A DNA stretch of 64,000 nt from Candidatus Mnemosynella biddleae (GTDB taxonomy: Archaea; Halobacteriota; Archaeoglobi; Mnemosynellales; Mnemosynellaceae): assembly GCA_002011165.2 (NCBI GenBank), contig MTMI02000009.1, positions 124,001-188,000 of the forward strand, given 5' to 3'. Position numbers and translations under genes: made by a program. The notes beneath the pieces are model-generated. The model had not been told where the DNA came from. It saw nothing but the letters and a program-made list of their open reading frames with translations, and ran no database searches. Every line of letters begins with the position of its first letter. Positions within the stretch are counted from its first letter, which is position 1. Positions 1-64,000 of this stretch are shown piece by piece.

Positions 1-975
1 CTCTGTATAGTTACTCCCCAAGCCATGACTGGTTCTGATGAAATAGCAGATGTCATTGTTGAGGTTTCTCGGAAATATAGAAAACCAATTCTTTGTTCTT
101 TTATGGGCGGAGAGCTCATGGAAAAAGGAATAAAAATTCTGAGAGAGAACGGCATTCCGAACTATCCAGATCCAGAAAGAGCTGCTAAGACCTTCCGAGC
201 TATGGTTGCCTTTGAAGAGAACAGAAAGAAAAAGAGAGGTGAATTCGTGAAATTCGATGTTGATTCTAATAGGGTGAAAAAAATCATAATGGAGGCAAGG
301 AAAAAAGGAGTTACATATCTCGGACTCGAAACTCTTGATATACTGGATGCATACGGAATTCCAGTTGTGAGATCAAAAATTGTTAAAAGTGAGGAGGAGG
401 CTGTAAAAGTTTCCCGAGAACTTGGTTATCCTGTCGTTATGAAAATTCTCTCTCCACAGGTCGTCCATAAATCTGATGTCGGAGGTGTGGTCATCGGGAT
501 AAATTCGGATGAAGAGGCTAAACTCAGCTATAACAAGATTATCGAAAATGTCAAGAGATATGTCCCTGATGCTGAAATAAAAGGCGTTCTCGTTCAGCAG
601 ATGGTTTCTGGAGGAGTAGAAACGATAATAGGAAGTACCAAAGATGCCCAATTTGACAACATGATAATGTTCGGGCTTGGTGGAATTTATGTTGAAGTTC
701 TTAAAGATGTATCCTTCAGACTTACTCCGATAACAAAGGAAGAGGCAAAAGAAATGATCAAAGAAATAAAAAGTGGAAGAATTCTTCAAGGCTATAGAGG
801 TAGTGAAGAATATGATATTGAAGCGATTTCTGAGGTCCTTCTTAGAGTTTCCCAGCTCATAACAGATTTCCCCGAAATTCTCGAATTGGACATAAATCCT
901 CTTGTTGTTTTTGAAAAGGGTAAAGGTTGTATAGCAGTTGATGCAAGATTAACGTTGGAGGGAAAAATGGAATGA
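1..975 (+). CDS. ADP-forming acyl-CoA/acetate-CoA synthetase, C-terminal part (cut by left edge)
   Basis: The reading frame is open from base 1, so this is the 3' part of a larger gene. The first residues, VTPQAMT, match the end of the CoA-ligase domain of acyl-CoA synthetases (NDP-forming), and an ATP-grasp domain follows with the conserved HKSDVGGVV stretch around residue 150 and a DINPL element near the end. The family interconverts acyl-CoA, ADP and phosphate with acid, CoA and ATP, and is used by archaea to conserve energy from acetyl-CoA or other acyl-CoAs. Substrate cannot be told from this fragment. Its stop overlaps the next start (ATGA), so the two are co-translated. Confidence 0.9.
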   Translation, partial: LCIVTPQAMTGSDEIADVIVEVSRKYRKPILCSFMGGELMEKGIKILRENGIPNYPDPERAAKTFRAMVAFEENRKKKRGEFVKFDVDSNRVKKIIMEARKKGVTYLGLETLDILDAYGIPVVRSKIVKSEEEAVKVSRELGYPVVMKILSPQVVHKSDVGGVVIGINSDEEAKLSYNKIIENVKRYVPDAEIKGVLVQQMVSGGVETIIGSTKDAQFDNMIMFGLGGIYVEVLKDVSFRLTPITKEEAKEMIKEIKSGRILQGYRGSEEYDIEAISEVLLRVSQLITDFPEILELDINPLVVFEKGKGCIAVDARLTLEGKME

Positions 976-2045
976 GACCTATTTATCTTTGTTCACCAAA
1001 AAAACATGCAGGTAAAACTTCGATAGGAATTGGACTTATCATGGCAATGAGAGAGAGAGGTTTGAAGATAGGATACATGAAACCTATAGGAACTGTTTTC
1101 AGGGATCTTGATGGTAGACTTGTTGACGAAGATCCATATCATCTGAAATCCATCCTTAAACTAGAAGATTCTCCTGAAGACATGTCGCCAATTGATCTCA
1201 CAACTGAGACTATCAGAGATATTCTAAGAGGAAAAGAAAAGCGAATAATGGAGAGGATAAAAGAATCCTTTGAGATAGTATCGAGAGATAAAGATATTAT
1301 GTTGATTGAAGGAGGGCCAAGCATGACTCACGGAATTTCCTTAGGGCTCTCAGATGCCTGTGTTGCGAGAGAGTTAAACACAAGAATCTTGCTCATTGCA
1401 AAATATGACACTGAAATTTCACTTGTTGATCAGATTATCCTCGGAACAACTTTAGCTCCTGAAGAACTTATCAGCGGAGTAATAATAAATGACGTTCCTG
1501 AAACTGCGATGGATTTTGTCCAAGGAGTTATCGTTCCATTTCTGGAGAAAAAGGGTGTTAATATCCTTGGAGTGATTCAAAGAGAGAGAATACTCCGAGC
1601 AGTTCCCATAAAACAGATTGTAGAAGAGCTCGGCGGAGAAGTTCTTGCTGGAAGATCGTCCTTGGACAAACTCGTTGACTACTTCCTAATAGGAGCAATG
1701 GAGGTAGGTTCAGCCATAAAATACTTCAGAAGAGCTCCAAACTCCGCGGTTATAACTGGAGGGGATCGATCAGACATTCAAATGGCTGCAATTGAGACCG
1801 GAATAAGATGTCTCGTGCTTACGGGGAATAGAAGGCCAAGCGAAGTTATACTGGCAGCTGCAGAGGAGAGGGGAATACCTGTAATACTTGTGCCAATGGA
1901 TACCATGAGCACAGTTGAAAGAATGGAGGGTATGCTCGGGAGATTGAAAGTTCAGAACGAGGAACAGATAAAGTGTATAAAAGAGCTCATAGAAAAATAC
2001 GTTGACTTAGAGAGAGTCCTGAAGGATGTGGAGGTCGATGCTTGA
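972..2045 (+). CDS. phosphotransacetylase-like P-loop protein with DRTGG domain
   Basis: The N-terminus has a BioD/cobyrinate-synthase-like P-loop (SPKKHAGKTS, residues 8-17) and an acidic EGG motif near residue 115; the C-terminal third (from about residue 245) looks like a DRTGG domain (GDRSDIQMAAIETG). This two-domain architecture is annotated as 'phosphotransacetylase family protein' in archaea and bacteria, and in several archaea it sits beside ADP-forming acetyl-CoA synthetase, as here. That suggests a regulatory or accessory role in acetyl-CoA metabolism, but no reaction is established. The start overlaps the upstream stop and the 3' end overlaps pyrE. Confidence 0.75.
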   Translation: MRPIYLCSPKKHAGKTSIGIGLIMAMRERGLKIGYMKPIGTVFRDLDGRLVDEDPYHLKSILKLEDSPEDMSPIDLTTETIRDILRGKEKRIMERIKESFEIVSRDKDIMLIEGGPSMTHGISLGLSDACVARELNTRILLIAKYDTEISLVDQIILGTTLAPEELISGVIINDVPETAMDFVQGVIVPFLEKKGVNILGVIQRERILRAVPIKQIVEELGGEVLAGRSSLDKLVDYFLIGAMEVGSAIKYFRRAPNSAVITGGDRSDIQMAAIETGIRCLVLTGNRRPSEVILAAAEERGIPVILVPMDTMSTVERMEGMLGRLKVQNEEQIKCIKELIEKYVDLERVLKDVEVDA

Positions 2046-2568
2046 GGAGCTTATAAAGAGCTCCGGTGCAATTAAATACGGTGATTTCCTGCTGAGATCT
2101 GGAAAGAGGAGCCATTACTATATAGACAAATACATGTTCGAAACAGATCCAGAGGTTCTAAATTGCATTGCTGAGGAGATAACAAGAAGAATAGATCCCA
2201 AGAATTATGATCGGGTTGCTGGCGTTGAACTCGGAGGAGTGCCTCTAGCAGTTGCAGTATCTTTAAAAACTGGATTGAAGAGCATCTTCGTTAGAAAAAG
2301 GCAAAAGGAATATGGAACTGCAAATAGAATCGAGGGCGATTTCAGAAGTGGTATGAAAATACTTCTCGTCGAAGATGTTGTGACGAGTGGTGGGGCGCTT
2401 TTCGACGCAATAAAAATTATCGAAGAAGCTGGAGGGGAAATAAAAAAGATCTTCGTTGTTGTCGATAGAATGGAGGGAGGAGTGGAGAGAATAAAAGAAA
2501 TGTACGATGTCGAAGTTCTCATCACGGTTAAATCACTGGGGATTCCCGAAGGAGCTCCTGAATCCTGA
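2038..2568 (+). CDS. pyrE: orotate phosphoribosyltransferase
   Basis: Transfers phosphoribose from PRPP to orotate, giving OMP in pyrimidine synthesis. The PRPP-binding loop LLVEDVVTSGGA lies around residues 110-121, and the orotate-side segment SGKRSHYYIDKY near the N-terminus fits the family; about 176 residues is normal for archaeal PyrE. I prefer the ATG at 2038 (family-like N-terminus MLEELIKSSGAIKYGDF, GGAGGT just upstream), although an in-frame ATG at 2026 is also open. The gene overlaps the upstream one by 8 bases and its 3' end overlaps the convergent GIY-YIG gene by about 40 bases. Confidence 0.93.
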   Translation: MLEELIKSSGAIKYGDFLLRSGKRSHYYIDKYMFETDPEVLNCIAEEITRRIDPKNYDRVAGVELGGVPLAVAVSLKTGLKSIFVRKRQKEYGTANRIEGDFRSGMKILLVEDVVTSGGALFDAIKIIEEAGGEIKKIFVVVDRMEGGVERIKEMYDVEVLITVKSLGIPEGAPES

Positions 2569-2986
2569 GAATTTTCGGTTTCAGTCCGAGTTCCACGTAA
2601 CTCTTTTCAGAGAGAGTAACTGCTTCAGAAAATGACGGGAAATAGAAAAGATGAGATTTGCAATTACAATCACTGCTGCCGAATTTTGGAGCTTCTCCAA
2701 AAGCAGTATTTCTGAGTTTCGAGGCAACTTCACATTCCATTTTTCTTTCCACTTCTGCAAAAATGACGTGGGAGAAAGGATGAGAGTTTAGAAGATAATC
2801 TATATGCCATCTGAGTTTCTTATTTTTGGATGTATGTCTGAGAACTCTCTTCATACCATAGCTCATGGAGCTTCCGGTGTAAACATAAAAACCCTTCTCA
2901 AACTTCAGATTTCCCAGAGCCCCAATTTTTATTGAGCTTCTCGATCTTACGGGAATAATCAGAGAATAAACTATATTCACCCTCAT
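2528..2986 (-). CDS. GIY-YIG/DUF123 family protein
   Basis: A 152-residue protein of the archaeal DUF123 group, related to the GIY-YIG nuclease fold. The N-terminal segment has the family-type FYVYTGSS (the YVYTG replaces GIY-YIG), followed by RVLRHTSKNKKLRWHIDYLL, where the basic residues and HIDYL are typical. Members are small and uncharacterised; a nuclease role is inferred from fold only. It overlaps the Nudix gene by 4 bases (ATGA) and so forms an operon with it. Confidence 0.8.
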   Translation of the reverse strand: MRVNIVYSLIIPVRSRSSIKIGALGNLKFEKGFYVYTGSSMSYGMKRVLRHTSKNKKLRWHIDYLLNSHPFSHVIFAEVERKMECEVASKLRNTAFGEAPKFGSSDCNCKSHLFYFPSFSEAVTLSEKSYVELGLKPKILRIQELLRESPVI

Positions 2987-3393
2987 ATCATTTTAAGTTC
3001 TTTCAAAAGTTTTAAAAGAGAGGGGGTAACTTTGATATTTCTAAGTTCCTTCAACGACACCCATCTGAGTTCAAGAGCATCAGAAGAAGCTTTTGGAGTC
3101 CCAGAAATAATTCTGCAAAAGTAATCTATAAGAATGTAGTGATATACCACATCTCCTTCTTTTTCCACTATACTCTCTACAATTCCAGCAAGTTCTCCAA
3201 CTTCCACCTCTACTGAAAGTTCTTCTTGAACCTCCCTTTTGAGGGCCTCCTCCAATTTCTCTCCCCATTTTATTTTTCCACCAGGAATTGACCAGTAACC
3301 CTCAAAGGGAGGGTTGCCCCTTCTTATCATCAAAAGCTTATCTTCTTCGATTATAAGCGCTCCCACAGAAGGGATTGGATATTTTGAACTCAA
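2983..3393 (-). CDS. Nudix hydrolase
   Basis: A 136-residue single-domain Nudix protein. The Nudix box is visible as GGKIKWGEKLEEALKREVQE followed by EL (about residues 39-60), matching G-x5-E-x7-REUxEE with a Ser in place of the usual final Gly. These enzymes hydrolyse nucleoside diphosphates linked to another group (oxidised nucleotides, ADP-ribose, sugar nucleotides); the substrate cannot be inferred here. Operonic with the downstream DUF123 gene (4-base overlap). Confidence 0.88.
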   Translation of the reverse strand: MSSKYPIPSVGALIIEEDKLLMIRRGNPPFEGYWSIPGGKIKWGEKLEEALKREVQEELSVEVEVGELAGIVESIVEKEGDVVYHYILIDYFCRIISGTPKASSDALELRWVSLKELRNIKVTPSLLKLLKELKMI

Positions 3394-3410
3394 AGAAACA
3401 CCTCTCAGCT

Positions 3411-3725
3411 TTAAGACTGAAGAATGGTTCTCAGAAGGTGAATGTACTCTTTTTTGAGCTCGTAAACCACTATCCCCGAGGAATGATTTCTTATAGATTT
3501 CAGAATTCCCAAACGAGATTCTATTGCTCCAATGATGGCTGCAACTGACTTCTTGGATACTTCGAAATTAATTTTCTTCAGTGCTTTGTAGATGGAATCC
3601 GTAGTAAATCTCTTCAACCTGAGTATCAATTTAAGCACTGCTCTCCTTATACCACTTTTATCCCTTTTCAGATATTTTTCTACTCTCGCTTTTACCTTAA
3701 GATTTACATTTCTGATGTCAGCCAT
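3411..3725 (-). CDS. DUF2551-like small basic protein
   Basis: A 104-residue, lysine/arginine-rich protein that I believe belongs to DUF2551, a family of euryarchaea with a probable winged-helix-like fold. The sequence is helical and basic (KARVEKYLKRDKSGIRRAVL at the N-terminus), with a C-terminal VVYELKKEY strand/helix. A nucleic-acid-binding role is an inference from charge and predicted fold. It lies 17 bases upstream of the Nudix gene on the same strand. Confidence 0.55.
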   Translation of the reverse strand: MADIRNVNLKVKARVEKYLKRDKSGIRRAVLKLILRLKRFTTDSIYKALKKINFEVSKKSVAAIIGAIESRLGILKSIRNHSSGIVVYELKKEYIHLLRTILQS

Positions 3726-3778
3726 CCAAGAAAAAATGAACGATTCATTTATTTAGGTTTTTCTCCGACAAAGGCACT

Positions 3779-4153
3779 ATGGAAGAAATAGCGGGAACGT
3801 GTGAATATTGTGGAGCTGAATTGAGAGTTGTGGAGATTGTAGAAAGAGTGCTTAAAAGAGTTAAATGCGAATGTAGAGGATGTAAAAGAAAGTTTTTTAT
3901 TTATTTTGATGAACATTGGGATCATATTAAGGATTTCCCAGAAGAACTTATAGTGAGAGATGAAGATTTGAAGAGATTGATAGAGTCGAGAGTGGATATT
4001 CTTAAGGAAATTCTCACACCATCGCAGATAGAGGCAATAAAGAGTAAGCTTGAGGGGAGGCGACCCTCACCGAGTAATCTCTCAAGAGCAAGGAGAAGAT
4101 TAAGAGTAATTGAAGAACTTACTAGAGTTCACTTTGAGTTTCTTCTGTATTGA
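3779..4153 (+). CDS. zinc-ribbon protein of unknown function
   Basis: A 124-residue protein with an N-terminal zinc ribbon: CEYCG at residues 8-12 and CECRGC at about 36-41. The rest is helical, containing ILTPSQIEAIKSKLEGRRPS then a very basic SRARRRLR segment. I do not recognise the family. A DNA- or RNA-binding role is possible from the ribbon plus basic helix, but that is inference. It is divergent from the DUF2551 gene. Confidence 0.6.
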   Translation: MEEIAGTCEYCGAELRVVEIVERVLKRVKCECRGCKRKFFIYFDEHWDHIKDFPEELIVRDEDLKRLIESRVDILKEILTPSQIEAIKSKLEGRRPSPSNLSRARRRLRVIEELTRVHFEFLLY

Positions 4154-4639
4154 TTGCAAAATAATGCAACAAAGATGCTTGCAATGAAATCTCGTGTCCA
4201 TTACAACTTCACACATAAGAGTATACAAAATTTTTAATGTGCCTCATCCCGAGACCTCCGAAAATATTTATTCATATAATTTATATGATTAGACCTAATG
4301 AACCCTTCTTCTTCCATTTTTCCGCATGTTTAACCGGGGTTGAATTCGTGAGGAGATGAATATTCATATAATTGTTGTAATACTTGAGCTACCTCGAGCT
4401 GGGGTTTCATCACAAAAATTGTGTGATAGAGAGGATGATATTAAAATATTACAAAATTAAACGAGGACAAAAATTAAATTTTTTATTTTTTGTTTTGTAT
4501 GATAATGTATATTGATACCATTTATAAACTTGTATATTGGTAACTTTTATCATGATATTTATTATCATGGTAAACCCTACCATGGTAAAAGTGAGAGTTG
4601 AGAAGAAGTTAAGTATATCTGAAGAGAAAGAGAAGAAAG
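4154..4639. other. AT-rich spacer with palindromes and direct repeats
   Basis: No convincing gene lies in these 486 bases. They contain a 12-base direct repeat (ATTCATATAATT at 4270-4281 and 4362-4373), an inverted repeat CATATA/TATATG at 4273-4287, an ATCACA/TGTGAT hairpin at 4409-4427, a 9-base direct repeat TGTATATTG at 4506-4514 and 4531-4539, a TATA-like box at 4521-4530 and three phased palindromes at 4548-4587. A 32-codon ORF (4567-4665) begins at the ATG inside the middle palindrome and overlaps the next gene in another frame. Confidence 0.7.
4548..4587. promoter_or_regulatory. three 10-bp palindromes at exact 15-bp spacing (putative operator)
   Basis: TATCATGATA (4548-4557), TATCATGGTA (4563-4572) and TACCATGGTA (4578-4587) fit the consensus TAYCATGRTA. 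The first and third are perfect palindromes and the middle is a half-and-half hybrid. Their start-to-start distance is exactly 15 bp. They begin about 20 bp after the TATA-like box TTTATAAACT (4521-4530), covering the expected transcription start of the gene at 4640, which would suit a repressor blocking initiation. The binding protein is unknown. Confidence 0.55.
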
Positions 4640-4951
4640 ATGACGAAACGAAGATACGAAACTGATGTTGCGATGTGGATAGTTGAAAAAGAGGAGTACA
4701 GAACCAGAATAAAAGCAGTAGTTAAAGAGAGCGAGGAAGAGATTAGAGTGGAAAACTTCACGTTAGATCCTTCCAAATGGGTTTTAATGGTTGGAAACAA
4801 AAGATCAAGAGCCGGAGAGAGCGTAATAAGGAGAATTATGGAAGAAAATGATATAGATGTTTACGAATACAAAAAACATAATCCCCAGGATTTTTCTCAA
4901 GCTCCAATGTGGATAACAGTTAAAGGTAAAAAAGTTGAAAGAATATACTGA
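4640..4951 (+). CDS. hypothetical protein, 103 aa
   Basis: I do not recognise this protein. It is 103 residues, charged, without membrane segments or cysteines, with mixed strands (YRTRIKAVVKESEEEIRVENF) and a helix-rich middle (GESVIRRIMEENDIDVYEY). It follows a promoter region with three phased palindromes, so its expression is probably controlled. The next gene (Mth938-like) starts 9 bases after its stop, implying co-transcription. Confidence 0.6.
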   Translation: MTKRRYETDVAMWIVEKEEYRTRIKAVVKESEEEIRVENFTLDPSKWVLMVGNKRSRAGESVIRRIMEENDIDVYEYKKHNPQDFSQAPMWITVKGKKVERIY

Positions 4952-4960
4952 AGGTGCAGA

Positions 4961-5314
4961 ATGATGATCGAAGAGATACAATTCGGTAAAATAAAAATTA
5001 ATGGAATTTTGATTGAACATGATGTTGTGATAACACCGAGTGGAGAGGTTGTAGACAGAAGAAAGAGATTGAGCACCAGAAGTCATGAGATTGAAAAGGA
5101 GGAGATAGTGAGACTTCTCGAAGAAGATCCAGAAGTCATCATAATAGGTGCAGGAATGATGAACAGAGTGCAAGTAACAGACGAAGCAAGAGAACTGATA
5201 AGAGAGAAGGGAATCCTCCTATATATTCATAACTCTAGAGAGGCAATCAGAAAATTCAACGAAATGAGAGAGGAAGGTAAAAAGGTTGGAGCTATAATAC
5301 ATATCACATGTTAA
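4961..5314 (+). CDS. Mth938-like (DUF498) domain protein
   Basis: A 117-residue protein of the Mth938/NDUFAF3/AAMDC fold. Typical segments are IEEIQFGKIKINGI at the N-terminus, HDVVITPSG, and the family-defining DPEVIIIGAGMMNRVQV around residues 64-80, followed by a Rossmann-like end. The archaeal members have no proven biochemical role; the mitochondrial relative helps complex I assembly. The 3' end overlaps S6e on the other strand by 4 bases. Confidence 0.8.
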   Translation: MMIEEIQFGKIKINGILIEHDVVITPSGEVVDRRKRLSTRSHEIEKEEIVRLLEEDPEVIIIGAGMMNRVQVTDEARELIREKGILLYIHNSREAIRKFNEMREEGKKVGAIIHITC

Positions 5315-5739
5315 CTTTCCGAAGTGCTCTCCACTTTTTCTCCGCCTTCCTCTCCTTCCTCGAGACCCAAAAGTGTTTCTATTTTTTTCCTTCCCCTCTT
5401 CACAATCTTTGTGTTTATCTGCACAATGTTTGGTGAGATTGTGTTGCCAACCACAGTCTTCCTCTTTCTAACCCCTTTCTTCTTGGGATGAAATCCCGGA
5501 GGTCCTGCAAGAAGAACTCTTCTTCTCCACGGCCCAGGCAGATCTCTTCTCATTGGAAATCCATCTTTATCCGAACCACCTGTAATCTCAAGAACATAAC
5601 CTGGAAGACCTATGGCATCTCCTTCTACTGTGTCCCCAATTCTCTTTCCGATGAAAACACTAGCCTGTGGGTCAGATATCTCAGTCTGATATGCTCTTCC
5701 AGTTTTTGGATCAGATATCACCAATTTAAACTCCACCAT
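5311..5739 (-). CDS. rps6e: ribosomal protein S6e
   Basis: Small-subunit protein S6e, which binds rRNA in archaea and eukaryotes. The 142-residue sequence carries the family landmarks FIGKRIGDTVEGDAIGLPGY, the GGSDKDGFPMRRD segment around residue 55 and the basic HPKKKGVRKRKTVVGNTIS near residue 84. The C-terminal tail is Glu/Ser-rich. It is the last gene of the L7Ae-S28e-L24e-Ndk-aIF5B operon, 13 bases after aIF5B. Confidence 0.96.
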   Translation of the reverse strand: MVEFKLVISDPKTGRAYQTEISDPQASVFIGKRIGDTVEGDAIGLPGYVLEITGGSDKDGFPMRRDLPGPWRRRVLLAGPPGFHPKKKGVRKRKTVVGNTISPNIVQINTKIVKRGRKKIETLLGLEEGEEGGEKVESTSES

Positions 5740-5752
5740 TTAATCACCTCAT

Positions 5753-7525
5753 TTATCTACCCCAGAAAGGATTTTTCTCCCTTTTAATTTTTAGCACCTC
5801 TCTAAAGACTTCAAGCTCATGATCCTCAAGAGCTTCCTGAAGATCTTGCTCTATTATCTTTGCATGTCTTTCTGGTATGTCCACGTATAAAATCTCTCCT
5901 TCTTTAATTTGTCTTCCGACAGTTGGACCGTCAATGGCTATTGCAACTTCTTTACCTCTTTCCGCAACACTTAGATTTTCGCCCCGATCCTGAATGCCTT
6001 TAACAACTCCAATTTTTATACCTTTTTCATTCATAAGTTCTGAGTTGTTGTGAAGATTTCCGCCAAGAACTCTTACTCCAACGATTGCAGGATTGCTCCT
6101 TCTAAACACAAATCCGGGAAGAATCATGATCTTGGCAGGTCTGGCAATTATTTCAAGCTTTCTCTTCTCACTCTCGCTTTTGAGTTTCTCCACCCATCCT
6201 ACATACTCATCTACTAAATTGTATATCACGTTTCCCGTAAATATTCTGACTTTCTCCTGAGAAGCTATCTCCTTCGCATCCTGGGTTACCTTCACATTGA
6301 ACCCTATGACGCATCTGTAGACTTCATTTTCCATCGTCGCTGCTTCCATTACATCGGACTTCGTGATATCACCAACATCAGCCTTTCTCACGGAAATTTT
6401 ATTTTCTCTGAGTTCTCCGAGAAGTGCTTCGAGCGAGCCAAGAGTATCCGCCTTTATGATAACTCCCTCGAGATCAGTAGAAATTCTAACTTCGCCAATT
6501 GCAAATTTTATTTCCTCCAGAACTTTCTCTAGCCCTTCTTCAGGAGCGACCCTCAACGGAGATCCCGCTAAAGCCCCCTCAAGCCCAGGAGCAACTATTT
6601 TAATTCCAGAAGCTGCAACAGCCTCTTCAACGTTCATGAATCTACTTTCAACCCTCATCTCCCTCAGAGGTCTGGGTTTGAGGAGTGCCCTTACTTTGGT
6701 AACGATAGGTTCTTTAATGCCTCCGAGAACTACAAGGTCTCCGACCCTTATAACTCCATCATATATTACCGCATCCACTGTTGTTCCGAAACCTCTCTCT
6801 TCCTTGACTTCAAGAACTGTACCCATAGCAGGCCCATCGACATGGAGTTTTAGTTCGTTTTCGAGAAATCTCTGTGCTAGTCCCATGATAACCATTAGGA
6901 GATCCGGAACACCTTCTCCGGTAAGGGCGCTAATGGGAATTATACTGATATTCCTCGTGAAATCACGAATTCTGTCATATCTCTCCGAGCTGAATCCATG
7001 AGAATAGAGAGACTCAACAAGCTTGTAGATTCTCTCCTCGAGTTCTCTCCGAGCGCTCTCACTCTGATTCTTCAAACTTTCGGGGAACATTTCCCAACTC
7101 TGAGATTTCCAGCCCGGAATTTTATCTATCTTATTTGCAGCAACCACAAATGGAGTCTTAAAACGTCTGAGAATATTGATGGCTTCGACAGTTTGCGGTT
7201 TGAAACCCTCATTAATGTCAACGACAAGAATAGCAAGATCTGCAAGAGCCCCTCCACGTTCTCTCAGAGAGGTAAAAGCATGATGTCCTGGTGTGTCAAT
7301 GAAAAGAAGTCCTGGAACTCTAGTTTTTTCGATGAGAGGAGACTTACATACCTTTTTAATGACTTCAAGAGGGACCTCAGTTGCTCCGATATGCTGTGTG
7401 ATCCCTCCAGCCTCTCTTCTCGCTACTGTAGTACCACGTATTGTATCCAATAGAGTGGTCTTTCCGTGATCCACATGCCCGAGAACGCTGACTATAGGGG
7501 TCCTGAGCCTTTTTTCCTCACTCAT
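5753..7525 (-). CDS. infB: translation initiation factor aIF5B (IF-2 type GTPase)
   Basis: Promotes ribosomal subunit joining. The GTPase motifs are clear: GHVDHGKTT (G1), DTPGHHAF (G3) and NKID (G4), followed by domain II ([23 protein letters not shown]) and the C-terminal domains expected of archaeal aIF5B, with about 590 residues in all. Two starts are open: ATG at 7540 and ATG at 7525. The latter gives [21 protein letters not shown] and a smaller overlap with ndk, so I use it. It is co-transcribed with ndk upstream and S6e downstream. Confidence 0.96.
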
Positions 7526-7967
7526 ACAACCATTCTTCATCTATTCTTTTATACTCGACGATCTCATCCTCAGAGAAGTAAAGAGAGATTTCTCTTTCAG
7601 CAGAGGAGAGCGAATCAGATGCATGAACAACATTTCTACCTATCTCGACTCCGAGATCTCCTCTTATAGTTCCGGGAGATGCTTCTAATGGATTTGTCGC
7701 TCCAATCATCTTTCTGACGATTTGAACTGCATTTTTACCTTCAATAACCATTGCAACGACAGGAGATGAAGTGATATATGAAATGAGAGGTTCGTAAAAC
7801 TCTTTTCCCCTGTGTTCTTCGTAGTGCTTCTCTGCGAGCTCTCTGGAAATTCGAAGCATCTTCATTCCAACGATCTTCAGACCTTTCTGCTCAACTCTTC
7901 TGATGACTTCTCCAATAAGTCCTCTTTGGACTCCATCCGGCTTGATCATCAAAAAGGTTCGCTCCAT
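7518..7967 (-). CDS. ndk: nucleoside diphosphate kinase
   Basis: Transfers the gamma-phosphate of ATP to NDPs through a phosphohistidine. The N-terminal [19 protein letters not shown] and the active-site NVVHASDS (His near residue 114) are exact family hallmarks; 149 residues is full length. It sits between L24e and aIF5B, a linkage common in euryarchaea, and overlaps the aIF5B start. Confidence 0.97.
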
Positions 7968-7976
7968 GATTTTACC

Positions 7977-8147
7977 TCACTTCTTGGTTATCCACTTGAG
8001 TTTCCTTGGCAATCTTTTCAGTTCGAAGTTCTTCTCGCATTTAGAGGAGCAGAAATAATAAATTGTTCCATTCTTCATCACGAGCATCTTTCCGGTTCCG
8101 GGCTCAATCTCCTCGTTGCAGAAAGAGCATCTCCTGATCTCCACCAT
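7977..8147 (-). CDS. rpl24e: ribosomal protein L24e
   Basis: A 56-residue zinc-ribbon ribosomal protein of the large subunit, recovered by translating the minus strand between S28e and ndk. It reads [20 protein letters not shown] then continues through [16 protein letters not shown], with two CxxC/CxxxC pairs as zinc ligands, ending KWITKK. An alternative ATG two codons upstream (8153) overlaps the S28e stop; I use the one giving the usual MVEIRRC start. It is short but unambiguous. Confidence 0.94.
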
Positions 8148-8152
8148 ACCCA

Positions 8153-8365
8153 TCACCGCACAGTAAGTTTTCTTGCTTCACGAGCAGTTTCGAGAAGTAT
8201 CAGTATATCTCCAACCTTTACGGGTCCAAGAACATTTCTCGTAATAATTCTTCCCTTATTGCTACCTTCAAGAACTCTGCACTTCACCTGAGTTGCCTCT
8301 CCGTGCATCCCGGTTCTTCCTATTACCTCAACGACCTCCGCAGGAACTGCTTCGTCTTCAGGCAT
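8153..8365 (-). CDS. rps28e: ribosomal protein S28e
   Basis: A 70-residue small-subunit protein. The sequence [20 protein letters not shown] and [27 protein letters not shown], ending RKLTVR, is diagnostic of S28e, which has an OB-like fold near the mRNA exit. It is the second gene of the L7Ae operon, 21 bases after L7Ae, and overlaps the alternative L24e start. Confidence 0.97.
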
Positions 8366-8386
8366 CTAGCTCAACCTCCTTAATTT

Positions 8387-8749
8387 TTACTTCTTAAGAG
8401 CTTTCACCTGTTCAGCCAATTCTCTAATAAGTTCCTTTGCTTCACCCTCCTCAACTATTGCAGCAGAGGAGCAGGAAACTTCCAATCCAGCTGCTCTTCC
8501 AAGCTCATCTTTACTTGAAACAAAAATATAGGCTACATTCTTCTCGTCGCAAAGCGGTGGTAAATGCATAACGATCTCCACTGGATCAACATCTCTGCTT
8601 ATATAGACAAATTTGGCGATGCCTCTCTCCACTGCTTTAGTGGTCTCATTAGCTCCTTTTTTGATCTTCCCTGTATCTCTTGCAATCTCAAGTGCTTGTA
8701 ATGCTCTCTCTTCAAGCTCTTTTGGAACCTCAAACCCAAACTCCACCAT
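8387..8749 (-). CDS. rpl7ae: ribosomal protein L7Ae / kink-turn binding protein
   Basis: L7Ae binds kink-turns in 23S rRNA, in C/D and H/ACA guide RNAs and in RNase P RNA. The [20 protein letters not shown] segment around residue 37 and the [11 protein letters not shown] element near residue 95 are canonical; 120 residues is full length. A strong ribosome site (GGGAGG) precedes the ATG. It heads the operon running to S6e, with a TATA-like element about 80 bases upstream. The RNase P RNA in this window is a likely partner. Confidence 0.97.
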
Positions 8750-8825
8750 GTTTTTTCCTCCCTTTTCAGGATTTTTTCAATCCCTCATCTCAATTGTCAG
8801 AATGACGGATGTAATACGAATCGCT

Positions 8826-8840
8826 CCCTTTTAAACCTTT
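8826..8840 (-). promoter_or_regulatory. TATA/BRE promoter of the L7Ae operon
   Basis: On the minus strand the sequence reads AAAGGTTTAAAAGGG, a TATA-like core (TTTAAAA) preceded by a purine BRE. It lies about 80 bases before the L7Ae start and is the only good match in the spacer, predicting a 5' leader of about 50 bases. Confidence 0.5.
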
Positions 8841-8852
8841 TCATCGAATTCA

Positions 8853-9938
8853 TTAAAAGGATATTGCAACGTACTCGTTTTCACACGGATTCCCCTTGGT
8901 TACGAAGAGGATCTTGGCACTCAAATCCATAACAAGAGATGAGACTGTCACAAGTCTTGTGAACTCCTCGACCCTTTCATCCCTGTGCCTACAAATTGAG
9001 TTGGGATAATTAAAGTGATCTGAAAGAGTGATTTTGATTCTATCAAAAGTCACTTCTTTAGCTTCATTAAGAATTCTTTTTGCTCTCTCGTGTCTAAATA
9101 GCGTATCAGGAATCACTGAGATGAAGCGATCTTTTATAGGATGCTCAAAATGGGCTTTAAGAAAGTGATTGCTGTGAGTTATAATCCCGCCTTTGGGAAA
9201 TATATAAGAAACACCTTTCGGGGTCATCTCAAGATTTATGATCTCTCCGGGTGCACCGATGATAAAGTTGGAGCTCACATTTGTTTTAGCTTCGTAGACG
9301 TATTTTAAAGCAGAACTGAAATCCTGAGAATCTAGTATCCTCCTCATGAGAATTATCACTGGAATTCCTTCTCCAAAGGAATCTTCAGTTGAGACAAGAG
9401 CGTTCATCGCAACTGCGATTCCTTCAGAATTCAAACCCTGCTGAGTAACTGCTCCTGCTTCAGTTTTCGTGATGATGTCCGGAAGGTCATCTCTCCTGAT
9501 TTTCAAAATTACTGTCGTCTGAAGGAAGTGCTCTTTGTAATCCCAGTTTTGAGCAACATAGGTCTTTCCTCCAGCCCTCTCGGGAAGAACTCCCAGAGAG
9601 GTGCATCCCTCGGATGTGATGCACCCTCTGCTTTTCAGAGCTTCTCCCAGCCATCCGAGCTCATATCTAGAGTTGAGAAGAACAATGGTTTCGAGGGGGA
9701 CTCCTGAACCCTCCGCTATTCCTTCCATCTCTCTAAAAATTTCTTCGTCATAACTTTCAATCGAGCTCGAAAACTGAGAGTATGCATCTTTTAAAGATGT
9801 ATCATCTATTCCAAGATGAGACTTCCAGAATTTTAGATAGTATTCCGCATTTTTTCTTATCAAACTTTTTGCCCTCTCTCCGTAGAGTTTACCTCTTCTA
9901 AACGCTTCTCCACTCACTTCAATTATCTCAAATGACAT
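8853..9938 (-). CDS. C45-family acyltransferase/peptidase (penicillin acyltransferase-like, Ntn hydrolase)
   Basis: Resembles acyl-CoA:6-aminopenicillanic acid acyltransferase-type proteins. The N-terminal RRGKLYGERAKSLIRKNAEYY and the LLNSRYELGW stretch precede the probable nucleophile in SEGCTSLG (Cys about residue 112), where self-cleavage before Cys would create the N-terminal nucleophile. TYVAQNWDY follows as in the family. Archaeal substrates are unknown. The ATG at 9938 has GGGGAT seven bases upstream and is preferred over the longer frame from 9962. It is transcribed divergently from the archaetidyl transferase gene. Confidence 0.8.
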   Translation of the reverse strand: MSFEIIEVSGEAFRRGKLYGERAKSLIRKNAEYYLKFWKSHLGIDDTSLKDAYSQFSSSIESYDEEIFREMEGIAEGSGVPLETIVLLNSRYELGWLGEALKSRGCITSEGCTSLGVLPERAGGKTYVAQNWDYKEHFLQTTVILKIRRDDLPDIITKTEAGAVTQQGLNSEGIAVAMNALVSTEDSFGEGIPVIILMRRILDSQDFSSALKYVYEAKTNVSSNFIIGAPGEIINLEMTPKGVSYIFPKGGIITHSNHFLKAHFEHPIKDRFISVIPDTLFRHERAKRILNEAKEVTFDRIKITLSDHFNYPNSICRHRDERVEEFTRLVTVSSLVMDLSAKILFVTKGNPCENEYVAISF

Positions 9939-9987
9939 CAAATCCCCGATCTTCAACTTCAATTCTCAAACAATTTAAAGTTTTAGG

Positions 9988-10008
9988 GAGGAGGAAGGTT
10001 TAATATGG
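9988..10008 (+). promoter_or_regulatory. BRE/TATA promoter, probable leaderless transcript
   Basis: GAGGAAGGTTTAATATGG resembles a BRE followed by a TATA box (TTTAATAT) about 27-32 bases before the ATG at 10033. No ribosome site lies just before that ATG, so a leaderless mRNA is likely. The GGAGG could be mistaken for a ribosome site for an ATG at 10005, but that frame ends after 19 codons. Confidence 0.5.
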
Positions 10009-10032
10009 AATCCAGACAACACTTCATTTCAC

Positions 10033-10599
10033 ATGCTGAGCTCTCTCAAACCGAAGATATCTGAAGCTGTTCATCCTCTCGCTAAATTTCTCAGGAAAAT
10101 AGGAGTTACTCCAAACCACCTCACGATCGCTGGGGTGTTTGTGGGTTTCCTCTCCGCATATTTCATAGCAACTCATAAATACATCATCGGAGGTGTTCTC
10201 CTTCTTCTCAGTGGATTTTTCGATATGATGGATGGAGCTTTAGCAAGAGGTGAGGGACTTTCAAGCGATTTTGGAGGATTTTTTGACTCAGTGATGGATA
10301 GATACGTAGATATCATTATCTTCATCTCCCTCGGAATTTCCGGTGTCAACTGGCTTTATGTTACTCTTGCTCTGAGTGGGGCACTACTGGTGAGCTACAC
10401 AAGGGCAAGAGCGGAGAAGATCATTAAGAGGTGTGACGTTGGAATAGCAGAAAGAGGAGAGAGACTTCTCATTATTTTCCTCGGCTTGATGATCAGTAGA
10501 GTGGAAGAGGCTGTAATACTCGTTGCGATCCTTTCTCATCTAACCGCAGTTCACAGAATCACTTACACGAAACGAGCTTTAAAATCCGATCATCGATGA
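10033..10599 (+). CDS. CDP-alcohol phosphatidyltransferase (archaetidylinositol phosphate synthase-like)
   Basis: An integral membrane enzyme of polar lipid synthesis. The signature DG-x2-AR-x8-G-x3-D-x3-D is present in DMMDGALARGEGLSSDFGGF followed by FDSVMDR (about residues 68-95). Several hydrophobic helices follow, and 188 residues matches the archaeal group that joins CDP-archaeol to inositol phosphate. The exact alcohol is inferred from similarity. Its 3' end overlaps the GluRS gene by 10 bases on the opposite strand. Confidence 0.85.
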   Translation: MLSSLKPKISEAVHPLAKFLRKIGVTPNHLTIAGVFVGFLSAYFIATHKYIIGGVLLLLSGFFDMMDGALARGEGLSSDFGGFFDSVMDRYVDIIIFISLGISGVNWLYVTLALSGALLVSYTRARAEKIIKRCDVGIAERGERLLIIFLGLMISRVEEAVILVAILSHLTAVHRITYTKRALKSDHR

Positions 10600-12254
10600 G
10601 CAAAGCAAACCTGTAGAATTCCGTCTTCGAATTTTTCAACTTTCCCAAATCCAAATCTCTCGAACTGAACAATTTTTCCGATTTCTTTAATAACTCCTCT
10701 TTCGGAGATTCCTTCGTAAACTCCTTCTGGAGCTAAAACTATCGTTTTAACTCCGTCTGGGGGGGCCCAGTGGATTATTCTATAGCCTTTTACATCCTTT
10801 CCTTCATATTTAGCTTCAAGCGGAGAGAGACTTGTGATCTGAACATTACAGAGATCTTTTAATCTCACAAAATCTCCGACTTTTATCTCTTTAAAGTCGC
10901 TCTCCGCTATGAAAACCTCTCCTTCAACCTCGATCTCTCTGAATCCCATATCTCTTTTTGGATGAAGTGGTGCTCTTGCGAGCATCTTAGATGGGCCCTC
11001 TTTTATAATCATCTTTTTTGGGTTGTGAACAAAGAAATAACGCTTAGCAACTGGATCTATGATCTTTCTGTTTTCCGCATACAGATTCTCCATGCTTATG
11101 CTCACATCATTCTCTCCAATACCAAGAGAAATGAAGAAATTCCTGAGAGCCTCCGCAGTAATTCCTCTCCTTTTCAAAGCCCTTAACGTCGGCAATCTAA
11201 CATCATCCCATCCACTGTAAACTCTTTCCTCGATCCCTTTAGCTATCATACTTGTACTCAGCTTTCCAAACTCGTGGATCTTCAACCTTCCCCAGTAAAT
11301 CGTTTTCGGATACTCCCACTCGAAATATGAATAAATATATCTTTGTCTAGCTTCGCTATCCCTTAAATCCTTACCTCTGATGATGTGGGTGACACCCTGA
11401 AGATAATCCTCAATTGCCGATTCGAAATCGAGAGTTGGCCAGACTCTGAAGCGATCTCCGACTCTCGGATGAGGAACTTCAATTATTCTGAAGGCCACCC
11501 AATCTCTGACCGCAGGATCGGGATGTTTCATATCTGTTTTTATCCTGAGAACTGCTTCTCCTGAAGAGAGTTCTCCAGAGAGCATTTTATCCCAGAGTTC
11601 CAAACTTACCTCAGGAGTGCTCTCCCTATGAGGACAGCTCACAGAATTGTCCTTAAATTTCTTGAACTCCTCTCTCGAACACAGGCAAACGTATGCAAAG
11701 CCCATTTCAATGAGTTTCTCCGCATACTCGTAGTAAATTGGGATTCTCTCGGATGCACAAAGTATGACATCTGGTTTATACCCGAGCCACTCATAATCTT
11801 CGAGATACCAATCGTAAGCTTCCAAGAGCGGGCGCTTCGTCTTTGGATCTGTATCGTCGAACCTGAGGATGAGTGTTCCTTTATGCATTTTTGCGTATTC
11901 TCCATTTATCACCATCCCTCTCGCACTTCCGAGCGTTGGAGGCCCATTGGGATTGGGAGCAAATCTCATGACTGGATGATCCGAATCTAGAGGAGGTAGG
12001 CCTCCAGCCTTTTTCTCCTTCTTTCTCTCCAAAAGCTCTGGAGCCATATTCTTCAGAAGCTCCTCTCTTTCCTCATTTGAAAGAGAGTTCACATATGAGA
12101 TGATTTCATTAAAAACGTTCATGAGATCTCTTATCGAACTTCTCAGCTCAGGTGCCTCTGCAATGACCTTCCCTATAACTGCACCTCTTTCAGCTTTTCC
12201 ATACTTCAGAGCATTTGCAAGCGCATGTTTAAGGATGAGTTCTCTGATGCTCAT
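10590..12254 (-). CDS. gltX: glutamyl-tRNA synthetase (archaeal GluRS type)
   Basis: Charges tRNA-Glu, and probably tRNA-Gln, for later amidation. The class I signature appears as FAPNPNGPPTLGSARGMVI (HIGH variant), and the KMSKS-like loop as GKLSTSMI near residue 345; the long N-terminal extension and beta-barrel anticodon domain are as in archaeal GluRS, about 554 residues. The ATG at 12254 has GAGGAG six bases upstream and overlaps the GGPP synthase stop (TGATG), so it is translationally coupled as the last gene of the long operon. Confidence 0.96.
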   Translation of the reverse strand: MSIRELILKHALANALKYGKAERGAVIGKVIAEAPELRSSIRDLMNVFNEIISYVNSLSNEEREELLKNMAPELLERKKEKKAGGLPPLDSDHPVMRFAPNPNGPPTLGSARGMVINGEYAKMHKGTLILRFDDTDPKTKRPLLEAYDWYLEDYEWLGYKPDVILCASERIPIYYEYAEKLIEMGFAYVCLCSREEFKKFKDNSVSCPHRESTPEVSLELWDKMLSGELSSGEAVLRIKTDMKHPDPAVRDWVAFRIIEVPHPRVGDRFRVWPTLDFESAIEDYLQGVTHIIRGKDLRDSEARQRYIYSYFEWEYPKTIYWGRLKIHEFGKLSTSMIAKGIEERVYSGWDDVRLPTLRALKRRGITAEALRNFFISLGIGENDVSISMENLYAENRKIIDPVAKRYFFVHNPKKMIIKEGPSKMLARAPLHPKRDMGFREIEVEGEVFIAESDFKEIKVGDFVRLKDLCNVQITSLSPLEAKYEGKDVKGYRIIHWAPPDGVKTIVLAPEGVYEGISERGVIKEIGKIVQFERFGFGKVEKFEDGILQVCFAHR

Positions 12255-13210
12255 CAATAACTCCTCTTTATCATGAAATCAGCAAGTTCAAGCAAGATTT
12301 TCTTAGTTTTGCAATCAGGAAAGATTTCAAGAGCTTTTTTACCTCTTTCCACATATTCTTCCGCTCTTCTTATCGCATAATCCATGATCCCGAAATTCTT
12401 GAGAATTTCCACAATCTCTTCTACGCTATCTTCATCCCTCTTTCTTACTTCGGGGAGCTCCACTCCAAGCTCTCTTGCTCGAATGACGAGCATAGTTTTT
12501 TTACCTTCCGCAATGTCGCTTCCCCTATCTTTACCGATCTCTTCGCCCTTTCCAATAAGATCTAGAATATCATCGTAAATCTGAAAACCTATTCCGACAT
12601 TTCTTCCGTAGCTTCCGAGTGCTTTTATCTCCTCTTCTTCTCCTCCTCCAATCACACCACCAAGCATTGCACTAGCTTCGTAAAGAGCTCCAGTCTTTTT
12701 TCCAACCATCTCCAGATACTCATCCTCAGAGACGTTCTCTCTCTTTTCAAATTCCATATCCATCCACTGTCCCTCACAGATTTCAACACAAGCTTTGGAG
12801 AGGATTTCCACTGCCCTGACAACTCTCTCCGGAGGAGCTCTCGAAGAAGAGAGAATCTCAAAAGAGAGGGCATGAAGCGTATCTCCTGCAAGAATCGCAT
12901 AAGGAACTCCCCAAAGAGAATGCACGGTGGGAATCCCCCTCCTCATCTCGTCTTCATCCATAATGTCATCGTGTATTAATGTGAAGTTGTGAAGAAGTTC
13001 CACTGCAATGGCTGCCGAAATCGCATCCTCGCTTTTGCCTCCAACGAGTTCCGCTGTGAGAAGAACTGTAACAGGTCTGAGTCTCTTACCTCCTGCTTTA
13101 AGTAGATGAATTGATGCTTCGTAAAGCTCCTCAGGTTTACCTTTATGAATGATCTCCTTTAAAGCGGATTCCACAAGTTCTTTTCTTTTTCTCAACTCAT
13201 TTTCGAGCAT
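12254..13210 (-). CDS. idsA: geranylgeranyl/geranylfarnesyl diphosphate synthase
   Basis: A trans-isoprenyl diphosphate synthase making the C20 (or longer) chain for archaeal ether lipids. Both Asp-rich motifs are present: LIHDDIMDEDEMRRG (first DDxxD) near residue 82 and YDDILD (second) near residue 212, with GGKRLRP near the N-terminus. The start at ATG 13210 is preceded by GAGGTGA; the longer GTG start at 13219 would destroy that spacing. It follows RNase J and precedes GluRS. Confidence 0.94.
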   Translation of the reverse strand: MLENELRKRKELVESALKEIIHKGKPEELYEASIHLLKAGGKRLRPVTVLLTAELVGGKSEDAISAAIAVELLHNFTLIHDDIMDEDEMRRGIPTVHSLWGVPYAILAGDTLHALSFEILSSSRAPPERVVRAVEILSKACVEICEGQWMDMEFEKRENVSEDEYLEMVGKKTGALYEASAMLGGVIGGGEEEEIKALGSYGRNVGIGFQIYDDILDLIGKGEEIGKDRGSDIAEGKKTMLVIRARELGVELPEVRKRDEDSVEEIVEILKNFGIMDYAIRRAEEYVERGKKALEIFPDCKTKKILLELADFMIKRSY

Positions 13211-13220
13211 TAAAATCACC

Positions 13221-14546
13221 TCAAACGATTAATTCCTGAGAATTTCTGAGTATATGGGCAGTACTTCCGAGAACATATCCCTCCTCTTCTGCAAGCTCAA
13301 CATAAGCACCTGTCATCTCAATGGATCCGTGAGTTGGGATTACATGTTCCGGTTGAAGAATTCTTATAAGATCTCTGTGATCTTCTCTGTAAGCATGGCC
13401 AGATACGTGAACGTTCGGATAAATTCTTGCACCCCTCATCCTGAGCTTAGTCTCAACAGCATAACGATTTGCAATGTTTATTGGTGCTGGAATAGCAGAA
13501 GAGGAAAAGATAACATTATCTCCCTTTTCAATCAGGAAAGGTGTTTTTCCATCTGAGATCCTCGTAAGAACTGCTCCGGGTTCTCCCTGATGTCCGGTAA
13601 CTATTGGAAGATATAACTCTTTACCCTCCCTCATCATTTCCTTCATTTTCTTCTCCAACTGAGCTCTGTTAGAATAGCACTCGAAGTTTCCGTCCAGTAT
13701 TCCCATCTTCTGACCGGTTCCGGCATATCTCTCCATAGATCTTCCAAATAGTACCGGCATTCTACCGAGTCTTTCAGCCACCTCTACTATCGTTTTTATT
13801 CTGGCTAAATGAGAAGAGAATGTGGTAACGATAATTCCTCTTTCATCTTCTAAACTCATCAAAAGATCGTTGAGCATCTGAGAGGCAATTCTCTCAGAGG
13901 GTGTCCTCCCCTGCTCATTGACCCTTACACTCTCGGTTATGAGAGCGAGAACTCCTTCTCTTCCCACCTCTCTCAGCCTCTGAAAGTCGGGAGGGGCCCC
14001 TATGATAGGTGTTCTATCAAACTTGAAATCGTTTGCATACACCACTGCCCCTCTCGGCGTATGAATGACTGCGAAAACGCAATCAACAATACTGTGCTGA
14101 ACTCTCACGAACTCAAGCTCTATGTCTTCAGTTATCTTAAATCTGCTTCCTGCAGTTAAAGAGATTAGATTATTCTCAACTCCAAATTTCTTTTCTTGTT
14201 GAATTTGTTGGGAAATGAGTTCTGTGGTGAAAGGAGTGGAGATAATTGGAACATCATAGCGATGGGCAAGTTTGGGAATTGCTCCTATGTGATCAAGATG
14301 TCCATGGGTGCAAACTATTGCCCTGACTCTTCCATTCACCTTGGAGAGAACCGTGTCATCTGGAATGGCACCTATGTTTATTAGATCCAGAGAGTGCATC
14401 TTCTCAAGCTCAACATCTTCATGAATTAGAACTCTATCCAGTCTCAATCCCATGTCGCATAGGATTATATCTCTTCCGACCTTCACTCCGGTCATATTTC
14501 TTCCAACTTCTTCATATCCTCCGATTGCAATAATGCTTACGTCCAT
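13221..14546 (-). CDS. rnj: archaeal RNase J (beta-CASP metallo-beta-lactamase ribonuclease)
   Basis: A 5'-3' exoribonuclease of RNA decay and processing. The metal motif HGHLDHIGA lies near residue 81, followed by further metallo-beta-lactamase residues, the beta-CASP insert (FGRSMERYA, VTGHQGEPGAVLTR) and a C-terminal HVSGHAYREDH. About 441 residues fits euryarchaeal RNase J. It lies between IPP isomerase and GGPP synthase, a placement retained in many euryarchaea. Confidence 0.93.
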   Translation of the reverse strand: MDVSIIAIGGYEEVGRNMTGVKVGRDIILCDMGLRLDRVLIHEDVELEKMHSLDLINIGAIPDDTVLSKVNGRVRAIVCTHGHLDHIGAIPKLAHRYDVPIISTPFTTELISQQIQQEKKFGVENNLISLTAGSRFKITEDIELEFVRVQHSIVDCVFAVIHTPRGAVVYANDFKFDRTPIIGAPPDFQRLREVGREGVLALITESVRVNEQGRTPSERIASQMLNDLLMSLEDERGIIVTTFSSHLARIKTIVEVAERLGRMPVLFGRSMERYAGTGQKMGILDGNFECYSNRAQLEKKMKEMMREGKELYLPIVTGHQGEPGAVLTRISDGKTPFLIEKGDNVIFSSSAIPAPINIANRYAVETKLRMRGARIYPNVHVSGHAYREDHRDLIRILQPEHVIPTHGSIEMTGAYVELAEEEGYVLGSTAHILRNSQELIV

Positions 14547-14552
14547 ATGCCC

Positions 14553-15626
14553 CTACCTTCTGGCAAATTTTCTGACATCGTAACCTCTAAGTTCAAACAT
14601 CTCTTTTAATCTCCCGGTTATTAATAGAGGGACTTTCCCAATTTCTGAGACTTCTCTGCACCCTGTTAGGAACATGGAAGCTCTGAGACCATAAATAAAG
14701 GTTTCCAAAATCTTTAAAACCTCATCCTTGCTCCTCATTCCCACCCTCAAGACTGGAAGAGCAACCCCACAAAGAGAAGCTCCTAAAGAGAGGCACTTGA
14801 AAACGTCAACTCCGCTCCTTATTCCACCACTTGCAATGATTGGAATGCTTCCGGAGCACTCCACAACACTCAATGGAGTTAAAATCCCCCAATCCCAAAG
14901 AGAGAGGCCGACCACCTCTTTCACTTCGTTCTCTCTTTTTCTTGCTCTGTAAACTTCAACCGCAGAAAAAGAAGTCCCCCCAAGACCTCCGACATCTATC
15001 GCACTCACTCCAGCTGAAACGAGATCTCTAGCCACCTCTCTGGAAATTCCTGCACCAGTTTCTTTGACTATAACCGGAACGGGTGATCTTTCACAGAGTT
15101 CTTCAATCTTCTCCAGACATCCTCTTGCTTTGAGGTCACCCTCTGGTTGAACAACCTCCTGAAGATAGTTTAGATGCACCGCAATAGCATCTGCCTCTAT
15201 AACTTCGATAATTCCAAGAATTTCATCAATTTTATATTCCTTTAGCTGAGGTGCCCCGATATTCGCATAAATGAAGGCATCTGGAGCTCTCTCCCTGACA
15301 ATTCTGAAGGATTCTGGATCTGCTCCTTCAAGAAGTACTCTCTGACTTCCAACTCCCATTCCTATTCCGAGCTCCTGAACCGCAGAAGCGATATTTTCAT
15401 TTATCTTCTTCGCTCCGAGAGTTCCCCCGGTGATTGAAGAGACCAAAAGAGGTGCTTTCAAATCCTTTCCTAAAAAATCAACCCCTAATTCTATTTCCTC
15501 CCAGTTGATTTCAGGGAGAGCTTTATGAAGAATGAAGATATCCCGAAAAGGGGAGAGCGTTGACTCCACATCCTCGTTTAAACAGATTTCAATATGCTCC
15601 GCCTTTCTGAGCTCACTGTTCACCAT
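14553..15626 (-). CDS. fni: type 2 isopentenyl-diphosphate isomerase (FMN-dependent)
   Basis: Interconverts IPP and DMAPP using FMN and NADPH. The sequence has the N-terminal RKAEHIEICLNEDV, the SSITGGTLGAKKIN segment, and glycine-rich phosphate-binding loops (VDVGGLGGTSF and IIASGGIRSGVDVFK) of the TIM barrel. The ATG at 15626 overlaps the IPK stop and has GGAGTGA upstream; the longer frame starts at a TTG. It completes the mevalonate kinase-IPK-isomerase set. Confidence 0.94.
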   Translation of the reverse strand: MVNSELRKAEHIEICLNEDVESTLSPFRDIFILHKALPEINWEEIELGVDFLGKDLKAPLLVSSITGGTLGAKKINENIASAVQELGIGMGVGSQRVLLEGADPESFRIVRERAPDAFIYANIGAPQLKEYKIDEILGIIEVIEADAIAVHLNYLQEVVQPEGDLKARGCLEKIEELCERSPVPVIVKETGAGISREVARDLVSAGVSAIDVGGLGGTSFSAVEVYRARKRENEVKEVVGLSLWDWGILTPLSVVECSGSIPIIASGGIRSGVDVFKCLSLGASLCGVALPVLRVGMRSKDEVLKILETFIYGLRASMFLTGCREVSEIGKVPLLITGRLKEMFELRGYDVRKFARR

Positions 15627-16372
15627 CAATCACTCCTGATTACTGTCCCTACTCTTTCTCCTCTTAAAAACTTTTCAATATTCCCTTCTTGTAAAGCATT
15701 GAAAATGAAGGATTCTATTCCTTTTTCAGCCAACTTAAGGAGTTCAATAACCTTGCCTTTCATCTCTCCTGTGACGTCATGAGTTCCGGAGGTGAAAAAA
15801 ATGTTCTGAAGTTCTTTAAATCTTTCAGGTGTAATTTCTTTGATGACCTCTCCTTTCTCATCCAGAACTCCGTCAACATTAGTACCCATCCCAACTCTTT
15901 TTGGTGTGAGAGAGAGAGCAAAATAGCTCACGAGTTTATCTCCAGAGATTATTGAATTTCCTTTTTTCAAATCGAAAACAACATCTCCATGAGTTACAGG
16001 AACGATTCCTTTCCGAAGAGCTTCGAAAAATGCTTCGAAGAAAATTTTTCTTATTTCCCCATCTTCAGCGATGATGATGTCAAAAGGATGTATGGAAACT
16101 GCGGGAAAGTGGTTGTTAAGAATGTCAACGAAAATGTGATTTAATCTTGAAGCTGAAGAGTGAGTGACACATAATCCTGGAGCATGAAATCTGGTATTGA
16201 GAGAGTATTTCTTAGCCTGAGGATGGCCAAAAGATCCGACTCCATGAATGAGGAGCAAATCTTCTTTCTTTTTAGATAACTCTTTAGCTATTCTTCTCAT
16301 CTCCCCTATCTTCGCTCTTTCCACCAAGTTCTTCTCAGTTATCACACTTCCCCCGATCTTAAGTATGATCAC
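15626..16372 (-). CDS. isopentenyl phosphate kinase
   Basis: An amino-acid-kinase-fold enzyme that phosphorylates isopentenyl phosphate to IPP in the archaeal mevalonate pathway. Key elements are LKIGGSVITEK at the N-terminus and LIHGVGSFGHPQAKKY (catalytic His near residue 53), plus GMGTNVDGVLD near residue 180. The start is GTG overlapping the mevalonate kinase stop (GTGA). It shows that this organism uses the alternative, decarboxylase-first branch. Confidence 0.93.
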   Translation of the reverse strand: MIILKIGGSVITEKNLVERAKIGEMRRIAKELSKKKEDLLLIHGVGSFGHPQAKKYSLNTRFHAPGLCVTHSSASRLNHIFVDILNNHFPAVSIHPFDIIIAEDGEIRKIFFEAFFEALRKGIVPVTHGDVVFDLKKGNSIISGDKLVSYFALSLTPKRVGMGTNVDGVLDEKGEVIKEITPERFKELQNIFFTSGTHDVTGEMKGKVIELLKLAEKGIESFIFNALQEGNIEKFLRGERVGTVIRSD

Positions 16373-17277
16373 TCCTCCCTAACCCCCTGAGTATCTATCG
16401 AAGTCAAAAAGACCTCTTTACATAGAGGCTTTATCTCGTTGAGAATTTTCTCAGAGTTCTCGGAAGGTGAGAGAATAACAACGGAGCCCCCTCCTCCCGC
16501 TCCAGTAATTTTAGCCCCGTAAGCTCCTGAAGAACGAGCTCGATAAACAATTGAAGAGATTTGCTCGGTTGAGACTCCAATGGAATCGAGGAGGCCCTGA
16601 TTGATGTTCATAAGCTCTCCGATGGAGAGCAAATCTCCTTCTTTAAGTCTCTCTTTAACAAGGATAGCAATCGAATCAATCACTTCCATAACTCCATCTA
16701 TTACTTTGGGATGTCTCTCTCTGAGCCTCCTGACAGATGCTACGAGCTCTTTCGTTGAAGAAGTAACTCCAGTAAAAGCTATGATAATACTAGTATTAGG
16801 AACAGGAAGTTTTTCGCCCTCTGGTAACATGAGAACGCCCCCAAAGGTTGAAACATATGTGTCAGTTCTGCTAGCGGAGCCCTGAACTTCTTTTTCAACC
16901 TCATGAGCCATTCTTGCTATTTCTTCCTTTTCAAGTTCTACACCAAACATTTTAGAGAGAGCTTTGATTGTTGCAACTGTAACAGAAGCGGATGAACCCA
17001 AACCAGATGCAGGAGGGATTTCCGATGAGATGGTAATTTTAACGGGAGTTATCTCGCAAAGATTTTCGATTTTCTTGATTGCTCCCGCGACATAGGGATA
17101 GAGTTTAGAAGGATGGCCCCTTGAAACTCCAGAAAATGATTCTATTATGAACTCATCCGATGACTCCACGGAAACTCTAGTTCTCATACTAATGGAAGCA
17201 CAGATACCGTGTTTTCCGTAAACAACAGCATGCTCACCGCAGAGATAAACCTTTCCTGGAGCTGAGACCCTTATCAT
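16369..17277 (-). CDS. mvk: mevalonate kinase
   Basis: A GHMP-family kinase phosphorylating mevalonate. The motif PPASGLGSSASVTVATIKAL (residues about 87-106) is the GHMP ATP-binding loop, APGKVYLCGEHAVVYG marks the N-terminus, and KITGAGGGGSVV near residue 258 is motif 3. At 302 residues it has archaeal length. It is separated by 4 bases from the MEMO gene and overlaps IPK. Confidence 0.95.
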   Translation of the reverse strand: MIRVSAPGKVYLCGEHAVVYGKHGICASISMRTRVSVESSDEFIIESFSGVSRGHPSKLYPYVAGAIKKIENLCEITPVKITISSEIPPASGLGSSASVTVATIKALSKMFGVELEKEEIARMAHEVEKEVQGSASRTDTYVSTFGGVLMLPEGEKLPVPNTSIIIAFTGVTSSTKELVASVRRLRERHPKVIDGVMEVIDSIAILVKERLKEGDLLSIGELMNINQGLLDSIGVSTEQISSIVYRARSSGAYGAKITGAGGGGSVVILSPSENSEKILNEIKPLCKEVFLTSIDTQGVREE

Positions 17278-17281
17278 ACTC

Positions 17282-18070
17282 TCAAACCATCAGAATCCCA
17301 GCATAACCGACAACAGAAGATCTATCTGAAATTACATCTCCGCTTGTCTGATAGGCGATTTTAACCCCTTTCTGAGCTCCCATGAATTTTGAAGTATTAA
17401 TAGCGGTTGCTATAGCTCCATATCCACAGACAGTGACCCTTCTCTCGAAAATTCTCTTGTACATTTCTTCTGCATCGAGTTTCAAGATGGGTTCAATCAC
17501 ATAGTTATCGTCTTCGTAAGCCTTCTCATAGGGCACGTAATGAGAGAAATCCGAAGAAGCTATAACGAACGTATCTCCGAAATCCTTCGAAAGTTCTGCA
17601 ATCTTCCTTCCGAGCTCCATTGCGGTTATCTCGTCTTGAGCAAGCATACAGATGGGAACAATTCTAAAATCTTTAAAACGATACTGAAGAAAAGGTATCT
17701 GTACTTCTATAGAGTGCTCGTGGAGATGTGCAGATTCATCCACAACTGCTTCATCGAAGAGAGCATCCACAAACTCTTCGTCTACCTCCACAACTCCTAA
17801 AGGTGTTTTCCACTGTTGTTTTGAACTCGCAACCGGTATACCAATACCATGGTGATTTGGGCCTATGAGGACGTAGCGAGAGGTTTCCGGCACTTTCGAA
17901 TAAACCGCAGCTGCAACCTTTCCGGAGAACATGTAACCAGCGTGAGGAGATACACATGCTTTTGAGCTTTCTTCCCTTATTTCAAAAGAGGAAAAAAGCT
18001 CTTCTAGAGTTTTTTTCAATCTCTCAGGACTTGCAGGGTAGAATTGTCCTGCAACTGCGGGTTCTCTCAT
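17282..18070 (-). CDS. MEMO1 family protein (AmmeMemoRadiSam component)
   Basis: A member of the Memo fold, related to extradiol dioxygenases. Conserved metal-site histidines are seen in SPHAGYMFSG, GPNHHGIG and HEHSIEVQIPFLQYRF. The start is ATG 18070 with GAGGGGG six bases upstream; the longer frame from 18106 lacks this and would run into S2. In archaea it is encoded after S2, as here. Together with an AMMECR1 protein and a radical SAM enzyme elsewhere in this window it forms the 'AmmeMemoRadiSam' set, whose reaction is unestablished. Confidence 0.93.
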   Translation of the reverse strand: MREPAVAGQFYPASPERLKKTLEELFSSFEIREESSKACVSPHAGYMFSGKVAAAVYSKVPETSRYVLIGPNHHGIGIPVASSKQQWKTPLGVVEVDEEFVDALFDEAVVDESAHLHEHSIEVQIPFLQYRFKDFRIVPICMLAQDEITAMELGRKIAELSKDFGDTFVIASSDFSHYVPYEKAYEDDNYVIEPILKLDAEEMYKRIFERRVTVCGYGAIATAINTSKFMGAQKGVKIAYQTSGDVISDRSSVVGYAGILMV

Positions 18071-18080
18071 TAACACCCCC

Positions 18081-18692
18081 TCACAACTCCACTTCGAAGT
18101 CCTCAACCACGTATCTGAACTCGTCCTCCCTTTCCCAGATCTTCATAATCTCTCTTGTCAGGAGCCAGTAAACAAGAGCAAGAGCCTTTCTTCCTTTGTT
18201 GTTTGTTGGAATCGCCAGATCAACATTTGAAAGAGAGTTATTGCTGTCGCAAAGAGCAACGACGGGAATTCCTATTTCCACTGCCTCCTGTACGGCCTGA
18301 GAGTCTCCTATGGGATCTGTCACAAGTACAACATCAGGATCAACATAATATGGAAGAGCTGGATTTGTGAGCGTTCCAGGGACGAATCTCCCCACAATCG
18401 CCTTCGCACCAATAGTTTTAGCAAACATCACTGCTGGCTTGTGTCCATATTGCCTTGCAGAGACTGCAAGAATTTTCTCTGGCTGATATCTGGAAAGAAA
18501 CTTGGCTGCAACTCTAATCCTTGCATCAGTTGAGTATATGTCTAGAATGTAGAGACCGTCGTTTCTAACTCTGTAAATGAACTTCATCATGTCCTTCGTC
18601 TTCTGCTGAGTTCCTATATGAACTCCCGCAGCAAGATACTCCTCTACAGGAACGAGAAGCTGAATTTCGGATTTTTCTTCATCGTACTCCAC
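18081..18692 (-). CDS. rpsB: ribosomal protein S2
   Basis: Small-subunit protein S2, archaeal/eukaryotic type (Sa/P40). The sequence [16 protein letters not shown], the [22 protein letters not shown] segment and the [12 protein letters not shown] motif are diagnostic; about 203 residues. The start is GTG with GGGGTGA upstream. It is positioned between enolase and MEMO, as in other euryarchaea. Confidence 0.97.
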
Positions 18693-18708
18693 TCACAATC
18701 ACCCCTTC

Positions 18709-19929
18709 TTAAGTGAGATCTGCCATTTTCGGATTCACAAGCTCCTCTTCAATCCTTATCAACTCGTTTAGCTTGGCTATTCTCTCTCCTCCCACCACTC
18801 CAGTCTTTATTATGGGAAGTTCGAGAGCGATGGCAATATGAGCGATTGTATTATCTGTAGTCTCCCCAGAGCGATGAGAGATCACACATGTGTATCCCTC
18901 TCTTCGAGCAAGAGAGATCGCCTTGAAGGTATCGGTGAGAGTTCCGATCTGATTCGGCTTTATCAACACTGCATTTGCCGCTCCGGTTTCAATTCCCTTT
19001 CTGATCCTCTCGACGTTCGTAACGAATAAATCGTCTCCACATATCAGACAGTCAACAGAGGCAGTGAGCTCAGCAAAGCTTTCGAAGTCTTCTTCTTCGA
19101 AGGGATCCTCCACGTAATAGAGGTCATATCTATCTATCAGCTCTGCTATAAAGGAGAGTTGCTCTTCGGGAGTTCTCTTTGCATTTTTGTAAACATAATT
19201 CTCACCGTCCCAGAGTTCCGAAGCGGCAACGTCAATTCCGAACTTTATCTCAAAGCCAAGCTTGTCTGAAACTTCTGATACTGCTCTCTCCATGATCTCA
19301 AAAGCCTTCTCATCAGATATCTGCGGTGCCCATGCTCCTTCGTCTCCCTTTCCACAGAAAATTCCTTCTGAGGAAAGTATCTCCTTGACCTTCTTGTGAA
19401 CCGCAGAATTTGCGAAAACCGCTTCTTGAACAGAAGATGCGCCAATCGGAATCGAGAGAAACTCCTGAATGGATGTTGCTCCCACTGCATGAGCTCCTCC
19501 GCCAATCACATTACCAAGAGGATAGGGAAGTGACGACGAAAAAGGAGTTCCAAGATACCTGTAGAGAGGTATTCCCAAAGAGTTTGCTCCTGCTTTTGCT
19601 GAGGCCATCGAAATTGCGATTGCGGTATTACCACCGATGTGAGAAAAATTATCAGTCCCGTCAACATTTCTCAGAATTTCGTCTATATACTCCTGCTCAA
19701 GAACGTAAAGACCTATGAGCTCAGGAATGACTTCATCTTCAGCTATTTTTATGGCTTCATCAACCGAAATTACTTTCGCCTCATACTTTCCTGTGCTTGC
19801 CCCGCTGGGGGCTGCAGCAACTCCAGAAACCCCACTTTCAGTTATAATCTCCGCTTCTATTGTGGCATTTCCTCTGCTATCAAGAATTTTCCTCAGATAT
19901 ACATCCTCAATATAGCAATCTTCGTTCAT
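18709..19929 (-). CDS. eno: enolase
   Basis: Interconverts 2-phosphoglycerate and phosphoenolpyruvate. Family motifs include [15 protein letters not shown] at the N-terminus, [19 protein letters not shown], the metal/catalytic [11 protein letters not shown] and [12 protein letters not shown], and SHRSGETTD near residue 360. At 406 residues it is slightly shorter than most but complete. It is co-transcribed with rpoK upstream and S2 downstream. Confidence 0.97.
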
Positions 19930-19935
19930 TTTTCT

Positions 19936-20151
19936 TCACCTAACTTTTCTCTTAACCGTTATCGGTATTAAACCTCTCCTGAACTCTTCAAGAGCTACCT
20001 GAATCGGGTCACCCTTCACATCTATGAACACTGGAGCACCCATCGTTATCTGAAGGGCTCTCGCTCCGATAATTCTCGCTTTTTCGAAGCGAGTGTATCT
20101 GTTGAGACGCTCATAAATGATATTAATTTTCGGTTCCGGCTTTTTTTCCAA
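19936..20151 (-). CDS. rpoK: DNA-directed RNA polymerase subunit RpoK (omega/Rpb6)
   Basis: A 71-residue assembly subunit of archaeal RNA polymerase. The central [20 protein letters not shown] is the Rpb6/omega core, followed by [14 protein letters not shown]. The start is a TTG with GAGGGTGA upstream. It lies 36 bases downstream of tRNA-Pro, in the conserved rpoN-rpoK-eno block. Confidence 0.95.
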
Positions 20152-20187
20152 GACATCACCCTCTTCAAGTAAATAAGAGAAGGGGTA

Positions 20188-20261
20188 TGGGGTCGCTGAG
20201 ATTTGAACTCAGCTCCCGGCGTCCCGAACGCCGGAGGATATCCAAGCTACCCCACGACCCC
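20188..20261 (-). tRNA. tRNA-Pro (anticodon CGG)
   Basis: On the minus strand the cloverleaf folds with acceptor GGGGTCG/CGACCCC, anticodon stem CGGCG/CGCCG with loop TTCGGGA (anticodon CGG), T-arm CTGAG-TTCAAAT-CTCAG and discriminator A. No CCA is encoded. It begins only 2 bases after the rpoN stop codon, so it must be processed out of the polycistronic ribosome/RNA polymerase transcript. Confidence 0.95.
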
Positions 20262-20263
20262 AT

Positions 20264-20449
20264 CTACTCATACCTTGACACGAGATCTATCAGCTCAACA
20301 TGGGTGAGAAGCATTCTTCGACAGCAATAACGAGTGACTCCGAGGTCGTCGAGAACCTTTCCGGGAGGTTCGTTCTCACATCTTTTGGAGAACTCCTCCC
20401 AGAGATCTCCTATGACCTTTCCGCAGGTGAAACACCTCACAGGAATCAT
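20264..20449 (-). CDS. rpoN: DNA-directed RNA polymerase subunit RpoN (Rpb10)
   Basis: A 61-residue zinc-bundle subunit of RNA polymerase. It starts [20 protein letters not shown], with the CFTCG pair and a CC pair in VTRYCCRRM, the four zinc ligands. I start at ATG 20449; an adjacent ATG at 20452 and another at 20461 are possible but add only non-conserved residues. It sits between S9 and tRNA-Pro. Confidence 0.96.
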
Positions 20450-20457
20450 CATCGCAA

Positions 20458-20856
20458 TCACCTGTACGACTTCTGTCTTCTCGCTCTTGCTCCCCTTCCT
20501 CCGAACTTCTTCGGCTCCTTGTATCTTATATCATTCACGAGAAGCGTTCTGTCATATTTCAGATAAGCATCCCTTAGAGATGAGTCATTCGTCCACTCCA
20601 CCAGAGCTCTCGCTATTGCTGTTCTCACAGCCTCTGCTTGAGCCATAAATCCTCCTCCTCTGACATTAACTTCAATGTCAACTGAATCAAGGATTGAAGA
20701 GGCAAACACGAGAGCTTCCTCTATTTTTAATCTCGCCAGTTCTGGCTCGTAAATCTCGAGGGGAATCTTATTTATTCTCACTCTTCCTTTCCCCTCCCTT
20801 ACGGTTGCTCTCGCAACCGCGGTTTTTCTTTTACCGCTCTCAACTACAACTTTCAT
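20458..20856 (-). CDS. rpsI: ribosomal protein S9
   Basis: Small-subunit protein S9. It begins [19 protein letters not shown] and ends in the basic tail [12 protein letters not shown], whose terminal Arg contacts P-site tRNA in the family. The ATG at 20856 has GAGGTG upstream; the ORF extends to an upstream GTG. It is about 132 residues and lies between L13 and rpoN. Confidence 0.96.
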
Positions 20857-20866
20857 AACGAACACC

Positions 20867-21286
20867 TCATATCTTTGCTCCGAGCATTCTGCTTATCTCT
20901 TCGAGAACCACATATTTCGGAACTTCAAGCTTTGAGACATGAATCTCAGGAAGCGTAATCTTCTCCATCTTTTCAAATTCCGAAGGAACACCTATATAAA
21001 CTTTCAATTTTGAGAGAGCTTCCCGTCCTCTCGCTTTCTTATATGGAAGCATTCCTCTGACTGTCCTCTTCACTATCCTATCAGGCATTCTCGGATAATA
21101 AGGACCTTTCTCCCTCGAACCTCTTTCTCTTTTCTCCCTATATCTCTCAAGAACCATCTGACGATCTCCACTGATTACGCATTTCTCAGCATTGACTATC
21201 ACGATCTCTTCGCCTTGGAGAAGTTCTTTTGCAACAACACTCGCGAGTCTTCCGAGGATTAAGCCATTTGCATCTATCACTTTCAT
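20867..21286 (-). CDS. rplM: ribosomal protein L13
   Basis: Large-subunit protein L13 (archaeal L13/L16e type). It starts [20 protein letters not shown], and contains the basic [22 protein letters not shown] near residue 80. About 139 residues. The ATG at 21286 is preferred because GAGGTG lies seven bases before it. It is part of the L18e-L13-S9 segment. Confidence 0.96.
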
Positions 21287-21292
21287 TTTCAC

Positions 21293-21655
21293 TCACCTCA
21301 TTATCCTGATTCCGCTACCCTTTGGATTCTCTTCTATAATCTCCTCTATGGTCAGGCACCTTCCACCTGCTTCAGCAATCTTCTTCCTCGCACCCTCGCT
21401 GAAGCTAAGAGCGACCACGGTAACAGGAAAATCAATTTCACCGCTACCAAGAAGTTTCCCAGGGATTACCACAGTCTCTCCTCTGGACGCATACCTCGCA
21501 ATTTTTCCGACATTTACCTCGGCGTAATTTCTCGAAGGTCCCTCCAACCTCTCCGCTATATCCTTCCAGATCTTCGCACCTGTTTCATTTGATTTCTTCC
21601 GAAGCTTCCTAATCAGTGAAATTATTCTCGGATTAGTCTTTCTGATTCTCCTCAT
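21293..21655 (-). CDS. rpl18e: ribosomal protein L18e
   Basis: Large-subunit protein L18e, related to bacterial L15. The sequence [20 protein letters not shown] at the N-terminus and [24 protein letters not shown] are characteristic. At 120 residues it is full length. Its ATG overlaps the rpoD stop (TAATG), implying coupled translation. Confidence 0.96.
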
Positions 21656-22443
21656 TACAACCCCTCTAATATCTTGCTCAGCTCTTCAACTTTATCTTTG
21701 AGAATGTTTACAGCCTCTATTACCATCTCAGAAGTCTTCATCGAGCCATCTGACTCAAACTGAAAGACGAACTTTGATTCATCAAATTCAAGCTTGAGAG
21801 CGTTCCTATCACAGGTATCAACACATAGCTTGCAAAGAGAGCACTCCACTCCATCAACAAGTTGAATTCTCCCTCCTATTTCATCAACTATTCCTTTAGG
21901 ACAAGATTTAACGCATTTCATGCAGAGATTGCACTCATCAGTGACAGAAAGATGTGGGAGATTTTTATAAGCGCAAGCAATTGCGCTTTGCCACTTAGCG
22001 TGCTTTTTCCCTATCCCAAGTCTTCCGATGGCTTCAAGTCTCAGTCTCTGCCCCTCTTTAAGCTTTACAATCGGGATCTTTTCGTTCACAACTTTAACAT
22101 CTGGATCTGATGATTTCAGATCTCCAGAATAAACTGTCTTCGGACCGACTTCATCAAGAGTGAAGATTACCTGACAAAGCGAGCATCCCTTTCCACCGCA
22201 TCTGCATTCCTCAGGGAAATAATAAAGACGAATATCTGCTTTGATTGGGATCAAAGCCATTCTTAAAGCTATCTGCTCGTCGTAAAGAGCGGAAGTGTTC
22301 TCATAAACCACAAGTTCATCTATCGCCATTTTCGGGACTTCTGCTATGAGAGCTCTTCTCAAAGCATTTGCCATTGCGGGAGTGACTCCGGAAAGAAGAA
22401 ACCTCATCTTACTATCAGATTGCTCAATGATCTCAATCTCCAT
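21655..22443 (-). CDS. rpoD: DNA-directed RNA polymerase subunit RpoD (alpha-like/Rpb3) with two [4Fe-4S] motifs
   Basis: The assembly subunit equivalent to bacterial alpha and eukaryotic Rpb3. The N-terminal dimerisation part ([20 protein letters not shown]) is followed by [11 protein letters not shown] near residue 78 and, from about residue 168, a ferredoxin-like insert with two complete clusters of ligands: [12 protein letters not shown] and [12 protein letters not shown]. Some archaeal RpoDs have lost one or both; here both are intact. The subunit pairs with L in the polymerase. It lies between S11 and L18e. Confidence 0.96.
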
Positions 22444-22833
22444 TTACACTCTCCTTCCTCTTCTCCCACCTTTTGGTCTCGTCCCATCATGCGGAATTGG
22501 AGTGACATCCTCGATTCTTCCAATCTTCAACCCAGCTCTTGCAAGAGCTCTTATCGCAGCCTGAGCCCCAGGTCCCGGAGTCTTCTGCTTATTCCCTCCG
22601 GGTGCTCTGACCTTTATGTGAACGCCAACGATTCCCTTCTCTTTCGCAATTTCTGCAACCTGGAGAGCCATCTGCATCGCAGTATAAGGAGAGCTCTCAT
22701 CTCTATCTGCTTTCACAATTCTTCCGCCAGAAGATCTTGCTATAGTTTCCGCTCCAGTAATATCGGTTATTGTTATTATTGTGTTATTAAACGAAGCGTA
22801 AATATGGGCAATTCCCCATTTCCCGTCGCTCAT
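22444..22833 (-). CDS. rpsK: ribosomal protein S11
   Basis: Small-subunit platform protein S11. The sequence [23 protein letters not shown], the [20 protein letters not shown] core and the C-terminal [18 protein letters not shown] are exact family markers; 129 residues. It overlaps the S4 gene by 4 bases. Confidence 0.98.
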
Positions 22834-23384
22834 TTGCCACCCTCCTCGGAGGAGACTCTAATTACCTTTTGAGGATGATCTTGTCTAGCAAGAGGGGATC
22901 CAGGATAGTAGTCTATCAGATCTTCCTCTTCCTTAGGCACGAGATAACTTGGAACTGTAATCCTTCTCCCACCAATAGCTATGTGACCGTGAACTATAAA
23001 CTGACGAGCTTGTTTAATTGTTGAAGCAAGACCCTTTCTATAGACCAGAGTTTGGAGTCTTCTCTCGAGGAAGTCTTCAACTGTAAGTGAGAGAATATCA
23101 TTTAACTGGGCATCCTCTTCGAGTACTCCAACTCTCTTCAATCTCATGAGAACTGCGTTCACCTCTTTTTCAACATCCTCACTAAGACCTCTTACACTTA
23201 TAATTCCCTGAAGTTCTCTTGCAATTCTCCTGTACTTCCTCAGAATACTCTGAGCCTTCCAGAGTTCTCGCTTGTTCCTCAACCCGTATTCCTTTATGAG
23301 TTCAACTTCCTCGCTTAAACGGGTTGCCTCCCAAGGATTTCTTGGAGTTTCATAAGTTTTCCTGTTTCTACGCGGATCTCCCAT
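22830..23384 (-). CDS. rpsD: ribosomal protein S4
   Basis: Primary 16S rRNA-binding protein S4, archaeal/eukaryotic S9-type. It starts [20 protein letters not shown], and carries the S4 RNA-binding domain [20 protein letters not shown] followed by [17 protein letters not shown]. About 184 residues, complete. It is the second gene of the S13 operon. Confidence 0.97.
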
Positions 23385-23393
23385 CCTTCCACC

Positions 23394-23852
23394 TCACTTC
23401 TTCTTTCTGGAAACTCCAACCGCCGGTCCTTTCCTTCCAGTACTCCTTGTCCTCTGACCTCTTACCTTGTATCCCTTCTCGTGCCTGATTCCGCGATAAG
23501 ACCTTATCCTCTTCAACAGTTCAATATCCTCCTGCTTCACAAGATCGAGCTCCGCACCTATGATATGAAGATCTTCTCCCGTGTAGATATCCCTCCTTCT
23601 ATTTTTCATCCATGAAGGAAGATGATCATTAATATTTTCGATGACATCCTCAATTCTCTTTATCACTTCATCTGGTAGCTCTCCGAGAATAGCATCAGGA
23701 TCGACTCCGGCTTTTAGAGCTATAACCCTAGAGACTCTTCTCCCAATTCCCTTTATTGCTGTTAGAGCATACTGAACCTTCTTCGATCCATCAAGATCCG
23801 TATTCGCAATTCTAACAATATGTTTGAATTCTTCAGCACTTCCTGCTTCCAA
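23394..23852 (-). CDS. rpsM: ribosomal protein S13
   Basis: Small-subunit protein S13 of the head. FKHIVRIANTDLDGSKKVQY at the N-terminus, GIGRRVSRVIALKAG and the C-terminal RGIRHEKGYKVRGQRTRSTG define it; 152 residues. The start is a TTG at 23852 with GGGGG eight bases upstream; no in-frame ATG gives a better start. It heads the long minus-strand operon. Confidence 0.96.
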   Translation of the reverse strand: MEAGSAEEFKHIVRIANTDLDGSKKVQYALTAIKGIGRRVSRVIALKAGVDPDAILGELPDEVIKRIEDVIENINDHLPSWMKNRRRDIYTGEDLHIIGAELDLVKQEDIELLKRIRSYRGIRHEKGYKVRGQRTRSTGRKGPAVGVSRKKK

Positions 23853-23904
23853 GCTCTTTCCCCCAAAGAATCATCTGATTCGGCAAGGTAAATGAGGGTT
23901 TCTC

Positions 23905-23914
23905 ATTTATATAT
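23905..23914 (-). promoter_or_regulatory. TATA box of the S13 operon
   Basis: The minus strand reads ATATATAAAT, a near-consensus archaeal TATA box about 55 bases upstream of the S13 TTG start, in the divergent spacer shared with the HAD phosphatase gene. Confidence 0.6.
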
Positions 23915-24046
23915 CTTTCTTCAGAGATCCTCGGCTAAGGTGTAGGATGGTGAAATCTTATAGATAAATTTAACCTTCTGGATATAGTGTTTGTTCGTTT
24001 AATTTTAACCCTTTCATCAGCGAGAACTTCAAGAGAGTTTCGAATA

Positions 24047-24057
24047 ACTTTAAAATC
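24047..24057 (+). promoter_or_regulatory. TATA-like box upstream of the HAD phosphatase operon
   Basis: ACTTTAAAATC lies about 29 bases before the ATG at 24081, a spacing that would place the transcript start at or just before the start codon. It is the likely promoter for the six-gene plus-strand operon ending near 28953. Confidence 0.45.
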
Positions 24058-24080
24058 TTTTCCGAACCCACATAAGGAGT

Positions 24081-24884
24081 ATGTTAGTGATCTTCACGGA
24101 TCTGGATGGGACTCTTCTTGACGAGAACTATTCCTTTGAAGATGCAAGAGAAGTCGTCGAAGAGCTGAAAAAAAGGAAAATACCTTTGATTTTCTGTTCT
24201 GCGAAGACGAAAGTGGAACAAGAGTATTTCCTGAAGCTCATGAAAATCGCACACCCATTCATAGTAGAGGATGGATCTGCAATTTTTGTTCCTCGAGGAT
24301 ATTTCAAAAGAGTTTTCGGAAAAGTTAAAGGGGAATATGAAGTCAGAATTTTGGGAGTTAAGAGAGGAGAGATAATAGAGGAGATTCAAAAAATAGAAGA
24401 GAGAGGGCTGAAGATAAAAGGTTTTTTCAATATGAGTGATGTGGAGGTGGCGAGACTTACTGGATTAAATAAAGAAATGGCGAAAAAAGCAATGGAAAGA
24501 GGATTCAGCGAGATAGTTGTTGAAGCTGACGAGGAAGCGATTGAAATGCTGAAAAAGAGATTTAACGTTACTCTCGGAGGAAGATTTCTACACATATACG
24601 GAAAAGGAGCGGATAAAGGAAAAGCTGTTAAAATTCTAGTAGAATTTTTCAAAGAAGAACATAAAGGAGTTAAAACCATAGGGATAGGCAATTCCTATAC
24701 AGACGAGCCCATGTTAAAGAATGTGGATCTCCCAATTTTGGTGAGAAATCAAAATGGGTGGGCTGAAATAAAAGTAGAGGGACTGAAGTTAGTGGATGAA
24801 ATCGGACCAAGAGGTTTCGCAAAAGCCATAAACGACTTTATCTTAAAATCAGAAAAGCTTAAAAAAGAGAAAAGGGAGAATTAA
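24081..24884 (+). CDS. mpgP: mannosyl-3-phosphoglycerate phosphatase-like HAD hydrolase
   Basis: A HAD-IIB phosphatase. The nucleophile motif is FTDLDGTLLDENYSF (residues about 5-19), FCSAKTKVEQEYF follows as motif II, and GIGNSYTDEPML near residue 206 carries the motif IV acids. FIVEDGSAIFVPRGYF is typical of mannosyl-3-phosphoglycerate phosphatase, which makes the compatible solute mannosylglycerate in thermophiles. No mannosyltransferase partner is visible here, so the substrate is likely but not certain. It appears to lead the LarA operon. Confidence 0.78.
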   Translation: MLVIFTDLDGTLLDENYSFEDAREVVEELKKRKIPLIFCSAKTKVEQEYFLKLMKIAHPFIVEDGSAIFVPRGYFKRVFGKVKGEYEVRILGVKRGEIIEEIQKIEERGLKIKGFFNMSDVEVARLTGLNKEMAKKAMERGFSEIVVEADEEAIEMLKKRFNVTLGGRFLHIYGKGADKGKAVKILVEFFKEEHKGVKTIGIGNSYTDEPMLKNVDLPILVRNQNGWAEIKVEGLKLVDEIGPRGFAKAINDFILKSEKLKKEKREN

Positions 24885-24888
24885 AGTG

Positions 24889-25170
24889 ATGAGCGATGAG
24901 AGAAGAGTCCTTGTTGTAAAAGAAGGATATTACATTCCAGATTACGTGATAAAGATCTACCGTTACCAGTACGGGTTGTATGCGTTGGGTTTTCTGGTAG
25001 TGCTTATTGGTGTTTTTCTGCACAGAAAGTGGATCGGAATTAGCATTTTCCTCGCATATTTAGCGAATGCGATAGTACTCATTGGAATATCAATAATGCT
25101 CTTTACCTATGCAATCGTTTACAAAGTTGACAAAGCAATAGAGAGAGGATTTGAAGAAGAGGAAGAATAG
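24889..25170 (+). CDS. small two-helix membrane protein
   Basis: A 93-residue protein with two hydrophobic helices (about residues 29-45, GLYALGFLVVLIGVFLH, and 50-75, ISIFLAYLANAIVLIGISIM) and an acidic C-terminus (RGFEEEEE). I do not recognise the family. The ATG at 24889 follows a GGGAG site; a GTG at 24886 is one codon earlier. It lies 4 bases after mpgP and 17 before larA, so it is probably part of the same operon. Confidence 0.6.
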   Translation: MSDERRVLVVKEGYYIPDYVIKIYRYQYGLYALGFLVVLIGVFLHRKWIGISIFLAYLANAIVLIGISIMLFTYAIVYKVDKAIERGFEEEEE

Positions 25171-25187
25171 GAGGAGAGGATTTTCGA

Positions 25188-26462
25188 ATGATTGTTAAAA
25201 TGAGTTACGGAAAGGAGGAGATTCCAGTAGAGCTTCCAGATGAAAACGTAATCTGGGAACTTTACCCAAATGATCTTCCTCCAGTGGAAGATGAAGAAAA
25301 GGCGATAAAAGATGCTCTGGAAAATCCGATAGGGACAAAGAGGCTCAGAGATCTTGTTAGAAGAGGTATGAAAATTGTGATAATTGCAGATGATCTAACA
25401 AGACCGACACCGAGAAAGAGAATCATACCGATTCTTCTGAACGAGCTAAACGAAATAGGAATACCTGACGAGGATATAACTGTGCTCATAGCTCTCGGAA
25501 CTCACAGATATATGACCGAAGAGGAGATTCTCGAAAACTTCGGGGAAGAAGTGGTTAGAAGGGTTAGAATCATAAATCACGAATGGAAGGATGAAAAGAA
25601 TTTGATTTATCTTGGAGAGACCGAAAATGGAACTCCCGTAACAATAAACAGAGTTGCCTATGAAGCAGATTTCCTGATTGCCCTTGGGAGCATAGTTCCT
25701 CATTGTTTTGCGGGTTTCGGTGGAGGAGCAAAGATGATTCAGCCAGGAATCTGCGGATGGGATACAACCGCCGCAACGCATCTTCTTCTTTTTGAAGATG
25801 ATGAAAGAGTTTTGGAATACTCAGGGACGACAAAAAATAAAATTATGGAAGAGATGAGAGCTGTTGCAAAAAAAGCAGGTTTGAACTTCATAGTTAATGT
25901 TGTTTTCAACAGCAAAAAGGAACTCGTGAAGGTTGTCGCGGGAGATTTCGTAAAGGCTCATGATGCGGGAATAGAAGTTTCAAAGGAGATTTTCGTTAGA
26001 GAGATTGAAGAAAGAGCTGATATAGTCGTAGCCGATGCTCATCCAACCGAGATAGATCTCTGGCAAGGAGGAAAACCACTAACCTATGCGAGAAGAGCTG
26101 TGAAAGACGGAGGAACTCTCATCTTTTTGATTCCCGCTCCCGATGGAGTCTCGCCAACTCATCCAATTGTTTCAGAATGGGCTCATCTGAATTACAAAGA
26201 GATAAAAAGAAGGGTGAGAGAAGAGGAAGTGGAGGACAAAGTTGGATGTTCTGTACTCATGCTGATAAAGAAGGCAACTGAAGGGATAGATGTCATTGTT
26301 GTTTCAGATGGATTGACAAAAGAAATAAAAGAGAAGTTCGGCTTTATCCATGCTGAAAACGTTGAAGAAGCTTTGAAAATTGCATTCGAGAAACACGGAA
26401 AAAATGCAAAAATTGGAATAATTCATCATGGGGGAGATGTTTTACCTCTTTATAAGGGGTGA
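25188..26462 (+). CDS. larA: LarA-family (DUF2088) racemase-like protein
   Basis: A nickel-pincer racemase family protein related to lactate racemase LarA. Family elements are IADDLTRPTPRKRIIP near residue 66, LIALGTHRYMTEEE with its catalytic-type His, IGSIVPHCFAGFGGGAKMI-like segment at about residue 165, and HPTEIDLWQGGKPL in the C-terminal domain. Family members racemise or epimerise 2-hydroxyacids, but known ones cover several substrates and LarA-like proteins in archaea are mostly untested. The neighbours (MtaA-like and UxaA-like) suggest a hydroxyacid other than lactate. No larB/C/E maturation genes are visible in this window. Confidence 0.85.
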   Translation: MIVKMSYGKEEIPVELPDENVIWELYPNDLPPVEDEEKAIKDALENPIGTKRLRDLVRRGMKIVIIADDLTRPTPRKRIIPILLNELNEIGIPDEDITVLIALGTHRYMTEEEILENFGEEVVRRVRIINHEWKDEKNLIYLGETENGTPVTINRVAYEADFLIALGSIVPHCFAGFGGGAKMIQPGICGWDTTAATHLLLFEDDERVLEYSGTTKNKIMEEMRAVAKKAGLNFIVNVVFNSKKELVKVVAGDFVKAHDAGIEVSKEIFVREIEERADIVVADAHPTEIDLWQGGKPLTYARRAVKDGGTLIFLIPAPDGVSPTHPIVSEWAHLNYKEIKRRVREEEVEDKVGCSVLMLIKKATEGIDVIVVSDGLTKEIKEKFGFIHAENVEEALKIAFEKHGKNAKIGIIHHGGDVLPLYKG

Positions 26463-26470
26463 GGAGAGAA

Positions 26471-27499
26471 ATGGAAGAAGTTGAGGAGTGGATGAGTCCG
26501 AGAAAAAGATTTCTTTCCGCAATGTTCTCTGGGAGAGTGGATAGAAGAGCTGTTGGAAGTGCAACCTCTGTTGCAACGATAGAACAGATGGAGAAGACCG
26601 GAGCATATTTTCCAGAAGCTCATACAGATGCGAAAAAAATGGCAAAGTTATCTGCTGCTGCTTACGAGATTCTTGGATATGATTGTATCATGCCCTACTT
26701 CAGCGTTTGGATAGAAGCTGACGCCCTGGGAGCAGAAGTTGACTGGGGTACTGAGGAGAAGATGCCAGATGGAACGAAGACAGTGTTTAACGATCCTGAA
26801 GAGGTAACAATACCGGAGGATTTTCTTGAAAGAAAAGCCACAAGAGCTGTATTAGATGCCATAGAGATTTTGAAGAAAGAATATGGAGATTATGTGGCAA
26901 TTGTCGGAAAGGTGATGGGCCCATGGACTCTAGCATATCATGTTTGGGGAGTGAAGAATACGCTTATGAATGTGAGGCTCAATCCCGATAAGCTTCACAG
27001 ATTTCTCGATGCCCTCATGCCAGTGACAGTAGAATTCGGAAAAGCTCAGATTGAAGCTGGTATAGATGTTCTCATGCTTGCAGACCACGCAACTGGAGAT
27101 CTCGTTAGCGGAAAGACCTATAAAGAATTCCTCTTTGAGAGGCATAGAAAACTCACAAGAGAACTTAAAGTTCCGATGGTTCTTCACATATGTGGAGATA
27201 CGTTAGATAGAATGGACTATATTGCTCAAACAGGATTTGACTGCTTCCATTTTGATTCGAAAGTGGATGCATTTAAAGCAAAGGATGTTTGCGGAAAGAG
27301 GATTTCACTGATGGGCAATATTAACAACCCACAAACACTCCTCTACGGGACTCCTGAAGATGTCGAGAAAGAAGCAGACTACGCTGCAAGAGCTGGAGTA
27401 GAAATTCTTGCCCCAGAATGTGCGATACCAACGAGAGTTAAAGACGAAAATCTCAAAGCAATTGTAAGGGTGGCGAGAAGATATCCCGGAGTCGGTTGA
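26471..27499 (+). CDS. MtaA/CmuA-type methyltransferase (uroporphyrinogen decarboxylase superfamily)
   Basis: A zinc-dependent methylcobamide:thiol methyltransferase-like protein. Zinc ligands are recognisable as LHICGDT (His-x-Cys near residue 236) and APECAIPT (Cys near residue 316), the arrangement of MtaA/MtbA, and the start MSPRKRFLSAMFSGRVDR is typical. Such enzymes move a methyl group from a corrinoid to coenzyme M or another thiol. No corrinoid protein or substrate-specific MtxB is nearby, so the methyl donor is unknown. The ATG at 26471 follows a GAGGAGAG site; a GTG at 26459 overlaps the larA stop and would also work. Confidence 0.8.
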   Translation: MEEVEEWMSPRKRFLSAMFSGRVDRRAVGSATSVATIEQMEKTGAYFPEAHTDAKKMAKLSAAAYEILGYDCIMPYFSVWIEADALGAEVDWGTEEKMPDGTKTVFNDPEEVTIPEDFLERKATRAVLDAIEILKKEYGDYVAIVGKVMGPWTLAYHVWGVKNTLMNVRLNPDKLHRFLDALMPVTVEFGKAQIEAGIDVLMLADHATGDLVSGKTYKEFLFERHRKLTRELKVPMVLHICGDTLDRMDYIAQTGFDCFHFDSKVDAFKAKDVCGKRISLMGNINNPQTLLYGTPEDVEKEADYAARAGVEILAPECAIPTRVKDENLKAIVRVARRYPGVG

Positions 27500-27512
27500 G
27501 AAAGGTGAGAGG

Positions 27513-27803
27513 ATGAGAATAAAGGCAATCAAGATGAACGAAAAGGACAATGTGGCGACAGCAATAGATGACATTGAAAGTGGAGAGGTTATTGGAGTTA
27601 AGAACGAAGAGACTTTTGAAATTCAGGTTCTTCAGAGGATTCCCTTCGGACATAAAATTGCACTAAAGGATATTTCGAGAGGAGAGAACATAATAAAGTA
27701 CGGTGAAGTTATAGGAAGAGCAACAGAAGATATCAAAAAAGGAGAACATGTCCACGTTCATAATGTCGAGAGTTTAAGGGGGCGTGGAGATCTCAGAAAA
27801 TGA
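27513..27803 (+). CDS. UxaA/SuyA-like small subunit, SAF domain
   Basis: A 96-residue SAF-domain protein corresponding to the N-terminal part of altronate dehydratase UxaA or to SuyA of (R)-sulfolactate sulfo-lyase. The segments IPFGHKIALKDISRGE, IIKYGEVIGRATEDIKKGEH and VHVHNVESLRGRGD are family-diagnostic. In the split forms it works as a complex with the large subunit encoded next. It overlaps the large subunit gene by 20 bases. Confidence 0.88.
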   Translation: MRIKAIKMNEKDNVATAIDDIESGEVIGVKNEETFEIQVLQRIPFGHKIALKDISRGENIIKYGEVIGRATEDIKKGEHVHVHNVESLRGRGDLRK

Positions 27804-28953
27804 ATTTTTCGGATATGAAAGAGAAGAAGGAGTGGGCACAAGGAATTATGTTGCTATTCTTCCTTCAGTTGTCTGTGCAAACGAAGTGGCGAGAATAATA
27901 GAAGAGAGAGTGGAAAATTCAAGGGCATTTCTCCATCACCAAGGATGTATCCAACTCGGAAAAGATCTAGAAATGACTTTTAGAGCTCTCGTAGGTTTTG
28001 GAAGAAATCCAAATTGTCATTCGGTTCTCGTAGTTTCTCTTGGGTGTGAAGCAATAGATGCCGAAAAACTTGCGGATGAAATAGCAAAAAGTGGAAAAAG
28101 AGTTGAACTTGTCAGAATTCAAGAGGAGGGAGGGACGCTCAAAGCAATAGAAAAAGGTGTGAGAATAGTAAGAAAAATGGCTGAAGAAGCTGGAAAGGAA
28201 AAAAGAAGATCATTTGATGTTTCTGAATTAACAGTTGGAATAAAATGCGGTGCTTCTGATACAACTTCTGGAATAGCTTCAAATCCTGTAACAGGTTACG
28301 CTGCAGATCTGCTCGTTGAAAGAGGAGCAAGAGTGATTATTGGTGAGACAACAGAGATTATTGGAGCGGAACACATCTTAGCCAAGAGAGCAAAAGATAA
28401 GGAAGTGGCGAAAAAACTTCTTGAAGCTGTTCAGATGATGGAAAGGGAAGCAGAGAAAATGGGTGTAGACCTCAGAGGTTCTCAGCCTACTCCCGGAAAT
28501 ATAAAAGGAGGTCTTACAACAATTGAGGAGAAATCCCTTGGAGCTATTCTAAAAGGAGGTACTTCTGAGCTTCGAGAGGTAATAGAATATGCAGAGATTC
28601 CAAAAGAGAGAGGTCTTATTGTTATGAACTCTCCTGGAAGAGAGGTAGAGGTTGTTTCCGGATTTATGGCATCCGGAGCACAACTTGTTGTATTCTCAAC
28701 GGGTCTAGGAGCTCCCTTTGGTCTTCCAGTCGTTCCGGTCATGAAAGTAACTGGAAATCCGAGAACAGCACTCGAGAAAGCGGATGATATAGATGTGGAT
28801 GTCTCGCGAATCCTCAGAGGAGAAGAAAGTATCCAAGAGGCAGGAAAAAGAATCTACAATGAAATTCTTGAAGTTTCATCCGGAAAACCTGTTAAAGCTG
28901 AGATTCTGGGCTACAGATTCGTTGATATCTGGCGGATAGGACCAACACTCTAA
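27784..28953 (+). CDS. UxaA/SuyB-like large subunit (sugar-acid dehydratase or sulfolactate lyase)
   Basis: A 389-residue protein of the UxaA C-terminal family, which eliminates water or sulfite from hydroxyacids. Conserved parts are GTRNYVAILPSVVCANEVA, HHQGCIQLGKDLEMTFRALV, VSLGCEAID, GIKCGASDTTSGIASNP and GNIKGGLTTIEEKS; conserved cysteines likely bind metal or an Fe-S cluster. The GTG start lies inside the small-subunit gene. Galactarate, altronate and sulfolactate are known substrates of relatives; which applies here is unknown. Confidence 0.85.
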   Translation: MEISENEFFGYEREEGVGTRNYVAILPSVVCANEVARIIEERVENSRAFLHHQGCIQLGKDLEMTFRALVGFGRNPNCHSVLVVSLGCEAIDAEKLADEIAKSGKRVELVRIQEEGGTLKAIEKGVRIVRKMAEEAGKEKRRSFDVSELTVGIKCGASDTTSGIASNPVTGYAADLLVERGARVIIGETTEIIGAEHILAKRAKDKEVAKKLLEAVQMMEREAEKMGVDLRGSQPTPGNIKGGLTTIEEKSLGAILKGGTSELREVIEYAEIPKERGLIVMNSPGREVEVVSGFMASGAQLVVFSTGLGAPFGLPVVPVMKVTGNPRTALEKADDIDVDVSRILRGEESIQEAGKRIYNEILEVSSGKPVKAEILGYRFVDIWRIGPTL

Positions 28954-29024
28954 ACCTCGAGGCAATAATACTTTCACACCGCATCCATCATATATTTCAA
29001 AAACCAAATTCTGATTTTTATATT

Positions 29025-30110
29025 GTGAGTAAAGTGAAGAAATTTAAGTATCTCTCGATTCAGACTTCAAATGAGGTTGTAGAGGTTCCAATTTATAATG
29101 CATCCTCTAGAGGAGAGTCATTTCCCCTTCACAAAACGTTGGTTTCCAACTTCTGCAGAAACAACTGCAAATATTGTGCGTTTAGGAAAGAAAGAAGAAT
29201 CAGAAGAGAGGAGATTGCTCCAGAAGAACTTGCAAAAATCTCATATTACTTGTGGAGAAAGGGAGTGATAAAAGGGGTTTTTTACTCCTCGTCAATAAGA
29301 GATCCAGAAGAGGATTCTGAAAGAGTTGTTCGAACTGCAGAGTATCTGAGAGCCCTCGGATATTCTGGATATATTCATCTTAAACTTATGCCTGGATGTT
29401 CAAAAGACGTCATAAGAAGGGCCTGTAAAGTTGCAGATAGAGCAGGGTTTAATGTCGAGAGCTCTCCCGGATTTTTTGAAGATCTCTGCCCGGATATTGA
29501 TCTGAAGAGAGATATTCTGAAGAGATTTAAATGGATGAGAGAAGAAATGAAGAAATCTGAAAGAATGAAGAGCGGAATGGATACCCAATTCGTCCTCGGA
29601 GCTAATGAAGAGACCGACTACGAAGTAGCATCCTTTACCGAGATGCTATACAAAAAATTCGGATTGAGAAGAATCTACTATTCACCATTTAAACCCGTGA
29701 AGGATACTCCTCTGGAAAATAACCCTCCTTGTTCTAAAACTAGGGAGATCAGAATGTACCAACTCTCATTTCTTTTAAGAGACTACGGAATGAGTTTGAG
29801 AGATCTGGATATTTGTTTCGATGAGAGAGGATTCCTAAAAAATGGAGATCCGAAAAGAATTTACTTTGAAGAGTTTAAGGATGATATTCTCGTGGATCTC
29901 AAAGAAGCATCGATAAAAGATCTCATGAGACTTCCAGGAATAGGAATGAAGAGAGCGAGGAAGATAATAGAATGGAGGAGGAGAAGAGAAATTAGAGATT
30001 GGAGAGATTTCTCAAAAGCAAGCGGATTGAGTGATGAATGGAGAAGGATTTTGGAGCCTCACCTTGTTTTTGATGAGAGGCAAACTAGAATCCCGGAGTG
30101 GGTGAGATGA
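29025..30110 (+). CDS. radical SAM protein with C-terminal helix-hairpin-helix (putative DNA modification/repair)
   Basis: A radical SAM enzyme with CRNNCKYC near residue 45 as the [4Fe-4S] site, and a C-terminal helix-hairpin-helix DNA-binding motif LMRLPGIGMKRARKIIEW around residue 305. This resembles the TIGR03916-type 'putative DNA modification/repair radical SAM protein', which in bacteria is usually linked to a UDG-like partner. Here the partner gene instead encodes DUF763. The start is GTG, with a TATA-like element (CATATATTT) about 30 bases upstream, so the transcript may be leaderless. It overlaps DUF763 by 4 bases. Confidence 0.85.
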   Translation: MSKVKKFKYLSIQTSNEVVEVPIYNASSRGESFPLHKTLVSNFCRNNCKYCAFRKERRIRREEIAPEELAKISYYLWRKGVIKGVFYSSSIRDPEEDSERVVRTAEYLRALGYSGYIHLKLMPGCSKDVIRRACKVADRAGFNVESSPGFFEDLCPDIDLKRDILKRFKWMREEMKKSERMKSGMDTQFVLGANEETDYEVASFTEMLYKKFGLRRIYYSPFKPVKDTPLENNPPCSKTREIRMYQLSFLLRDYGMSLRDLDICFDERGFLKNGDPKRIYFEEFKDDILVDLKEASIKDLMRLPGIGMKRARKIIEWRRRREIRDWRDFSKASGLSDEWRRILEPHLVFDERQTRIPEWVR

Positions 30111-31162
30111 GGAGGAGCGGAGTTGCTGACCTACCGCTTCACTCTGGAAGGGCTCCGAAATGGCTCTTCGAAAGAATGGTAGAGTTAGCTGATGTTATAA
30201 CCGAGTTCATAGTGATTGAATATGGGGAAGATGAATTTATCAGAAGGATTTCTGATCCCTTCTGGTTTCAGGCTTTTTCTTGTGTTCTTGGATTCGATTG
30301 GCACTCCTCAGGAACGACCACAACCACAACAGGAGCATTGAAAGTCGCCCTTAAGCCAGAAAAGCACGGAATTGCTGTATGTGGAGGAAAAGGAAAAACC
30401 GCTCTGAAAACTCCAGAAGAGATTAAAAAGCTTCCAATGGATATCGAAACAGAAGAACTGATCAGAGTTTCGAGAATGACTGCAAAAGTTGATAATACGT
30501 GCCTTCAAGATGGATATTCGCTCTACCATCACACAATCTTCATCACTGAAAATAAATGGGCAGTGGTGCAACAAGGAATGAATGAGAAACACGCAAGAAG
30601 ATATCACTGGCTTTCAGAAAAGCTAGAGTCCTTTGTCAAAACTCCGCATTCTGGAATATCTGCCGAAAGGATTGAAGAGAGAGTTCTCGATATGACGTCA
30701 AACGAAAATGAGAGTCTAAGAAAGGCCTCTCTAGATGCAATCAGGGAATTCCCATCAATAGTTCGAGAAGTAAAAAGGTTGAAGATGCCATTCCACCACG
30801 AATTAAGAGAGATTGACCTAAGTGAGAGGAGCCTAAAAGTCCTTGAGAGGCTTTACGAGCTTCAACCATCCTCCTATGAAGAGATTGTGGAATTCAGAGG
30901 AGCTGGGCCGAAAACTATTAGAGCACTTGCCCTAGTTTCATCTCTGATCTATGGAGAAGAGATTTCATGGAGAGATCCGGCAAAATACAGCTACGCTCAC
31001 GGAGGAAAAGACGGGACTCCATATCCTGTTGATAAAAGAAATATGAAGAGGAGCGCCGAGATATTGAGAAGAGCAATTGAAGAATGTAAACTCGGAAAAA
31101 AAGAGAGAATTTTAGCTATAAAGAGACTAAGTGACTTCATGCGTAGCCTCGAACATGATTGA
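30107..31162 (+). CDS. DUF763 family protein
   Basis: A DUF763 protein. MRRSGVADLPLHSGRAPKWL, SCVLGFDWHSSGTTTTTTGAL-like segment near residue 73, VCGGKGKTALKTPEEI and SYAHGGKDGTPYPVD are conserved landmarks. A possible helix-hairpin-helix (YEEIVEFRGAGPKTIRALAL) lies around residue 265, which hints at nucleic acid binding. The family has no established function. I start at ATG 30107, which overlaps the radical SAM stop (ATGA), giving tight translational coupling. The 3' end overlaps moaB on the opposite strand by 26 bases. Confidence 0.9.
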   Translation: MRRSGVADLPLHSGRAPKWLFERMVELADVITEFIVIEYGEDEFIRRISDPFWFQAFSCVLGFDWHSSGTTTTTTGALKVALKPEKHGIAVCGGKGKTALKTPEEIKKLPMDIETEELIRVSRMTAKVDNTCLQDGYSLYHHTIFITENKWAVVQQGMNEKHARRYHWLSEKLESFVKTPHSGISAERIEERVLDMTSNENESLRKASLDAIREFPSIVREVKRLKMPFHHELREIDLSERSLKVLERLYELQPSSYEEIVEFRGAGPKTIRALALVSSLIYGEEISWRDPAKYSYAHGGKDGTPYPVDKRNMKRSAEILRRAIEECKLGKKERILAIKRLSDFMRSLEHD

Positions 31163-31652
31163 GGATGTGAGATGCCTCTTTTAGTATTAGCTCTTTCATC
31201 GCAAGTTCGACTGCACGAGGAGAACCCGGGATGCAGAAAATCACCTTCCCCTTTATTACACCTCCGGTTGCTCTGCTTAACATTGCGGAACTTCCAATTT
31301 CCTTCATGCTCAGAGCTCTGAAGAGCTCTCCAAACCCCTCTATTCTCTTCTCAAAATAAGGAGATACAGTTTCAATCGTAATATCCTTTGGAGAGAGTCC
31401 TGTGCCACCGCAAAAGATGAGAAGATCGTCACCACTTTCCAAAAACTCCTGAAGCTCTCTCTTTATCTCATTCTCCTCATCAGGGATGAGAGAATAAGAG
31501 GAGAAACTCTTATCGAGGAGTTCTTTTATTATCCTTCCAGAAAGATCGTCTGCACTCTCTGGAGAGCTTACCCTTCCGAATTTTTCGAATCTGCTGGTAC
31601 TTACAACAACAATTCTCGCTTTGAAACTTCTCTCCTTTTTGTGCTCCTCCAA
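31137..31652 (-). CDS. moaB: MoaB/MogA-type molybdopterin adenylyltransferase
   Basis: Adenylylates molybdopterin in molybdenum/tungsten cofactor synthesis. The motif FCGGTGLSPKDITIETVSPY (about residues 80-99) and the SRATGGVIKGKVIFCIPGSP segment are characteristic. The start is TTG 31652 with GGAGG nine bases upstream, and lies inside the preceding gene (52-base overlap, other frame). It implies that Mo- or W-pterin enzymes exist in the organism. Confidence 0.92.
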   Translation of the reverse strand: MEEHKKERSFKARIVVVSTSRFEKFGRVSSPESADDLSGRIIKELLDKSFSSYSLIPDEENEIKRELQEFLESGDDLLIFCGGTGLSPKDITIETVSPYFEKRIEGFGELFRALSMKEIGSSAMLSRATGGVIKGKVIFCIPGSPRAVELAMKELILKEASHILNHVRGYA

Positions 31653-32002
31653 GAAATTGCCTCCTCCACAGGTCTCCTCTTTATGTCAGCGAGAGTGAAA
31701 GCATAGAAGTATATATGATCTTTCTTCGATAATCCCTCCCAAAGAGACTCATCCACGAGATCTTCTCCAAAATCTCTAACCAGATCCTCATAAGACGCGG
31801 ATTCGATCTTCTCTATTAAAATTGCGAAATTTTCAAATTTTCCTGTTTCGGTGTTCCTCACTCTATAAATCCCGGGATTATAGAAATACCGCGAAATAAA
31901 TGTACACTTTCCTCTCCGGAGTGCCTCCTTAATTCGGAAGGGATCGAGCTCAATAAAGTGAGCTATTCTCTCAAGCTCTGGTTGAGCGTATCTCAATTCC
32001 AC
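31601..32002 (-). CDS. hypothetical protein, 133 aa, overlapping moaB
   Basis: I do not recognise this family. The protein is 133 residues, soluble, with an N-terminal HFIELDPFRIKEALRRGKCT, a central strand-rich part (GIYRVRNTETGKFENFAILI) and a basic C-terminus. It overlaps the moaB gene by 52 bases and is probably co-transcribed with it. Start is GTG 32002 or TTG 31996. The overlap makes the exact C-terminus or the moaB start worth testing. Confidence 0.55.
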   Translation of the reverse strand: MELRYAQPELERIAHFIELDPFRIKEALRRGKCTFISRYFYNPGIYRVRNTETGKFENFAILIEKIESASYEDLVRDFGEDLVDESLWEGLSKKDHIYFYAFTLADIKRRPVEEAISWRSTKRREVSKRELLL

Positions 32003-32049
32003 CCCCTTAAGAAAGTTTCCCGTTGAAGGACTTAATCTTTTTTACTCAT

Positions 32050-32961
32050 TCACTTGTAGGGTACTTCGATTTCCATAAGATCCTCCGCAACTACCGTATT
32101 CGGGAAGATCTTTTTTGCCTCCTCTTCGAGAATTGAGGGATTCGAGCTATATCTTGAGCTTATATGAGTTAAAACAAGCTTTTTAACCTTTGCTTTGGAA
32201 GCAACTTCAGCTGCTTCCATGGCAGTTGAATGAGCGGTTTCGATTGCCATCTCTTTTTCAGCTTCGCTGAAAGTTGCATCATGAATTAAAAGGTCTGCAT
32301 TCATAGCCTCCTTTATCAAGCCCTCATGAGGTCTTGTATCTCCTGTGTAAACAATTTTCCTTCCCGGTCTCGGGGGTCCAACAACTTCAGAGGGATGAAT
32401 GATTCTTCCCTTCCACTCAATCGGCTCTCCTGAATGAAGCTTCGCATACAACGGGCCAGGTGGGATTCCGAGAATCTTTTCTGCTTTCTCTCTATCAAAT
32501 TTTCCTTTTCTCTTTTCCTCTTCAAGAACAAAACCGAGAGAGTTTCTCACGTGAATTGCTTTGATTGCCTTGATCCAATAGCCAGATCTTTTGATAACGT
32601 CTCCGGGTTTCAATTCTTCAATAATGATCTCGAATGAAGGAGAATATCTTCCTGCCGTAACAAGATTTTCGATCTCTTCTCTGCTTTCGAGAGGAGAATA
32701 GATGTAGATAGGTTCCTTTCTTTCCTGAAAACCCATAGACTGTATCAATCCTGGAAGTCCCAAAATGTGATCTCCATGAAGATGTGTGATGAAGATTGCC
32801 TCAATTCTCATACCGCTCTTTGCTTTCATCATCTGTCTCTGAGTTCCTTCTCCGCAATCAAAGAGAATTTTCTCACCTTCTCTTTGAACGAGAATTGCAG
32901 AAGGATTTCTCTTCGTAGTAGGAATTGCCCCAGCTGTTCCGAGAAAGATTACCTTGAGCAC
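32050..32961 (-). CDS. rnz: ribonuclease Z (tRNase Z)
   Basis: Cleaves the 3' trailer of pre-tRNAs so that CCA can be added; all three tRNAs in this window lack CCA and need it. The metallo-beta-lactamase motif THLHGDHILGLPG is near residue 60, with HATFSEAE and the tRNase Z-type IVYTGDTRPHE later. At 303 residues it has the short-form length. Start is GTG with GAGGTGA upstream. Confidence 0.95.
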   Translation of the reverse strand: MLKVIFLGTAGAIPTTKRNPSAILVQREGEKILFDCGEGTQRQMMKAKSGMRIEAIFITHLHGDHILGLPGLIQSMGFQERKEPIYIYSPLESREEIENLVTAGRYSPSFEIIIEELKPGDVIKRSGYWIKAIKAIHVRNSLGFVLEEEKRKGKFDREKAEKILGIPPGPLYAKLHSGEPIEWKGRIIHPSEVVGPPRPGRKIVYTGDTRPHEGLIKEAMNADLLIHDATFSEAEKEMAIETAHSTAMEAAEVASKAKVKKLVLTHISSRYSSNPSILEEEAKKIFPNTVVAEDLMEIEVPYK

Positions 32962-32970
32962 TCTCTCACC

Positions 32971-34308
32971 TCAATTTTTCATACTATGAATTGGAGCTGG
33001 GATTTTTCCACCTCTTTTCACAAATTTTGAAACATCAAACTCTCTTATATTCATCACGGGAGCTCTTCCAAGCAATCCTCCGAGTTCAACCCACTCCCCG
33101 GGCTTTCCAGCAAGAATGACTCTCACTCCAGTTGTCTTATCGTTCATCACTCCGATTGCACATTCATCAAGTATAATCGCAGAGATGATCTCTTCTTTGG
33201 TATCCTCTGGAAGGACGACCATATCTATTCCAACTGAACAAACCGAAGTCATGGCTTCAAGCTTCTCAAGAATGATTCCTCCTTTCTCTACAGCTCTTGC
33301 CATACCAGCATCTTCACTCACCGGAATGAATGCTCCAGAAAGACCTCCAACCGATGAGGATGCCATCATACCTCCTTTCTTTACCGCATCAGTTAGGAGA
33401 GCGAGAGCTGCAGTTGAGCCAGGAGCTCCGCAAACCTCAATTCCCATCTTCTCTATTATTTCCGCAACGGAGTCTCCTCTTTCCGGTGTGGGTGCAAGTG
33501 ATAGATCAACAATCCCAAAATCTACTCCAAGTCTCTCAGCAACCTCTCTTCCGACAAGTTCTCCAACTCTCGTAATCTTGAAAGCAGTCTTTTTTATCTC
33601 CTCGGCAATTTCCCCCAGAGAGGCTCCTTCCATTCTCTCCACCACAGAACGAATGACTCCAGGTCCGGAAATTCCAATATTTATCACTGCTTCACTCTCC
33701 CCCTCTCCATGGAAGGCACCCGCCATGAAGGGATTATCAGGAGGTGCGTTCGCAAATACTACAAGACGAGATCCAAGAATAGGATTAACCGAACAGCACT
33801 CTTTTATTACCTTACCCATTTCAACTGCAGCGGCAACGTTTATTCCACTCCTCGTAGTCGCAACGTTTACGGAAGAGCATACTCTCTCAGTGGAACTAAG
33901 TGCTTCTGGAATAGAGTTTATAAGAAGGTGATCTCCTTTTGTATATCCCTTTTGAACGAGAGCGGAAAATCCTCCGATATAATCGACTCCGACATCCTTT
34001 GCAGCTTTATCCATGGCTTCAGCGAGTTCAATCACGCTGTTGAGCGAATCCGCAAGTTGAGAGATCGGAGAAGTTGATATTCTTCTGTTCACTATAGGAA
34101 TTCCATATTTCTTGCTGACCTCATTTACAACTTCCTTAAGTCTTTCAGCCTTCTCACAGATTTTTTCGTAAATTTTCTCAGCAACTTCTTTGGAATTTCC
34201 ACCAGCACATTCTCTCAGATTCACGCCTAAAGTCACTGTTCTGATGTCCAGATGCTCCACACTGATCATACTGATGGTCTCAAGGATCTCCTCAATAGAG
34301 AACAGCAT
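32971..34308 (-). CDS. DUF711/UPF0210 (PFL family) protein
   Basis: A 445-residue protein of the DUF711/UPF0210 family, which has a pyruvate formate lyase-like fold but no known reaction. Typical parts are [16 protein letters not shown] near the N-terminus, [15 protein letters not shown], and [20 protein letters not shown] in the C-terminal half. The ATG at 34308 has GAGAGGGAT six bases upstream; the longer frame begins with TTG. In many bacteria the family is paired with an ACT-domain protein (UPF0237), and such a gene lies about 1 kb away here at 35376. Confidence 0.9.
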
Positions 34309-34329
34309 TTTAATCCCTCTCAATGAATC

Positions 34330-35334
34330 ATGCTCACAAAGCTTTTTATAGATTCCTCTCGCAATCTCAATTTGAGGTTTCGAAAATTGTCTTCCCCTAC
34401 TGTAGCAATTGTAAGAGGAGATGAACCAAAAGAGATGATTAAAGAGATTTTTGAGCTCCTAGACCTATCAACCATATTTCTAGATGAATATCAAAGGAGT
34501 TTTCTAAAACCAAACATCTGTGGAGGGGTTCCGGGGAAACCCGGAAGTTTCACTAATCCAGAACTTGTTGGTTCGCTGATTAAATTCCTAAGAGGATCTG
34601 GGACAGAAATTTCAGTAGGAGAGGCGGACTCGTGCATGTATCCAGCAGATCTAATGCTTAAGGAGACCGGTATAGAGAAGATTTCAATCAGAAATGGAGC
34701 TAAAGTTGTGAATCTTTCAAAAGGCGATATGACGAGAGTTTCTGTATCCGAAGGATCTGCACTGAAGAGTTTCTTAGTGAATAAAGAGGTTGCTGAATCA
34801 GATGCAATAATTTCGATGCCAGTGATGAAAACACATAAATGCACAACCATTACTCTTGGCATGAAGGTTATGTTTGGGGTGCTTCCAGAAAGAAGGAAAT
34901 CAAAGTACCACCCGAAAATTGATGATGTGATCGTAGACGTAAACTCCGCTCTCATGCCCAACCTCACAATAATTGATGCTATAACCGGAATGGAAGGTGA
35001 AGGTCCTTTTCAGGGAGACCCTATTGAGCTGAATCTCGTTATCGCGGGAGACAACGTTGTTTCAACAGATGCCTGTGGTGCATTCGTGATGGGGATTGAC
35101 CCGCTCTCAGTTGAACATCTGAGGCTTGCCTCTGAAAGAGGATTGGGAACGCTGAAGATGAATGAAATAGAAGTAAGAGGGGAGAGTATCGAATCAGTTA
35201 GAAAAGAGTTCAAAAAAGCGATACCGGAGAGAAGAGAAAGAGTGTTAAGTAGAATCTCAGAACGCCTCGGATATGCGGTGATGCATAGACACTACGAAGA
35301 AGCTGTGAGATCTTGGAAGAAAGAGAAAAGATAA
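34330..35334 (+). CDS. DUF362 domain protein without ferredoxin domain
   Basis: A DUF362 protein. [55 protein letters not shown] and [16 protein letters not shown] are the conserved segments. Many members carry a ferredoxin domain after DUF362, but this one does not. Function is unknown; a redox or Fe-S role is only inferred from the fused family members. The first 14 residues are not family-like, and a TTG at 34372 lies about 26 bases after a TATA-like GCTTTTTATA, so the true start may be there. Confidence 0.8.
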
Positions 35335-35375
35335 TCTTATAAATTTCGGAGCTCAAAGCATATTGAAGGGAGAAG

Positions 35376-35645
35376 ATGAATGAGAGAGTCGTCATAACAG
35401 TTACTGGAGTAGATCATCCTGGAATTGTTGCAGCGGTAACGAGAGTTCTCGCAGAAAACAATGCAAATATAGAAGATATCTCCCAAACTGTTCTTCAAGA
35501 TCTCTTCACGATGATTATGATCGTGAACGTTGAAGGCGTGAATATGGAAAAGCTTAGAAAAGAGCTTGAAGAAGTTGAGAGAGAGCAGAAAGTGAAGATT
35601 CTGGTTCAACATGAGAACATATTTAGATACATGCATAGAATATGA
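35376..35645 (+). CDS. ACT-domain protein (UPF0237)
   Basis: A single ACT domain of 89 residues, NERVVITVTGVDHPGIVAAV near the N-terminus and EDISQTVLQDLFTMIMIVNV in the middle, matching the UPF0237/GcvR-like group. ACT domains bind amino acids and regulate enzymes or transcription. Its usual genomic partner is the DUF711 gene; here the two are about 1 kb apart on opposite strands, separated by the DUF362 gene. A GAAGGGAG ribosome site precedes the ATG. Confidence 0.9.
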   Translation: MNERVVITVTGVDHPGIVAAVTRVLAENNANIEDISQTVLQDLFTMIMIVNVEGVNMEKLRKELEEVEREQKVKILVQHENIFRYMHRI

Positions 35646-35646
35646 G

Positions 35647-36552
35647 TTATTTTTTGCTCACCATTCTCTCGTAATCGAGTTCTGTGAACACTCCGAAAGA
35701 GTGTATGATTTCGTTCGCTTCTTCGAGGCTTACAGTTTTTTTCAGTGCTTTTGCCAATCTGTTTACATGCTCGCAGACGACTCTAGGATCGAAGAAGAAT
35801 GTTATTGTTGTCAGAAGTGAAAATTCAACATAACGTCCTTTCCTTATTACTGATCCTCCAAGTTCTCCGCTGAAAGATTTAAGTGGTATAGCACTGGCTT
35901 CAGTATTTATATGCTCTACTACCCTTTTCATTCTTTCAGCCATACCCTCATCCATTCCTATAGCACCGAGATATCCTTTGTGAAAAGCAATAATGCTCAT
36001 GTTTCTTAGAAGCTCCTCTTTTCTCAGTTCTCCATCGCTTCCAAATCCAAAAACTCCGAGAACGGAGTTTGGAAGCTCGGAAAGAGCCGAGACCATTAAA
36101 GAATCGCATAAGGGACTGCATAGACCCGATTCATGGCCAATAGCAATTGCATCGCCTCCTGCATCAATTCCAATGACGGTATCAATGTGAAGCTTTTTGC
36201 AGGTCTCTTCAAGACCTCTAACAACTCCTTTCACACCCTTTGTTATATCCACCCCGATGATCTCTCCAAGAATCTCTGATACCTTTCCGACAGTTAAAGG
36301 GATTCCCCCTGCATGACACCCAGGTTGAATCCATGCCGTGGTTTCCGTGATTCTTCTAATACCCTCCAACTCGTCAAGAGCTCTCGGACCCGGTTTGGGA
36401 TCGATGACATATCTGTCCCATATTACGCTTCCAAAGAAGATTTCTCCACCCATCCTTTCTATGAATTCCGCTGTTGGAATTGTAGACGCAATATCTCCTC
36501 CTCCACCTATTCCCAGTACGAGTGCTCTCTTCCCATCCCATTTTTCCATCAT
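35647..36552 (-). CDS. DUF1152 family protein
   Basis: A 301-residue protein of DUF1152, with the glycine-rich nucleotide-binding-type ALVLGIGGGGDIASTIPTA at the N-terminus and IGIDAGGDAIAIGHE around residue 128. The family is found mainly in archaea and has no established role. The start overlaps the stop of the tRNA methyltransferase gene, so they are co-translated. Confidence 0.82.
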   Translation of the reverse strand: MMEKWDGKRALVLGIGGGGDIASTIPTAEFIERMGGEIFFGSVIWDRYVIDPKPGPRALDELEGIRRITETTAWIQPGCHAGGIPLTVGKVSEILGEIIGVDITKGVKGVVRGLEETCKKLHIDTVIGIDAGGDAIAIGHESGLCSPLCDSLMVSALSELPNSVLGVFGFGSDGELRKEELLRNMSIIAFHKGYLGAIGMDEGMAERMKRVVEHINTEASAIPLKSFSGELGGSVIRKGRYVEFSLLTTITFFFDPRVVCEHVNRLAKALKKTVSLEEANEIIHSFGVFTELDYERMVSKK

Positions 36553-37511
36553 TTTCTCAACACCCAGAAATATCTCATTAAACTTTTGTGAACTCTGTGT
36601 TTATGTAACTCTTCAAGCCTGAAGAGAGGAGGTAAGAGCTCCTTTATATCCCTATTGGTCACAATCACTGCTCTTCGAAAATCTTTAAGAACTCTGTGAA
36701 TCTCCCAAAGAGCTTCGGAATATAGCTTTTCCTGCTCGTCCGAGAGGCTTGAAGACCTACCATAAGGAAAATCACTTACAACAGCATGAAAAGATGAATC
36801 TCTGAAAGGTAATTTTTTGGCATCACCTATCACAAGCTCTCCGAGGATGTTTTTCCTTGCACCAAAAATCATTTTTGGTTGCACATCTACTCCGAAAGTT
36901 CTCATTCTTATCCTCTCAGCTTCGTAGAGGATCCCTCCCGTACCACAGAAAGGATCTAGTAGTTTTTCTCCATTTTTCACTTCAGATATGTTCACAATCG
37001 CTCGGGAAAACTGAGGTAACATGACTCCTGGGTGGAAAAATCTCATTTTATGTGGTTTCCTCTTGATGATCTCTTTTCTTGCACACTCAAAAAGTTTAAT
37101 TCCCAGATGACACTTATCCGTAAGAATTACCCTTATCTCAAAATCAGGATTTTTCAGATCGACTTTCAGACCCTTCTTCTTTATTCTTCTTCCGATTTCT
37201 CTTTCAACCTTAGAAGAGGATATATCTTCGCATTTTCTCACAGCTCTTACTCTAAAAGATCCACTTAGAGGTATTTCCTCAGAGATTTCACATATATCAT
37301 GAAAATCTCCTGAACCCAAAATTTTTGAGACTCTATAACACATCCCGAGTTCCTGAAGTCTTTTATAATCTGGATTCTCCACTTTAACTATCAGAACTCC
37401 GGGATATTCCTCAATAATTTCACCGTGAGTGACTGCAAGAATCTCTGACTTTGGAATTGTGGGATGTTCTTGAGATACCTCAAAGCAGAGAATTTCAGAT
37501 TTCCTTTCCAT
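36549..37511 (-). CDS. tRNA (guanine-N2)-methyltransferase, Trm11/TrmG10 type
   Basis: An SAM-dependent tRNA methyltransferase. The N-terminal half is consistent with a THUMP-like domain, and the C-terminal catalytic domain has DPFCGTGGILYEAERI (motif I) near residue 200 and SDFPYG (the N/D-PPY-type motif IV). Archaeal relatives make m2G/m22G at position 10 of tRNA. At 320 residues it is normal length. It overlaps the TrmB-like regulator gene by 17 bases. Confidence 0.88.
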   Translation of the reverse strand: MERKSEILCFEVSQEHPTIPKSEILAVTHGEIIEEYPGVLIVKVENPDYKRLQELGMCYRVSKILGSGDFHDICEISEEIPLSGSFRVRAVRKCEDISSSKVEREIGRRIKKKGLKVDLKNPDFEIRVILTDKCHLGIKLFECARKEIIKRKPHKMRFFHPGVMLPQFSRAIVNISEVKNGEKLLDPFCGTGGILYEAERIRMRTFGVDVQPKMIFGARKNILGELVIGDAKKLPFRDSSFHAVVSDFPYGRSSSLSDEQEKLYSEALWEIHRVLKDFRRAVIVTNRDIKELLPPLFRLEELHKHRVHKSLMRYFWVLRK

Positions 37512-38256
37512 TCTCCCATAGCTCCATGAAGAATTCCCTGAGACTCTCTACAAGCTTTCTATCGTTCATATATAGAGCTCCTAAAAGCTCATCTCTTTTT
37601 GCTGGATTTTCAACCTTTATTAGCACCTCTCTATCGTCCAGCACAGTGAATGGGAGTGGGAGTTCATCTACAACCCTCATCTCCGGAATTGGATGATTGA
37701 ATTTTTCAGCGATCTCCAGGGTTGCTAGAAGCTTTATTTCCACTTCCCTCTCGGAGAGATTTGCAACCACTCTTGCAAATTTCTTTCTCCCAGAATGAAA
37801 TATCTGAACCTCCGATGGACTTATGACGTTCAGAAGAGATTTTTGAACGCCCTCTAATTTCTGAGTTATTAAATCTATCCCTCTCTCAATCCCCATTGCA
37901 AGGCTCCAGAACGTCCTTATGCTTTCTTCCTTCCTTCTCGGTCTCAGTTCCTTCTTTAACTCTTCCGCAAGAACCTTCATCTCTCCGATCTCCTTTTGAA
38001 TCTCTTCAACCTTTGATCTCATAATATTTTCAATAGCCCTCTCAACATCAGGAACAGCATATATCTTTGGCCTGCTGTTCTGAACGTAAATAGCTCCTTT
38101 GTGTTCGAGATCCCGTAGAACATCATAGATTCTTCCAAGTGGGACGCCTGAAATCTTTGAGAGGGTTTTTCCATCCATTGCTCCTCGTTCACAAAGAGTT
38201 AGAAAAACTTTGGATTCATAGGAGTTCAGACCCAACGCTTTCAACTTCTCCTCCAT
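37495..38256 (-). CDS. TrmB family transcriptional regulator
   Basis: A 253-residue regulator with an N-terminal winged helix (LNSYESKVFLTLCERGAMDG then SGVPLGRIYDVLRDLEHKG) and a coiled-coil-like helix before a C-terminal ligand-sensing domain, as in TrmB proteins. Family members repress or activate genes in response to sugars or other ligands. It is divergent from an envelope protein and RND exporter, with a perfect palindrome in the gap, so it probably controls those genes and itself. Confidence 0.9.
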   Translation of the reverse strand: MEEKLKALGLNSYESKVFLTLCERGAMDGKTLSKISGVPLGRIYDVLRDLEHKGAIYVQNSRPKIYAVPDVERAIENIMRSKVEEIQKEIGEMKVLAEELKKELRPRRKEESIRTFWSLAMGIERGIDLITQKLEGVQKSLLNVISPSEVQIFHSGRKKFARVVANLSEREVEIKLLATLEIAEKFNHPIPEMRVVDELPLPFTVLDDREVLIKVENPAKRDELLGALYMNDRKLVESLREFFMELWENGKEI

Positions 38257-38270
38257 AATCTCACCTTTTC

Positions 38271-38288
38271 AACAACTTACAAGTTGTT
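38271..38288. promoter_or_regulatory. perfect inverted repeat, candidate TrmB operator
   Basis: AACAACTT-AC-AAGTTGTT is a perfect 8-bp inverted repeat with a 2-base centre, lying between the divergent TrmB gene (start 38256) and the envelope protein gene (start 38334). It is 13-14 bases upstream of the TATA-like CTTTTTAAAT (38302-38311). Confidence 0.7.
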
Positions 38289-38301
38289 AACTTTTGGAAA
38301 T

Positions 38302-38311
38302 CTTTTTAAAT
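38302..38311 (+). promoter_or_regulatory. TATA-like box of the envelope protein/RND exporter operon
   Basis: CTTTTTAAAT sits about 27 bases before the ATG at 38334, so the mRNA is probably leaderless; no ribosome site precedes that ATG. Confidence 0.5.
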
Positions 38312-38333
38312 CTGCCTTATTAATTTTCCCTTC

Positions 38334-39926
38334 ATGAATCTCAAGAGAGTTATAGCTCTCATGCTTCCCGCACTCATCATAATTTCAGTGACTCAACCCG
38401 TTCTTGGGGCTGTCTTCGGAGGCCCAGAATTCAAGGTCATGGTCGCCGATTCAAATGAGTTTCCAGCGAATGAAACTGTTTATGTGACGCTTATGATTAT
38501 AAATGAAGGAAAAGTTAACTGGGCATCGAGTGCATCCTCTCAAATTCTTTCAGTTCTCATAAATCAGAGTGCGTGGGCATATGATGTGTTTGTTCAGATG
38601 AAAAGTACCGATGAAATAGTTGTGAGAAGCGATAAACAGTTCCTCGGAACAATACCAAACGGATATGTAAGAACTGTAACTTTTGAAGTCTCAATAAAGG
38701 ATGTTCCAGAAGGCGAGTATCTTGTCCCGCTTGAGCTCGAATATAAGGAGCTTGAAGATATCTATCCCGTAGCTAGTGGAGTTCAAACAGAATATCACTA
38801 TGTGTGGGCTGAAAGAACGACGACAATATATGTGCCCATAAAAGTTGTGAGAGAATTCCAACCAGAAATCATTGCAGTTGATGATTCTTCTCTTATTCCC
38901 GGTGGAAAAGCAGAACTTCAATTGATGATCAGGAATGAAGGAACATCACAAGTTCATGACGTAGAGTTTCAAATTGTTCCTTCTCCACTGATCACTCCGA
39001 TGAACACCGAGTTCATAAAGAGGGCCTCTCCAGGAGATATTCTTAATCTCAGCTTCAAACTCCTGATCTCACCGAATATTGCACCCTCCGAGCTTCAGAT
39101 GATGCTGAAATACAGCTACAAAGATGTGCTGAACAAGAAGAAGGAAGGATTTAAAACATTCACCATGAGGATTCATAAGGAGCCAGAGATATCTGTGAGG
39201 ATTCTAAGCTCGGATCTCGTGGCAGGATCGGAAGGAGAACTGAGATTGAAGCTTGAGAATCAGGGAGGCATAGAGATGCATAAAACGACTGTTGCTGTCT
39301 CTCCTTCTCCACCCATCACAACTCCTGACACGAGGTATCTTGATATTCTATCTCCAGGAGAGGAAGTGAATTTGACATTTAAACTCTCTGTTCTCTCCTC
39401 TGCAGAAGAGGGTGTGTATCCATTGAAACTGATCATTTCTTATGAGGATGATGACGGAAACGTCAAAACTCCGATAACAAAGACCATTGGAGTTCTCGTA
39501 AAGTCTAAACCGAAGTTTAGCGTGGTTGAAGTGAGATCTGATCTTACACCAGGAAAGACCTCTGTAGTGGAAATCTACTACAGAAATGACGGTAATGACA
39601 CTATTTACAATGCTGTTGCTCGGTTAAGCATTGTGGATCCCTTCAGCTCAAGTGATGATTCAGCGTATCTGGGAGTTCTTGAACCCGGAGAGGTAAAGGC
39701 CGCAAAATTCAGACTGAGTGTGGATAAGGATGCAATTCCAAAAGATTACGTGCTGAACTCGGAGATAAAGTATGAAAATTCAGAAGGAGATACGAGAATT
39801 TCAGATACCATAAAAGTTCCACTTACCGTAAAAGAGGCGAACCAGAGCTATATGCTTGGAATTCTTGGAATTATTGTGATAGTCGCAATAGCAGGAGTTA
39901 TAGTGTATCTGAAGAAGAAAAAATAA
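38334..39926 (+). CDS. secreted COG1361-type envelope protein with repeated Ig-like domains and C-terminal anchor
   Basis: A 530-residue surface protein. It has an N-terminal signal peptide (NLKRVIALMLPALIIISVTQ, then PVLGA), three related beta-rich repeats of about 120 residues with recurring DLTPGKTSVVEIYYRNDG-like motifs (from about residues 180, 290 and 395), and a C-terminal transmembrane helix followed by KKKK. This fits the archaeal S-layer-related COG1361/NEW3 group, which is often encoded next to RND-type exporters and TrmB regulators. It may be an extracytoplasmic partner of the exporter. Confidence 0.82.
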   Translation: MNLKRVIALMLPALIIISVTQPVLGAVFGGPEFKVMVADSNEFPANETVYVTLMIINEGKVNWASSASSQILSVLINQSAWAYDVFVQMKSTDEIVVRSDKQFLGTIPNGYVRTVTFEVSIKDVPEGEYLVPLELEYKELEDIYPVASGVQTEYHYVWAERTTTIYVPIKVVREFQPEIIAVDDSSLIPGGKAELQLMIRNEGTSQVHDVEFQIVPSPLITPMNTEFIKRASPGDILNLSFKLLISPNIAPSELQMMLKYSYKDVLNKKKEGFKTFTMRIHKEPEISVRILSSDLVAGSEGELRLKLENQGGIEMHKTTVAVSPSPPITTPDTRYLDILSPGEEVNLTFKLSVLSSAEEGVYPLKLIISYEDDDGNVKTPITKTIGVLVKSKPKFSVVEVRSDLTPGKTSVVEIYYRNDGNDTIYNAVARLSIVDPFSSSDDSAYLGVLEPGEVKAAKFRLSVDKDAIPKDYVLNSEIKYENSEGDTRISDTIKVPLTVKEANQSYMLGILGIIVIVAIAGVIVYLKKKK

Positions 39927-39944
39927 ACTGAAAGAGGAGTTACA

Positions 39945-42173
39945 ATGTTTTCTGAGTTTCTCCAGCGAGTTTCTAGGCTCATAGCGAAGAGACCGGGACT
40001 AATCGTCTCAGTAACAGCAGTATTTCTCATCATATCAGCAATCTCAGCCTCTAACGTTGAATTTGCAGGGATGGACTATAAGGATTTCTTTCCTCCTGGA
40101 GATAAGGTCTATACTCAGAACACTCTCTACGAGAAGAACTTCGGTGTCGAAGAGAGTGCCTTCATATTCATAAAAGGCGAAGATGTGGTAAAGAGAGATG
40201 TCTATGAATACATGCTTGAACTCGAAGAGAACCTAGAAAAACTAGATGACGTTAAAAGCGTTATTTCTCCAGCTTCAATAGTTAAAGAGCTGAACAATGG
40301 GACTCTTCCAACCGACGAATCTGTTCTTAGAGCCCTTTCTGAAACTTACGCATCTTCTCTCATTCCTAAAGATTCAATGGCAATCATGACAATTCAACTC
40401 TCCACAAGTGATTCAGATAGGATTGCTCAAGAGATAGAGAGAATTGTGGAATTTGTCCCGAGACCAAGTGGAATAACTGCTGAGACCACAGGGACTCCAA
40501 TGTTAAGCTATCAGATCAGAGAGGCGACACAAGAGAGTCTCAGAACGACAACAACTCTCTCTATAATTCTCATGATTTCCATTCTCTTTATCACCTTCAG
40601 TGGTGCTGTGAGAAGAAAAATAACGGCGTTTATCCCTCTTCTCATCTCAATCTCATCAGCTCTCATACTCATAGGCTATGTACCGCTTGCAGGAATAAAG
40701 ATCTCAACCACTATTTCAGCAACTTTTCCCATTCTTATAGGACTTGCTATAGAATATGCAGCCCAGATCCAGAGTAGATACGAAGAGGAGAGGAGAGAGG
40801 GAAAAGACAGAGACGAAGCGGTGGTTCTTTCGGTCACAAGGACTGGAATTGCCGTAGTTATGGCAATGCTTACAACAATAATAGGCTTTCTCTCCATGGC
40901 AGTTCCAAGAATTCCCGGTCTTGCATGGTTTGGAATTCTCATGTCGCTTGGATTGCTAATAGCATATATTCTTTCAATCACTTTTCTGCCTGCGATACTA
41001 AAAATAATTGACAAAGATGAAGAGATCAATGTCACAGAGGGAAGAGAGAAAAAGAGAACTGGAATTTTAGAAAGAGTTTTGGAAGCTGTTTCTGGATTAA
41101 CTGCATCTAACCCAAGAAAAATTCTTGCAATTGCTCTCGTTTTAATTATTCTCGGAGCTTATGCTTCAACAGAGATCAAGCTTGAGACCGATACGAAAAA
41201 ATATGCACCTCAAGATCTTCCCGCGATGATCAGATTCAAAGAGCTGGAGAGGGTTGTCGGAGGCCAGTATGTCTTCACAGTAGTCCTTAGTCTCGATGAG
41301 ATTAACCCAATAACACTTAAAGAAATGGACGAACTTGCAAATTATATTGTTGAGAAGGAAGATCTAGTCTATAAATATGATTCTCTCTCTGGAGTCGTGA
41401 AACAATTTCTTGGAAGGCTTCCTGAAAGTGATGTTGAGCTTCACTACATTCTGAGCAAAATGCCAGAAGATCAACTTAATAGATACATTTCAGGAAATCA
41501 GATGACCATATATTTCTACACTGATGCTGATACCCATGATAAGCGTGTGGATCTCTGGAAAAATATTGAGGAAGATATAAAATTTTTCGGCTGGCACGAA
41601 GGCTTTTATGTAACGGGAAACTCTGTAGTTATGGCTCATCTTGGTGAAGTAATGATAGGAAGTCAGAGATTCATGACAGGAATTGCTTATGTGCTCATTG
41701 TAATTCTCCTCTTTACAGTCTATCGCTCTTTCACAAGAGCTCTGACACCCTTGGTTGCGATAACAACGGTTATAGGGGCGACAAATCTTTTCATGTATAT
41801 CTTCGGAATAAAGCAAACGATGGTCTCAATTGCACTGAACTCCATTATTCTCGGTCTTGGGATAGATTTCTCAATTCACATCACTGAAAGATATTATGAA
41901 GAGCGAGAGAGGTTTTCTCCAAGGGATTGTGTGAGGAGGACGATAGAGAGAACCGGAAAAGCCATCGTGACCTCTGGTTTGACGATGGCCGGAGGATTTG
42001 CAGCAACAAGTCTATCAAGTTTTCCAGTTTTGAGCGAGTTCGGTATTTTAGCACTTATAGCAATCCTCTTTAGCCTCTTCTCTTCTCTAACTGTCGTCCC
42101 GGCATTTCTCATGATTTCAGAGGTTCTAAGAGGAAAATGGAGCAAGATGAGCTCATTTGCCACGCCCTCATGA
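39945..42173 (+). CDS. RND superfamily exporter (HAE3/MMPL type)
   Basis: A 742-residue membrane transporter with about 12 predicted helices in two repeats, each starting with one helix, then a large extracytoplasmic loop and five helices. Typical elements are ISATFPILIGLAIEYAAQIQ and IILGLGIDFSIHITERYYEE, the charged Asp/Glu-bearing helices used for proton coupling. It belongs to the largely archaeal HAE3 family; substrate unknown. It is 18 bases after the envelope protein gene and likely controlled by the TrmB regulator. Confidence 0.9.
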   Translation: MFSEFLQRVSRLIAKRPGLIVSVTAVFLIISAISASNVEFAGMDYKDFFPPGDKVYTQNTLYEKNFGVEESAFIFIKGEDVVKRDVYEYMLELEENLEKLDDVKSVISPASIVKELNNGTLPTDESVLRALSETYASSLIPKDSMAIMTIQLSTSDSDRIAQEIERIVEFVPRPSGITAETTGTPMLSYQIREATQESLRTTTTLSIILMISILFITFSGAVRRKITAFIPLLISISSALILIGYVPLAGIKISTTISATFPILIGLAIEYAAQIQSRYEEERREGKDRDEAVVLSVTRTGIAVVMAMLTTIIGFLSMAVPRIPGLAWFGILMSLGLLIAYILSITFLPAILKIIDKDEEINVTEGREKKRTGILERVLEAVSGLTASNPRKILAIALVLIILGAYASTEIKLETDTKKYAPQDLPAMIRFKELERVVGGQYVFTVVLSLDEINPITLKEMDELANYIVEKEDLVYKYDSLSGVVKQFLGRLPESDVELHYILSKMPEDQLNRYISGNQMTIYFYTDADTHDKRVDLWKNIEEDIKFFGWHEGFYVTGNSVVMAHLGEVMIGSQRFMTGIAYVLIVILLFTVYRSFTRALTPLVAITTVIGATNLFMYIFGIKQTMVSIALNSIILGLGIDFSIHITERYYEERERFSPRDCVRRTIERTGKAIVTSGLTMAGGFAATSLSSFPVLSEFGILALIAILFSLFSSLTVVPAFLMISEVLRGKWSKMSSFATPS

Positions 42174-42233
42174 GACACTTTCGAAGTCCACCAATAAACT
42201 AAATATGTGAAGTGATGCTGAACCTAATTACGA

Positions 42234-43034
42234 ATGCCATTACTTGATAATCACATGCATCTTGATCCCAAAGGAAAATTTCTTGAAGCAGTTAAAGAGT
42301 TCATGAGCGCTGGAGGAACACATATAGCTCTTGTATCGAAGCCTGCAGCCGTTGGAGACTATGAAAAGCAGTTCTCAGAGCATTTGAAGATCGTAAAGAG
42401 TGTGGAAGAGCTTGGAGTAAAAGTTCTTCCGGTTTTTGCTGTTCATCCAGCTGAAATAAGCATTCTGACAAAAGAATACGGAGTTGAAAGAGCAGAAGAA
42501 ATGATGAAAAAAGGATTGGAGCTCGCTGGAAAGTTGGTTGAAGAAGGAAAAGGGGTTGCAATAAAATCAGGAAGACCGCATTATGAAGTTTCTCAGAGAA
42601 TCTGGGAGGCGAGCCTCAGAATCATGGAACATGCCTTGAAGATTGCGAAAGATGTTGGATGTGCAATTCAACTTCATACAGAAAGTGCAACTGAAGAGAC
42701 TTTTAAAGAGCTCGAAGAAATGAGAAAGAGGGTTGGATTAAAAGAGTGGAAAATCATAAAGCACTTCTCCCCTCCAATTTCAAATAGCAAAGATTTCATT
42801 GCGAGATCAATTCTTGCATCGAAGAGAAATATAGAAAAGGTGATTCAACTTCAGAGATTTTTAATTGAAACCGACTACATAGATGATCCCAAAAGACCCG
42901 GAGCGGTCTTAGGACCAAAAAGCGTCCCGAGATTTACTCAGGAGCTCCTGAAAAGAGGTTATGAAGATCTTGTGTATGTCATACACAAAGAGTTTCCTGA
43001 AAATGTTTATGGAGTGGATATGAAAGATGATTGA
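42234..43034 (+). CDS. TatD-related metal-dependent hydrolase
   Basis: A 266-residue amidohydrolase-fold protein. The metal site NHMHLDP at residues 6-12 and later histidines (FAVHPAE, QLHTESATEE) and the C-terminal LIETDYIDDP match the archaeal TatD-like group. Activity is probably phosphoesterase or nuclease, but not proved. It overlaps the MCM gene by 8 bases and is co-transcribed with it. Confidence 0.85.
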   Translation: MPLLDNHMHLDPKGKFLEAVKEFMSAGGTHIALVSKPAAVGDYEKQFSEHLKIVKSVEELGVKVLPVFAVHPAEISILTKEYGVERAEEMMKKGLELAGKLVEEGKGVAIKSGRPHYEVSQRIWEASLRIMEHALKIAKDVGCAIQLHTESATEETFKELEEMRKRVGLKEWKIIKHFSPPISNSKDFIARSILASKRNIEKVIQLQRFLIETDYIDDPKRPGAVLGPKSVPRFTQELLKRGYEDLVYVIHKEFPENVYGVDMKDD

Positions 43035-45105
43035 GATTAATGAGTGGGATGAGTTCCTAAGAAGGTATTACGAGAAAAAAATTTACGAAGTTGCAGAAAA
43101 AGGAAAGAAGAGTCTGGAAATTGAATACAATGATATTTTCAAATTTTCTCCGGATCTTGCCGAGAGATTGATAGATGAACCTGAGATCGTGATCAAAGAG
43201 CTTGAAGAAGCTCTCAGAAGATACATATTGCCTCACGATGTGAAGTTAGATAAAGTTCGTGTGAGAATCATTGGTCTGGGAAATGAAAGAAGGAAGCTTA
43301 TAAGGGATATCAGGAGTGAAGATATAGGAAAGTTCCTATCTGTAGAGGGTCTCGTTCGAAAAGTCACTGAAGTGAGACCCAAGCTCGTGGAAGCGGTTTT
43401 TTTGTGTGAAAAGTGTGGAACTGTGATAAATGTTCCCCAAAATGGATCAAAACTCGCGACACCACAGAAGTGTGTTAACGAGCTCTGTACAGGAAATCGC
43501 TTCACACTTCTTCCCGAAGAATCGAAATTCGTTGACTCTCAGAGAATAAGAATTCAAGAATCTCCGGAGGATTTGAAGGGAGGAGAACAGCCCCAAATGC
43601 TTGATATTCTTCTTGAGGACGACCTCAGTGGAATCGTTGCTCCTGGAGACAAGATAATTGTAAATGGAATTCTCAGAGCCTATCCCAGAGAAGGACAGAG
43701 GGCCAAGAGCAATGTCTTCGACATATACTTGGAAGGAAATTCCATAGAGATTCAGGAGCAGGAATTCGAAGATCTCGAAATTACAAAAGAAGACTACGAG
43801 AAGATCATGGAACTAGCTAAAGATCCTGATATATGTGAGAAGATCATAAATTCGATTGCTCCTTCAATTTACGGTTATAGAGAAATAAAAGAGGCAATTG
43901 CACTTCAGCTTTTTTCAGGTGTTCCTAAGCTTCTTCCCGATGGCTCGAGAATAAGAGGAGATATCCACATCCTTCTCGTCGGAGACCCTGGAATAGCGAA
44001 ATCTCAGCTCCTTAGATATGTTGTTCAACTTGCTCCTAGGGGTATTTATACAAGTGGGAAGAGTAGCACCTCTGCCGGTCTAACTGCAACAGCGGTCAAA
44101 GACGAGTTTGGAGAGGGTCGGTGGACTCTCGAAGCTGGAGCCCTCGTGCTTGCAGATAAAGGGATAGCTGCTGTGGATGAGATAGACAAGATGACATCAG
44201 ATGATAGAAGTGCGCTTCATGAGGCGATGGAACAACAAACTATTAGTGTTGCTAAAGCAGGAATTACTGCGACGCTCAAAACAAGATGCTCCCTTCTCGC
44301 AGCTGCAAACCCAAAGAGTGGAAGATTTGATCCTCATGAAATGATTGCAACTCAAATAAACATGCCTCCAACACTTCTTTCGAGATTTGATCTGATTTTT
44401 CCGATGATGGACTCTCCTTCAAAAGATCTGGACGAGAAAATTGCAGAACATATACTCAGAGTTCACTATGCTGGAGAACTCGATGCAATAAAGAGGAATT
44501 TCGTCGCTTCGAGAATAAGAGAGAGGGACATAGAGGAGGCAATGAAGGTTATTCAGCCTCCGATAGAGCCGGAACTCTTGAGAAAATACATAGCTTACGC
44601 TAGGAGGACGATCTTTCCTGTTCTATCCGAGGAGGCTAGGAAAAGGCTTGAAGAATATTATGTTGGTCTTAGAAGACAGGCTGAAAGTGGAGACGCACCG
44701 ATTCCGATCACAGCAAGACAGCTTGAAGCCCTGATAAGGCTTTCCGAAGCAAGTGCGAGGATGAGGATGAGTGAGATTGTGGAGATAGAAGATGTAGAAA
44801 GAGTTATTAGGCTTATGGAAGGATGCCTCAAAAAAGTTGGTGTTGACCCCGAGACAGGTAGAATGGATATAGATACAATCACAACTGGAACTACAAAGAG
44901 TCAGCGTGACAGGATAAAGATGATCATAGACATCATAAAAGAACTCGAAGGGGATGAAGGTGCAAGAGAATCTGAAGTTCTTGAGAGAGCAGAAGAGCTA
45001 GGAATACCGAGACATAGAACTTCAGAAATAATCACGATGCTGATAAGAAATGGAGAGTTGACAACACCGAGATATGGAATCCTCAAGCTTGTGAGCAGAT
45101 ATTGA
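43027..45105 (+). CDS. mcm: MCM replicative helicase
   Basis: The archaeal replicative DNA helicase, 692 residues and without an intein. The N-terminal zinc-binding segment has CEKCG and CVNELC ligands near residues 125-155. The ATPase has Walker A GDPGIAKSQLL near residue 320, Walker B VDEID, and LLSRFDLIF (arginine finger region) near residue 455; a winged helix closes the C-terminus. It is encoded just upstream of aIF2-beta. Confidence 0.97.
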   Translation: MIEINEWDEFLRRYYEKKIYEVAEKGKKSLEIEYNDIFKFSPDLAERLIDEPEIVIKELEEALRRYILPHDVKLDKVRVRIIGLGNERRKLIRDIRSEDIGKFLSVEGLVRKVTEVRPKLVEAVFLCEKCGTVINVPQNGSKLATPQKCVNELCTGNRFTLLPEESKFVDSQRIRIQESPEDLKGGEQPQMLDILLEDDLSGIVAPGDKIIVNGILRAYPREGQRAKSNVFDIYLEGNSIEIQEQEFEDLEITKEDYEKIMELAKDPDICEKIINSIAPSIYGYREIKEAIALQLFSGVPKLLPDGSRIRGDIHILLVGDPGIAKSQLLRYVVQLAPRGIYTSGKSSTSAGLTATAVKDEFGEGRWTLEAGALVLADKGIAAVDEIDKMTSDDRSALHEAMEQQTISVAKAGITATLKTRCSLLAAANPKSGRFDPHEMIATQINMPPTLLSRFDLIFPMMDSPSKDLDEKIAEHILRVHYAGELDAIKRNFVASRIRERDIEEAMKVIQPPIEPELLRKYIAYARRTIFPVLSEEARKRLEEYYVGLRRQAESGDAPIPITARQLEALIRLSEASARMRMSEIVEIEDVERVIRLMEGCLKKVGVDPETGRMDIDTITTGTTKSQRDRIKMIIDIIKELEGDEGARESEVLERAEELGIPRHRTSEIITMLIRNGELTTPRYGILKLVSRY

Positions 45106-45146
45106 AAGGAGAATATTAAAATAGTTCCCGCGAACATGTATTTTTG

Positions 45147-45548
45147 ATGGACGAATATGAAGAGCTCCTGAATAGAGTTTACTCCAAGTTACCCGAAAAA
45201 GTTCTGAGAAGAGAGAGATTCAACGTTCCAAAGGTGAGAAGGAGTTACGAAGGTAATAAGACGGTCATTCATAACTTCAAGGAGATTATTGATAAACTGA
45301 ACAGAGATCAACAGCACATTTACAAATACCTCGTGAAGAATCTTGGAACTGCAGGAGTTATTCAGGGTTCGAAGCTTGTGTTGCATGGAGTCTTCTCAAC
45401 AGAAGAGATCGAGGAGGTGATAGAGGAATACGTGAAAGATTACGTTATTTGTCCTGAGTGCAAGAGTCCCGATACTCACATTGAGAAGGAGGGAAGAATT
45501 TCGTATCTTCAGTGTGATGCTTGTGGAGCGAGACATTCACTCAGATAG
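45147..45548 (+). CDS. eif2b: translation initiation factor aIF2 subunit beta
   Basis: A 133-residue subunit of the heterotrimer that delivers initiator tRNA. NVPKVRRSYEGNKTVIHNF and the central domain are followed by a C-terminal zinc ribbon CPECKSPDTHIEK...CDACG. No ribosome site lies before the ATG at 45147; a TATA-like AATATTAAAATA about 30 bases upstream suggests a leaderless mRNA. A TTG one codon earlier is possible. It heads a group with DUF424, Nmd3, Taw2 and a GTPase. Confidence 0.95.
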   Translation: MDEYEELLNRVYSKLPEKVLRRERFNVPKVRRSYEGNKTVIHNFKEIIDKLNRDQQHIYKYLVKNLGTAGVIQGSKLVLHGVFSTEEIEEVIEEYVKDYVICPECKSPDTHIEKEGRISYLQCDACGARHSLR

Positions 45549-45550
45549 AA

Positions 45551-45847
45551 ATGATGGTAGCTAAGAGATATAGGATGGGTGAAGAATTTCTCGTCGCTGT
45601 TTGCGACAAGGAACTTCTCGGGAAAACCTTAAAGGAGGGAGAATTTTCTTTTTATGTATCCCCTGAATTTTACGGAGGAGAGGAAATAACGGAAGAAGAG
45701 CTAAAAAATCTTCTCACAGATGCCACAATAGCAAACCTCATAGGCGAGAAATGCGTTTCTCTTGCAATTGACATGGGGATCATAGATGAGGATATGGTGC
45801 TTTTCATCCAAGGAGTGCCTCATGCACAGATGGTGAGGATGCTATGA
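45551..45847 (+). CDS. DUF424 family protein
   Basis: A 98-residue archaeal DUF424 protein (EEFLVAVCDKELLGKTLKEG near the N-terminus, SPEFYGGEEITEEEL, TIANLIGEKCVSLA). I place the start at ATG 45551 just after the aIF2-beta stop; ATGs at 45554 and 45575 are alternatives. Function is unknown. Its position between aIF2-beta and Nmd3, conserved in many euryarchaea, suggests a translation- or ribosome-linked role. Confidence 0.85.
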   Translation: MMVAKRYRMGEEFLVAVCDKELLGKTLKEGEFSFYVSPEFYGGEEITEEELKNLLTDATIANLIGEKCVSLAIDMGIIDEDMVLFIQGVPHAQMVRML

Positions 45848-46878
45848 TATGCACACTCTGTGGTAGAGAGGTAAAAGACCTGATAGAAGGAGTGTGTACG
45901 GAGTGTTTCAAAAAAAGAAGGAGTTTATTTGAGATTCCGCAAGTTGTGAAGATAATCAGATGTCCGAAGTGCGGTTCATACTTCTTCCGTGGAAATTGGG
46001 AAGAAATTGAGTATGAGGAGGCTCTTCTGAGATGTGTGAAAGAGAACATCTCAGTCTTCTCAGAACTTGAAAATGAAGAAATTGAAGTTGAAATCAGAGA
46101 GATTACGGAAGGAAGAACAAAGATTATTGTGAGGTTATCTGGGGTTCTAAAGGGAGAGGAGGTGGAGGAAGAGAAATTAACGGAGATAAGAATATCAAAA
46201 ATGCAGTGTGAAATGTGCAGCAGAATATCGGGCGGATATTACGAAGGAGTGATCCAGATCAGAGCTGAAGGAAGACGTGCAGAGGAAGAGGAAGTTAGAG
46301 ATGTGGTAGAGACCATTTATTCACTTGTGGAGAGAGCAGCAGAAAAAAGAGACAAAAAGGCATTTATAACCAAAATTGAGAGGAGAAAAGATGGAACTAA
46401 TGTTTACCTTGGAAGCAAAAAACTCGGAAAACAAATTTGTAAAAAGTTGGTTGAAGAATATGGAGGTAGTTTCACTGAAGCTCCTGAACTTGTGGGAAGA
46501 GAGAACGGAGCAGAGAAATACAGAGTGACATATTCTTTCAGACTTCCAAGATTTAAAAAGGGAGATGTAATAGAGCTATGGAATAGAGTTTTTGTCGTAC
46601 TCTCTCGGAAAAGAGGTTACAAATGTCTTGACCTTGAAAGTGGAGAGGAAATTATTTGCTCTGAAGAGAGTATAGAACGAGCAAAATACATCTCCTCTGT
46701 CTCTTCAGCTCCAAAAACAGTTGTTACTTATGTGAGAGGAGATGAAATGGAAGTACTTCACCCCATTTCTTATTCTCCGATTATCCTTCAACGCCCAAGC
46801 TTCGTGGATGAAAGGACTAAGGAAATTCGTGTCATTGTACATTCAGATAGAATTTATCCTCTACCGGAGTGGTTCTGA
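45844..46878 (+). CDS. nmd3: 60S export/biogenesis factor Nmd3 homologue
   Basis: Archaeal Nmd3, 344 residues, with zinc-binding motifs at the N-terminus: CTLCGREV, CTECF, then CPKCG and CEMCS. Eukaryotic Nmd3 adapts the large subunit to export; in archaea it is thought to bind the large subunit during maturation. Overlaps DUF424 by 4 bases and the downstream Taw2 gene at its stop. Confidence 0.9.
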   Translation: MICTLCGREVKDLIEGVCTECFKKRRSLFEIPQVVKIIRCPKCGSYFFRGNWEEIEYEEALLRCVKENISVFSELENEEIEVEIREITEGRTKIIVRLSGVLKGEEVEEEKLTEIRISKMQCEMCSRISGGYYEGVIQIRAEGRRAEEEEVRDVVETIYSLVERAAEKRDKKAFITKIERRKDGTNVYLGSKKLGKQICKKLVEEYGGSFTEAPELVGRENGAEKYRVTYSFRLPRFKKGDVIELWNRVFVVLSRKRGYKCLDLESGEEIICSEESIERAKYISSVSSAPKTVVTYVRGDEMEVLHPISYSPIILQRPSFVDERTKEIRVIVHSDRIYPLPEWF

Positions 46879-47675
46879 TGGTATCCAGAGGTGCTCTGAA
46901 ACTCTCCGAATTCTGTTCGATACCTCCGGAAAAACTTCCGAACGGCTGGCAGATTCTCGGTGATGTTATCATTGTGAAAGTAGATGAAGAATATAAAAGA
47001 GAAGTCGGAGAGGCCCTTCTGAAAATGTATCCGAAAGTCAAAACCGTTTTGAGATATCTTGGTCTTGAAGGAGATATGAGGATCCCCAAAGTTGAAGTCA
47101 TAGCAGGAAGTGGAGAGACTGAGACAATTGTAAGAGAGAATGGATGCCTATATATGCTCGACGCCTCCAAAATCATGTTCAGCAAGGGAAATATTGAAGA
47201 AAGAAGACGGATGAGTAAAGTTGGTAATGGAGAGGAGATCGTTGACATGTTTGCGGGTGTGGGTCACCTTTCAATTCCTATTGCTGTCCATTCATCGCCT
47301 AAAAAAATTGTTGCAATAGAAATAAATCCAATTGCATACAGATATCTAAGAAAAAACATCGAACTGAACAAAATAAAGTGTATGGAAGCCATTCTCGGAG
47401 ATTGTTCCAAGGTGACGCCTGAAGGGGAGTTTGATAGAGCAATAATGGGTCACATTTACCTTGCGAGAAGATACATATCAAAGGGAATAAGAGCTCTGAG
47501 AAAAGGAGGAATTCTCCATTACCATGATGTTGCAAGAAATAAAGAAGAAGTTAAAGAGATCATAAAAAGAGCATGCGAGAAAGAGAGAAGGGGAGCGAGA
47601 ATTCTTGAAATAAGAAAAATTAAGAGTTACGCCCCGAAAAGATATCATTACGTTGTTGACGTGGAGGTATCATGA
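46878..47675 (+). CDS. taw2: Taw2-like tRNA wybutosine-pathway aminocarboxypropyltransferase (Trm5 family)
   Basis: A Trm5/Tyw2-fold SAM-dependent enzyme of about 265 residues. The SAM-binding loop VDMFAGVGHLSIPIAV is near residue 125, and the catalytic-loop equivalent reads RAIMGHIYLARRY with GGILHYHDVARNKEE after it. The MGH sequence in place of NLP-type residues favours Taw2 over Trm5 (m1G37). The N-terminal domain binds tRNA. I use ATG 46878, which overlaps the nmd3 stop; GTG 46869 is also possible. Confidence 0.82.
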   Translation: MVSRGALKLSEFCSIPPEKLPNGWQILGDVIIVKVDEEYKREVGEALLKMYPKVKTVLRYLGLEGDMRIPKVEVIAGSGETETIVRENGCLYMLDASKIMFSKGNIEERRRMSKVGNGEEIVDMFAGVGHLSIPIAVHSSPKKIVAIEINPIAYRYLRKNIELNKIKCMEAILGDCSKVTPEGEFDRAIMGHIYLARRYISKGIRALRKGGILHYHDVARNKEEVKEIIKRACEKERRGARILEIRKIKSYAPKRYHYVVDVEVS

Positions 47676-49267
47676 GAGATATAAAGGAGCTTGTGAGCAA
47701 CGGAGAGATCGAAAACATTGAATTTAAGGAATATCTCACTCCTGAAGTTCATCTAAGGGAAGGGAGAAGGGAGTCTCTTATCTGTCAGATGAACCATAGG
47801 ATAATATGTGGGAAGGGTTCCGCAATCTATGTCATTGGGGTATCAGATAGAGGAGATCTGAAGGGAATCTCCGAAGAGGCATTCGAGAGAACGCTTTCTG
47901 TTTTGAGATCTCTTGCTTCTGAATTAGATGCGGAGATATCAGAGGTGGAAAAGTATAAAGTAGAAGAAGGTTACATTGGCACCGTCACGATAAAGCAGAA
48001 GGAAAGTAAAAAAGATCACATAATAATATGCACTGCTGGACATGTGGATCATGGGAAGAGTACTTTAATAGCCTCTTTGATGACTGGAAAAGAAGATGAC
48101 GGCGCAGGAAGAATGAGAGTTTATCTGGATACCCTCCCCCATGAAATAGAGAGAGGACTCTCTGCAGAACTCTCTTACGGAATTCTAGGATTCGGAAATG
48201 AAGGGATTATCAGACTCAGAAATCCACTAAATAAAGATGAAAGAGCTGAAGTTGTGAAGAGAGCTGAAAAGGTGATATCATTCGTTGATACTGTCGGTCA
48301 CGAACCGTGGTTAAGAACAACAATAAGAGGAATAGTGGGACAGAAAATTGACTACGGTCTTCTTGTAGTTTCTGCGGATCAGGGAGTCACACATATCACA
48401 AAGGAACATCTTGGAATAATGTTTGCTGTGGATCTTCCCGTTATCATAGCTATAACTAAGATTGACAGAGTCTCTCTTGAGAAAGTTGAAGAAGTCGAAA
48501 ATGAGATCCAAAAAATTCTGAAGAGGGTAGGAAAAATTCCGATGAGGGTCAGAAATGAGGAGGATGCAAAAAGATGTGCTGAAATGCTTCTCTCTGATCC
48601 GATAATTCCGATAATCAGAACCTCTGCAGTTACGAGGGAGGGAATTGACCTTTTAGAGACTCTTCTTGGAAATCTGATAAAGAGGAACGTGAAATTTAAA
48701 GAGTCCTTCAGGATGTACATAGATAAAGTTTACAACATTTCTGGTGTTGGAGTTGTTGTAAGTGGAACGATTTCCCAAGGACGTGTAAGAGTCGGAGATG
48801 TTCTTGAACTTGGTCCGATGGATGATGGAAGTTTCAAAAAAGTGCGAGTGAACTCAATTGAGATTCACCATTATAACGTGAGTGAGGCTAAAGCGGGTGA
48901 CATAGTAGGAATCTCCCTCCGAGGTGTGGAAAAAGATCAGATTAGAAGAGGTATGGTTCTCGTAGAGAGAGGTATCGCAGTCAGAGAGTTTCTTGCTGAG
49001 GTTATGATTCTAAATCATCCCACATGTATCATGAGAGGTTACGAACCAGTTGTTCACATGGATACAATCTCAGAGACTGTGATATTCGAGGAGATGGACA
49101 GAGAGTATCTCAAAGCAGGGGAGAGAGCAATAGTAAAGCTAAGATTTAAATTTCACCCGCAATATATTTATGAAGGGCAGAAGTTCATATTCAGAGAAGG
49201 TAAAACCAAGGGAATTGGAAGAGTAGTTGCCGTCGTAGCTCAGCCCGGAAGAGCGGGTGACTCGTAA
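47672..49267 (+). CDS. GTPBP1-like translational GTPase; C-terminus encoded by tRNA-Thr
   Basis: A 531-residue GTPase of the archaeal GTPBP1/EF1A-like group. After a non-GTPase N-terminal domain of about 115 residues it has TAGHVDHGKSTLIASLMTG (G1), VDTVGHEPW (G3-type), ITKIDR (G4), then domains II and III. The family end would be KGIGRVV; here the frame continues for exactly 12 more codons (AVVAQPGRAGDS) that are the 5' half of tRNA-Thr, and its TAA stop is tRNA positions 36-38 in the anticodon loop. It overlaps the Taw2 gene by 4 bases. Confidence 0.88.
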   Translation: MRDIKELVSNGEIENIEFKEYLTPEVHLREGRRESLICQMNHRIICGKGSAIYVIGVSDRGDLKGISEEAFERTLSVLRSLASELDAEISEVEKYKVEEGYIGTVTIKQKESKKDHIIICTAGHVDHGKSTLIASLMTGKEDDGAGRMRVYLDTLPHEIERGLSAELSYGILGFGNEGIIRLRNPLNKDERAEVVKRAEKVISFVDTVGHEPWLRTTIRGIVGQKIDYGLLVVSADQGVTHITKEHLGIMFAVDLPVIIAITKIDRVSLEKVEEVENEIQKILKRVGKIPMRVRNEEDAKRCAEMLLSDPIIPIIRTSAVTREGIDLLETLLGNLIKRNVKFKESFRMYIDKVYNISGVGVVVSGTISQGRVRVGDVLELGPMDDGSFKKVRVNSIEIHHYNVSEAKAGDIVGISLRGVEKDQIRRGMVLVERGIAVREFLAEVMILNHPTCIMRGYEPVVHMDTISETVIFEEMDREYLKAGERAIVKLRFKFHPQYIYEGQKFIFREGKTKGIGRVVAVVAQPGRAGDS

Positions 49268-49302
49268 TCACCAGGTCGAGGGTTCAAATCCCTCCGACGG
49301 CT
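49229..49302 (+). tRNA. tRNA-Thr (anticodon CGT)
   Basis: Folds with acceptor GCCGTCG/CGACGGC, D-arm GCTC/GAGC, anticodon stem GGTGA/TCACC with loop CTCGTAA (anticodon CGT), T-arm GAGGG-TTCAAAT-CCCTC and discriminator T, as usual for archaeal tRNA-Thr. No CCA is encoded. Its first 39 bases also encode the last 12 residues and the stop codon of the GTPBP1-like gene on the same strand. Confidence 0.95.
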
Positions 49303-49762
49303 TCCCTTCTTTCCTAATAAATTGTCTCCACTCATTTTTTATTGCTTGTCTTCCACAACTACATCAAAATCTGTCATAAAGCACTGTAAGATTGAATTTT
49401 GTTGTATATCCCCGAATAACTTCGTTCTTTTTGCACGCATTCAATCAGTTTGCTTTGTATCGTATAGGTTCTTTTCCATTCGGTGTCCCTCGTCTTTTTG
49501 TAGCATCTCAGCACCCTCTCAGGAGATTTTTCGTGTTTATCTCAGTTTTACTCTCTCTAATTTCTTCAAGTAGCCTATTATCACCTTCCTAACCACTTCA
49601 CTATGCTATACTTCTTCATCTTTCTGTGATATCAAGAGTTAGGTTTTACCGAGTTTATATCCAGAATCCTCGTGTATTCTGTGTAAACGACTCAGAAACT
49701 TTGAACCAGAAAATATAAACGAGAAAACATTCTTAAACATACAAAAGCTATTGAATGAGGTG
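49303..49762. other. AT-rich spacer without recognised genes
   Basis: These 460 bases after tRNA-Thr have a T-run (49338-49343) that may end transcription, and otherwise no reading frame with a plausible start, ribosome site and codon use. Short frames exist but lack the purine-rich codon bias of the neighbours. I searched for a repeat of the tRNA 3' end downstream (an integration scar) and found none up to 50545. A TATA-like AAATATAAAC near 49708-49717 precedes the next gene. Confidence 0.6.
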
Positions 49763-50413
49763 ATGCCGTTGCTATTGGAATCCTTGGTTTTACCAGTACT
49801 TGGAGGGATTTTAGGAGTTATAGGTGCAGTAGGTTATGCATTACGACCATCGAACTCTACAATTCCTCAGACCTCGGCAATGCTAAAATACCTTCCCATG
49901 TTTTACATTCTGCTTAACATTTTTATGCTTTTGCACTTACCTTTTAGATATACCCTAAATACCTATTTTGGATTGATTGAGACTGTTATTGCGTTATTAT
50001 TAATCGCAATTTGTTTAAGTGTGATTGCAAGTTTGAGGAGATTTTTTGAATTTGACTTGAGTAAAGTTAAGGATATCTTGATTTATGGAAGCATTGTCTG
50101 GCTAATGGGAAAAGAAACACATGCTTGGGGATTACACACTCTTGCAGAAATGGTGATTTTTTCACTTTCATCTCTTGTAGCGATATTTTCATTATATTTG
50201 TTTTATCAAATTAGAAAGACTGGAGTGTTTTTCATCGAAAAAGACGAATTAATTCATCTTCTTTTTCCCATAGCGTTCTTTTTTGGATTAGGTATACTCG
50301 GTGAAGGAATAGAAATAATAGAAATGAAGGAGGCATTCTTTGCTGTAGTGGCTGTCTTGATTGCCTATGTATTCTGGATTATTTATAGGATTACCAAACC
50401 ACTGTTAGAGTAG
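49763..50413 (+). CDS. orphan polytopic membrane protein
   Basis: A protein of about 216 residues with six or seven hydrophobic helices and few charged loops (LESLVLPVLGGILGVIGAVG at the N-terminus, EMVIFSLSSLVAIFSLYLFY in the middle, AFFAVVAVLIAYVFWIIYRI near the end). I do not recognise the family. Its codons include many TTA/TTG/ATT and fewer AGA/AGG than neighbours, so it may be a recent acquisition. The ATG at 49763 has GAGG three bases upstream; a TTG at 49751 is the alternative. Confidence 0.65.
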   Translation: MPLLLESLVLPVLGGILGVIGAVGYALRPSNSTIPQTSAMLKYLPMFYILLNIFMLLHLPFRYTLNTYFGLIETVIALLLIAICLSVIASLRRFFEFDLSKVKDILIYGSIVWLMGKETHAWGLHTLAEMVIFSLSSLVAIFSLYLFYQIRKTGVFFIEKDELIHLLFPIAFFFGLGILGEGIEIIEMKEAFFAVVAVLIAYVFWIIYRITKPLLE

Positions 50414-50544
50414 TATTCAGAGTCTACCCCTCTCAGCATCAAGACCTAAAATCACTTTGTTATGTGATAGTGTGCAAGCAATATCTAGTGTTTACTGCAG
50501 TCGTTCAATTTTTATGCCTCGAACTCTGAGTTTAAGAGAAGAAT

Positions 50545-52191
50545 ATGAAATACCACGACCTCTGGAACGAACGGAGGAGAGAGATAAAGAAGAGAGTAGA
50601 AGTTCTCATCATTGACGGATACGTGGATGAGCCGAGTCTTCTTGGAGTTCCTCCGTACATCTCTCCTGAACCAAGACTTCTCGCTGGAGTGGCTGAAGAG
50701 CTTGAGCTTGAATGGGAATACATGACGATTGACGAAGTTCGGAGATTTGGGTTGCCGGAAGTAGAGATCATTCTCGTTCATGGCGGAGTTAGCGTTCCGG
50801 GAAGATATCTCATTGCGACTCCGATGAGTAAGAGAGAAGCTGAAGAAATTGCGAGAAAGAGCGATGGAGAGACTTTTCTTGGAGGTCCACTGGCAAGATA
50901 CTCAAAAGTCGAAGGATATGATCACTACTCGAAGAAGGATCTCTGCGCCTATTTCTACGAAGCGATGAGAGGAGAGGCAGAAGATCGATGGATGAAAAGT
51001 GAGGAGGGAGAAAGATGGTTAAAAAAGGGGGCTAAGGTTGTTCAAAGGCACCCTTTCTTTCCGGAACCTCTCATCGCGGAAATAAGCCTTTACAGAGGAT
51101 GCGTAAGGTATTTCACCGGAGGTTGTTCATTCTGCATCGAACCCCTTTATGGAAGACCGGAATTCAGAGAGCAGAAAGATGTGATAGAAGAGATTGGAAT
51201 CCTCTACGATTTCGGGGTTAGAAACTTCAGAATAGGAGGTCAATCCTGTACAATAAGCTACAAAGCAAGAGGTATTGGGAAAAAGGAGATTCCAGAACCT
51301 CAAGTCAGAGAAATTGAGAGACTTTTCGATGGAATCTGGAAAAGATGTCCAAAAATCAGAGTTTTGCATCTCGATAATGCAAATCCAGCAGTTATAGCGA
51401 ATTATCCCGAAGAATCAAAGGAGATTTTACGTATTCTCGTAAAATTCACAACTCCAGGAAATGTCCTCGCTCTTGGAATGGAATCTGCGGACCCAAAAGT
51501 CATAGAAGAAAATGATCTGAATGCAACTCCAGAGGAGGTTGAAAAAGCAATAGAAATAATTAATGAGGTGGGAAGAGAGAGAGGAGAGAACGGAATGCCA
51601 AAGTTACTCCCAGGATTGAATTTTCTCGCTGGATTGAGAGGAGAGACTCGAAGAACATATAAAATAAATTTGGAATTCCTTAGGAAAATAAAACAAAAAA
51701 GATTGTGGCTCAGAAGAATAAACATAAGACAAGTTCTTCCGCTTAGAGGAGATTTCAGAGTGAGACACAGAGAAGAATTTCTAAAATTTAAAAGAGCTGT
51801 GAGAGAGGGGATAGATCAGCCGATGCTGAGGGAGATTCTCCCGAAGGGAACGGTTATGAAAGATGTTTACATGGAGAAAAGAGAGGGCGATATCACGTTT
51901 GGGAGGCAGATTGGAACATATCCACTCCTCGTGGGAGTTCCCTATCCGCTGGAGCTCGGAAAATTTTACGATGTTAAGATCGTGGATTACGGTTACAGAA
52001 GCGTCACTGGAGTTAGATATCCTGTGAAAATTAGAGAGACTAATTTAAAAGAGTTGAGAGTTCTTCCAGAGATCGGAGATAAGAGAGCGAGTAAGATTCT
52101 GATGAAAAGACCGGGAAACAAAGAAGAACTTAATGAGATTCTCGGGGAAGAAATTGCCGAGAGGGTTCTCGAATATCTGAGTTTTGATTAA
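50545..52191 (+). CDS. COG1031-type radical SAM protein with C-terminal helix-hairpin-helix
   Basis: A 548-residue archaeal radical SAM protein. The cluster ligands are in YRGCVRYFTGGCSFC (C-x7-C-x2-C, about residues 185-200), an expanded spacing typical of COG1031. The N-terminal part (RVEVLIIDGYVDEPSLLGVP) resembles a B12-binding-like Rossmann domain. The C-terminus has a helix-hairpin-helix (LRVLPEIGDKRASKILMKRP), suggesting nucleic acid binding. Reaction unknown. It is a second radical SAM-HhH protein besides the one at 29 kb. Confidence 0.85.
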   Translation: MKYHDLWNERRREIKKRVEVLIIDGYVDEPSLLGVPPYISPEPRLLAGVAEELELEWEYMTIDEVRRFGLPEVEIILVHGGVSVPGRYLIATPMSKREAEEIARKSDGETFLGGPLARYSKVEGYDHYSKKDLCAYFYEAMRGEAEDRWMKSEEGERWLKKGAKVVQRHPFFPEPLIAEISLYRGCVRYFTGGCSFCIEPLYGRPEFREQKDVIEEIGILYDFGVRNFRIGGQSCTISYKARGIGKKEIPEPQVREIERLFDGIWKRCPKIRVLHLDNANPAVIANYPEESKEILRILVKFTTPGNVLALGMESADPKVIEENDLNATPEEVEKAIEIINEVGRERGENGMPKLLPGLNFLAGLRGETRRTYKINLEFLRKIKQKRLWLRRINIRQVLPLRGDFRVRHREEFLKFKRAVREGIDQPMLREILPKGTVMKDVYMEKREGDITFGRQIGTYPLLVGVPYPLELGKFYDVKIVDYGYRSVTGVRYPVKIRETNLKELRVLPEIGDKRASKILMKRPGNKEELNEILGEEIAERVLEYLSFD

Positions 52192-52439
52192 ACTGGTTCA
52201 ACACTTCTTTCAGCATCTCCAAATATTTTCCGGTTTCCTCAATCCCTTTATCAGTTATCTCAACAATCGTCTCGGTCTATCTGCAATGATTTTTTTATCT
52301 TTACATAATTAGCTTTTTCCAGAGTTTTCAAATAAGAGTCGAGATTTCCTAGGGCCACTTCAGGAGTAAACCAGAGCACGATGCTCAATCTAATCGAATT
52401 CCCGAGCACGTAATTCTTCGTCAGCTCTTTCAGTTCCAT
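52189..52439 (-). pseudogene. broken winged-helix DNA-binding regulator
   Basis: Reading the minus strand from ATG 52439 gives MELKELTKNYVLGNSIRLSI, then an internal join to ALGNLDSYLKTLEKANYVKI, then a premature stop after IDRDDC. A one-base shift restores TIVEITDKGIEETGKYLEML, the expected end of this archaeal winged-helix (ArsR/PadR-like 'GNLDSHLKALEK-GYV' type) domain. The helix-turn region also looks shortened by about a dozen codons. The combination of deletion and frameshift indicates a decayed gene. Boundaries are approximate. Confidence 0.65.
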
Positions 52440-52510
52440 CAGATCGTCCTATTTTACATTTATACACTGAGGAAACTCTAAAATTCAGAAAAGTTTCAAA
52501 AAATATTGTG

Positions 52511-53515
52511 ATGAGAGTTGAGAATCTTTACCAAAAAGAGGAGAAAGGAATCAGATGTCTCGTATGTGAAAGAAGATGTCTTATTGAAGAAGGAAAAAGA
52601 GGTATTTGCAAAAACTATGCGAGCATATCCAAAAAACTTGTGCATCTTGGTTATGGAAAGCTGAGTGCGGTGGAAAGTAGACCAATTGAGATAAAGCCTT
52701 TCTTTCACTATCATCCCAATACTTCCGCTCTAACCTTCTCGGGATTTGGTTGCAATTTCTACTGTCCATGGTGCCAGAACTACCACATCAGCTTCTCGGA
52801 ACTTCCAGAAAGGTCGAAAACGATCCTTCCAGAAGAGCTCATAGCTCTTGCATTGAAAGAGGGTGATGATGGCCTTTGTGCAAGTTTCAACGAACCCACA
52901 ACTCTTTACACGTATCTTCTCGATGTCTTTGAAACTGGAAAGAGATATGGACTCTACAACTGTCTTGTGACAAATGGATATTTCACGAAGAGAGCCCTAA
53001 GAAATCTCATTGAAAATGGTGCATCTGGTTTCAGCATAGACATTAAAGGATGTCCAAACATGAGAGTTCTTGGAAGTATAGAGCATAGAAAGATTTTTGA
53101 AAATGCAAAGGAGGTTCTGAACCTAGGTGTCCATGTTGAAATCGTTTACCTTGTTGTCACTGGTGCAAATGACTTCGAAGAGTGCTATAGATGGATTTTC
53201 AAGATGCATTCTGAATTTCTCGGTGAGAATGTTCCACTTCATATAAATCGTTACTATCCAAAAAATTACTGGAAAAAGCCCGCAACTCAGATTGAAAAGC
53301 TTTTAACTCTCAAGGAGATTGCTCAGAAAGAGTACAACGTCAATTATGTCTATATCGGAAATACGGGTTTAGCGGAGCACGAGAGCACATTTTGTCCGAG
53401 ATGTAACAAGAGAGTTATTACCCGTTTCTCTCACGGAGTTGTGGAGTGGAAGTTGAGTAAAGATTACAAATGTCCGAGATGCGGAGAAAAAATTCCAATT
53501 TATGGAAAAAAATAA
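52511..53515 (+). CDS. AmmeMemoRadiSam system radical SAM enzyme
   Basis: A radical SAM protein of the MJ0808/PflA-like group. It begins with a zinc-type CLVCERRCLIEEGKRGIC, has the cluster motif CNFYCPWCQNYHIS near residue 80, and ends with a zinc ribbon CPRCNKR...CPRCGEK. Such proteins co-occur with AMMECR1 and MEMO1 proteins, both present in this window. The reaction is unestablished. ATG 52511 is preceded by an overlapping GTG at 52508. Confidence 0.9.
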   Translation: MRVENLYQKEEKGIRCLVCERRCLIEEGKRGICKNYASISKKLVHLGYGKLSAVESRPIEIKPFFHYHPNTSALTFSGFGCNFYCPWCQNYHISFSELPERSKTILPEELIALALKEGDDGLCASFNEPTTLYTYLLDVFETGKRYGLYNCLVTNGYFTKRALRNLIENGASGFSIDIKGCPNMRVLGSIEHRKIFENAKEVLNLGVHVEIVYLVVTGANDFEECYRWIFKMHSEFLGENVPLHINRYYPKNYWKKPATQIEKLLTLKEIAQKEYNVNYVYIGNTGLAEHESTFCPRCNKRVITRFSHGVVEWKLSKDYKCPRCGEKIPIYGKK

Positions 53516-53859
53516 AATGATTTAACACTCTCACTCAGCGGATATTCTGAGTTCATGCTCGAGAACAGTATAACGAGAAGTAACCATACCAAAGTTACAA
53601 CTACGCTCATTGCACCTCCAACTACCATCATTTCATGAAGCATCACTGGAATGTCCGCCGGATTCTGCATCGCTGTTAAAAAAGGAGGCTAAGGGGCAAC
53701 TTCTCCATGTCAAATGTGCTCTATTGCGAGGAGCAAAACTCCGCCCCAGAGCATTCTATTCAACCAATGAAGTTTCCAAACTCTCGCTTTTTCTCCCATT
53801 GCTTTCTCTAAAGCTCTTATAACTATTGCTTCTTCTGCTGGAACGAGGAAACATGCCAT
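53500..53859 (-). pseudogene. small membrane protein gene interrupted by in-frame TGA and TAG
   Basis: From ATG 53859, with an excellent GAGGAGGTG ribosome site, one continuous frame of 119 codons runs to TAA at 53500 without any frameshift. It reads MACFLVPAEEAIVIRALEKA, then NRMLWGGVLLLAIEHI, stop TGA (53712-53710, codon 50), HGEVAP, stop TAG (53691-53689, codon 57), PPFLTAMQNPADIPVMLHEM and a final hydrophobic helix. In the archaeal homologues I recall, the stop positions hold Trp or a variable residue, so two G-to-A changes in TGG codons are the simplest cause. Recoding is a less likely alternative. The 3' end overlaps the radical SAM gene by 16 bases. Confidence 0.7.
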
Positions 53860-53943
53860 AAACTCACACCTCCTCAAGTTTTTCCTTTTTAACTTTTTGT
53901 TTGGGTTCTGAAGAATTAAAACGAGCTCTCAGACGAGAATTTT

Positions 53944-54471
53944 CTATTTTTTATTACTAAAAGTGAGAAGAATTTGACGCTTAAGATTTTCGAAGCTTTC
54001 TGTGGTGTACATCTTCTTATAATCTCTCAGAACTTCTTTATCAATCCTGAAACCAAGACTTTTCAGATAACTGCAGAACTGCGTGACATTTGATGGTTTT
54101 CTTGAGAGATGACTCCTATCAAAATCCAAAAAATAAACTTTATCAGAAACAACGATATGTCTCTCTGGGTGATTCATCTCTTCCTTCTGAACCCCAAGTT
54201 TGTCAAGAATAAAACAAATATCCAGAGATCTAGAAATTGTCCCTAGATCCAGTGACTCGCTGATACTCGAACCCCTTATCCGTTCCATAACAATTTTCAG
54301 ATCAGTGAAGTCTGCGGAATAAATTCGAGGAACGAAACCGAAAGGCTGGAGTAAATTGAGAAAATAGACCTCTTTCTTAAAGTTGTAGAAGAACTCTGGA
54401 TAAAATATTTTAATTGCATACTTCTCCGTTAGATAAACTTTCGAGTGTCTTCCTCGTTTTACCTCGCTCAC
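53944..54471 (-). CDS. COG2112-type protein kinase-like protein
   Basis: A 175-residue, reduced eukaryotic-type kinase fold. A glycine-lysine N-terminus (RGRHSKVYLTEKYAIKIFYP) suggests the ATP-binding Lys, HPERHIVVSDKVYFLDFDRS near residue 101 corresponds to the catalytic loop and DFD metal site. The archaeal COG2112 group has such shortened proteins; substrates unknown. It is transcribed divergently from the MFS exporter gene. Confidence 0.78.
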   Translation of the reverse strand: MSEVKRGRHSKVYLTEKYAIKIFYPEFFYNFKKEVYFLNLLQPFGFVPRIYSADFTDLKIVMERIRGSSISESLDLGTISRSLDICFILDKLGVQKEEMNHPERHIVVSDKVYFLDFDRSHLSRKPSNVTQFCSYLKSLGFRIDKEVLRDYKKMYTTESFENLKRQILLTFSNKK

Positions 54472-54540
54472 TCCATCACCTCAGAAGGTTTTTGTGGAGA
54501 TAAGATTTAAATCGAGTCTCTCGAAAACCTAAGGAAATAT

Positions 54541-55884
54541 ATGAAACGTTCAGCACTCATTGTTACAACGATTTCTTCCTTCTTAATCCCTTTCGCAGCA
54601 TCTTCCGTTAACATAGCTCTTCCAACTATAGGGAAAGATTTTTCGATGGATGCAATAACGATGAATTGGGTTGCAACAGCATTCCTTCTCAGTACTGCAG
54701 TCTTTCTTGTTCCTATTGGAAGACTCGCGGACATAAAGGGTAGGAAGAGAATTTTCCTCTTTGGAATTTCAATTTTCACGTTAGCCTCGCTTTTCTGTGG
54801 AATTTCAACATCAACGAAAATGCTTATAGCCTCAAGAGTCTTTCAGGGACTCGGGGCTTCGATGATCTTCTCAACTTCAGTTGCCATTCTAACCTCCGTT
54901 TATCCAATAAGTGAAAGAGGAAAAGTTCTCGGAATTAACGTTGCATCTGTTTATACGGGATTAAGCATGGGTCCGTTTTTCGGAGGTTTTCTGACTCAGA
55001 GCTTCAGCTGGAGAAGTGTCTTTCTTGTGATGGTTCCCCTGGGTATTTTTGTAATTATTCTCAGTCTCTGGAAGCTCAAAGGAGAATGGGCTGACGCGAA
55101 AGGAGAAAGATTCGACTTTTCAGGATCAATTCTTTATGGTTTAGCCCTCGTTATCCTCCTCCTTGGGATATCAGAGATTTCAAAACCTCTGATTTTAATT
55201 GGCTCTTTTTTGCTCGTTATCTTCATAGTCTATGAAGGTAAAACTAGATCTCCAGTATTACATGTGGAACTCTTCAAAAGAAACATTACCTTTACTTTCT
55301 CAAATCTCGCAGCACTACTCCATTACTCCGCAACCTTTGGCATAACTTTTCTTCTGAGTCTCTATCTCCAATACATAAAGGCATTGACTCCTCAAGAGGC
55401 GGGAATTATTCTTGTTTCTCAACCTGCAGTTCAAGCTCTACTCTCACCTCTCGCTGGATGGCTCTCGGATAGAGTCGAGCCAAGGGTTGTTGCCTCTTCA
55501 GGAATGGGTATCACTGCCCTCGGGCTTTTTATATTTTCATCCCTCCGCGAAAACACTCCTCTCGGTTTCATCATTGGCAATCTCGTGCTCCTCGGCACTG
55601 GATTTGCCCTTTTCAGCTCTCCAAATACAAACGCAATAATGAGTTCGGTGGAAAGAAGATACTATGGTACAGCCTCTGCAATGCTGGCAACTATGAGAGT
55701 TATAGGCCAAACCCTCAGTATGGCGATAATCATGATAATTTTCGCAGTTTATATGGGCAAGGTGGAGATAGCTCCTCAAATCCATGAGATTTTCATAAAA
55801 AGCTTGAGAGTGTGTTTTACAATCTTTTCACTTATTTGTTTAATTGGAATCTTCGCATCCATAGCGAGAGGAAAAATAAGATAG
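54541..55884 (+). CDS. MFS drug/solute exporter (DHA2-like)
   Basis: A 447-residue major facilitator with about 12-14 hydrophobic helices. FLVPIGRLADIKGRKRIFLF is the loop 2-3 signature, and SRVFQGLGASMIFSTSVAIL plus GPFFGGFLTQSFSWRSVFLV are the motif C and TM5 region typical of antiporter-type exporters. The substrate is unknown. Its stop is only 5 bases from the 3' end of the RNase P RNA gene on the other strand. Confidence 0.9.
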   Translation: MKRSALIVTTISSFLIPFAASSVNIALPTIGKDFSMDAITMNWVATAFLLSTAVFLVPIGRLADIKGRKRIFLFGISIFTLASLFCGISTSTKMLIASRVFQGLGASMIFSTSVAILTSVYPISERGKVLGINVASVYTGLSMGPFFGGFLTQSFSWRSVFLVMVPLGIFVIILSLWKLKGEWADAKGERFDFSGSILYGLALVILLLGISEISKPLILIGSFLLVIFIVYEGKTRSPVLHVELFKRNITFTFSNLAALLHYSATFGITFLLSLYLQYIKALTPQEAGIILVSQPAVQALLSPLAGWLSDRVEPRVVASSGMGITALGLFIFSSLRENTPLGFIIGNLVLLGTGFALFSSPNTNAIMSSVERRYYGTASAMLATMRVIGQTLSMAIIMIIFAVYMGKVEIAPQIHEIFIKSLRVCFTIFSLICLIGIFASIARGKIR

Positions 55885-55888
55885 CGAA

Positions 55889-56185
55889 GGTGGTGAGTGA
55901 GGGGAGTAAGTCCCCTTTTGTTCCGGCGGCATTCGTCTAAGCGCCCACCCGGGGAGCTTAAGCTCCCCTGTTCGGCTTGCACCGGCGAGGTTCCGCCCGT
56001 TTCATCGGTTCGCAGGAGACCTCAGCGCCCGCAATGCGGTGCGCATCCTTGCATTATCCTGCGTCCGTATCGTTTCTGTGCGGAGACCAAGGCTCTCGCC
56101 CTGCACCCTTGCGGGTGCTCGCCTCTAACGGTGGGGGAACTTTCCTCAGCATTACGCCGAGAGCCGCCCTCCCTCTCTCACCACC
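55889..56185 (-). ncRNA. rnpB: RNase P RNA (archaeal type A)
   Basis: On the minus strand, a GC-rich RNA of about 297 bases has the universal core: GAGGAAAGTTCCCCC (CR I, normally GAGGAAAGTCC), ACAGAAAC, AGACGAATGCCGCC and GGAACAAAAGGGGACTTAC (CR V region). The ends pair as P1 (GGTGGTGAG with CTCACCACC). This ribozyme matures tRNA 5' ends with L7Ae and Pop5/Rpp proteins. GC content is far above the neighbouring genes, in line with a thermophile. No protein should be called over it. Confidence 0.93.
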
Positions 56186-56206
56186 AGATGATTTATGAGG
56201 AGGGAT

Positions 56207-56219
56207 GCATTAAAAATCT
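56207..56219 (-). promoter_or_regulatory. TATA-like box of the RNase P RNA gene
   Basis: The minus strand reads AGATTTTTAATGC, an AT-rich box 22-34 bases before the RNA 5' end at 56185, the right distance for an archaeal promoter. It lies immediately upstream of the AMMECR1 start codon on the other strand. Confidence 0.45.
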
Positions 56220-56223
56220 AATC

Positions 56224-56817
56224 ATGCTTGAACCTCATGAAGGAGAGTTCGCAGTTAAAGTTGTAAGAGAAGCAATTGAAAAGAGATTGAAAGGGGTAAA
56301 AGTAAGTGTTAAAGACTTCGAATTTCCTCCGAAGTTCGAAGAGAAGCGAGGAGTATTTGTGACTCTCTACAAGAACGGAGAGTTGAGAGGATGTATAGGA
56401 TATCCTTATCCTGTTCTTCCTCTGAAAGAAGCTCTGATAAAAGCTGCGTTAAGCTCAGCTTTTGAAGATCCAAGATTTCCTCCAGTAAGGGAGAAGGAAA
56501 TGGAGAGAATTAGAGTATCTGTTACAGTGCTCTCCGAACCAAAGAAGTTAAAGAGTAAACCAGAAGAGAGACCCGAGAGAATTGAAATTGGAAAACACGG
56601 AATCATCATAAAAAGAGGAATCTTTCAGGGGCTCCTTCTTCCCCAAGTTGCAGTTGAATATGGATGGGATGCTGAGACATTTCTTATGCAAACTTGTGTT
56701 AAAGCTGGTCTTCCCCCCAAAAGCTGGCTTGATGAGGATACTGAGGTATTCCTTTTCACGGGAGAGATATTCGAAGAAATAGAACCCAAAGGAAAAATTG
56801 CTCACATTGGTCTGTAG
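56224..56817 (+). CDS. AMMECR1 domain protein (AmmeMemoRadiSam component)
   Basis: A 197-residue AMMECR1 protein. GVFVTLYKNGELRGCIGYPY near residue 45, SSAFEDPRFPPV and LLPQVAVEYGWDAETFLMQT are diagnostic. The start is ATG 56224 (MLEPHEGEFAVKVV); the open frame continues upstream through the antisense of rnpB, but that part is not coding. An ATG at 56188 is a second option. It is one of the three AmmeMemoRadiSam components in this window. The 3' end overlaps DUF47 by 16 bases. Confidence 0.9.
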   Translation: MLEPHEGEFAVKVVREAIEKRLKGVKVSVKDFEFPPKFEEKRGVFVTLYKNGELRGCIGYPYPVLPLKEALIKAALSSAFEDPRFPPVREKEMERIRVSVTVLSEPKKLKSKPEERPERIEIGKHGIIIKRGIFQGLLLPQVAVEYGWDAETFLMQTCVKAGLPPKSWLDEDTEVFLFTGEIFEEIEPKGKIAHIGL

Positions 56818-57497
56818 ATCATCGTCCTTAATCTATCTGCAGCCCTTGCTGTGTTATCTGACACATCTGCAAGAGTGATGATGATGTGATACAGATGAAA
56901 GACATTTGTGGCTCCAAGCTCCTTTTCAGATTTGTATATCTCTTTGAGCATTTCCAGCTCTATTATATCAACTTCATGTTCAAGCTCCTCAATTTTTGGG
57001 ACAATTTCGACTGTCCTCATAACAACCTTCTTGCTGAAGGATGAGTCGAGAAGGTCTTTGATTTCTGATACTAAAGCGTCATAAATATCTATGCACTCTA
57101 TCGTCTTGTTCATCATCTCCCTAAATTGTTTTTTAAGAGTTTCCGTTAGTATGACGTCCTCTTTTATGGAGATTAACTCCGCAGCTCTTTCTGCACTGTC
57201 TGCAATCGAATCCTGAGGCTTCAGAAATTCTAAAGCGTCGTTTCTGTCAACTGGAAGAAGAACAGCTGCGTGGAGTCTTTCTCTGACTTTCTGCTTGATT
57301 ATATCGGCTTCATGCTCCAGTTTGGAGACTTCCTCAGCCAATTTAACGACACTTTCCATATCTCCTTTACACCAAGCATCCACAACTTTCTTCAATGCAT
57401 AAACAGTCTCCTTTCCTTTCAATGCATGCTCGTAAATGGGACCAAAGGGAGACTTACCGAAAATGTCAAGTATTGGTCTTATGAAGTCCTTAACCAT
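56802..57497 (-). CDS. DUF47/PhoU-like phosphate transport accessory protein
   Basis: A 231-residue TIGR00153/DUF47 protein built of helical bundles like PhoU, with repeated EEVSKLEHEADIIKQKVRER and EELEHEVDIIELEMLKEIYK metal-binding helices. Such proteins are encoded with Pit-type transporters and probably regulate them. The gene begins 1 base after the pit stop codon, so they form an operon. Confidence 0.92.
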   Translation of the reverse strand: MVKDFIRPILDIFGKSPFGPIYEHALKGKETVYALKKVVDAWCKGDMESVVKLAEEVSKLEHEADIIKQKVRERLHAAVLLPVDRNDALEFLKPQDSIADSAERAAELISIKEDVILTETLKKQFREMMNKTIECIDIYDALVSEIKDLLDSSFSKKVVMRTVEIVPKIEELEHEVDIIELEMLKEIYKSEKELGATNVFHLYHIIITLADVSDNTARAADRLRTMIYRPM

Positions 57498-57498
57498 T

Positions 57499-58518
57499 TC
57501 ATATCACCGCTTCGAAGATTATGTAAAGGAGAAGGCTCCCAAGAGCTGTTGCGGGAACCGTCACCACCCAGGAATATATTATTTTGCGTATGACACTTAA
57601 ATCTACTGCCTCAATACCTCCAGCCAATCCCACTCCAACAACCGCGCCAACGAGAGTATGCGTTGTTGATATCGGGAGTCCAAGTGAAGAGCATACGAGA
57701 ACTGTTGAAGCGGTTCCGAATTCTGCGCTGAAACCTCTCGTAGGAGTTAACGTCGTAATTCTTTCTCCAACAGTTTCAATAACTCTATGACCCCAAGTTG
57801 CAAGTCCTATGACAATTCCAATACCTCCTATTGCAAGAAGCCATCTCGGAATCTCTGCTCCAAATAATCCGAGTGCAGCAGAAACAGGACCAACTGCATT
57901 TGCAACATCATTTGAACCGTGTGCGAATGCAACATAAGAAGCGGAAGCAATCTGGAGATATCCAAAAATTCTCTCCACTTTTTTCACATTTTCAGCGGTC
58001 TCCAAGATATATTTTCGGATTAGGTAGAAAATCAAAAAAGCGGATATCCCTCCTGTTATTGGAGAGAGGATCCAGCTTGCAACTATTTTGAGAAGGACAA
58101 ACCACTTTATGGAGGAGAGAGAAAGAGAACCTTTGAAAACCAATCCCAGACCAAAACCCAGAACAGCCCCTACAATGGAATGAGTTGTGGAAACTGGAAG
58201 TTTGTAGAATGTTGCTACGGTTATCCAGACTCCAGCAACAAGAATTGCAGAAAGTGCCCCAATAGTTATGAGATGCTGATCTATCAGTTCTATCGGGATT
58301 ATTCCCTTCGCAATTGTCGTAGTAACCCTTTTGCCGAAGAATACCGCACCAGAGAATTCAAGAATTCCTGCAAGGATTATGACTTGTTTGATCGTCAGAG
58401 CTTTGCTCCCAACAGAGGTTCCCATTGCATTCGCAAGGTCATTAGCTCCGATATTCCATGCCATGTAGAGACCGGCAATAAGTGTAAATAATATCAAAGG
58501 TTCTGCCAGCTCCAACAA
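57499..58518 (-). CDS. pit: inorganic phosphate transporter (Pit family)
   Basis: A 339-residue low-affinity phosphate permease. The duplicated signature is visible as [20 protein letters not shown] near residue 25 and [19 protein letters not shown] near residue 205, with about nine transmembrane helices. The start is TTG 58518 with GAGGTG upstream. The DUF47 partner follows immediately. Confidence 0.95.
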
Positions 58519-58601
58519 TACACCTCCACCTTAGATGAAAGTATTGAGGTTCAACAATTAAAAAACTTTCAAGTATTTTTTTATCCGATGAACGAGGGGG
58601 C

Positions 58602-58615
58602 AAAATATTTAAAAT
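58602..58615 (+). promoter_or_regulatory. TATA box of the tbp gene
   Basis: AAATATTTAAAATG is a good archaeal TATA element with the start ATG 40 bases downstream, and a GAGGGT ribosome site lies before that ATG. Two more AT-rich boxes (CTTTAAATAT at 58630-58639 and GTATAAAA at 58644-58651) follow within 45 bases. Confidence 0.5.
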
Positions 58616-58651
58616 GTAAATAGAGGTCACTTTAAATATGAGGGTATAAAA

Positions 58652-59203
58652 ATGGCAGGAACCAAGATCAACATCGAAAATATTGTTGCTTCCACTGGGA
58701 TAGCGGAAGAACTTGACCTGAAGAAAATAGAAAAGGGACTTGAAGGTTCAGAATATAACGAAAAGAAATTTCCGGGACTGGTTTACAGAATAAACAACCC
58801 AAAAGCAGCTTTTCTGATATTCAGATCCGGAAAAGTGAATTGCACTGGTGCAAAAAGCGTGGAAGATGTTAATAAGGCAGTTGAGCATCTTGTTTCGAAG
58901 CTTAGAAGCATGGGAATCGAAGTGTACGAGAATCCAGAGGTCAAAATTCAAAATATCGTGGCTTCTGCAGATCTGGGCTTTGACGTTAATTTAAACGCTC
59001 TCGCAATAGGACTTGGACTGGAAAATGTGGAATACGAACCAGAGCAGTTTCCAGGACTGGTTTATAGGCTTGATGATCCAAAAGTGGTCATATTAGTCTT
59101 TGGTTCAGGAAAACTAGTGATCACAGGTGGGAAGACTGAAGAAGATTGTAAGAGAAGTGTTGAAAAGCTGAGACGACAAATTGAAGAGCTCGGTCTTGCC
59201 TGA
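58652..59203 (+). CDS. tbp: TATA-box binding protein
   Basis: The general transcription factor TBP, 183 residues, with the two-fold repeat of the saddle: [19 protein letters not shown]...[18 protein letters not shown] and [18 protein letters not shown]...[18 protein letters not shown]. The C-terminal tail is short and without the acidic stretch of some archaea. It recognises the TATA boxes annotated across this window. Confidence 0.97.
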
Positions 59204-59211
59204 ATGGAGTT

Positions 59212-59874
59212 TCAAAAGCTTATCTTTACTAAGATTTCTTCTGGATTCTCCAGATATTTTTTTATTCCCTTAACGTGCCCTATACCGACTACAGCAACCA
59301 CCTTGAGATTATCGGGAAGTTTCAGAAGTTTAGAGGCCATGTAAGCATCCCTTTCCTCAACAAGAACTTCAAGAGCTGAAGGAGACGCTCTCCCGAGCTC
59401 TTTTAGGATTGCAGAGACGAAATCCTCATCCTTCATTCTTTCAATATCAACACTCTTAGTGAAGAGAAAAGACGAAAGAGTCATGAAAATGATCTTGATT
59501 TTCTCTTTCAAACTCATTCGTTTCCATAAGCGTTGAAAAGTTATGTGAAGAGGTCTATCTATGAAATAAACAAATGCACCGACTTCTTCAGCTACTTTAA
59601 CTGCTTGAAGCATTTCTTCTCCTGCTCGAACACCGAGTTTCTTCCCAATTCTCCTCTGAAGAACGGTTAAGAGGAGAGAGAAAAAAGTAAATGAATTGAG
59701 ATTTCTTAAAACATATCTAAAAGATATGTCTCTATTTTCCACAAGAGCTTTAAATCTCAAAGGATCAAGTTCTACAGCAACAACATCAGGTTTTATTTCC
59801 CTTATCTTCCTCTCGACTTCCTCTACACTCTCTTTAGAAACATGAGCAGTTCCTATGATCTCGACATTTCTCAT
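59212..59874 (-). CDS. TraB/PrgY-family protein, short form
   Basis: A 220-residue TraB-type protein. The conserved IGTAHVSKESVEEVERKI at the N-terminus, VVAVELDPLR, and VVGIGHVKGIKKYL at the C-terminus are the family's histidine motifs. Typical archaeal members are near 390 residues with C-terminal membrane helices; this one ends right after the GHVKG motif, so it lacks that region. The gene overlaps the site-2 protease gene by 4 bases. Confidence 0.85.
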   Translation of the reverse strand: MRNVEIIGTAHVSKESVEEVERKIREIKPDVVAVELDPLRFKALVENRDISFRYVLRNLNSFTFFSLLLTVLQRRIGKKLGVRAGEEMLQAVKVAEEVGAFVYFIDRPLHITFQRLWKRMSLKEKIKIIFMTLSSFLFTKSVDIERMKDEDFVSAILKELGRASPSALEVLVEERDAYMASKLLKLPDNLKVVAVVGIGHVKGIKKYLENPEEILVKISF

Positions 59875-60944
59875 CTTCTCCTCATCTCCGTGAGGAGCTG
59901 AAGCGATCTCAAAATGTCGGTTCTTGTTACAATTCCGATCACTTTTCCGTTTTCAACGACTGGAACTCTCCCCACACCTGTCTCAGACATTTTCTTAACT
60001 ATCAAACTCAAAGGATCGTCTGGAGAGGCTACCATCACATCTCTTGACATTATTTCGTAGATCTTCACATCCCTTCTTCTCTCAGTAGGAACTTTCCTCA
60101 CATCTTCAAGAGTTACAACACCGACAAGTCTCCCTTCCTGAATCACGGGATAGCCCATGTGTTTTTCTTCAAACATCTTAAAGAGGAGTTCTTCTACTGA
60201 GAGATCTGGAGAGACCATAGAGACGTTTTCGGTCATGATATCTCGGATTCTCAACCCTTCGAAAAGAGAGGTCATTGCAGTTGCCCTCTCTTCTTCACTT
60301 GCACCGATGTAGATGAAGAAAGCTATTACGAAAAGCCAGAGGTTATAGAAAAGTCCGAAGAATGCCATGAAAATCGCTATCAGCTTCCCTATCTCTGCAG
60401 CTTTTTTCGTGGCTTCGAGGAAGGGCATACGAGAGGCGAATATAGCTCTGAGAATTCGCCCTCCATCCATTGGAAAAGCTGGAATGAGATTGAAGAGGGC
60501 GAGAGCAAGATTCACGATAAAAAGGAAGTAGAAAAGGTTTTCCAACGGTGATGTGAAGAGATGGAGGAAATAAAAAGCGAGTGCGAGTGAAAAACTTGTT
60601 AGAGGTCCTGAAGAAGATATTAAAGCCTCTGATTTAGGATCTTCTGGAATATCCTCCATGGAAGCAACTCCTCCAAAGAGCATTAAAGTTATGCTTCTGA
60701 TTTTAACACCTTTTTTCAAAGCAACTAAAGAATGTGCAATTTCATGGATCAAGATGCTCGTGAAGAGGAGGAGAGTTGCCACAGTGGAGTAAATGTAATT
60801 CAGAGGTTCGGGAAGATTTCCAAAACCCCATGGAGGCAAATTGAAAGCGAAAATCCATATGAAAACAGGAAGTATGAAAAGGAAGCTTATATGAAGCTCC
60901 AAAGGAATTCCGAAAATTTTCGCAAGACGAATTGAAGATTTCAT
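59871..60944 (-). CDS. site-2 protease (M50) with two CBS domains
   Basis: An intramembrane metalloprotease of 357 residues. The zinc motif HEIAHSLVALKKG is near residue 66, the third ligand in NLIPAFPMDGGRILRA near residue 158, surrounded by several membrane helices. The C-terminus has a pair of CBS domains (RDIMTENVSMVSPDLSVEEL and YEIMSRDVMVASPDDPL), which sense adenine nucleotides. Family members cleave membrane-bound regulators. Coupled with TraB by a 4-base overlap. Confidence 0.93.
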   Translation of the reverse strand: MKSSIRLAKIFGIPLELHISFLFILPVFIWIFAFNLPPWGFGNLPEPLNYIYSTVATLLLFTSILIHEIAHSLVALKKGVKIRSITLMLFGGVASMEDIPEDPKSEALISSSGPLTSFSLALAFYFLHLFTSPLENLFYFLFIVNLALALFNLIPAFPMDGGRILRAIFASRMPFLEATKKAAEIGKLIAIFMAFFGLFYNLWLFVIAFFIYIGASEEERATAMTSLFEGLRIRDIMTENVSMVSPDLSVEELLFKMFEEKHMGYPVIQEGRLVGVVTLEDVRKVPTERRRDVKIYEIMSRDVMVASPDDPLSLIVKKMSETGVGRVPVVENGKVIGIVTRTDILRSLQLLTEMRRR

Positions 60945-61009
60945 GATTTTTTGTTAGCTGTAAATGTCTAATAACACTTGCGCTTCTCGGATCCGAGTAT
61001 CTGAAAGGG

Positions 61010-61019
61010 TTTATATATA
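61010..61019 (+). promoter_or_regulatory. TATA box of the PRC-barrel gene
   Basis: TTTATATATA with a purine-rich BRE-like GAAAGGG just upstream, 35-44 bases before the ATG at 61054. A GGTGAAAGAGG ribosome site is present, so this transcript has a short leader. Confidence 0.6.
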
Positions 61020-61053
61020 GGTTCAACATGAGTTACAAAAAGGTGAAAGAGGC

Positions 61054-61308
61054 ATGAAAACAGAGCTTACATCGCTTTTCGGTATGGATGTCTACACTGA
61101 TAAAGGAAAATACGTCGGAAAGATTAATGATGTGGTAATAGACCCAGAAGAAAAGAAAATAGCAGGACTTGCTCTGATAAATGTAAATCCCGAAATTTAC
61201 GACACGAATAACAAAGGGCTGATAATACCCTACAGACTTGTCATAGCAGTAGGCGACATTGTGTTAATGAAGGAGATCAGAGTCGCGAGAGAAAAGGAAA
61301 AGATTTAA
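61054..61308 (+). CDS. PRC-barrel domain protein
   Basis: A small 84-residue PRC-barrel protein. LFGMDVYTDKGKYVGKINDV near the N-terminus, VIDPEEKKIAGLAL and IIPYRLVIAVGDIVLM are the typical strands. Stand-alone archaeal members are related to CdpB-type proteins of the cell-division system in some lineages, but this cannot be assigned from sequence alone. A strong TATA box precedes it. Confidence 0.88.
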   Translation: MKTELTSLFGMDVYTDKGKYVGKINDVVIDPEEKKIAGLALINVNPEIYDTNNKGLIIPYRLVIAVGDIVLMKEIRVAREKEKI

Positions 61309-61312
61309 AATA

Positions 61313-62761
61313 TTATTCTTCTATTTTCTCGACCCCTACTGCAGCCAAAAATCTTTTTGCAACAGACTCAGCAATTATTTTCATTAACATTTCTTTATCC
61401 CTTACATCGCCAAAAATTCCGAGAGGTATCTCAGCTGCAGCCGCATGAGCGTGGCCTCCAGCACTTCCTATATCTGCATAAGCTCTTGCAACCACCTCTC
61501 CTATGTTCAGCCTAATGTCTCTGTTTCTGGCGCAAACCAAGATCTTCTCCTCAGAAATTCCTATAACTAAAACTGTGGTTATCCCCTCAAGTCTGAGCAG
61601 ATAGTCCGCAGCTTGGGTTAAAGCATCACGATCTCTGACCATTCCGACCGTAGTTATCAGAATGCTTCCCTTCAATTTTCTATTTTTTATAGCCTCTCCA
61701 ATCACATCAAGAGTTTCTGTTGAGATATCCGGCGATGTCAGCTGATCGAGGATTTCCTGATTTACGAAAGGATGAAGAAAAGCTGCTGCACTGAAATCGG
61801 CTGGGAAGACATTCCTCCTGAAATTATTTGTATCTGTTCTGATTCCATACATCAGGGCAGTTGCTAGAGTTTTGTCAACAGGGATGTTCATCTCCTGAAG
61901 GTATTTCGTGAGAATTGTGGATGTTGCGCCAACATCACTCCTGACATCTATGAACTCTGCGGAGATGTTTTCAGTTTCAACTGGATGATGATCTATGACT
62001 ATTGAAACGGGAGTATTTGAAGGAAGTGAGTTGTATCTCCCAGGAATTGAACAATCCACCAGAGCGAGCTTCTCGTAACTCTTGACGTCAATCTTGCTGA
62101 TCGGCTTCAAATCAACATCGAGGAGGTTTACCATGGCTCTATTTTCCTGATGCCCAATTGTACCTCCATAAAGAATTTCGGCTTTAACTCCAAAATGCTC
62201 TGCAATTCTCTTCAGAGCCATTCCGCTAGCCATTGCATCTGGATCTGGATTATCGTGAAGAACTATTCCCAAAATCCCATTTTTAATTTCAGATATCACT
62301 TCCCTAAGTTCTTCCGAAGATTTTCTGAAAATTGTTTTTTCGATGGCATGAAGAACGTACTTCGCAAGAATGACCGGAGGTAACACCACATCATCTGCAC
62401 CGAGTCTTCTGAGTTCTTCCTCGCTTGCTGGATTGCTCGCTCTTGCGATGACCACGACATCTGGGTAGACATTCTTTATAGCTCTAATTGCACTCTTGTT
62501 TGCTTCCATATCTGGGGTCATCACAAGAACCGCTCGATATTCCGAGAGTTTCAGCTCTTTGAAAAGTTTTTCATCCTTTATATCACCAAGAATTGCTTCA
62601 AAATTCTGATCTCTGAGTGACTCGATTCTTTTTTCATCCACATCCACAATAACGACGTCGAAACCGCTATCCATAAGTTCCTTGGCAACATTAAAACCAA
62701 AACTTCCGGCGCCAAGCACAAGATACTTCGGTTTTTCGCTGAGCTTTTTCTTTTTCGCCAT
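61313..62761 (-). CDS. TrkA-N/DHH-DHHA1 phosphoesterase fusion
   Basis: A 482-residue protein fusing an N-terminal TrkA-N (NAD-binding) Rossmann domain (LVLGAGSFGFNVAKELMDSG) to a DHH-DHHA1 phosphoesterase with HDNPDPDAMASGMAL near residue 175, VDCSIPG, IDHHPVE near residue 250 and GGHAHAAAAEI near the C-terminus. DHH proteins of this type hydrolyse cyclic dinucleotides or short oligonucleotides, or act like RecJ; the TrkA-N suggests ligand control. Start is ATG 62761 with GGTGA upstream. Confidence 0.87.
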   Translation of the reverse strand: MAKKKKLSEKPKYLVLGAGSFGFNVAKELMDSGFDVVIVDVDEKRIESLRDQNFEAILGDIKDEKLFKELKLSEYRAVLVMTPDMEANKSAIRAIKNVYPDVVVIARASNPASEEELRRLGADDVVLPPVILAKYVLHAIEKTIFRKSSEELREVISEIKNGILGIVLHDNPDPDAMASGMALKRIAEHFGVKAEILYGGTIGHQENRAMVNLLDVDLKPISKIDVKSYEKLALVDCSIPGRYNSLPSNTPVSIVIDHHPVETENISAEFIDVRSDVGATSTILTKYLQEMNIPVDKTLATALMYGIRTDTNNFRRNVFPADFSAAAFLHPFVNQEILDQLTSPDISTETLDVIGEAIKNRKLKGSILITTVGMVRDRDALTQAADYLLRLEGITTVLVIGISEEKILVCARNRDIRLNIGEVVARAYADIGSAGGHAHAAAAEIPLGIFGDVRDKEMLMKIIAESVAKRFLAAVGVEKIEE

Positions 62762-62804
62762 CTCTATTTTCACCGCAACAGAGGGTTAATTTTATATCTT
62801 CCTT

Positions 62805-62817
62805 TAATAAATATATC
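62805..62817 (+). promoter_or_regulatory. TATA-like box of the tRNA-Lys gene
   Basis: AATAAATATATCG lies 12-24 bases before tRNA-Lys, a usable archaeal TATA position if a few leader bases are transcribed. A minus-strand counterpart (AGATATAAAATT, near 62789-62801) may serve the divergent TrkA-N/DHH gene. Confidence 0.45.
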
Positions 62818-62828
62818 GGAATCGCCAA

Positions 62829-62902
<74 letters not shown>

Positions 62903-62959
62903 TAACTAGTTTTTCATTTTGCGGAAACTTTAAGAGTTTTTCATTCCACTTCCTAGTTC

Positions 62960-64000
62960 ATGAGACTTTTCACCACACTCGTCACAGAGAATTTGGAGAT
63001 GAAAAACAGAATCTTCAGATCGGCTACTGCAGAGGTCATGGCAGATGAAGATGGAAGAGTTACGGAATCTCTAATTGAGCTTTATAGAAATCTTGCAAAA
63101 GGTGGAGCTTCCACAATCATTACGGGTTTCATGTATGTAAGCGAGGATGGAAAAGCGATTGAGAAGATGGTTGGAATAAGCAAAGACGAACATATTGAGG
63201 GTCTTTCAAAACTCGTCTCAGAGGTTAAAAAAGTGGACGAGAGTGTTGTCTTTGTTGCTCAGCTTTGTCATGCGGGAAGACAAACAAGAGTCTCCGAGCC
63301 AGTTGCACCTTCTAGAGTTGAGGATCCTTCAACCGGGATTGTCCCAAGAGAGCTGAGAAAAGAGGAAATTGAAAGAATCGTTGACGACTTCGCAAAATCC
63401 GCTGAAAGGGCTGAGAGGGCGGGATTTGATGCAGTCCAACTTCATTCAGCTCATGGATATCTCCTAAGTCAGTTTATTTCACCTCACACAAACAGAAGAG
63501 AAGATGAATACGGAAAGAGAAGGGGAAAAATTATCCTCGACATCTTAGAGAGAATCAAAGAAAGATGCGAAATACCCGTAATGATTAAAATGAACGCCTG
63601 CGATTTCATTCCGAGAGGACTGGAAGTGAAAGATGCAGTGGAAATTGCAAAAACTCTTGAAAAAGCTGGTTTGGAGCTTATAGAGGTTAGTGGAGGGATG
63701 CACGAATCAGCGTTTCATTACAAGGAGAATATGATCTCAAGAAGGATACAAAAAGAAGAAGCTTATTTTGCGGAATTTGCCAAAAAAATAAAAAGAGAGG
63801 TTGAAATACCAGTTGGGTGTGTTGGAGGAATAAGAAGTGTTGAAGTTGCGGAGAAATTGCTTGAACATCTTGACTTCATCTCGCTTTCAAGACCGTTGAT
63901 AAGAGATCCGCTGCTCCCAGCGAAATGGATGAGAGGAGAGAGCTCCGAAAGCGATTGCATATCATGCAATCGCTGTCTTGAAAGGATAAGACGAGGAGAA
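62960..64000 (+). CDS. Old Yellow Enzyme-family NADH:flavin oxidoreductase (cut by right edge)
   Basis: The frame stays open to the window end, so the C-terminus is missing. The N-terminus RLFTTLVTENLEMKNRIFRSAT is the OYE FMN-binding start; VFVAQLCHAGRQTR and LHSAHGYLLSQFISPHTNRR follow (catalytic His/Asn-like motif), with SGG and GGIRSVEVAE in the phosphate-binding part. The end has DCISCNRC, the first part of a cysteine motif likely binding a [4Fe-4S] cluster as in the 2,4-dienoyl-CoA reductase subfamily. Substrate unknown. Confidence 0.9.
   Translation, partial: MRLFTTLVTENLEMKNRIFRSATAEVMADEDGRVTESLIELYRNLAKGGASTIITGFMYVSEDGKAIEKMVGISKDEHIEGLSKLVSEVKKVDESVVFVAQLCHAGRQTRVSEPVAPSRVEDPSTGIVPRELRKEEIERIVDDFAKSAERAERAGFDAVQLHSAHGYLLSQFISPHTNRREDEYGKRRGKIILDILERIKERCEIPVMIKMNACDFIPRGLEVKDAVEIAKTLEKAGLELIEVSGGMHESAFHYKENMISRRIQKEEAYFAEFAKKIKREVEIPVGCVGGIRSVEVAEKLLEHLDFISLSRPLIRDPLLPAKWMRGESSESDCISCNRCLERIRRGE

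Follow-up and report, generated by a model that had tools for sequence, protein, structure and literature searches.

Do a radical SAM gene and a DUF763 gene that overlap by four bases in an archaeal genome encode the two parts of a dedicated DNA-processing machine, or did they come together locally, in one lineage? The question is posed by the window analysed here, a stretch of 64,000 nucleotides from the 1.5 Mb genome of Candidatus Mnemosynella biddleae (contig MTMI02000009.1, positions 124,001 to 188,000), in which the two genes lie in tandem on the forward strand (Table 1). The original prediction, made from the sequence, was that the pair may form a repair or modification module in which DUF763 replaces, or is an alternative to, the UDG-like partner known for this radical SAM family in bacteria. 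In our literature search DUF763 was met only in the domain lists of one 2005 paper, from archaea and plant-associated bacteria (PMC554113); the search found no study or experiment on its function, and nothing under COG1415 or TIGR03916.

The gene arrangement itself is as first described. The radical SAM reading frame starts at a GTG (29025) and stops with the TGA at 30108-30110, over which the DUF763 ATG at 30107 is superimposed to give the four-base overlap. This ATG (MRRSGVADLPLH) is the best DUF763 start and agrees with the homologues, the default start of the open reading frame being a GTG at 30098. Because 4- or 1-base stop/start overlaps are possible in about 15 of the 48 same-strand neighbour pairs of the window, the overlap by itself is ordinary. 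On one side of the pair, positions 25188-28953 hold an apparent operon. Its genes encode a LarA-like lactate racemase (PF09861), a methyltransferase of the MtaA/CmuA type (PF01208) and, from two genes that overlap, the pieces of a divided UxaA-type dehydratase: a SAF-domain protein and the C-terminal part of a galactarate/altronate dehydratase. On the other side, the reverse strand encodes a 133-residue protein without a Pfam family (31601-32002), whose gene has a MoCF-domain (MoaB-like) gene and the RNase Z gene as its neighbours.

Table 1. Features of the radical SAM-DUF763 locus (positions are those of the window)
Feature	Position	Strand	Evidence
Radical SAM protein, 361 aa, C-terminal helix-hairpin-helix	29025..30110	+	ORF, PF04055, HHH_3, HHH, TIGR03916, tree
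CxxxCxxC cluster-binding motif, radical SAM residues 44-51	29154..29177	+	Invariant, 44/44 aligned family members
Invariant Asp-Pro-Lys, radical SAM residues 275-277, directly N-terminal of helix-hairpin-helix	29847..29855	+	44/44 aligned members
Helix-hairpin-helix domain, radical SAM residues 289-338	29889..30038	+	PF12836 E 1.9e-7, PF00633 E 4.5e-7
ATGA stop/start overlap of the two genes	30107..30110	+	Sequence; GGTGAG just 5' of ATG
DUF763 protein, 351 aa from ATG 30107 (354 aa from GTG 30098)	30107..31162	+	PF05559, whole profile spanned, 425.2 bits (gathering score 35.5)
Probable DUF763 helix-hairpin-helix, residues 257-286 (from GTG 30098), G268xG270 invariant	30866..30955	+	hhalign, AlphaFold, invariant columns
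Conserved HGGKDGxPYPV loop, C-terminal of DUF763 helix-hairpin-helix; GGKD invariant	30998..31030	+	70-sequence alignment; low pLDDT in model

Radical SAM enzymes with a CxxxCxxC motif bind a 4Fe-4S cluster and generate a 5'-deoxyadenosyl radical from S-adenosylmethionine. The first protein of the pair matches PF04055 (Pfam, E 1e-8), and the motif that had been read in it is confirmed as C44xxxC48xxC51; the window protein retains all of the family-invariant residues, which in addition to these cysteines are N143, E145, T187, Q188, R216, R240 and D275-P-K. The predicted C-terminal helix-hairpin-helix is likewise recovered (HHH_3 and HHH profiles), and is present too in the homologues from loci L127 and L139. 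Against TIGR03916 (rSAM_link_UDG) the protein scores 183.8 bits, below the curated NCBIfam cut-off of 343.5, which is reached by no genome of our 247-genome sample of the phylum (Halobacteriota). Judged from sequence, it belongs, as a divergent member, with the 'DNA modification/repair radical SAM' proteins of TIGR03916/COG4277. With the operons typical of that group the locus shares the radical SAM core, the cysteine motif, the C-terminal helix-hairpin-helix and a downstream gene that overlaps or abuts and has a predicted DNA-metabolism product; it differs in its low score and in the downstream gene, which encodes DUF763 rather than DUF4130 (TIGR03915) or UdgX. A repair role for the radical SAM family would follow from the adjacency of UdgX or DUF4130 and from the prediction that in Bacteroidetes the COG1573-COG4277 operon is under SOS (LexA) control (PMC8565304). 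Spore photoproduct lyase, SplB, is also a radical SAM enzyme tied to DNA repair, but it belongs to another family and context; it is named here from the literature (PMC3765255, PMC8565304).

The DUF763 protein is a full-length member of PF05559 in which every invariant column is retained; its neighbour alone is unusual, DUF763 elsewhere having no fixed partner. The helix-hairpin-helix originally suggested for it falls below the Pfam cut-off (best E 0.019, in a rhizobial homologue), yet an hhalign comparison with the radical SAM helix-hairpin-helix gives a probability of 95.7 and, in the AlphaFold model, helices 260-265 and 271-285 flank the GxG, so that such a domain is probably present in DUF763 as well. 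Both proteins of the pair would thus carry the GxG helix-hairpin-helix of DNA-binding proteins such as ComEA, RuvA and the HhH-GPD glycosylases, and a weak profile contact of DUF763 is with the RuvA hairpin (E 1.2). The DUF763 core is without a detectable solved relative. HhH-GPD enzymes carry a catalytic aspartate after the helix-hairpin-helix and, in bifunctional members, a lysine. In DUF763 the position that corresponds to the lysine of the Nth-type enzymes varies (K, A or R at 272). An aspartate, D293, is more than 90% conserved, but its spacing differs and no fold match was found for the protein. Across 70 aligned DUF763 sequences the polar residues H15, D67, K98, D132, H145, Q158, Q159, R167, R168, K304 and D305 are invariant, a pattern that suggests an enzyme.

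Structural comparison was made with a model of good predicted quality (pLDDT 85 for the full protein and 87 for the core, residues 17-199). Foldseek returned no credible solved relative, the best E values being 0.75 (full) and 0.40 (core), and the best VIA-align scores lay within the unrelated background: Z 5.2 for the full model, involving the long C-terminal helix only, and Z 4.5 for the core (71 residues, rmsd 5.3, with frataxin CyaY). Sequence searches for solved relatives yielded none that was credible, a viral structure library contained no match, and neither Foldseek nor VIA-align found similarity to any repair enzyme fold. The absence of a fold match is not proof of a new fold.

Whether the pair is conserved can be read from its distribution. 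In the 247-genome phylum sample, with a threshold of E at most 1e-20 for the radical SAM family, DUF763 occurs in 97 genomes and the radical SAM family in 88. They coincide in 34, which is the level expected by chance: DUF763 is found in 34/88 genomes that have the radical SAM gene vs 63/159 that do not (Fisher p 0.89). This count of co-occurrence and adjacency had been set beforehand as the test of the proposed module, and its outcome speaks against it. By their coordinates, the two genes are adjacent in the window's own genome and in none of the 33 other phylum genomes that possess both. Eighty DUF763 loci of other archaea and of bacteria likewise show no radical SAM relative in the neighbourhood; 17 of 50 such genomes do have the radical SAM gene, at another place. 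A congeneric genome (G247) has no radical SAM match and, with its DUF763 gene truncated where a contig begins, weighs on neither side. We reject a conserved two-gene module, there being no co-occurrence beyond chance and adjacency in a single genome; with the genes together in one checked genome only, theirs is probably a local pairing and not a conserved machine. Among the other DUF763 genes, those at L189 (genome G006) and L118 run over two reading frames and look frameshifted or decayed, and genome G217 retains only a C-terminal fragment.

A local pairing might carry no functional meaning at all: shuffling could have set the radical SAM gene before a DUF763 gene with a role in RNA processing or other housekeeping, the overlap reflecting the compactness of these genomes. 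Several results agree with such an origin. DUF763 has no conserved neighbour over the 80 loci, gene overlaps are common in the window, and the family resembles no repair enzyme fold found; it is moreover widespread in archaea, Sulfolobus acidocaldarius among them, and near-universal in the class of this archaeon (43/44 sampled genomes, with varied neighbours). We nevertheless regard unrelated functions as somewhat unlikely, in view of the helix-hairpin-helix in both proteins and of base-repair genes that recur beside DUF763 in unrelated lineages, where it is the sole MGMT or Mpg copy of a genome or plasmid that adjoins.

Of 16 Rhizobiales plasmids with DUF763, four have an intact gene for the 3-methyladenine glycosylase Mpg, and in three of these it lies no more than 3.3 kb from DUF763. 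In Ensifer canadensis and Sinorhizobium fredii the two genes are direct neighbours; in Phyllobacterium the distance is 3.2 kb. The orientations differ (Mpg/DUF763 at 11159-11743, 12001-13260 in L229; at 7415-7828, 7965-9284 in L224; and at 12459-12989, 8007-9140 in L221). On a plasmid of Rhodopseudomonas sp. BAL398, AlkB and DUF763 overlap by one base (L043 5387-7257). Of six Aenigmatarchaeota, two have their sole MGMT-type gene directly upstream of DUF763 (L070 2349-2744; L110 2133-2435). In the L070 protein a CxxC...CxxC segment is present at the N-terminal end, and PCYKV stands where PCHRV is usual. An OGG-type glycosylase gene is upstream in a Woesearchaeote and a DNA polymerase I gene overlaps DUF763 downstream in a WOR-3 bacterium; in two rhizobia UdgX lies at a distance of 3-4 kb, and in three LigD or Ku is within 8 kb. 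Among about 170 immediate DUF763 neighbours, those with repair functions are MGMT (2), Mpg (1), OGG, AlkB and PolI, and many others are metabolic. A Poisson mean of about 1.2 repair neighbours would be expected, on a background rate that was guessed and serves as illustration only. Base-repair genes (Mpg, AlkB, MGMT-like, OGG) thus adjoin DUF763 more often than we expected, in a comparison for which the families were chosen after inspection and in which the stress islands of rhizobial plasmids cluster many stress genes. From these neighbours, a role of DUF763 in the repair of base damage, perhaps alkylation, is plausible; since most DUF763 genes lack such neighbours and the families were picked post hoc, we go no further than this.

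More specific is the idea that DUF763 functionally replaces DUF4130 or UdgX, the radical SAM enzyme modifying a lesion or base and DUF763, made in equimolar amounts through translational coupling, recognising or processing the product. The link between this radical SAM family and a UDG-like partner, part of the original prediction, is well founded in bacteria and methanogens. In records of bacterial plasmids, the next gene after the radical SAM gene encodes a TIGR03915 protein or a UdgX that includes a DUF4130 domain, and in the phylum sample DUF4130, a predicted mutagenesis-related enzyme (PMC3765255), occurs in 29/247 genomes and lies immediately 3' of the radical SAM gene in 29/29; these are exactly the 29 genomes with the top-scoring radical SAM genes. 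The other 59 radical SAM genes of the phylum are without DUF4130, and have no common neighbour where their surroundings were examined. The partner's absence, earlier noted for the visible sequence, extends to the whole genome of the window, in which neither a DUF4130 gene nor a PF03167 UDG-superfamily gene was found (13/14 control genomes were positive for the latter). Maximum-likelihood analysis places the radical SAM protein of the window as sister to the DUF4130-linked clade of methanogens, apart from the orphan clade of its own class. This placement is kept when the long-branch sequence L139 is omitted (bootstrap 99, SH-aLRT 91) and is moderate evidence, since the window's end branch is long. 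Read most economically, the radical SAM gene would be one of the DUF4130-linked type that has lost its partner and has come to precede DUF763. At L139, the locus of the nearest relative (5817-6956), a different radical SAM/SPASM gene (7045-8292) follows about 85 bases downstream.

DUF763 therefore occupies a vacant slot, with the same style of overlap as DUF4130 genes, and to that extent the original idea is supported. It is also rarer in the DUF4130 genomes of the phylum (1/29 vs 96/218, p=7.5e-6), an anticorrelation that follows taxonomy. Against replacement, the arrangement is confined to a single genome, in many genomes the radical SAM gene adjoins neither DUF4130 nor DUF763, and radical SAM, DUF4130 and DUF763 occur together in four genomes that do not belong to the phylum sample, DUF4130 keeping the slot. 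Nor is DUF763 a divergent DUF4130 (PF13566), a candidate that we rejected on an hhalign probability of 0.1 between the two alignments. With DUF763 unrelated to DUF4130 and coexisting with it, functional replacement is possible but unproven, and we judge it distinctly improbable. A phage or defence origin of DUF763 was dismissed, there being no PHROGs or PADLOC match and no occurrence in viral contigs or phage records.

The explanation that we prefer, with about even confidence, is that the pair forms a transcription unit peculiar to this lineage, rather than a conserved module, and that its products are co-expressed parts of the same general process. Both proteins would bind DNA through their helix-hairpin-helix domains; the radical SAM enzyme would alter a base by means of its iron-sulphur cluster and S-adenosylmethionine, and DUF763 would be an independent repair protein for base damage, perhaps alkylation. 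In this archaeon the coupling of the two genes may have brought DUF763 into joint expression with the radical SAM gene, so that the proteins would act as co-expressed members of one general process and not as an obligate complex. A bolder version, which we consider unlikely, sees in DUF763, a family widespread among archaea and patchily distributed in bacteria, unrecognised proteins for the repair of base damage (probably alkylation), whose core fold has yet to appear among solved structures; in this archaeon DUF763 would have taken the partner slot next to a radical SAM repair enzyme after the loss of DUF4130/UdgX.

The locus illustrates how a striking coupled gene pair in a single genome may fail a test of co-occurrence. 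If the repair reading is true, DUF763, conserved across much of the archaea, would represent a kind of base-repair protein that is new and open to testing, and the SOS-linked UdgX/DUF4130 operon would be one whose radical SAM enzymes have an alternative partner.
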